Below are positions 1-21,306 of a stretch of DNA of 21,306 bases, in pieces; position 1 is the first letter of the stretch, and each line of letters starts with the position of its first letter. Below the pieces are notes generated by a model, which did no database searches, was not told the DNA's origin, and saw only the letters and a list, made by a program, of their open reading frames with translations. The stretch covers positions 1-21,306 of IMG/VR virus record IMGVR_UViG_3300013306_000062; one strand, written 5' to 3'. The stretch is from a virus. The translations under genes were made by a program, and so were the position numbers.

Positions 1-399
1 CTCAGGCCAGGTAATGCCGGCTTCACGTGCTTGGATAACCCAGGTTGTCCGCTGTGCCAGGTCATCACGTAGCTGTGCAAGGGAACGCATAGCGGCCGAT
101 CCGGTGGACGCCGTGCGCATGTCCACACCCTGTGGCTTCATGTCTTGCATGAAGTCGGACCATGTCATACGCGGGTTAGCGTCGAACCATTCCCGCGCGT
201 CTTCCGTGATGAGTGTTGCCCAGTGATGCCAAGGGCCGGCGAATATGTCCTCTGCCCTCTTACCTCTGGCCCGTGCTGCATCGGTTAGGACGTCGCCGCC
301 GCGGCAATGGTTGCCTAGCTGCTCTAGGGCATTGTCACGGTAGCTCTCCCATGTCATGCGTAGATCGGCGCGCTCTGCTGATTCCATTCTCTTACTCAT
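1..399 (-). CDS. Divergent hypothetical protein, partial (C-terminus beyond left edge)
   Basis: An uninterrupted minus-strand frame of 133 codons starts at ATG 399-397 and is still open at position 1, so the C-terminus is missing. It begins MSKRMESAERADLRMTWESY and is rich in Trp and charged residues (GPWHHWATL, AREWFDANP, MTWSDFMQDM). I recognise no catalytic motif, signal peptide or membrane segment. An in-frame TAG lies five codons upstream of the ATG, which limits extension; a second ATG at 387-385 is possible. There is no Shine-Dalgarno sequence. Instead TAGAAT lies exactly 6 nt before the ATG, so the mRNA may be leaderless. It is transcribed away from the late operon, which suggests a non-structural gene, perhaps early or regulatory. 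Function is unknown. The reading frame is well supported by its length and by the promoter and repeats at its start. Confidence 0.72.
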   Translation of the reverse strand, partial: MSKRMESAERADLRMTWESYRDNALEQLGNHCRGGDVLTDAARARGKRAEDIFAGPWHHWATLITEDAREWFDANPRMTWSDFMQDMKPQGVDMRTASTGSAAMRSLAQLRDDLAQRTTWVIQAREAGITWPE

Positions 400-454
400 G
401 TAAACATTCTATACCATCACACATGTAAAGCCTAACCAATAAGCCTATGTGTGA
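397..454. promoter_or_regulatory. Operator-like direct and inverted repeats
   Basis: CATGTAAA occurs at 397-404 and again at 422-429, 25 bp apart from start to start, flanking the putative -10 of the divergent gene and overlapping its start codon. A perfect 8-bp inverted repeat, TCACACAT at 417-424 and ATGTGTGA at 447-454, overlaps the second copy. The arrangement looks like repressor or activator sites controlling the minus-strand gene. No regulator gene is visible in the window. Confidence 0.4.
406..413 (-). promoter_or_regulatory. Putative leaderless -10 promoter of the divergent gene
   Basis: On the minus strand the sequence reads TGG-TATAGAAT-GTTTAC-ATG. TAGAAT fits the TANNNT -10 pattern and ends 6 nt before the ATG, so transcription would start at or within about two bases of the start codon. 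A TGN before TATAGA resembles an extended -10. No convincing -35 hexamer is present; the best-placed sequences are TAGGCT or TTAGGC. Leaderless mRNAs are common in actinobacteria. Inference from sequence only. Confidence 0.45.
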
Positions 455-546
455 GTAACGCATGAACGTATCGAACGTGCACGACTGGACATGTGCAGAG
501 CCGGCCACCATGCGAGCCCAGGACGCGCGCAAATGAAGCCAACCCT

Positions 547-579
547 GGGGGATGACCCCCCGGCCGCCCCGCCGCGGGG
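547..579. repeat. Two adjacent GC-rich hairpins or palindromes
   Basis: GGGGG (547-551), loop ATGA (552-555) and CCCCC (556-560) form a 5-bp all-GC stem. CCCCGC (567-572), C573 and GCGGGG (574-579) form a palindrome around one central base. Neither is followed by a T tract, so a classic terminator is unlikely. Possible roles are a packaging-site element or a block between the divergent transcripts. Confidence 0.4.
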
Positions 580-639
580 ACGCGCCCGGGAGGGCCGAAA
601 AACCGCAAGTGAGTTCAAAGGGTCCAAAAACCCCGATTT

Positions 640-655
640 CCGAACATATATTCGA
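640..655. promoter_or_regulatory. LexA/SOS-box-like palindrome overlapping a -10-like TATATT
   Basis: CCGAAC-ATAT-ATTCGA matches the actinobacterial SOS box TCGAAC-N4-GTTCGA at 10 of 12 defined positions. The hexamer TATATT (647-652) lies inside it and could be a -10 on the plus strand, although no good -35 is found 16-18 bp upstream. The site is about 75 bp before the small terminase start. Real binding by LexA or by a phage repressor is unproven. Confidence 0.35.
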
Positions 656-662
656 ACGATTT

Positions 663-679
663 GCCTCGAGACTCGAGGC
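663..679. repeat. Perfect 8-bp palindrome around a single base
   Basis: GCCTCGAG (663-670), A671 and CTCGAGGC (672-679) form a perfect inverted repeat containing two XhoI-type CTCGAG sites. The one-base centre fits a dimeric protein site better than an RNA hairpin. It lies between the LexA-like box and the small terminase ribosome site. Confidence 0.5.
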
Positions 680-728
680 CCCCGGATGGAGTGATTCCAA
701 CGGGTTCTGTCTGAGGAAGTGATTTCTG

Positions 729-1268
729 ATGGCGCGTGGTGGACCGAGGGCCCGTAGCGGGCCGCAACCTGACCTTGATGCCTTTGCCCGGGAGTTCGAC
801 AAGGGCGATTGGGCGCTGCTGCCGGCGCAGTGGGATTACCCCGCGCCGGATTGGCCGCTGACGTCATCGTTCGGCATGACTGTGGGCAAGGGCGAGGATG
901 CGGAGTTCATCCAACTGCATGAGCGGGAGTTGTACTTCTGGAATAACCTCTGGTCCCAGGGCCAGGCGCCTATGTGGCTCATCAACAAGCAGATCATGAA
1001 CGTGGCGCTGTACTGCCGGGCGTTTGCGATGGCCGAAGCGTCTCTGGCACCGTCGTCATCCGGCCTACTGGGAGAGCTCAGGCAGGCCCGCGAGGACCTT
1101 GGACTGTCCACGGCTGGTCTTGCCCGGAATAAGTGGCGCTTCGCCCGTCAGGATGAGATTTCGGTGGCTGCCGCTGAGAAGGCGCCGGCACCGGCCGCCC
1201 GCGGCAAGAAGAAGCCCGACAACGTGACCGACTTGTTTGCTGGGGTGACTGTCCGTGCTGGCACATGA
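729..1268 (+). CDS. terS: Small terminase subunit (DNA recognition)
   Basis: A 179-aa protein starting at ATG 729, with GAGGAAG at 713-719. As the small terminase subunit it would bind the packaging site in phage DNA and bring it to the large subunit. Identification rests on three things: its position directly upstream of an unmistakable large terminase with a 14-bp overlap, its length, and its central helical region (FWNNLWSQGQAPMWLINKQI followed by GELRQAREDLGLSTAGLARN). That pattern is familiar from actinophage small terminases, with a helix-rich oligomerisation core and a short LGLS/T segment near the end. The C-terminus is a basic, low-complexity tail (APAPAARGKKK). No canonical helix-turn-helix can be assigned by eye. 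It is the first gene of the plus-strand late operon. Confidence 0.75.
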   Translation: MARGGPRARSGPQPDLDAFAREFDKGDWALLPAQWDYPAPDWPLTSSFGMTVGKGEDAEFIQLHERELYFWNNLWSQGQAPMWLINKQIMNVALYCRAFAMAEASLAPSSSGLLGELRQAREDLGLSTAGLARNKWRFARQDEISVAAAEKAPAPAARGKKKPDNVTDLFAGVTVRAGT

Positions 1269-2880
1269 GGGCAGCATCCCGCAGGTGACGCTAGGCCGGC
1301 TGGCCGCGTCTTGGATGCACGCGCACCTTGTCATCCCGGATGGGGACATGGCCGGGCAGCCGTTCCGGCCGACACTGGACCACATCGTTTACCTGTGCAA
1401 CTTCTACGAGGTCCGACCGACCGCCAAGCCTGGGGAGCGAAATGTTGCATTCCGATACCGTACGGCGCTGTGGATGGCAGCACAGAAGGTGGGCAAGTCC
1501 CCTGGAATTGCTGCTGAGGCGTGTTTTGAGTTTGTCGGCCCTGCTGTCTTTGACGGCTTTGCGACTTTCGGACAGACATACCGCTGCCGCGATCATGGCT
1601 GCCCGTGCGGGTGGGAGTACGAGTATGCCGCGGGTGAGCCGATGGGCCGGCCGTGGAGCACGCCGCGAATCCAAATCGCCGCCGTTGTTGAAGACCAGGT
1701 AGAGAACACCTGGGGCGCGCTGGTGCCGATGATCGACAATGGCCCGCTGGCGAACCTGCTGCGGACTGGTGAGGCGTTCATCAAGCACCCGAACAAGAAC
1801 CGCGACTCCCGCATTGAGACTGTGACGTCGAAGGCTGACGGCAGGCTCGGTGCGCGTATCTCCCGCGGCCTCTGTGACGAGATTGGCCTCTGGACTGACT
1901 CCAACAAGATGAAGAAGTTCTGGCGGACCCTGGCGCGTGGCGCCGCGGGTATGGGCGGCCGGCTGGGTAACTCCACCAACTGCTACGACCCCGCGGAAGA
2001 TTCGCAGGCGCAGGCGTTGCACGAGTCGCGGCAGAAGGACGTCTACAAGCACTACTACCCGCCGCCGACGTCGCTGGACTTCCGGTTGAAAGCTGACCGG
2101 AAGAAAATCTTCGCGTTCAACTACCGATTCTCTCCATGGGTGGACATCCGTTCCATCGAGTCGGAAGCGAGTTCGGTGATGGAGCAGAACCCGGCCGAGG
2201 CTGAGCGCTTCTTCGGGAACCGGATTGTTGCCGGCTCGAGGACTTGGCTGCAGCCGGCGCAGTGGGAGCAGCGGAAGGCGCTGTTCACGGTGAAGCCGCG
2301 CACGAAGGTCTGTGCAGGCTTTGACGGTTCGGAGACGAACGACATCACCGGCATCCGCTTGGAGACGCTGGACTTCCAGCAGTTCACCCCAACCTATTTC
2401 GACGGCAAGCGCCTGACGATTTGGGATCCGCGCGAGTGGGACGGCCGCGTGCCGCGCCCCGAGGTGCACCGGGCGTGGGAGGACATCAACAACCAGTTCG
2501 AGATTGTCCGCGCATACTGTGACCCGTTCAAGTTTGAGACTGAGCTTGACGAGTGGAAAGCCGAGTACGGCGAAGACACCTTCTTTGAGTGGCGCACGAA
2601 CCGCATCTCACAGATGCACGCCTCCCTCGAGCGGATGAAGACGGACATCATCGAGCCGGATTCCAAGTTCACGCACGACGGGTGCGACACCACGGCCATC
2701 CACATGCGCAACGCGGTGGAGCGGGCCCGGCCCGGCCAGAAATACATCCTGGGCAAAGCCACGGACTCCCAAAAGATCGACCTTGCTATGTCGTCAGTGC
2801 TCGCGCACGAGGCGGCGGCCGACGCGGTAGCCAACGGCGATCGCAACATCACTGACGAAACTACATACGCCTGGTTCTAG
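1255..2880 (+). CDS. terL: Large terminase subunit (ATPase-nuclease)
   Basis: A 541-aa packaging motor that uses ATP to drive DNA into the prohead and cuts the concatemer. It starts at GTG 1255, inside the end of terS, with GGGGTG at 1242-1247. The ATPase domain has a Walker A variant AQKVGKS (residues 76-82) and a Walker B-like GLCDEIG (D208, E209 catalytic). The nuclease domain starts near residue 350, with candidate metal-binding acidic residues D357 (GFDGSETND), D423 (YCDPFKF) and D509 (KIDLAMSSVLAHEA). Length and domain order are normal for the family. One unusual feature is a Cys/His-rich segment (C111, H114, C116, C118) between Walker A and Walker B that could bind zinc. Function is confident. 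Whether packaging uses cohesive ends or a headful mechanism cannot be decided from this sequence. Confidence 0.95.
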   Translation: MLAHEGSIPQVTLGRLAASWMHAHLVIPDGDMAGQPFRPTLDHIVYLCNFYEVRPTAKPGERNVAFRYRTALWMAAQKVGKSPGIAAEACFEFVGPAVFDGFATFGQTYRCRDHGCPCGWEYEYAAGEPMGRPWSTPRIQIAAVVEDQVENTWGALVPMIDNGPLANLLRTGEAFIKHPNKNRDSRIETVTSKADGRLGARISRGLCDEIGLWTDSNKMKKFWRTLARGAAGMGGRLGNSTNCYDPAEDSQAQALHESRQKDVYKHYYPPPTSLDFRLKADRKKIFAFNYRFSPWVDIRSIESEASSVMEQNPAEAERFFGNRIVAGSRTWLQPAQWEQRKALFTVKPRTKVCAGFDGSETNDITGIRLETLDFQQFTPTYFDGKRLTIWDPREWDGRVPRPEVHRAWEDINNQFEIVRAYCDPFKFETELDEWKAEYGEDTFFEWRTNRISQMHASLERMKTDIIEPDSKFTHDGCDTTAIHMRNAVERARPGQKYILGKATDSQKIDLAMSSVLAHEAAADAVANGDRNITDETTYAWF

Positions 2881-2898
2881 GCGAGATTGGAGACGGAC

Positions 2899-4401
2899 AT
2901 GGACGCAATAGAGGCGCTGCGTCTTGTGAACCGGATCCATTCGAGGATCGTGGGACGCCGGGCGGAAATCGAGAAGAACGAGCGGTACTACCTGGGGGAT
3001 CAGAACCTCACGTATGCGACCGCGGAGTGGTTGAAGTCGAACGCTGCCCGGTACTCGCAGTTCTCCGACAACTGGTGCGCTCCGGTGTCCAACGCGATCG
3101 GGGAACGCATCGAGGTCACTGGCCTCAAGTTCCGCGACAATGCGACGTCGGCAAACGAGTTGTGGGATGACTGGCTGCGGAATGAGATGGAGATGCAGTC
3201 TTCGCAGGGCTTCTTGACGTCGTTCAACACGAAGCGGTCTTTCGTGATCGTGTGGGGCTCCGAGGACAACGTGCCTGTCGTGTCGTGGGAGCACCCGTCG
3301 AACGTCGAAATTGAGTACGAGTGGGGGATGCTGGGCCGGCGCCGGAAGGCGGCCTTGAAGACGTGGGTGGATGAGAAGACCGAGTACGCCACGCTCTACA
3401 CCCCGCATTACGTCTTCAAGTACTCCCGGAAGCTGGGCCTGACCCCGGACGAGCGCATGGCGCAGTCGTTGCAGGCTAAGGGTGACAACGTGGACGGCGG
3501 CTGGCTGCCGATCGAGCCGTCCTACACGGGCGATTACGTGTGGCCGCTGGCGAACCCGCTGGGCGTTGTCCCTGTAGTGGAGGTCCCGAACCGTCCTATC
3601 CTGGGCGGCGAGCCCGTTTCCGAGGTTGCGCAGGTCATTCCGCTGCAGGACGCCATCAACATCCTGTGGGCGTATGCGATGTACGCCGGCGACTACGCTT
3701 CCATGCCGGCCCGTGTGCTGCTGAACGTGAACCCTCCCATGCGGAAGGTGCTCGACAAGAACGGCAAGCACGTCGGGGACGCTCCGGTGACGATGAAGGA
3801 GCTCAACGAGTCCCGCTTCGCAGTCTTCAACGGTGGCGCGGCCTCGAAGGACGCGAAGATCGACTCGTGGCCCGCGGCGAAACTGGACGTCTTCACGGAC
3901 GTCATCGAAATCGCTGTCGGTCATATCGCCGCGCAGACCCGCACGCCCCCGCATTACCTTGTGTCGAACAAGGGCCTGTCGAACCTGGCGGCTGACGCGC
4001 TCAAGGCAGCGGAAATCGGCCTCGTGAAGAAGGCGCAGGAGTTCCAGAAGTTCGCCACGCCGGCGATTCGGGAAGTTTTCCGCCTCATGGCGCTGGTGAA
4101 GAACGAGAACGGGCAAGCAGAACAGGTCCGTTTGGCGACTATTGCCTGGCAGAACCCGGAAATGCGCTCTGAGGCGCAGATGGCTGACGCTCTGGTGAAG
4201 AAGAAGACCATCGGCTACCCGTTCCAGTACCTCATGGAGTTGGACGGCATCGCGCCGACCGAAATTGACCGGATCAACAAGATGGTCGATGCCGAGGAAG
4301 CGAAGGCGCAGGCGGACGCGGAGAGGGCGGTGGCTGATTTTGAGCAATCTGGCGGAAATAGCGGCGGAACACCAACTCTCCCGGCTGTCCCTAGCGAATA
4401 A
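2899..4401 (+). CDS. Portal protein (SPP1 gp6-like family)
   Basis: A 500-aa subunit of the dodecameric ring at the head vertex through which DNA enters and leaves. ATG 2899 is preferred because GGAG (2889-2892) sits 6 nt before it; a TTG at 2887 would add four residues. Family hallmarks are the N-terminal helical region with YYLGDQNLTY, the motif SDNWCAPVSNAIGERIEVTG, and the crown or stem segment LSNLAADALKAAEIGLVKKA with many conserved polar helices. The C-terminus is acidic, then Gly/Pro-rich. It follows terL after an 18-bp gap, and its last 62 bp overlap the MuF-like gene in another frame, which suggests translational coupling. Length is normal. Confidence 0.93.
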   Translation: MDAIEALRLVNRIHSRIVGRRAEIEKNERYYLGDQNLTYATAEWLKSNAARYSQFSDNWCAPVSNAIGERIEVTGLKFRDNATSANELWDDWLRNEMEMQSSQGFLTSFNTKRSFVIVWGSEDNVPVVSWEHPSNVEIEYEWGMLGRRRKAALKTWVDEKTEYATLYTPHYVFKYSRKLGLTPDERMAQSLQAKGDNVDGGWLPIEPSYTGDYVWPLANPLGVVPVVEVPNRPILGGEPVSEVAQVIPLQDAINILWAYAMYAGDYASMPARVLLNVNPPMRKVLDKNGKHVGDAPVTMKELNESRFAVFNGGAASKDAKIDSWPAAKLDVFTDVIEIAVGHIAAQTRTPPHYLVSNKGLSNLAADALKAAEIGLVKKAQEFQKFATPAIREVFRLMALVKNENGQAEQVRLATIAWQNPEMRSEAQMADALVKKKTIGYPFQYLMELDGIAPTEIDRINKMVDAEEAKAQADAERAVADFEQSGGNSGGTPTLPAVPSE

Positions 4402-5377
4402 GCTCACGGCGGGGCTGGCGGCGCAGTGGCGGCGGGTGGATTACGCGAACATCGCGGCGTCTGTCGCCTCGCTGGCGGCCCCGATGGCTTATCTGGTGGT
4501 GAGTGCCCAGGAGACGGCCGCGAAGCAGTCTGTGGACTACATGGGCGCCGTGGATGACTACTACGGCGTTACGTCGCAGGCGCGGATCAACCCCGGAGCG
4601 TTCGCCGGCATGGATGTGGCCGGGAAAAGCGTCGATGCGGCGATCATGTTCTCCACGAACGTCATGTTTGAGGCGCTGACGGCCGGGCTCGCCCAGGACA
4701 AGGTGCTGGCGGCCGGCTACAACTTCACGTCGAACGCGGCGCGCACGGCAGTGATGGACATGGGCCGGCAAGCGGACAGGGTGCAGATGTTCGCCCGGCC
4801 GGAGTACAAGCAGTGGGTACGGCAGATCGGGCCTGGCGCCTGTTCTCGATGTATCCAGCTAGCGGGTATCGAGTCGTGGCGGAAGGCGTTTCTGAGGCAC
4901 CCGAACTGCCATTGTGTCGCTGTGCCGGCCACGGAGTCGTTCGACGGCGCGATTGAGACGTCCCCGAAGGCGTATTTCGATCAGTTGTCGAAGGCCGAGC
5001 AGGACCGGCGCTTCACGAAGGCCGGCGCGGAAGTCATCCGCGAGGGCGCCGACCTCGCCCGCGTGGTCAATGCGCGCCGCGGCGCCGCGGGCATCAAGTA
5101 CGGGCCCCGGATCCTGCCAGGAACAACCCCACGGAACCTTGGCAGCATCGGCCGGACCATGACACCCCGGAACATCGGCACGCAGCAGCAACCGATCTGG
5201 GTGTACGAAACGGTGGAGCTCACCGGCAAGCGCGCGCGGCGGGCCACGAAGTACGGCTCACTGGACCGGCGCCTGCCGCAGGGCACGCGCCTGATGCCCG
5301 AGACGATCTTGAAGATTGCCAAGGGCGACCGGAAGCGACTCAACGAACTACTGCAGCACTACGGCTACTTGGTCTAG
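4340..5377 (+). CDS. MuF-like capsid morphogenesis protein
   Basis: About 345 aa if it starts at TTG 4340 (MSNLAEIAAEHQLSRL). The frame is open further upstream, but that part gives an Arg-rich translation that is a by-product of the portal frame. GGAGAGG at 4320-4326 is a rather distant ribosome site, so the exact start is uncertain. The first ~150 residues are helical and Ala-rich. A Cys/His motif follows: C168-SR-C171, then HPN-C190-H-C192, the signature of the Mu gpF-like head morphogenesis domain found next to portals. MuF proteins are minor head proteins, sometimes ejected with the DNA or linked to capsid maturation. The basic C-terminus shows no recognisable toxin domain. Placement between portal and scaffold agrees with the family. 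Confidence 0.82.
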   Translation: MSNLAEIAAEHQLSRLSLANKLTAGLAAQWRRVDYANIAASVASLAAPMAYLVVSAQETAAKQSVDYMGAVDDYYGVTSQARINPGAFAGMDVAGKSVDAAIMFSTNVMFEALTAGLAQDKVLAAGYNFTSNAARTAVMDMGRQADRVQMFARPEYKQWVRQIGPGACSRCIQLAGIESWRKAFLRHPNCHCVAVPATESFDGAIETSPKAYFDQLSKAEQDRRFTKAGAEVIREGADLARVVNARRGAAGIKYGPRILPGTTPRNLGSIGRTMTPRNIGTQQQPIWVYETVELTGKRARRATKYGSLDRRLPQGTRLMPETILKIAKGDRKRLNELLQHYGYLV

Positions 5378-5385
5378 GAGGACCC

Positions 5386-5616
5386 ATGTCACAGGCACCT
5401 TCCATTGGGCGCGTTGTCCACTATCACTCTTACGGCACCCCGGGCGGCGAGTTTCTGCCGGAACCACGGGCAGCGATCATCACGGGAATCAACGACGCCG
5501 AGGAACAGCGCGTGCATCTCGCAGTGCTGAACCCGACCGGGATGTTCTTCAATCTCGACGTCCGATTCTCAGAGACGCCGGCACCGGGGCATTGGTCCTG
5601 GCCGCTGCGCGCATGA
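5386..5616 (+). CDS. Conserved small phage protein, unknown function
   Basis: A 76-aa protein at ATG 5386 with a perfect AGGAGG (5376-5381) that overlaps the stop codon of the preceding gene. It contains GRVVHYHSYGTPGGEF, LNPTGMFFNLDV and APGHWSWP, a layout I recall in small proteins of many actinophages, usually annotated as hypothetical. The predicted fold is a small beta-rich domain without cysteines. It overlaps the next gene by ATGA (5613-5616), so the two are translationally coupled. Its place between MuF and scaffold would allow a minor head role, but no function can be assigned. Confidence 0.8.
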   Translation: MSQAPSIGRVVHYHSYGTPGGEFLPEPRAAIITGINDAEEQRVHLAVLNPTGMFFNLDVRFSETPAPGHWSWPLRA

Positions 5617-5861
5617 GGTTCACACTGCGGTCCAACGCACACGGTTCGGAGCCGATCAAGCTGTCCGCCACCACAGAGGGCGGGGCGATCGCTGAGGCTT
5701 ACGAGCACATCCCGAAGGACCCGGAGCGCTGGCGCAGGCTGACGCAGAACTGGGTGGACTGGGGATGGCCCGGGGAGCCTGTCATCGCGGCGTGGAACGT
5801 CACGCCGGACGCCGGAACACATCAAATGTGGATCGAGCGCCACATAAACGTACCCAAGTGA
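5613..5861 (+). CDS. Small hypothetical protein
   Basis: An 82-aa protein starting at ATG 5613 within the ATGA overlap with the preceding gene and ending at TGA 5859-5861. The frame is open further upstream, but that stretch overlaps coding sequence of two other genes and is not credible. It begins MRFTLRSNAHGSEPIKLSAT and is Trp-rich in the middle (RWRRLTQNWVDWGWPG). No known motif, signal peptide or membrane segment is seen. Coupling to the upstream gene suggests the pair works together. Function unknown. Confidence 0.72.
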   Translation: MRFTLRSNAHGSEPIKLSATTEGGAIAEAYEHIPKDPERWRRLTQNWVDWGWPGEPVIAAWNVTPDAGTHQMWIERHINVPK

Positions 5862-5930
5862 CCGCAAGGAGCTTGGGGAACGGCGGCCAAGAATGAATGC
5901 CGGTAAACCCTAGGCCGGATGCAACCGCCC

Positions 5931-5956
5931 AGACAACTGAATAGACAACTGAATAG
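5931..5956 (+). repeat. Perfect 12-bp tandem duplication
   Basis: AGACAACTGAAT occurs at 5931-5942 and again, directly adjacent, at 5943-5954, followed by AG as the start of a third unit. It ends where the hairpin upstream of the tRNA begins. It is probably a slippage duplication; a binding site is possible. Confidence 0.9.
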
Positions 5957-5981
5957 CCCGCCGGAACATGAGCCGGCGGGC
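5956..5981 (+). terminator. Strong hairpin four bases upstream of tRNA-Ser
   Basis: GCCCGCCGG (5956-5964), loop AACATGAG (5965-5972) and CCGGCGGGC (5973-5981) form a perfect 9-bp GC stem. There is no following T tract, so this could be a terminator of the U-poor kind seen in high-GC bacteria, or a processing signal for the tRNA that starts at 5986. Confidence 0.5.
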
Positions 5982-5985
5982 ACCT

Positions 5986-6066
5986 GGAAGTTACCCCAAT
6001 GGTGGGAAGCCGTCTTGAAAACGGTGGCCGGTGAAACGGTAGCGGGTTCGATTCCTGTGACTTCCG
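5986..6066 (+). tRNA. tRNA-Ser (anticodon UGA)
   Basis: The 7-bp acceptor stem is GGAAGTT (5986-5992) with GACTTCC (6059-6065), including one G-U pair, and the discriminator is G6066 as usual for serine. The D arm is CCC/GGG with a short 6-nt loop containing GG. The anticodon stem GCCGT/ACGGT encloses loop CTTGAAA, with anticodon TGA at 6016-6018. A class II variable arm (CCG/CGG) is present, as expected for serine. The T arm has loop TTCGATT with two G-U pairs in its stem. CCA is not encoded. It would read UCA codons, which are uncommon in this GC-rich sequence. The short D loop and wobble pairs are slightly non-standard, but all arms are present. Confidence 0.85.
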
Positions 6067-6123
6067 CGGCGGCCCCAGTGCCGCTCCCATGAGTAAGACC
6101 GCCCGGAACCTTCCACCCGGGCA

Positions 6124-6171
6124 GGAGGCGCCAACACGGCAATGCTGACAGTTCGAGTCTGTCCGCCTCCG
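6124..6171 (+). ncRNA. Truncated tRNA-like minihelix (acceptor and T arm only)
   Basis: GGAGGCG (6124-6130) pairs perfectly with CGCCTCC (6164-6170), and GACAG (6147-6151) with CTGTC (6159-6163) around the canonical T loop TTCGAGT (6152-6158). The discriminator position is G6171. Only 16 nt (6131-6146) lie between the acceptor 5' strand and the T stem, too few for D and anticodon arms. It is therefore either a tRNA that has lost its middle or a tRNA-mimicking minihelix of 7+5 bp. It begins 57 nt after tRNA-Ser ends. It cannot decode a codon. The match to tRNA geometry is too exact to be chance; whether the RNA is functional is unknown. Confidence 0.65.
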
Positions 6172-6238
6172 CTGGCCGGGAAAGCGTATCGACCAACCAT
6201 CGAGGCAACGCGATCCAGCGAGTACCGGCCCACCTTTT

Positions 6239-6277
6239 CCCGTCCCTGTTGGGGCGGGTATCGCGGCGTGATGCCGC
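6239..6277 (+). promoter_or_regulatory. Two hairpins in the leader of the scaffold gene
   Basis: CCCGTCCC (6239-6246), loop TGTT and GGGGCGGG (6251-6258) form an 8-bp stem with one G-U pair. GCGGC (6263-6267), GTGAT and GCCGC (6273-6277) form a second 5-bp stem. They lie 32-70 nt before the scaffold ATG. No T tract follows, so a role in transcript processing, stability or translation is more likely than termination. Confidence 0.45.
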
Positions 6278-6308
6278 AATGTCCCACCCAACTAGGAGTG
6301 ATTCCGCA

Positions 6309-6971
6309 ATGCCTGACATCATCAAGAACGAAAACCCGGCCGGCCCCGACGCCGAGCAGGAACAGCAGCCGGATGGCGTGACGCCCGACGCTGCAAGCAC
6401 CGAGGACTCTACTGCTGGTGAACAGCAGAAGGAACAGCCCCAGCCGACCGCCGAAGACCTCGCCAACCTGAAAGCGACGCTCACCAAAGTGCGCGCCGAA
6501 AACAAGGCGAAGGACAAGGAGCTCGCTACCTGGAAGGCTGAGCGTGAAGCTCAGAACAAGACACCCGAAGAACAGCAGCTTGAAGCTGCGCGCCGCGAAG
6601 GTGAGACTGCCGCCGAGAAGCGGGCTAACGAGCGTCTGGTGAAAGCCGAACTCAAGTCCGCCGCGAAGGGCAAGCTCAACAACGTGGCCGACGCGCTGGT
6701 GTTCATCGACCTGTCTTCCATCGAGGTAGGCGACGACGGCGAAGTTGATTCGGATGCCCTCGAAACCGCCATCACGAACCTTCTGTCCGAACGGCCCTAC
6801 CTGGGCGCGGTCGAACCGAAGCGATTCGGAGGCGGGGCAGATCAGGGTGGCCAGAAATCTGGCGCCCCGAAGCAGTTGACCCGGGCCGAGCTCGCCAACA
6901 TGTCCCCCGAAGCCATTGTGGCCGCGGAGGAAAAAGGCCAGCTCGCCAACATTTACAAGACCGGCAGCTAA
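6309..6971 (+). CDS. Scaffolding protein
   Basis: A 220-aa protein starting at ATG 6309 (MPDIIKNENPAGP) with AGGAG at 6294-6298; upstream in-frame starts would run into the leader hairpins. The first 45 residues are Gln/Glu/Pro-rich and look disordered. A charged coiled-coil helix (about 48-120, LANLKATLTKVRAENKAKDK and onward) follows, then a short folded stretch (VADALVFIDLSSIEV) and a basic C-terminal helix (TRAELANMSPEAIVAAEEKG). This layout and the position immediately before the major capsid gene are typical of phage scaffolds, which guide coat assembly and leave the prohead. No protease motif is visible, so it is probably not fused to a maturation protease. Confidence 0.85.
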   Translation: MPDIIKNENPAGPDAEQEQQPDGVTPDAASTEDSTAGEQQKEQPQPTAEDLANLKATLTKVRAENKAKDKELATWKAEREAQNKTPEEQQLEAARREGETAAEKRANERLVKAELKSAAKGKLNNVADALVFIDLSSIEVGDDGEVDSDALETAITNLLSERPYLGAVEPKRFGGGADQGGQKSGAPKQLTRAELANMSPEAIVAAEEKGQLANIYKTGS

Positions 6972-6987
6972 GAAAGGCTGAGCCAAA

Positions 6988-7830
6988 ATGGCTATCCAGA
7001 ATTTCATCCCCGAGGTTTGGTCCGCCAAGCTTCTCCTGGCCCTGCGCCACGCACACGTCTACGCAGCGGGCGGCGTCATCAACCGCGAGTACGAAGGCGA
7101 AATCAGCGACTTCGGTGACACTGTGCACATCACGTCGCTGGTGGACCCGACTATCGGTGACTACACCGCGCACACGGACATCACTGTCGAAGACATTGAT
7201 GACCTGGACCACATCCTGCAGATCACCCAGAGCAAGTACTTTGCTTTCGAGGTTGACGACATCGAGAAGCGCCAGGCCAAGGGCAACGTCCTGACCGCGC
7301 AGGCTCAGGCCGCGGCGTGGAAGCTCCGCGACGTCGCTGACAAGTACGTCGCTGGCCTCATGGCTACCGGCGTGGCCGCGGGCAACGTCATCTCCGAATC
7401 CACCATCACGAAGCTGGACGCTTACGACGTGCTGGTGGACCTTGGCACGAAGCTGGACGAGTCCGACGTCCCGACCGAGAACCGCTGGGCAGTCATCACG
7501 CCCAAGTTCCACGGACTGCTGCAGAAGGACTCCCGCTTCATCGCGGCCGGCGATGCCCAGGGCGCCAGCGTCCGCGCTAACGGCGTCATCGGTGAAGCTG
7601 CGGGCTTCTCGCTCCGCAAGTCCAACAACGTCCCGGACGGCCCCGGCGCCGGCGCGGGCAAGCTCATCATCGCTGGCAACAGCATGGCGACCACGTTCGC
7701 TGAGCAGATCGCCAAGACCGAAGCCGCTCGCCGTGAGCTCCGGTTCGCTGACATGGTGAAGGGCCTCCACCTCTACGGCGGCAAGGTCATCCGCCCGGAG
7801 GCTCTGGCCGCCGCGGACGTCATCATCTAA
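6988..7830 (+). CDS. Major capsid protein
   Basis: A 280-aa coat protein starting at ATG 6988 with GAAAGG at 6972-6977. The N-terminus MAIQNFIPEVWSAKLLLALR and the segment NREYEGEISDFGDTVHITSL are characteristic of the P22 coat-like (HK97-fold) capsid group; the C-terminus has the strand-rich GGKVIRPEALAAADVII. It forms the icosahedral shell on the scaffold. There is no obvious N-terminal delta domain, as expected when a separate scaffold is encoded. It lies 16 bp after the scaffold gene, and a very strong hairpin follows its stop codon, consistent with its need for high expression. Confidence 0.92.
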   Translation: MAIQNFIPEVWSAKLLLALRHAHVYAAGGVINREYEGEISDFGDTVHITSLVDPTIGDYTAHTDITVEDIDDLDHILQITQSKYFAFEVDDIEKRQAKGNVLTAQAQAAAWKLRDVADKYVAGLMATGVAAGNVISESTITKLDAYDVLVDLGTKLDESDVPTENRWAVITPKFHGLLQKDSRFIAAGDAQGASVRANGVIGEAAGFSLRKSNNVPDGPGAGAGKLIIAGNSMATTFAEQIAKTEAARRELRFADMVKGLHLYGGKVIRPEALAAADVII

Positions 7831-7845
7831 CGAGGCGTCACATAT

Positions 7846-7879
7846 GGCCCGGTTCGCTCCATACGGGGCGGACCGGGCC
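7846..7879 (+). terminator. 15-bp stem hairpin after the capsid gene
   Basis: The stem pairs 7846-7860 with 7865-7879 around the loop ATAC. The outer eight pairs (GGCCCGGT/ACCGGGCC) are perfect and the inner seven include two G-U pairs. A pyrimidine-rich stretch TTCCTTCTTCTT follows (7886-7897). It probably acts as a partial terminator or a 3' stabiliser of capsid mRNA, because the essential connector genes downstream need readthrough. Confidence 0.75.
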
Positions 7880-7912
7880 TGACCATTCCTTCTTCTTGAA
7901 AGGTGGACAGAC

Positions 7913-8311
7913 ATGTCCGAGCTAGTAGCAGTGACCGGGCCCAACGGGCTCACGTTCCATTTCCCCGCCGAAACCGCCAAGGGCTTGCTGCGGCACCCCG
8001 ACATCGGTGACGCCAAGGACAACGGCACCCCGATCATCCCGGATCTTCGGAATGACGAGGACGCCAAGCGTGCGGCCAGCACCAGCGGGTTCAAGCCCCG
8101 CAGCGACGGCGGCACCGCCGAGGGCAGCGCCGAGACGCTGGACGTCGTAGCCGGCCGCATTCAGGACAAGGCGGACAAGGCGGACGGCAAGCCTGCCGGC
8201 AACGCATCGAAGGAAGACTGGCACGCCTACGCGCTCGCCAACGGCAAGACCAGCGCCGACCTTGACGGCCTGGGACAGCGCGAAATCCGCGCACTGTTCA
8301 CCGAAGCCTAG
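7913..8311 (+). CDS. Small head protein with C-terminal helix-loop-helix
   Basis: A 132-aa protein at ATG 7913 with AAAGGTGG upstream (7899-7906). The N-terminal ~45 residues (VAVTGPNGLTFHFPAETAKG) look like a small beta unit. A polar, Lys/Asp-rich linker follows (about 55-100). The final 35 residues (SKEDWHAYALANGKTSADLD then GLGQREIRALF) resemble the HeH/LEM or SAP-like helix-extended-loop-helix fold found at the ends of small actinophage proteins encoded just after the capsid gene. It is often labelled a head-to-tail or head decoration-type protein; the exact role is not known. Its stop codon overlaps the ribosome site of the next gene. Confidence 0.72.
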   Translation: MSELVAVTGPNGLTFHFPAETAKGLLRHPDIGDAKDNGTPIIPDLRNDEDAKRAASTSGFKPRSDGGTAEGSAETLDVVAGRIQDKADKADGKPAGNASKEDWHAYALANGKTSADLDGLGQREIRALFTEA

Positions 8312-8320
8312 GAGGTAGTC

Positions 8321-8890
8321 ATGGTTGCTTTCGCCACGCCCGCGAACCTGGGCGTCCGCATGAAGCGGACGTTCACAGTGGATGAGCAGGAATGGGTGGG
8401 CACCCTCTTGGAGGATGCCGCCGCCTACCTGCGGGGAGTGATGGGAGCACACGTCTACCCGGTGCAGACGGCCACGTATACGGCCTACCCACTCGGCGGC
8501 CGGGCCGATATGCCACAGCCTTACGTTGTGTCGATCGGCCCGGTTGTCCGAACGGACTCCCCCGAGACTCCGGTGAACTTTGTCCGGTTCGAGGACGGGA
8601 TTTACCTCTACAGCGACGAAATTGTGGACATCACGTTCACCTACGGACTTGCTGAGGCTCCGCAGGATCTTGTGGCGCTGAACTGCGCCATCGTGTCCGG
8701 CCAGATCGTCCTTGTGGAGAACGAACTTGGGCTGCAGGTGGGCGGCCTGTCGTCTGTGGCTTTGGATGACTTCAAGATCGCTTTCGCTGACGGCGGCGCC
8801 GCGACGGGCTTGGCTCTCCCGGCACCGCAGATCGCGTACTTGGAGAAGCGGTACGGCACGTCCGGCTGGGTCATTGGGACGCAGCGGTGA
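8321..8890 (+). CDS. Head-to-tail adaptor (connector)
   Basis: A 189-aa protein at ATG 8321 with GGAGGT at 8311-8316. It starts with a short helical region (DEQEWVGTLLEDAAAYLRGV), has a beta-rich middle (TATYTAYPLGGRADMPQPYV and IGPVVRTD), and ends in helices plus a C-terminal strand. This pattern and the position directly after the capsid region match head-tail adaptor proteins of siphoviruses (HK97 gp6/SPP1 gp15-type role), which bind under the portal. Its final codons overlap the next gene as GTGA (8887-8890). Confidence 0.75.
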   Translation: MVAFATPANLGVRMKRTFTVDEQEWVGTLLEDAAAYLRGVMGAHVYPVQTATYTAYPLGGRADMPQPYVVSIGPVVRTDSPETPVNFVRFEDGIYLYSDEIVDITFTYGLAEAPQDLVALNCAIVSGQIVLVENELGLQVGGLSSVALDDFKIAFADGGAATGLALPAPQIAYLEKRYGTSGWVIGTQR

Positions 8891-9273
8891 TCGGCCTGGC
8901 GATGGGCCAGCGCATGGCTGAGGCCAAGATGAAGGACACGTGCCACATCACGCGGCCGGGCCCGAACGTGTGGGACGAACTGACGATGCTCTACACCCCA
9001 TCGAGCATCAACGTGTACGAGGGCAAGTGCGGGCTGCTGAACCCCTACCGCGCCCCGACGACGGCAAGCACCCCGGGACAGGCTCAGACAGTCCAGATGG
9101 CCCGCCTCTCCCTCCCTGTGGCAACTTCCACCGGGATCCAGGAAGGCGACGTCGTGGAGTACCTGACATCCGCGTCTGACCCGGACCTCCCCGGGCGGAA
9201 GTTCAAGGTCATCGGCGGCGCACACCAGTCGGATGCTACGGCGCGGCGCGTCCCTGTCGAGGAAGTGTCGTAG
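8887..9273 (+). CDS. Head-tail stopper-like protein
   Basis: A 128-aa protein if it starts at GTG 8887, which overlaps the previous stop as GTGA; an internal ATG at 8902 is an alternative. The sequence has the beta-barrel pattern of short head-closure proteins: DTCHITRPGPNVWDELT, then VYEGKCGLLNPY, then QMARLSLPVATSTGIQEGDV and FKVIGGAHQSDATARRVPVE. I recall the DUF6093-type proteins of actinophages as the closest relatives, without a search. The predicted role is sealing the portal channel after packaging. Its stop codon overlaps the start of the next gene by one base. Confidence 0.7.
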   Translation: MIGLAMGQRMAEAKMKDTCHITRPGPNVWDELTMLYTPSSINVYEGKCGLLNPYRAPTTASTPGQAQTVQMARLSLPVATSTGIQEGDVVEYLTSASDPDLPGRKFKVIGGAHQSDATARRVPVEEVS

Positions 9274-9659
9274 TGCAGATCAAGGTCCGCGGGCTCCAAG
9301 CCGTTGTGAAGCGGCTCGAGGGCGTGGACCCACTGATGCGGGAGAACCTACGCAAGGCGGTCGAGATAACGGCCCGGCACATCAAGGACGACGCGAAAGC
9401 GAACTTGAAGCCGATCGCCACCCCGGGTGTCTCCCACATCAAGCACCTTCCGGCTGCCATCAAGTACCAGATGGAGGGAAACCGCTACTACGTGGCGGCG
9501 AAGATCGGCGCCAAGGGCAAGCAGGCCCGGCTAATCGGCGTGATCGAGTACGGGTCCCCGACGTCGGCCCCGCACCCATTCCTCATGCCGGCCGCACTTT
9601 TCAACCGCGCTGACTTCCTCAAGGGTGTCCGCCAAGCAGTGAAGGACTCCATCAAATGA
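9273..9659 (+). CDS. HK97 gp10-like tail completion protein
   Basis: A 128-aa protein starting at GTG 9273, one base overlapping the preceding stop. It has the family layout: an N-terminal VRGLQAVVKRLEGVDP, a long amphipathic helix (LMRENLRKAVEITARHIKDD), a basic beta part, and the motif GVIEYGSPTSAPHPFLMPAA, which closely matches the E-x-G-T/S-P-x-H-P-F-x-P signature of HK97 gp10-type proteins. These act at the head-tail joint or tail completion. The gene ends in ATGA overlap with the tail terminator gene (9656-9659). Confidence 0.82.
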   Translation: MQIKVRGLQAVVKRLEGVDPLMRENLRKAVEITARHIKDDAKANLKPIATPGVSHIKHLPAAIKYQMEGNRYYVAAKIGAKGKQARLIGVIEYGSPTSAPHPFLMPAALFNRADFLKGVRQAVKDSIK

Positions 9660-10078
9660 GCGACCCGATTCGTGACCATGTGAGTGCGGTCCTGAACAGG
9701 CTCGAAACGGATCCAGCGTTCGCCGGCAAAGTAATCGACACCAATGAGCCGAAGACCGCGGCCCAGCGCCTCCCGCCGTACCTCGTGGTCTATTCCGACA
9801 CGGGCCAGGTGGTCAACGAGCGCGCGACGTCGGAGGTCCCGAACCGGCTGGACTTCCAGTTCACCATCCACGCGGTAGGCGCCGACGCAGCACAGGCGCG
9901 GGCGTGGGCCGGCAAAGTGTTCATGCTCCTGGCAGGTTGGCGGCCGACCGTCGCCGGCTGGAAGCCGCAGGGCATGACGAAGAAGCGACAGCCGCTTCCG
10001 CTGCAGTTCGACAAGTCCTACACACCCGAACTTGTGTACTCAGTTGACATTTTCGACCTAGTAACCCGCAAAGGCTGA
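9656..10078 (+). CDS. Tail terminator protein
   Basis: A 140-aa protein at ATG 9656 (ATGA overlap). It starts with helix DHVSAVLNRLETDPAFAGKV, then beta strands (PPYLVVYSDT, DFQFTIHAVG) and a helix DAAQARAWAGKVFMLLAGWR, ending in strands YTPELVYSVDIFDLVTRKG. This alpha-beta layout is typical of siphovirus tail terminators (gpU-like role), which cap the finished tail tube and bind the head. The position after the gp10-like gene and before the major tail protein supports it. Confidence 0.78.
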   Translation: MSDPIRDHVSAVLNRLETDPAFAGKVIDTNEPKTAAQRLPPYLVVYSDTGQVVNERATSEVPNRLDFQFTIHAVGADAAQARAWAGKVFMLLAGWRPTVAGWKPQGMTKKRQPLPLQFDKSYTPELVYSVDIFDLVTRKG

Positions 10079-10090
10079 TTGGAGACTGCC

Positions 10091-10252
10091 GTGGCGCTCG
10101 TAAGAGTTCGCAGCAAGAAAACCAGGGAAGAATCCACCGTCGATGAGGCGTGGCTGACCCGATGGCCGGATGACTTCACTGTCGTCAAGCCCGCAAATTC
10201 CACGAAGGAAACTACGCCGGCTTCCGGCAACGACAAGAAGGAGAAGGCGTAA
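10091..10252 (+). CDS. Small conserved protein before the tail tube gene
   Basis: A 53-aa frame starting at GTG 10091 with GGAG at 10081-10084 (6-nt spacing) and ending at TAA 10250-10252, overlapping the next ATG by one base. Translation begins MALVRVRSKKTREESTVDEA and continues WLTRWPDDFTVV before a Lys/Thr-rich tail. The tight spacing on both sides and a good ribosome site argue that it is translated. Similar very short proteins between the tail terminator and major tail protein are common in actinophages, but function is unknown. Confidence 0.75.
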   Translation: MALVRVRSKKTREESTVDEAWLTRWPDDFTVVKPANSTKETTPASGNDKKEKA

Positions 10253-10752
10253 TGGCCCTTGAAGAAACCCCCGGTTCCGTCGCTACTGACGGCAACCTCA
10301 CTGTCTGGTTTGTCCCCGATGCACCGGGCGCGAACCCCGCATCCAAGGCAGTTCTCGATGCCAGCACGTCCAAGCGGATCACCTATTCGCTGACCCCGGA
10401 CGGATGGAACCACACGGTCGATGAGGCCACCATCGAGGACGGCCGCCTCACCCTCAAGCAGGTCTTGCAGGAGGCCGGCACGGTCACGGACAACCTCGAG
10501 CTCCACTACGTCTACGGCGCCGACGACGACGTGGCCGACGTCGCTCTCGTTGCGGGCGTCCGCGGCTGGCTCGTGGCCCGCTACGCCATCCCCAACGAGG
10601 ACGACGTGACCGTGGGCGACCTCGTGGACGTCATCCCCGTCCGGTGCGGCGTGCAGCGCAAGACCGCGCCCGCCCGCAACGCGACCTTCACCAAGCAGCA
10701 GAAGATGTTCGTCAAGGGCACCGTTCTGCGTGACCAGGCTGTCGTCGCCTAG
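10252..10752 (+). CDS. Major tail (tube) protein
   Basis: A 166-aa protein at ATG 10252 with AAGGAG upstream in the end of the previous gene. The sequence is beta-rich with a long loop: GNLTVWFVPDAPGANPASKA, TSKRITYSLTPDGW, EDGRLTLKQVLQEAGTVTDN, LELHYVYGADDDVADVALVA, and a C-terminal strand region with QQKMFVKGTVLRDQAVVA. It fits the immunoglobulin-like tail tube fold that stacks in rings to form the siphovirus tail. Position between the terminator and the frameshifted chaperone pair is diagnostic. A 13-bp stem hairpin follows immediately. Confidence 0.87.
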   Translation: MALEETPGSVATDGNLTVWFVPDAPGANPASKAVLDASTSKRITYSLTPDGWNHTVDEATIEDGRLTLKQVLQEAGTVTDNLELHYVYGADDDVADVALVAGVRGWLVARYAIPNEDDVTVGDLVDVIPVRCGVQRKTAPARNATFTKQQKMFVKGTVLRDQAVVA

Positions 10753-10762
10753 TTGAAACACT

Positions 10763-10798
10763 CCTGCCGCCCGTCTTTCCACCGGGACGGGCGGCAGG
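10763..10798 (+). terminator. 13-bp stem hairpin after the tail tube gene
   Basis: CCTGCCGCCCGTC (10763-10775) and GACGGGCGGCAGG (10786-10798) form a perfect 13-bp stem around the 10-nt loop TTTCCACCGG. No T tract follows, so it may attenuate transcription, stabilise the upstream mRNA, or serve mainly as the scaffold of the pseudoknot described next. Confidence 0.8.
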
Positions 10799-10829
10799 TC
10801 CAACTTCATCCGGTGGAACGGTGGAAGGA
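10777..10829 (+). promoter_or_regulatory. Candidate pseudoknot: hairpin loop complementary to the ribosome-site region
   Basis: Loop TTCCACCGG (10777-10785) is the exact complement of CCGGTGGAA (10810-10818). The 8-mer CGGTGGAA is repeated head to tail at 10811-10818 and 10819-10826; both copies can pair with the loop over at least 8 bases. The second copy runs into the ribosome site GGAAGGA (10823-10829) of the chaperone gene. Pairing with the first copy gives a classic H-type pseudoknot; pairing with the second would hide the ribosome site. Regulation is inferred. Confidence 0.55.
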
Positions 10830-10837
10830 AAATTCTT

Positions 10838-11356
10838 ATGTCGAAGCTCAAGAACAAGACTGACAAGGCAACATTCCGGTACAGGGACGTAACGGTGATG
10901 CTGGACGGTGAGAAGGCAGCGGAGCGGGACGCGCTGATCGAGTTGATTTCCGAGGCGCAGGAGCCCGGTGACGCTCGCCTGGGCAAGGACCCGGCAGCGG
11001 AGGCGCGGAAGAAGCTGGCGGCCCTCGAGGACGAGATGCGCGAGGCTCTGGTCACTGTTCGGGTGCGGGCGCTCGACACGGACAAGTGGAACGCGCTGAC
11101 CGCGAAGTTCCCGGCCCGTGAGGGCGTGGCGATTGACGAGCGCAAGCAGTACAACATCGTTGAGGTCACGAAGGCCGCCGTTGAAGCTGGCGGCTTCCTG
11201 TTCGAGGATGGCAAGACTGAGCCTGTCGAAGCGGATGAGTGGCCGGCGTTCTGGAAGTCACTGTCCGGTGGCGATTTCGATCGCTTCTGGATCGCGGCCT
11301 ACACGCTGAACGAGACAGACGGCTGGATGGGTGTTGACTTCCTAAAAAAAGGCTGA
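10838..11356 (+). CDS. Tail assembly chaperone, zero-frame product (gpG-like)
   Basis: A 172-aa product at ATG 10838 with AAGGA at 10825-10829. It is charged and mostly helical: MLDGEKAAERDALIELISEA, EARKKLAALEDEMREALVTV, then a segment YNIVEVTKAAVEAGGFLFED and an aromatic C-terminus FWKSLSGGDFDRFWIAAYTL. This resembles the first of the two tail assembly chaperones of siphoviruses, which coat the tape measure before tube assembly. It ends in LKKG-stop at the slippery run of seven A (11344-11350). A minor share of ribosomes is expected to shift to the next frame and make the longer fusion. Position between tail tube and tape measure is diagnostic. Confidence 0.85.
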   Translation: MSKLKNKTDKATFRYRDVTVMLDGEKAAERDALIELISEAQEPGDARLGKDPAAEARKKLAALEDEMREALVTVRVRALDTDKWNALTAKFPAREGVAIDERKQYNIVEVTKAAVEAGGFLFEDGKTEPVEADEWPAFWKSLSGGDFDRFWIAAYTLNETDGWMGVDFLKKG

Positions 11357-11793
11357 GGGATTCCCCCAGCCTTTTGAGGGATGTCCGGCTGGCGCGGGAG
11401 TTGGGGATCGCCCCGCGCCGGCTGTGGGGCTGGGAGCCAGTGGAGTCCACAACGCATCACCATGACGGCATCGGGCAGTTGGTGGGATCCACCACAACCC
11501 GGGAGCCGGAGTTCGACCAGGAGCAGCGCGAATGGTTCCGGGCGCTGTACGAGCTCGAGGCGGACACCGGCCAGTACGGCGAGTGGATTTCCGAAGCGAC
11601 AAGCATTGACGCAGACCCGAACAACCGGAACCGGAAGTACCACTACGCTGCGGGCGCCGCTGACGCGCCGAACCTGCCCGCTATCAACTGGGCCGAGTAT
11701 GCCGTGACGACGGCGCAGGACCGCTATTACAAGCAGTACCCGGACGCGAACCGTGCAGGCCATATGTGGTTCGTGCGGAAGGTCAAAAACTAA
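10838..11793 (+). CDS. Tail assembly chaperone fusion made by -1 frameshift (gpGT-like)
   Basis: Reading the zero frame to AAA 11348-11350, slipping back one base and continuing from AGG at 11350 gives 171+147 = 318 aa with no stop until 11793. The added part (RLRDSPSLLRDVRLARELGI, then LWGWEP, DQEQREWFRALYELEADTGQ, HYAAGAADAPNLPAINWAEY and a basic end) has no ribosome site of its own at its 5' end. Its -1 phase relative to the upstream gene is what the lambda G/GT system and nearly all siphovirus chaperone pairs require. The extension would recruit tail tube subunits to the tape measure. The shift is inferred from frame layout and the A7 run. Confidence 0.8.
11344..11375 (+). promoter_or_regulatory. 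Slippery A7 run with an overlapping hairpin
   Basis: The zero-frame codons CTA AAA AAA GGC TGA contain A-AAA-AAA (11344-11350), which allows re-pairing of both tRNAs after a -1 slip. AAAAGGCTG (11347-11355) pairs with CAGCCTTTT (11367-11375), with GGG/CCC continuing inside after an A-C mismatch and ATT as loop. The hairpin begins within the slip site instead of 5-9 nt downstream, and with TTTT on its 3' side it also looks like an intrinsic terminator. Both roles are possible. Confidence 0.72.
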
Positions 11794-11808
11794 ACATTGG
11801 AGGCGGCC

Positions 11809-14800
11809 GTGGCTGACGACGAGAAGCTTGAAGTCGAAGTACGGGCGAACATCGCCGGTTTCGATAGGGACATGGCGGCCGCGGCGAAGTCCGTCAAAGG
11901 ACTTGGGGACGCCTCTGAGGCGGCGGATAAAAAGGCCGCTGCGGCAGCTAAGAAAGCCGCAGCTGAGCGGGCCCGCCAGGTTGAGGATCTAAAACGGGCT
12001 TCTACCGACATCGGCAAATACATGCTGGTTGCCGGCGCCGCCGTGGCAGCCGGTGTTGCACTATCTGTGGTGGAGTTCGCCAAGTACGACAAGGCAGCCT
12101 CCAACTACCGGGCAGTGTCCGGCGCTACTCGCGCCGAAATGGACCGGCTCAAGAAGTCCTCGATGGACCTGGGCGAGAGGTTCGGCTTCACCGCTGTCGA
12201 GGTAACGGACGCCGCGACGGCCCTGAACAAGGCTGGCGTGTCCACCGCTGACGTTCTAGGCGGTGCACTGTCCGGCGCACTGACCTTGGCGGCCACTGAC
12301 ACGATCGAAGTCGCTGACGCGGCCGAAGTCGCCGCTATCGCCATGACCCAGTTCAAGCTTCAAGGCAAGGACGTCCCGCACATCGTTGACTTGCTGGCCG
12401 CTGGCGCCGGCAACGCAGTGGGCGACGTGAAAGACCTGTCCTGGGGTCTGCGGCAGTCGGGCCTTGTGGCCTCACAATTCGGTCTCTCCGTGGACGAAAC
12501 AGTGGGCACCCTGTCCGCATTCGCGTCCGCTGGTTTGATCGGCTCTGACGCCGGTACAAGCTTCAAGCAGATGCTTCTATCCCTCGCTTCCCCGTCCGGC
12601 GTTGCGGCGAAGGAAATGGCGAAACTGGGCCTGTCCGCATACGACACCGAGGGTAACTTCATCGGCGTCGAGCGGCTGGCCGGCGAACTGCAGCGCACAT
12701 TGGGCGGCGTGTCACAGGAGTCCCGCAACGCTTCCCTGTCGATCATCTTCGGCCAGGACGCCATCCGGTCCTCCGCGGTGCTCTACGAGCTCGGCGCGGC
12801 CGGCGTTGCGGAGTGGATCGACAAGGTTGACCAGGCTGGCTACGCCTCCCGTGTCGCTGCCGAGAAGCTGAACAACCTGAACGGCGACTGGAAGAAACTC
12901 ACGGTGTCCGTTCAGAACGGCCTCATCGACATGGGCGGATCTTCGGAAAGCTTCCTCCGGCCCCTGATTCAGTCCGTTACTGGGGCTGTGCAGTCGTTCC
13001 GGGACCTCCCGGAGCCGATCAAGGGCGGCATCCTCATGATGGCTGGCCTGACTGCCGGCGCCCTGCTGCTGGGCGGCGCTCTGCTGACGGGGATCCCGAA
13101 GGTGGTCGAGTTCAAGGAGTCGTGGGACAAGCTCTCAAACTCGAGCAACAAGCACGCAAGCGCCATGTCGAAGATCGCTGTGGCTGTTGGCTGGGTGACG
13201 GCCGCTTACACTGCGGCAACGATCGCGGCCGGGCTCATGGCTGACGCGAAGGCCCGGACTGAAAGCAAGGCCAGTTCATCGCAGATCACGAACGGGATCG
13301 CTGGCGCGAGTCAGAACCCGGGCAAGGTCATGCCGGCCCTGGATTCAAGCTTCCGCAACATCACCAACCCGTCTAACAATCAGGGCTTCACGAAGGTCAA
13401 CGACTTCAAGAGCGCGCTGCAGCGGATTTACAAGCCGACCATTGCTGACACTGGCAACGACCTAGCTGGCAGCGTGTTCGGCAAGGACAGCTCATCCACG
13501 AAAGCCCGGGCGGCTTTCTCCGAGGTTGACCGGTCCCTCGCGGACCTGGCAGGAACGGGTGGCACGAAGGACGCTACGGCGGCGTTCGCTGAGATGAAGA
13601 AGAAGGCGACCGAAGCCGGCGTCCCCATCGAAGACCTCATCAAACTGGTCCCGAACTACCGGGACGCAATGGTGAACCTCGCCACGCAGAACGGCTTGAC
13701 GAACCTCACCGAGGAAGAAAAAGCCAAGGTACTCGAGGGCACGTCGCAAAAAATGGACACCGCCTCTGCCTCTGCCGAAGCGATGGCTAAGACCCAGGAA
13801 ACCAGCAAGATCGAGACTGAGAAGTGGTCGAAGGCGCTGGACGACATCGGCGTCTCGATGCAGGGAGCAATCGTCGGCCTGCAGAAGTTCACGGACTATC
13901 TTGTGTCGGCCGGCTTGCTCACGCTTTCATCTCGTGACGCGACGGCTAGCTACCAGGAAGCCCTTGACGGGGTGAAGGCGAAGACCGAAGCGATCATGGC
14001 TACCCAGGCGAAGTTCGGCGGGGTGCTGAACAAGACCGCGACGGACTTTGACCTGACAACCAAGGCAGGCAAGGACGCGAATGACGTCTACGCGGAAGTG
14101 GCGACGAAGGGTTTCGCTGCGGCTCAGGCGATGGCGAAGAACGGCGACAGCCAGCCCAAAGTCCAAGCACAGCTGACTGACACCTACAACGCGATGGTCA
14201 AGACCGCAGAGGGCTTCGACATGGGCAAGACAGAAGCGGAGAAGTTGACCCGCGAAATCCTGCACATTCCCCCGGGCGTCAAGGTCGAGTCGTGGATGGC
14301 TGACCAGGCGCGCATCGAGGCTGAGAAGACCAAGGGCGCGATGGACGCGATCAACGGCAAGGTGGTCCACACGTACATCATCAACCACGAATCGACGTTC
14401 CGGGACGTCATCGACAACTTCTTCACGGACCCGAAAGCAGCTCCGAAAGCACCTGTCGGCACTGGGACGGTCCTAGCACCACCGGTCAAGAAAGCTGGCG
14501 GCGGCGCTGTGGAAGGACCCGGGCCCAAGGGAGTCGATTCAGTCCACGGCCTTTTCGCACCGGGCGAGCACGTCTGGACCGCTGACGAGGTGGACAAGGC
14601 TGGCGGGCAGGGCGCGATGTACGCGATGCGCGCCGCAGTGAAGTCCGGCGCCGCCTATTCCGGCAACGGGGCGGCCACTGCGGGCTCCGCAGGTGCACAG
14701 GTCACGTTCGCCCCGGTCTTCCACGTCGCGTCGAACGACACGGGCGCCGTGGTGCAGGAAGTAAAGGGTTGGCTCCGATTTGAAGCACAGAAAGCAGGGC

Positions 14801-14817
14801 TGAGGATTGGTGGCTAA
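11809..14817 (+). CDS. Tape measure protein
   Basis: 1002 aa from GTG 11809, with TTGGAGG at 11797-11803, 5 nt away. It sets tail length and is ejected with the DNA. The N-terminus has a coiled-coil Ala/Lys region (about 22-60), then a membrane-like helix (71-91). A TP901-type tape measure core lies at about 95-385 (SGATRAEMDRLKKSSMDLGE, ATALNKAGVSTADVLGGALS, GVAAKEMAKLGLSAYDTEG). Two further hydrophobic helices follow (406-430 and 454-477). The C-terminus has the Gly-rich GGGAVEGPGPKGVDSVHGLF-type ending common in these proteins. No lysozyme or peptidase motif is seen. At about 0.15 nm per residue the predicted tail is near 150 nm. The stop overlaps the next gene. Confidence 0.95.
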   Translation: MADDEKLEVEVRANIAGFDRDMAAAAKSVKGLGDASEAADKKAAAAAKKAAAERARQVEDLKRASTDIGKYMLVAGAAVAAGVALSVVEFAKYDKAASNYRAVSGATRAEMDRLKKSSMDLGERFGFTAVEVTDAATALNKAGVSTADVLGGALSGALTLAATDTIEVADAAEVAAIAMTQFKLQGKDVPHIVDLLAAGAGNAVGDVKDLSWGLRQSGLVASQFGLSVDETVGTLSAFASAGLIGSDAGTSFKQMLLSLASPSGVAAKEMAKLGLSAYDTEGNFIGVERLAGELQRTLGGVSQESRNASLSIIFGQDAIRSSAVLYELGAAGVAEWIDKVDQAGYASRVAAEKLNNLNGDWKKLTVSVQNGLIDMGGSSESFLRPLIQSVTGAVQSFRDLPEPIKGGILMMAGLTAGALLLGGALLTGIPKVVEFKESWDKLSNSSNKHASAMSKIAVAVGWVTAAYTAATIAAGLMADAKARTESKASSSQITNGIAGASQNPGKVMPALDSSFRNITNPSNNQGFTKVNDFKSALQRIYKPTIADTGNDLAGSVFGKDSSSTKARAAFSEVDRSLADLAGTGGTKDATAAFAEMKKKATEAGVPIEDLIKLVPNYRDAMVNLATQNGLTNLTEEEKAKVLEGTSQKMDTASASAEAMAKTQETSKIETEKWSKALDDIGVSMQGAIVGLQKFTDYLVSAGLLTLSSRDATASYQEALDGVKAKTEAIMATQAKFGGVLNKTATDFDLTTKAGKDANDVYAEVATKGFAAAQAMAKNGDSQPKVQAQLTDTYNAMVKTAEGFDMGKTEAEKLTREILHIPPGVKVESWMADQARIEAEKTKGAMDAINGKVVHTYIINHESTFRDVIDNFFTDPKAAPKAPVGTGTVLAPPVKKAGGGAVEGPGPKGVDSVHGLFAPGEHVWTADEVDKAGGQGAMYAMRAAVKSGAAYSGNGAATAGSAGAQVTFAPVFHVASNDTGAVVQEVKGWLRFEAQKAGLRIGG

Positions 14818-15580
14818 GCAGATCATCTTGGACGGGAAAGTCCTTGAGGGCATCGACCAGTACGGCGAGTGGGGCGTCAAGTCGTTCGAGGGGTGGTGGG
14901 ATACCCCGGAGGGGAAGGGCGAAGACATCGCCCGCCCGAACACGGACGGCGATTTCGACACGCCCGTCTACTACGGGCCCCGGTATCCGACGCTGACGGG
15001 GATCTTCATCGCTGACACAGAGGCGAAGATGTTCGACGGGATGAACAGGTTCAACGGTTTGCTGCGGGCCCCGGGCCGGCTGCAGGTCATTGGGTACGGC
15101 AGCCGGGATCAGTGGGCGGACGTGAAGCGCGCGTCCGGCGCCGGCCCGACCATCACGCCGGCCACGGACACTATCTGTCATTGGCAGATCAGGGTCAAGG
15201 CGCCGGATTCCCGAAAGTTCGGGCTCGCCAACACCTACACCGTCCCGTCCGGCTCGAGCTACACGACGGTGTTCCACCGCGGCAACGCAGTGGGCTACCC
15301 GGTCATCAAGGTGTCCGGGTCCATGCCTGGCGGGTACAGGCTGCAGTCTTCGGGCGGCGCCGAGTATCGGGTCACGACTCCACTCGTGTCCGGTGCACCG
15401 CACACGATCGACATGGCGACGGGGTTGCTGCAAATCGCCGGCAACCTCGTCGCGGGCGGCGTCACCTGGGCTGACATCTGGCGCATCCCTGGCGCGTCCA
15501 CAGACACGGACCTCCGGGTCCAGCCGAACACCTCTGGGTCTGCCACGGCAACCGTGACCCTTTACGACACCTACATCTAA
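14810..15580 (+). CDS. Distal tail protein (Dit-like minor tail protein)
   Basis: About 256 aa from GTG 14810; TTG 14807 is one codon earlier. GAGG (14802-14805) lies within the end of the tape measure gene, which overlaps this one by 8 bp. The N-terminal half (QIILDGKVLEGIDQYGEWGV, GFEGWWDTP-like segment with DIARPNTDGDFDTPVYYGPR and YPTLTGIFIAD) fits the strand-rich ring domain of distal tail proteins. The C-terminal half (from about 150) looks like a galectin-like beta sandwich (YPVIKVSGSM, VTTPLVSGAPHTIDMATGLL, AGNLVAGGVTWADIWRIPGA). It would connect tail tube and baseplate. Position immediately after the tape measure supports this strongly. Confidence 0.83.
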   Translation: MAKQIILDGKVLEGIDQYGEWGVKSFEGWWDTPEGKGEDIARPNTDGDFDTPVYYGPRYPTLTGIFIADTEAKMFDGMNRFNGLLRAPGRLQVIGYGSRDQWADVKRASGAGPTITPATDTICHWQIRVKAPDSRKFGLANTYTVPSGSSYTTVFHRGNAVGYPVIKVSGSMPGGYRLQSSGGAEYRVTTPLVSGAPHTIDMATGLLQIAGNLVAGGVTWADIWRIPGASTDTDLRVQPNTSGSATATVTLYDTYI

Positions 15581-15590
15581 GGAGGCCCTT

Positions 15591-16682
15591 GTGACGGCAC
15601 TGGAACGAGTCTGGGTGTGCGACACCATCACCGGGCAGCGATTGAACGTGATCCCGATGAAGGACTTCCCCTGGGCGCGGTGCTTGAATGAGGGCTCGAC
15701 CGGCCGGGCGACAATCCTGGTCACCGACTCCACGGTGAAAACAGTGAATCTCCGCAACCTGATTGTGGAGCGAACCAACACACTCGTCTACGAAGTCGGC
15801 GGGAAAGTGGTGGCCGCAGGCGTCATCATGGACACCGACTACGACAAGGACGCCGGGACGCTCACAATATCCCATGCAGACATCTGGAAGATCCTCGAAG
15901 GCCGGCTGCTCATCAAGCATGGGGCGGCGGCCGTCAAGACGGAGAAGCTGGTTTACGGGCCACTGTCGCTCGGGACGATCGCTAAGCGCGTTGTGCAGGA
16001 AGCGATCGCCCCGGGCGGCTGGTACGACTTGCAGATTCTTTTCCCTGCCGACGTCGCCGGCACAGAAACCCGCTCCTACTTCGGGTATGCGCTGCAGTCC
16101 ACCACGGATGTCCTGCAGGAAATCATGGAGTCCGATGGCGGCCCGGACATCGAGTTGGCCCCGCAGTGGAATATCGTCACCGGCAACCTGGAATGGGTCA
16201 TGCGCTCGGTCAATAACCTCACATCCTCCGGGGTGTGGGAGTTCAACCTAGACGCGCCGAAGCCGGCAGCTTCCAAGGTGACGGCGAAGTCGGACACGTC
16301 CCGCTTCTCTAACAACGCCTACGCCACAGGTGAGGGCACGGAAAAGAACATTCTGCTCCGCTCTAACCCGCAGCCGGACCATACCCGGCCTGCGGACGAA
16401 AGTGTCACCCCGTTCAAGGGAGTCAAAGACGCCGGCGTGCTGGGCTCGCTGGCGGTGGAACGCTCGAGGGTGCTGTCCGTCCCGACAAGGCAGTACGCCA
16501 TGTCGATCTTGAAGGACGGCGCGCCTGCCGTTATTGACCTCGCCCTGGGCGACACGGTACGGCTCATCAGCGCCGCGGATCCTTGGCTTCCGACCGGTAC
16601 GACGTCGCACCGGCTTATCAAGTTCAGCGGCAACCTTGACGGCATGGAAGTCAAGATCGAATTTCAACCGACAGGGGCGTGA
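15591..16682 (+). CDS. Minor tail protein, baseplate hub-like (Gp37/Tal N-terminal type)
   Basis: A 363-aa protein at GTG 15591 with GGAGG at 15581-15585. It starts with strand-rich MTALERVWVCDTITGQRLNV and has the hub-type motif IVERTNTLVYEVGGKVVAAG, then VIMDTDYDKDAGTLTISHAD and a long middle resembling Sipho_Gp37/tail-hub domains recalled from actinophages. The C-terminal part contains VIDLALGDTVRLISAADPWL and SHRLIKFSGNLDGMEVKIEF, the last resembling the closing strand of hub barrels. No peptidase or lysozyme active site is recognised. The role would be forming the central hub beneath the distal tail ring. Confidence 0.78.
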   Translation: MTALERVWVCDTITGQRLNVIPMKDFPWARCLNEGSTGRATILVTDSTVKTVNLRNLIVERTNTLVYEVGGKVVAAGVIMDTDYDKDAGTLTISHADIWKILEGRLLIKHGAAAVKTEKLVYGPLSLGTIAKRVVQEAIAPGGWYDLQILFPADVAGTETRSYFGYALQSTTDVLQEIMESDGGPDIELAPQWNIVTGNLEWVMRSVNNLTSSGVWEFNLDAPKPAASKVTAKSDTSRFSNNAYATGEGTEKNILLRSNPQPDHTRPADESVTPFKGVKDAGVLGSLAVERSRVLSVPTRQYAMSILKDGAPAVIDLALGDTVRLISAADPWLPTGTTSHRLIKFSGNLDGMEVKIEFQPTGA

Positions 16683-16683
16683 C

Positions 16684-17301
16684 ATGGGGCTGATTAACAA
16701 CCTGACACAGCCGATGAACGATAGCCCCCGGCGTCTCCGGGCGGTGGAAACCGGGGCGCCGATGAACAGCGGCGCGGTGGGCAGCGGCGGGTTCGAGGTC
16801 TACGACGGCGGTGTAATCACGATCAGCAACGGCGGCCTAGTGGTAACGGGCTCCGCGGAAATAATCGGAGAACTAATCGCGTCCGGCACCATCAGCTTCA
16901 CGGGCACCCTAACCCAGTCCGGCGAGTCCACTTTCACCGGGCCTACGCACATCGAAGGTGAGACGGACATAACCGGGGACACGACTGTGACTGGCGACCT
17001 CAGCGTTGCGGGCTCGGGCAAGATCACCGCGGGGAACACGGTCATCGACCCGTCAGCTTCGAATGGCGGCGTCACGTTCGCATCCGGCGGCGGCGTCGGC
17101 GGGAACGGCGGCGCGGTAGCGGTCAGGGGATCCGGTAACGCCGGCCTACTCACGGACGCTACCGCAGCACTGTTCGCCGGCGCGACTCAGATGACAGTTG
17201 GGGACGGTTCGGTCAAGATCGACGGGCTGCCCACCATCTCGGGCGTCACCGCGAACCTTTACATGGACCCGTCCACAAAGCAGATCAAGCGCATTACCTA
17301 G
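16684..17301 (+). CDS. Minor tail protein with glycine-rich beta repeats
   Basis: A 205-aa protein at ATG 16684, one base after the preceding stop, with AGGGG at 16672-16676. After an N-terminal linker (MGLINNLTQPMNDSPRRLRA) it has a series of short strands in the G-x-I/L-x-V/T-x-G style: GGVITISNGGLVVTGSAEI, ASGTISFTGTLTQSGEST, DITGDTTVTGDLSVAGSGK. This is typical of trimeric beta-prism or beta-helix tail tip proteins. A second Gly-rich part (GGGVGGNGGAVAVRGSGN) and the short end (LPTISGVTANLYMDPSTKQI) follow. Its stop TAG overlaps the stop of the opposing lipoprotein gene in a shared CTAG. It probably forms part of the tail tip fibre. Confidence 0.75.
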   Translation: MGLINNLTQPMNDSPRRLRAVETGAPMNSGAVGSGGFEVYDGGVITISNGGLVVTGSAEIIGELIASGTISFTGTLTQSGESTFTGPTHIEGETDITGDTTVTGDLSVAGSGKITAGNTVIDPSASNGGVTFASGGGVGGNGGAVAVRGSGNAGLLTDATAALFAGATQMTVGDGSVKIDGLPTISGVTANLYMDPSTKQIKRIT

Positions 17302-17627
17302 CGGCAGAGGTACTGCTTCGCAGCGGCGGCAACGGTTAGGTGATCGACGGCTAGCTTCACGTCGGCGTACTGCTTCATGACGCTTTCCCGGTATGCATCC
17401 TTGCTCTGAAACACGAGACTCACGCAGGCGCCGTATGCCTCGCTGAGGATGTCGCTGTCGCCCGCCTTGAGTGCTGCCAGGTGCGGGCGTACCGCGCTGA
17501 GCATGTCGCTCTGGACGGTGGTGGCCGGCTGCACGACTGCCGCGGCCTCCATGCGTTCCGGCGCAGGCGCGGAACAGCCCGTGAGCGCGAGTGCGGCGAT
17601 TAGTGCAAGTCCCCCAAGTTTTCCCAT
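17298..17627 (-). CDS. Lipoprotein, moron-like, on the opposite strand
   Basis: A 109-aa minus-strand protein from ATG 17627-17625. The N-terminus MGKLGGLALIAALALTGC is a lipoprotein signal peptide: a Lys, a hydrophobic core, and the lipobox LTGC with the lipidated C18. The mature part is about 91 residues, helical, with two cysteines (C68, C108) that could form a disulfide. It would be anchored on the outer face of the cytoplasmic membrane. I recognise no known domain. It lies against the direction of the tail operon, has its own -10-like element and no ribosome site, and its stop overlaps the stop of the plus-strand gene. By analogy with other phage lipoproteins it may block superinfection, but that is inference. 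Confidence 0.8.
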   Translation of the reverse strand: MGKLGGLALIAALALTGCSAPAPERMEAAAVVQPATTVQSDMLSAVRPHLAALKAGDSDILSEAYGACVSLVFQSKDAYRESVMKQYADVKLAVDHLTVAAAAKQYLCR

Positions 17628-17633
17628 GCGCTG

Positions 17634-17639
17634 AGTGTA
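17634..17639 (-). promoter_or_regulatory. Putative leaderless -10 promoter of the lipoprotein gene
   Basis: On the minus strand TACACT lies 6 nt before the lipoprotein ATG (TACACT-CAGCGC-ATG), the same spacing seen for the minus-strand gene at the left edge. No ribosome site is present, so the transcript would be leaderless. No good -35 match is found; an AT-rich patch AATTAA lies at the right distance. Confidence 0.45.
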
Positions 17640-17668
17640 GCGAACTGCGCACCAATTTAATTCTCCAC

Positions 17669-17689
17669 GGCCCCACGGGGCCCTTTTTT
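17669..17689 (+). terminator. Intrinsic terminator with six T
   Basis: GGCCCC (17669-17674), AC and GGGGCC (17677-17682) form a GC stem (or a 5-bp stem with loop CACG), followed by C and TTTTTT (17684-17689). This is the only U-tract terminator of the classic kind seen between plus-strand genes. It would stop transcripts coming from the tail operon, partly or fully, just upstream of the esterase gene. Confidence 0.78.
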
Positions 17690-17706
17690 ATGCCCAGGAG
17701 GCGTAC

Positions 17707-19446
17707 ATGGCGACCTTGACAGGTTCCGCGAAGGACTTCCGGCCGCAGCCGCTCGGGTCAACGGCAGTGGTAATCATCACCCCATTCGGGGCGGCCGCTT
17801 CGGTATCAAAGTCGCTGCTGGTGTCCAGGCCGATCCGGGTCATACCGGCGTCGGATGGTTCTTTCAGCGTTGACCTTGCTTCCTACGACGGCACCAACCC
17901 CCCGACCGCCTATCACGTCCGCGTTGAGTGGACGGACAGTGCGGGGAACATCACTGGCGGCGAGGACTTCCCGTGGCCGCTGGTGGTCACTGGCAGCGGC
18001 AACCTCACGGACATGTTCGCCATCCCCACTGCTACAGGGTTCCTGACCAAGGGCGACAAGGGCGACGACGGCGATTCCGTCATGCAGGCCGCGTTCGATG
18101 CTCTCGTGGCGCGGATGCCGAAGCCGGGATCCGATGACCGCTTCCGGGTTATCGACCTGAACGGCAAGACTGCGTTGGAGGTTGACCCTGCGGGGCAGAC
18201 CATCGTCGGTGACGCCGTGCTCAAAGCGACGGACGGGTTCCGCGTCACTGACAAGGACGGCTTTATCGCTCTCGAGGTCACGCCGGACGGCAAGACCCGC
18301 GTCTATGACCCGACGTTCGCCGTTGGCGGCACGGGTTCTGCCGGGGCGACCATCACGACGCTGCACGCTTTCCTGGCGGTGGGCCAGTCGAACATGTCCG
18401 GCCGCGGCCTGCCGATCAGTTCGGGCCTTGACCCGAACGACCCGCGCATCTTCCAGTACGGCGCGAACCGGAGGACATTGGAGCCCGCGACGGTCCCGCT
18501 GGACATGCACGACACCCCTTCCGGGCTGTCGCCGGCGACGGCCTTCGCTCGTGAGTACCTGAAAACGCAGCCCGCGAACGTCGGCGTCCTCATCATCCCC
18601 GCGGCGCACGGCGCTACCGGGTTCACGTCCGCCGCGGACACGCTCACATGGACCGTGGGCGCCGCATCAGCGCCTTCCTACGACCTGCCCGCACTCGCGG
18701 TCACACAGACCATCGAAGCACTCACGGCGGCGCAGGCAGGCGGCTACACGGTAACGCTCAAGGCGGCGCTGTGGCACCAGGGCGAGAACAACAGCGCCAT
18801 GTCCCAAACCACCTACGAAGGGCTGCTGGACACCCTCATCGGCTACTTCCGCACCCAACTGTCCGTCCCGGAGCTACCGTTCGTGGCCGGGCAGATGTGC
18901 CCCGAAGGCATGGAAGTGACGCCGGCGAAGTACACCATCGACGGCGCGCACCAGGCAACCCCGGCCCGCGTCACCCACACCGGGTTCGCCAAAGCCACCA
19001 CGGACGGCCACAACACCGGAGACACCACCCACTTCTCAAGGACCGGCATCGAGTACCTGGGGAAGACGTACCTGTCCGGCTACTGGGAGGCAGTCTTCAA
19101 CGAAGGCGCCGCCCCGGGCGCGGCGATCAACGTCGCGGCATCAAAGGCGGGAACGACCGTCACAGCCTCATGGGACGCCCCGCCGAAGACCCTCACCCAG
19201 GCCACAACCTACGGGTTGTACGGCGGCGGGACTGACTACGTGTGGACCGCGCCGGCATCGCGCATCACCGCATACAAGGTCGAGACGAAGACCGGCACCG
19301 GGGCATGGACCGTCGCCACCCGGTCCCGGCCGGCGAACAGGTCCGAAACCGTCACCGTCCCCACCGGAACCACCCTCGTCCGCGTCACTGCCCTCAACGG
19401 GGCGACCGCAGCAACCCCCGTAACCGTCACCGCCGTAGGAGCCTAA
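17707..19446 (+). CDS. Tail spike-like carbohydrate esterase (SASA/SGNH family)
   Basis: A 579-aa protein at ATG 17707 with AGGAGG at 17696-17701. Layout: an N-terminal beta domain (about 1-110) probably for tail attachment; a short collagen-like GDKGDDGDS (116-124); two related strand repeats (FRVIDLNGKTALEVDPAG at 147-163 and FRVTDKDGFIALEVTPDG at 178-195); an SGNH-type esterase domain (about 215-465); and an FN3-like C-terminal sandwich (about 470-579). The esterase has block I GQSNM (S228 nucleophile), WHQGE (356-360), and DTTHF (D439, H442), matching the sialate O-acetylesterase (PF03629-type) catalytic set. It probably removes O-acetyl groups from a host surface glycan during adsorption. 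Substrate unknown. Confidence 0.88.
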   Translation: MATLTGSAKDFRPQPLGSTAVVIITPFGAAASVSKSLLVSRPIRVIPASDGSFSVDLASYDGTNPPTAYHVRVEWTDSAGNITGGEDFPWPLVVTGSGNLTDMFAIPTATGFLTKGDKGDDGDSVMQAAFDALVARMPKPGSDDRFRVIDLNGKTALEVDPAGQTIVGDAVLKATDGFRVTDKDGFIALEVTPDGKTRVYDPTFAVGGTGSAGATITTLHAFLAVGQSNMSGRGLPISSGLDPNDPRIFQYGANRRTLEPATVPLDMHDTPSGLSPATAFAREYLKTQPANVGVLIIPAAHGATGFTSAADTLTWTVGAASAPSYDLPALAVTQTIEALTAAQAGGYTVTLKAALWHQGENNSAMSQTTYEGLLDTLIGYFRTQLSVPELPFVAGQMCPEGMEVTPAKYTIDGAHQATPARVTHTGFAKATTDGHNTGDTTHFSRTGIEYLGKTYLSGYWEAVFNEGAAPGAAINVAASKAGTTVTASWDAPPKTLTQATTYGLYGGGTDYVWTAPASRITAYKVETKTGTGAWTVATRSRPANRSETVTVPTGTTLVRVTALNGATAATPVTVTAVGA

Positions 19447-20055
19447 ATGGACATCGTACTGAACACCCGATTCGCTAATTCGCTGCTGCCCAGGGTTCCG
19501 CAGCCGGGGTTCTTCGACAACTTCAACCGGACCACGGGCCAGCCGCTCGGGTTCACGTCGGGTGAGAACCGGCCGTGGAAGTTCTTCTCGAGCGGCGGCC
19601 CGTCCTCGTGGATCATCACCGCAGGAGGCACCGCGGACCTGAGTGTGGGCGGCGGCATCAACGTGGCCGCTGTGGATGCCCTCGCCAGCAACGGAACGCT
19701 TTCAGCGAAGCTCGCCGTGATGGGCGGATCAATCCGTCACGCCGGCCTCGCGTTCCGGGTGCTGGACGCGAACAACCACTTCTTTGTCCACCAGTCGGCC
19801 CCGGACATCGGGATCCAGCTTTACAAGCGCGTCAACGGCACCGCGACGTCGATCGCTTCCGGCACGTACATGTACCACGAAGGCGACGTGATAAGCGTCC
19901 AGCTCAGTGACGCGAACATCATCGTCCAGGTCAACGGGTCCACGAAGCTCACCGCCACCGACACCACGTTCCAGGGCGAAACCCGGCACGGGCTCTACGC
20001 GAACAACGACACTCCCGCGTTCGAGTGGGACGACATCACCTTCACTGCAGCCTAA
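19447..20055 (+). CDS. Lectin-like tail-associated protein
   Basis: A 202-aa protein whose ATG 19447 follows the previous stop directly; AGGAG lies at 19437-19441. The N-terminus DIVLNTRFANSLLPRVPQPG is a probable attachment peptide. From FFDNFNRTTGQPLGFTSGEN onward it looks like a concanavalin/laminin-G-like jelly roll: WIITAGGTADLS, then RHAGLAFRVLDANNHFFVHQ, LYKRVNGTATSIASGTYMYH, VISVQLSDANIIVQVNGSTK and the closing RHGLYANNDTPAFEWDDITF. Such folds bind sugars. With the esterase before it and the fibre after it, it probably takes part in glycan recognition at the tail tip. No catalytic residues of a glycosidase are seen. Confidence 0.75.
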   Translation: MDIVLNTRFANSLLPRVPQPGFFDNFNRTTGQPLGFTSGENRPWKFFSSGGPSSWIITAGGTADLSVGGGINVAAVDALASNGTLSAKLAVMGGSIRHAGLAFRVLDANNHFFVHQSAPDIGIQLYKRVNGTATSIASGTYMYHEGDVISVQLSDANIIVQVNGSTKLTATDTTFQGETRHGLYANNDTPAFEWDDITFTAA

Positions 20056-20082
20056 CCACCCCTTCACGAGAGGAGGCCCCAC

Positions 20083-21306
20083 GTGGCCTTGCCATCAAAT
20101 ATCTCTACCGGCCTTGTGGCGGGGCAGTTCCTTGCTTCGGTGATCGACGGCATTGACCCGGACCAGGAGCCGGACGCGCGCCCGGTGCAGGGGTTTGTGA
20201 CGTTCACGGCGTCTGTCCCGTACCTGCCGGACCCGACCGCTTCCCCGAATCCGGCGACGATCCTGCACACCGCGCTTGTCGCTGTGCTGGACGCTGACGG
20301 GTACCTGTGCACCCCGGAGGAAGGCAGCCTGACGCCGGCGTACCGCGGGGTTCGGATGATCGCCACGGATGACCCGGACCTGTCCGTGGCAGGGTGGACG
20401 TGGAACGCGACGTACAAGTTCGCCGCGGCCAACGGGACAGCGCTGAGCATCCCCACGCACAGCTTCGCTCTCCCGTCAGATGCCATCGTGGACCTGACGA
20501 CCGTTGTGAAGGTCCCGTCATCGACGGGGATCGGCACGGAGCAGGCCGAAGCCCTCGCGGCGTCGGCGCAGGCCGCCGCGGTCCAGTCGGCGCAGGACGC
20601 AGCAGACGCGGCCCAGTCGGCAGCAGACGCGGCCGGCGCAGCGCAGGTCACGGACTCCAATATCAGCGCCCTTATCGGCAACCCGGCGACGGACACGGCG
20701 CAGGCTACCAAGGCTCTGGTGGACGAGGCAGCGGCGACCAAGCTCGAGGCGGACGACGCGGCGCTAACGTATCAGCAGATCAGCACCCTTGACGCGGCAC
20801 TCGCGGCGCGGGTAGCCACGGATGGGACGAGTACGCAGGAGGCGGTGCAGTCCATCGCCGACACCAGTGCCGCAGCAGCAGCCGCACCAAAGCTTGACGC
20901 CGCCACTGCGGCAACGACCTACGCGGCCAAGGGTGTCGAGACGAGCAAGCTGGACGCCTCCCAGAAGGGCGAGGCATCCGGTGTCGCCCCGCTCGACACC
21001 GCTTCCAAGCTGCTTTACGGGAACTTCCCGGACCTCAGCCGGCGCACTACCCCGGCATGGGCGCCGACCACCGTCTACGCCGCAGGGCAGGCGGCCCTCA
21101 ACCCGTCCGGGGATCTCGTCACCGCCAAGATAGCCTTCACGTCCGGGGCGACCTACAACGCAGCGAACTGGGACGCGGTAAATTCCTACGTCCCTTGGGT
21201 TGCCGGCCACATCGGAATCGAAAAGTCCAACCCGGTCAACGCCCGCGTCTACATCGGCTCAGGAACCGGCACACTCCTCGACAACGGCAACATGGGCGTC
21301 AAGGTC
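20083..21306 (+). CDS. Tail fibre protein, partial (C-terminus beyond right edge)
   Basis: A plus-strand frame from GTG 20083 with AGGAGG at 20071-20076, open for 408 codons to the last base of the window. The N-terminus (MALPSNISTGLVAGQFLASV) leads into a beta domain (about 35-145). An Ala/Gln-rich coiled coil follows (about 151-188) and a further Ala-rich helical stretch to about 275. Then come a typical fibre motif, GEASGVAPLDTASKL (296-310), and a chitin-binding-like segment (WAPTTVYAAGQ to SGATYNAANWDAV, 326-366). This layout, beta anchor, trimeric coiled coil, then receptor-binding modules, is characteristic of siphovirus tail fibres. The missing C-terminus should hold the main receptor-binding or enzymatic domain. 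Confidence 0.85.
   Translation, partial: MALPSNISTGLVAGQFLASVIDGIDPDQEPDARPVQGFVTFTASVPYLPDPTASPNPATILHTALVAVLDADGYLCTPEEGSLTPAYRGVRMIATDDPDLSVAGWTWNATYKFAAANGTALSIPTHSFALPSDAIVDLTTVVKVPSSTGIGTEQAEALAASAQAAAVQSAQDAADAAQSAADAAGAAQVTDSNISALIGNPATDTAQATKALVDEAAATKLEADDAALTYQQISTLDAALAARVATDGTSTQEAVQSIADTSAAAAAAPKLDAATAATTYAAKGVETSKLDASQKGEASGVAPLDTASKLLYGNFPDLSRRTTPAWAPTTVYAAGQAALNPSGDLVTAKIAFTSGATYNAANWDAVNSYVPWVAGHIGIEKSNPVNARVYIGSGTGTLLDNGNMGVKV

Follow-up and report, generated by a model that had tools for sequence, protein, structure and literature searches.

The junction between the tail tube and chaperone genes

The window analysed here, by which we mean the whole stretch of DNA, is a 21.3 kb (21,306 nt) virus record covering the late operon of a siphophage, with genes for terminase, portal, capsid, head-tail proteins, the major tail protein, the tail assembly chaperone (TAC) and the tape measure. 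The major tail (tube) protein was assigned through PHROG 2491 'major tail protein' (E=1.7e-14) and is 49% identical to gp12, the major tail protein of phage Footloose. The TAC was assigned by its place between the major tail and tape-measure genes, where the annotated TACs of Footloose and Hestia also sit, and shares 87% and 79% identity with the proteins of two related loci, L001 and L003, respectively. The features at the junction of the two genes are as follows:

10252..10752, + strand: major tail (tube) protein gene, 166 aa, stop codon TAG
10763..10775, + strand: 5' arm of stem S1, 13 bp
10776..10785, + strand: loop TTTCCACCGG, of which 10777-10785 is predicted to pair with copy A and 10777-10784 with copy B
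10786..10798, + strand: 3' arm of stem S1
10799..10809, + strand: G-free linker, 11 nt, predicted pseudoknot loop L3 in the copy-A state
10810..10818, + strand: copy A, CCGGTGGAA, predicted to form 9 bp with the loop (-15.5 kcal/mol)
10819..10826, + strand: copy B, CGGTGGAA, predicted to form 8 bp with the loop (-13.5 kcal/mol), overlapping the Shine-Dalgarno region
10823..10829, + strand: Shine-Dalgarno (SD) region of the chaperone, GGAAGGA, separated by 8 nt from the ATG at 10838
10838..11356, + strand: tail assembly chaperone, first frame, 172 aa

Stem S1 (CCTGCCGCCCGTC/GACGGGCGGCAGG) is a perfect 13-bp helix closing a 10-nt loop; it is the longest perfect hairpin detected in the window, with an estimated energy of -30.9 kcal/mol. 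Loop positions 10777-10785 (TTCCACCGG) and positions 10810-10818 (CCGGTGGAA) are perfectly complementary, and the core CGGTGGAA occurs in tandem at 10811-10818 and 10819-10826, the second copy merging into GGAAGGA. In the copy-A state, the pseudoknot loops would be L1 = 1 nt and L2 = 0 nt. The RNA folding z-score of the junction region is -3.2, obtained with a method that does not consider pseudoknots, and the pairing energies given here were likewise estimated without a full pseudoknot energy model. An earlier sequence-only reading of this phage had described the 13-bp stem, the loop complement, the tandem core and its merger with the ribosome site, all of which held, with every coordinate correct.

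Two further observations concern the flanks of the element. The segment AGTTG (10751-10755), which overlaps the tail gene stop, is complementary to CAACT (10801-10805) in the linker, as is also the case in L001 and L003; the two could possibly form a 5-bp outer helix around the hairpin that would compete with the pseudoknot. At the other end of the chaperone gene, an A7 run followed by GG ends the first frame (window 11344-11375), next comes a 14-nt inverted repeat (11347-11360/11362-11375), and the -1 frame is open up to 11793. This site looks like the programmed -1 frameshift commonly present in tail assembly chaperone genes, an inference made from the sequence alone.

The element is specific to the tube/TAC junction, as neither the window nor Footloose holds a comparably strong second site. 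An architecture scan for hairpins with a stem score of at least 27 and a loop complementary to at least two downstream copies returned the junction as the sole hit on both strands of the window, and in the complete Footloose genome the junction (35.0) and one weaker site (28.5). At a threshold of 30, both strands of 2.2 Mb of other viral contigs gave three hits; these background contigs were reused from a DNA pattern scan with CCACCGG...CCGGTGG, which had returned many unrelated inverted repeats. Comparison of the window with Rfam 15 yielded no matches above the gathering threshold, the only hits being at chance level (E 3.8-4.6). The core CGGTGGAA is found seven times in the window (1.2 expected), three of these belonging to the junction; the other four copies, or their complement, lie at 9126, 15272, 16453 and 16742, none of them at an obvious gene start.

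A common architecture with changing sequences

Searches with the junction as nucleotide query against phage records, with the tail protein alone against viral contigs and with the chaperone against genomes each gave no matches. Relatives were obtained with a tail-protein alignment, which returned 80 further viral loci, and a second alignment, which returned 80 loci on contigs partly shared with the first set; two Herbiconiux prophages were added. The architecture is present in nearly all of more than 100 distinct major-tail/TAC junctions from actinobacterial phages and consists of a GC-rich stem of 12-16 bp, a loop of 5-18 nt and usually 2-4 downstream copies complementary to the loop, but the junctions have almost no alignable sequence in common. 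In L001, L003, L132 and L134 the whole arrangement is retained, copy A being unchanged and the flanking bases different. In Footloose the loop is TTTCTCACCG and GGTGAG is found three times downstream, the last copy ending 1 nt before the start codon, while Hestia has the loop TGTTGTGGGAC and three copies of GTCCCAC, and AGM1 has TCTCCTG within its loop and three copies of CAGGAGA. The element was also found in TM4, Paito, Gaia, prophiGD17-2, BelmontSKP, Chickaboom, Urla, Korra, Sleepyhead, Phistory, D29, Bxb1 and Kampy, several of which (TM4, Paito, Korra, BelmontSKP, D29) have tail proteins distant from that of the window. For Sleepyhead, Phistory and Bxb1 the automatic finder chose a wrong stem, and the stems were identified by visual inspection and subsequently compared with shuffled sequences. 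Altogether, the element is carried by Microbacterium, Arthrobacter, Brevibacterium, Gordonia, Rhodococcus and Mycobacterium phages and by the Herbiconiux prophages; it appears widespread, and the scope of the sequence-only reading, a single phage, was too modest.

That reading would have been refuted by relatives in which stem and gene order are kept without the complementarity, and very few of these exist: among the more than 100 distinct junctions, the pairing is absent in L160, Ziko, MalagasyRose and Maco7 and weak in L211 and L195. Ziko has a true terminator-like hairpin with a T-run and no loop-copy pairing. Several siphophages do without a gap at the tube/chaperone junction, and no suitable gap or hairpin was found in phiC31, PA6, lambda, Cracklewink, Streptococcus Javan520 or Lactococcus 63301. 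As a separate observation, Kampy, D29 and Bxb1 (L312 475-600, L313 580-700 and L314 1499-1625) have a second small hairpin between the tail stop and the main hairpin, exemplified among these Cluster A hairpins by TTGACACG/CGTGTCAA of Bxb1.

The hairpin could alternatively be a leaky terminator, or a 3'-end or RNase barrier, that lowers the amount of chaperone mRNA, with the repeat pairing being secondary and, for example, stabilising the 3' end. In Corndog/Cluster O, the stem-loop that follows the major tail gene has been described as a terminator (PMC4351075); it lies at the same junction, loop-repeat pairing is not described there, and the Corndog sequence was outside the present comparison. 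Moreover, RNA levels in Kampy peak over genes 14-22, gene 22 coding for the major tail protein (PMC4626039), and the element lies directly after gene 22. However, a T-rich stretch (at least 5 T in 8) follows the stem in only 9 of 72 distinct junctions, and TTTT in 3 of 72. In the window the stem is followed by TCCAACTT, the U-tract criterion is not met and a consensus terminator scan did not include this site, while Ziko, which does have a real T-run, is among the few phages lacking the pairing. A terminator would also leave unexplained why the loop matches two or more copies and why copies lie at the ribosome site, and we regard it as an unlikely account of the element. It remains possible that RNA loss at the hairpin adds to a translational effect, as the Kampy RNA levels might indicate, or that RNA loss or processing at the hairpin alone could lower chaperone expression.

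Covariation and geometry of the loop-copy pairing

The loop and its copies have been replaced in concert across the phages, with complementarity retained. For 48 distinct loops, the longest complement between loop and downstream sequence has a mean length of 7.6 nt, compared with 4.3 nt when loops were exchanged among junctions (SD 0.15, max 4.8), and at least two copies are present for 94% of the loops versus 14% with permuted loops. When G-U pairs are allowed, two separate sites of -8 kcal/mol or better are found in 68 of 73 junctions, a second site reaching this value in 93% of cases as observed and 23% with permuted loops. In a non-circular test, direct repeats were sought in the downstream 50 nt without using the loop: repeats of at least 6 nt occur in 54 of 72 junctions, and the reverse complement of the repeat is found in the junction's own loop in 46 of these 54 (permuted mean 2.6, max 8, 1000 permutations), whereas the repeat is found in the loop in direct orientation in none of the 54. 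Paired changes of loop and repeat, for which an alignment of relatives had been suggested by the sequence-only reading, are seen even between phages whose tube proteins are 79-82% identical. In the two pairs concerned, L201/L181 and L185/L176, the loops differ and each matches its own repeats only (9 and 10 nt within a phage, 4 and 5 nt across the pair).

Among the loops, at least 16 types that do not cross-pair with one another were distinguished. Single-linkage clustering was uninformative, since 6-nt chance cross-matches join all types, and the covariation counts are counts of sequences and not of independent events. With so many types, and with close relatives that differ, descent from a single ancestral sequence does not suffice as an explanation. 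Differences of the G-U type outnumber those of the mirror type (18 vs 7, p = 0.11), which is weak and merely suggestive of RNA pairing over DNA-binding sites. The pairing between loop and copies is strongly supported by covariation, in the absence of probing data.

Two other explanations were considered. Chance complementarity in GC-rich DNA has in its favour that short GC-rich words pair easily and that permuted loops still give a second site in 23% of cases; it is contradicted by all permutation and orientation controls, is refuted for the set as a whole and can be all but excluded. Alternatively, the loop and copies could be sites for a DNA-binding protein of drifting specificity, with all sites changing together. 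The copy spacing indeed peaks near 10 bp, but it ranges from 6 to 15 nt and more. Furthermore, the loop copy is always in complementary orientation, never direct, and always resides in the loop of a strong hairpin, on its 3' side, and in Footloose GGTGAGA is found on the + strand solely at the junction. A DNA-level role is therefore, on these points, very improbable.

The arrangement of the paired segments follows that of an H-type pseudoknot, in which the loop and a copy would form a second stem, S2. In the 61 loops analysed, pairing involves the 3' side of the loop, L2 being 0 in 40 and at most 1 nt in 53 of them, with a median L1 of 2 nt and S2 of 8 bp; L1 exceeds L2 in 51 of 61 loops, compared with a mean of 25 and a maximum of 38 for random placement (10,000 draws). 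The linker before the first copy contains 6% G over all junctions and is usually about 10-13 nt long (median L3 10 nt), which is enough to cross a 13-14-bp stem. Criteria for an H-type pseudoknot are met in that the loop pairs outside the stem with covariation, S2 is on the 3' side, L2 is short and L1 is 1-4 nt; the criterion for L3 is met by the median of 10 nt, but the first copy of one clade lies just 4 nt from the stem. In this GTCCCAC clade (L182, L189, L193, L222 and kin), GTCCCAC and GTCCCGC are located 4 and 13 nt after a 14-bp stem, the linker to the first copy being too short for a comfortable H-type knot and the second copy alone fitting. The geometry across the junctions agrees with the requirements of an H-type pseudoknot with coaxial stems and would not be required by DNA-binding sites or by pairing in trans, although neither probing data nor a solved structure is available. 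The proposal of the sequence-only reading that one copy forms an H-type pseudoknot is supported, across relatives, by both covariation and geometry.

In 59 of 70 junctions, the last copy ends no more than 13 nt from the start codon or enters it. The loops of D29, Bxb1 and Kampy contain GGCGGGCCTT; here copy A, GCCCGCCA or GGCCCGCC, follows the stem at a distance of about 11 to 17 nt, and copy B pairs across the SD bases AAGG with the help of G-U pairs. With the D29 copy B, AAGGTTCGCCA-TG, pairing extends as far as the start codon. Covering of the SD cannot be general, because both copies of the GTCCCAC clade are located 17-26 nt before the start and upstream of the SD region. Pairing with copy A (mean -13.9 kcal/mol) is stronger than with the last copy (-11.7 kcal/mol; Wilcoxon p = 5.5e-4). 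The idea that the other copy covers the ribosome site thus holds as a matter of position in most junctions; the covering itself is inferred.

Pseudoknots just after a stop codon can stimulate recoding, and the element could conceivably promote programmed readthrough or frameshifting where the tail-tube gene ends, as the frame after the TAG in the window is open for about 36 codons. However, stop codon and stem are not separated by a fixed distance (a few to more than 25 nt), relatives such as L133 close this frame sooner, and the chaperone gene already has its own internal recoding site. With its variable spacing and closed frames, this candidate was rejected as very unlikely.

A proposed translational switch and its nearest analogues

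The comparison establishes the architecture and its covariation, the H-type geometry and the fact that the last copy mostly lies at the ribosome site. On this basis we hypothesize that the junction carries a cis-acting mRNA element in which two mutually exclusive pseudoknots tune translation of the chaperone, a reading that we consider likely and for which no probing or expression data exist. S1 would form once the major tail gene has been transcribed, and its loop would then pair, as an S2 of 6-10 bp stacked on S1, either with copy A, which follows the stem by about 10-13 nt, or with copy B, which in most junctions lies at the chaperone SD or start codon. Pairing with copy A would leave the ribosome site free and pairing with copy B would cover it, and competition between the two would result in low or adjustable chaperone translation relative to the abundant tube protein from one transcript. 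The balance may be fixed or may be shifted by ribosomes, the tube protein or the chaperone. That the element is an RNA translational switch, that the ribosome site is open in the A state and closed in the B state, and that the element affects the TAC:tail-tube ratio are inferred from sequence alone; the setting of this ratio, which the sequence-only reading had suggested, accordingly keeps its inferred status.

The nearest analogues, identified as such by analogy, are the T4 gene 32 operator and the timP pseudoknot. In phages T4 and RB69, downstream translation is controlled by a pseudoknot in the gene 32 mRNA that precedes repeats which include the ribosome site; the gene is a different one, the repeats are UUAAA protein sites, the knot is short (~28 nt) and there is no alternative pairing between copies (PMC535899). 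By this precedent, a phage protein, either the tube protein or the chaperone, could bind the pseudoknot and the single-stranded copies and repress its own or the neighbouring gene, the competition between loop and copies being part of protein recognition. The repeats downstream of the T4 pseudoknot extend over the ribosome site, and the protein binds there cooperatively (PMC535899). This layout is met by the present sequences, there being no data on repression by a protein, and up to four copies would suit multivalent binding better than a simple two-state switch. On the other hand, loop and copy sequences differ between phages with 79-82% identical tube proteins, which a sequence-specific protein could hardly follow, and the T4 repeats, UUAAA/UAAA, are protein sites not described as complementary to the loop. 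We find such an operator unlikely and retain the two-pseudoknot switch as the preferred reading.

In timP mRNA, which belongs to a type I toxin-antitoxin system, exclusive conformations, one with a pseudoknot, similarly decide translation, but an antisense RNA acts on this mRNA, there are no tandem copies and the gene encodes a bacterial toxin (PMC11228461). In the repZ pseudoknot of IncB/IncI-alpha plasmids, a hairpin loop pairs with a sequence immediately preceding the ribosome site of the following gene; repZ differs from the junction element in having just one pairing partner, in depending on translation of a leader peptide and in being regulated by an antisense RNA. Repeats at translation starts are also known in actinophages, including TM4, as the SAS/ESAS of Cluster K mycobacteriophages; these, however, are one conserved 13-bp sequence found at many genes, whereas the junction copies are phage-specific, confined to one junction and complementary to a loop (PMC3203893). 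Identity with SAS/ESAS was rejected, since the TM4 junction contains CACCAGG/CCAGGAAA/CACCAGGA and not the 13-bp GGGATAGGAGCCC.

A pseudoknot or loop-complementary repeats at this junction were found to be undescribed in the open-licence literature searched, outside which most subscription papers lie; the sequence-only reading likewise knew of no pseudoknot of this kind at this junction in actinophages. We lean, with some reserve, towards the bolder interpretation that most of the actinobacterial siphophages examined carry an undescribed two-register switch, conserved in architecture and not in sequence, in which a decoy competes with the ribosome site.

The tube protein and the TAC are neighbours in one operon and are needed in very different amounts, and how their ratio is controlled without an obvious terminator is unsolved in actinophages. 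The element occurs in the well-studied laboratory phages D29, Bxb1 and TM4, where it has apparently not been described, and is testable with existing genetics. Its striking covariation is not accompanied by sequence conservation, and similar elements defined by architecture only may be common in phages yet unseen, because searches based on the sequences of RNA families would miss them.
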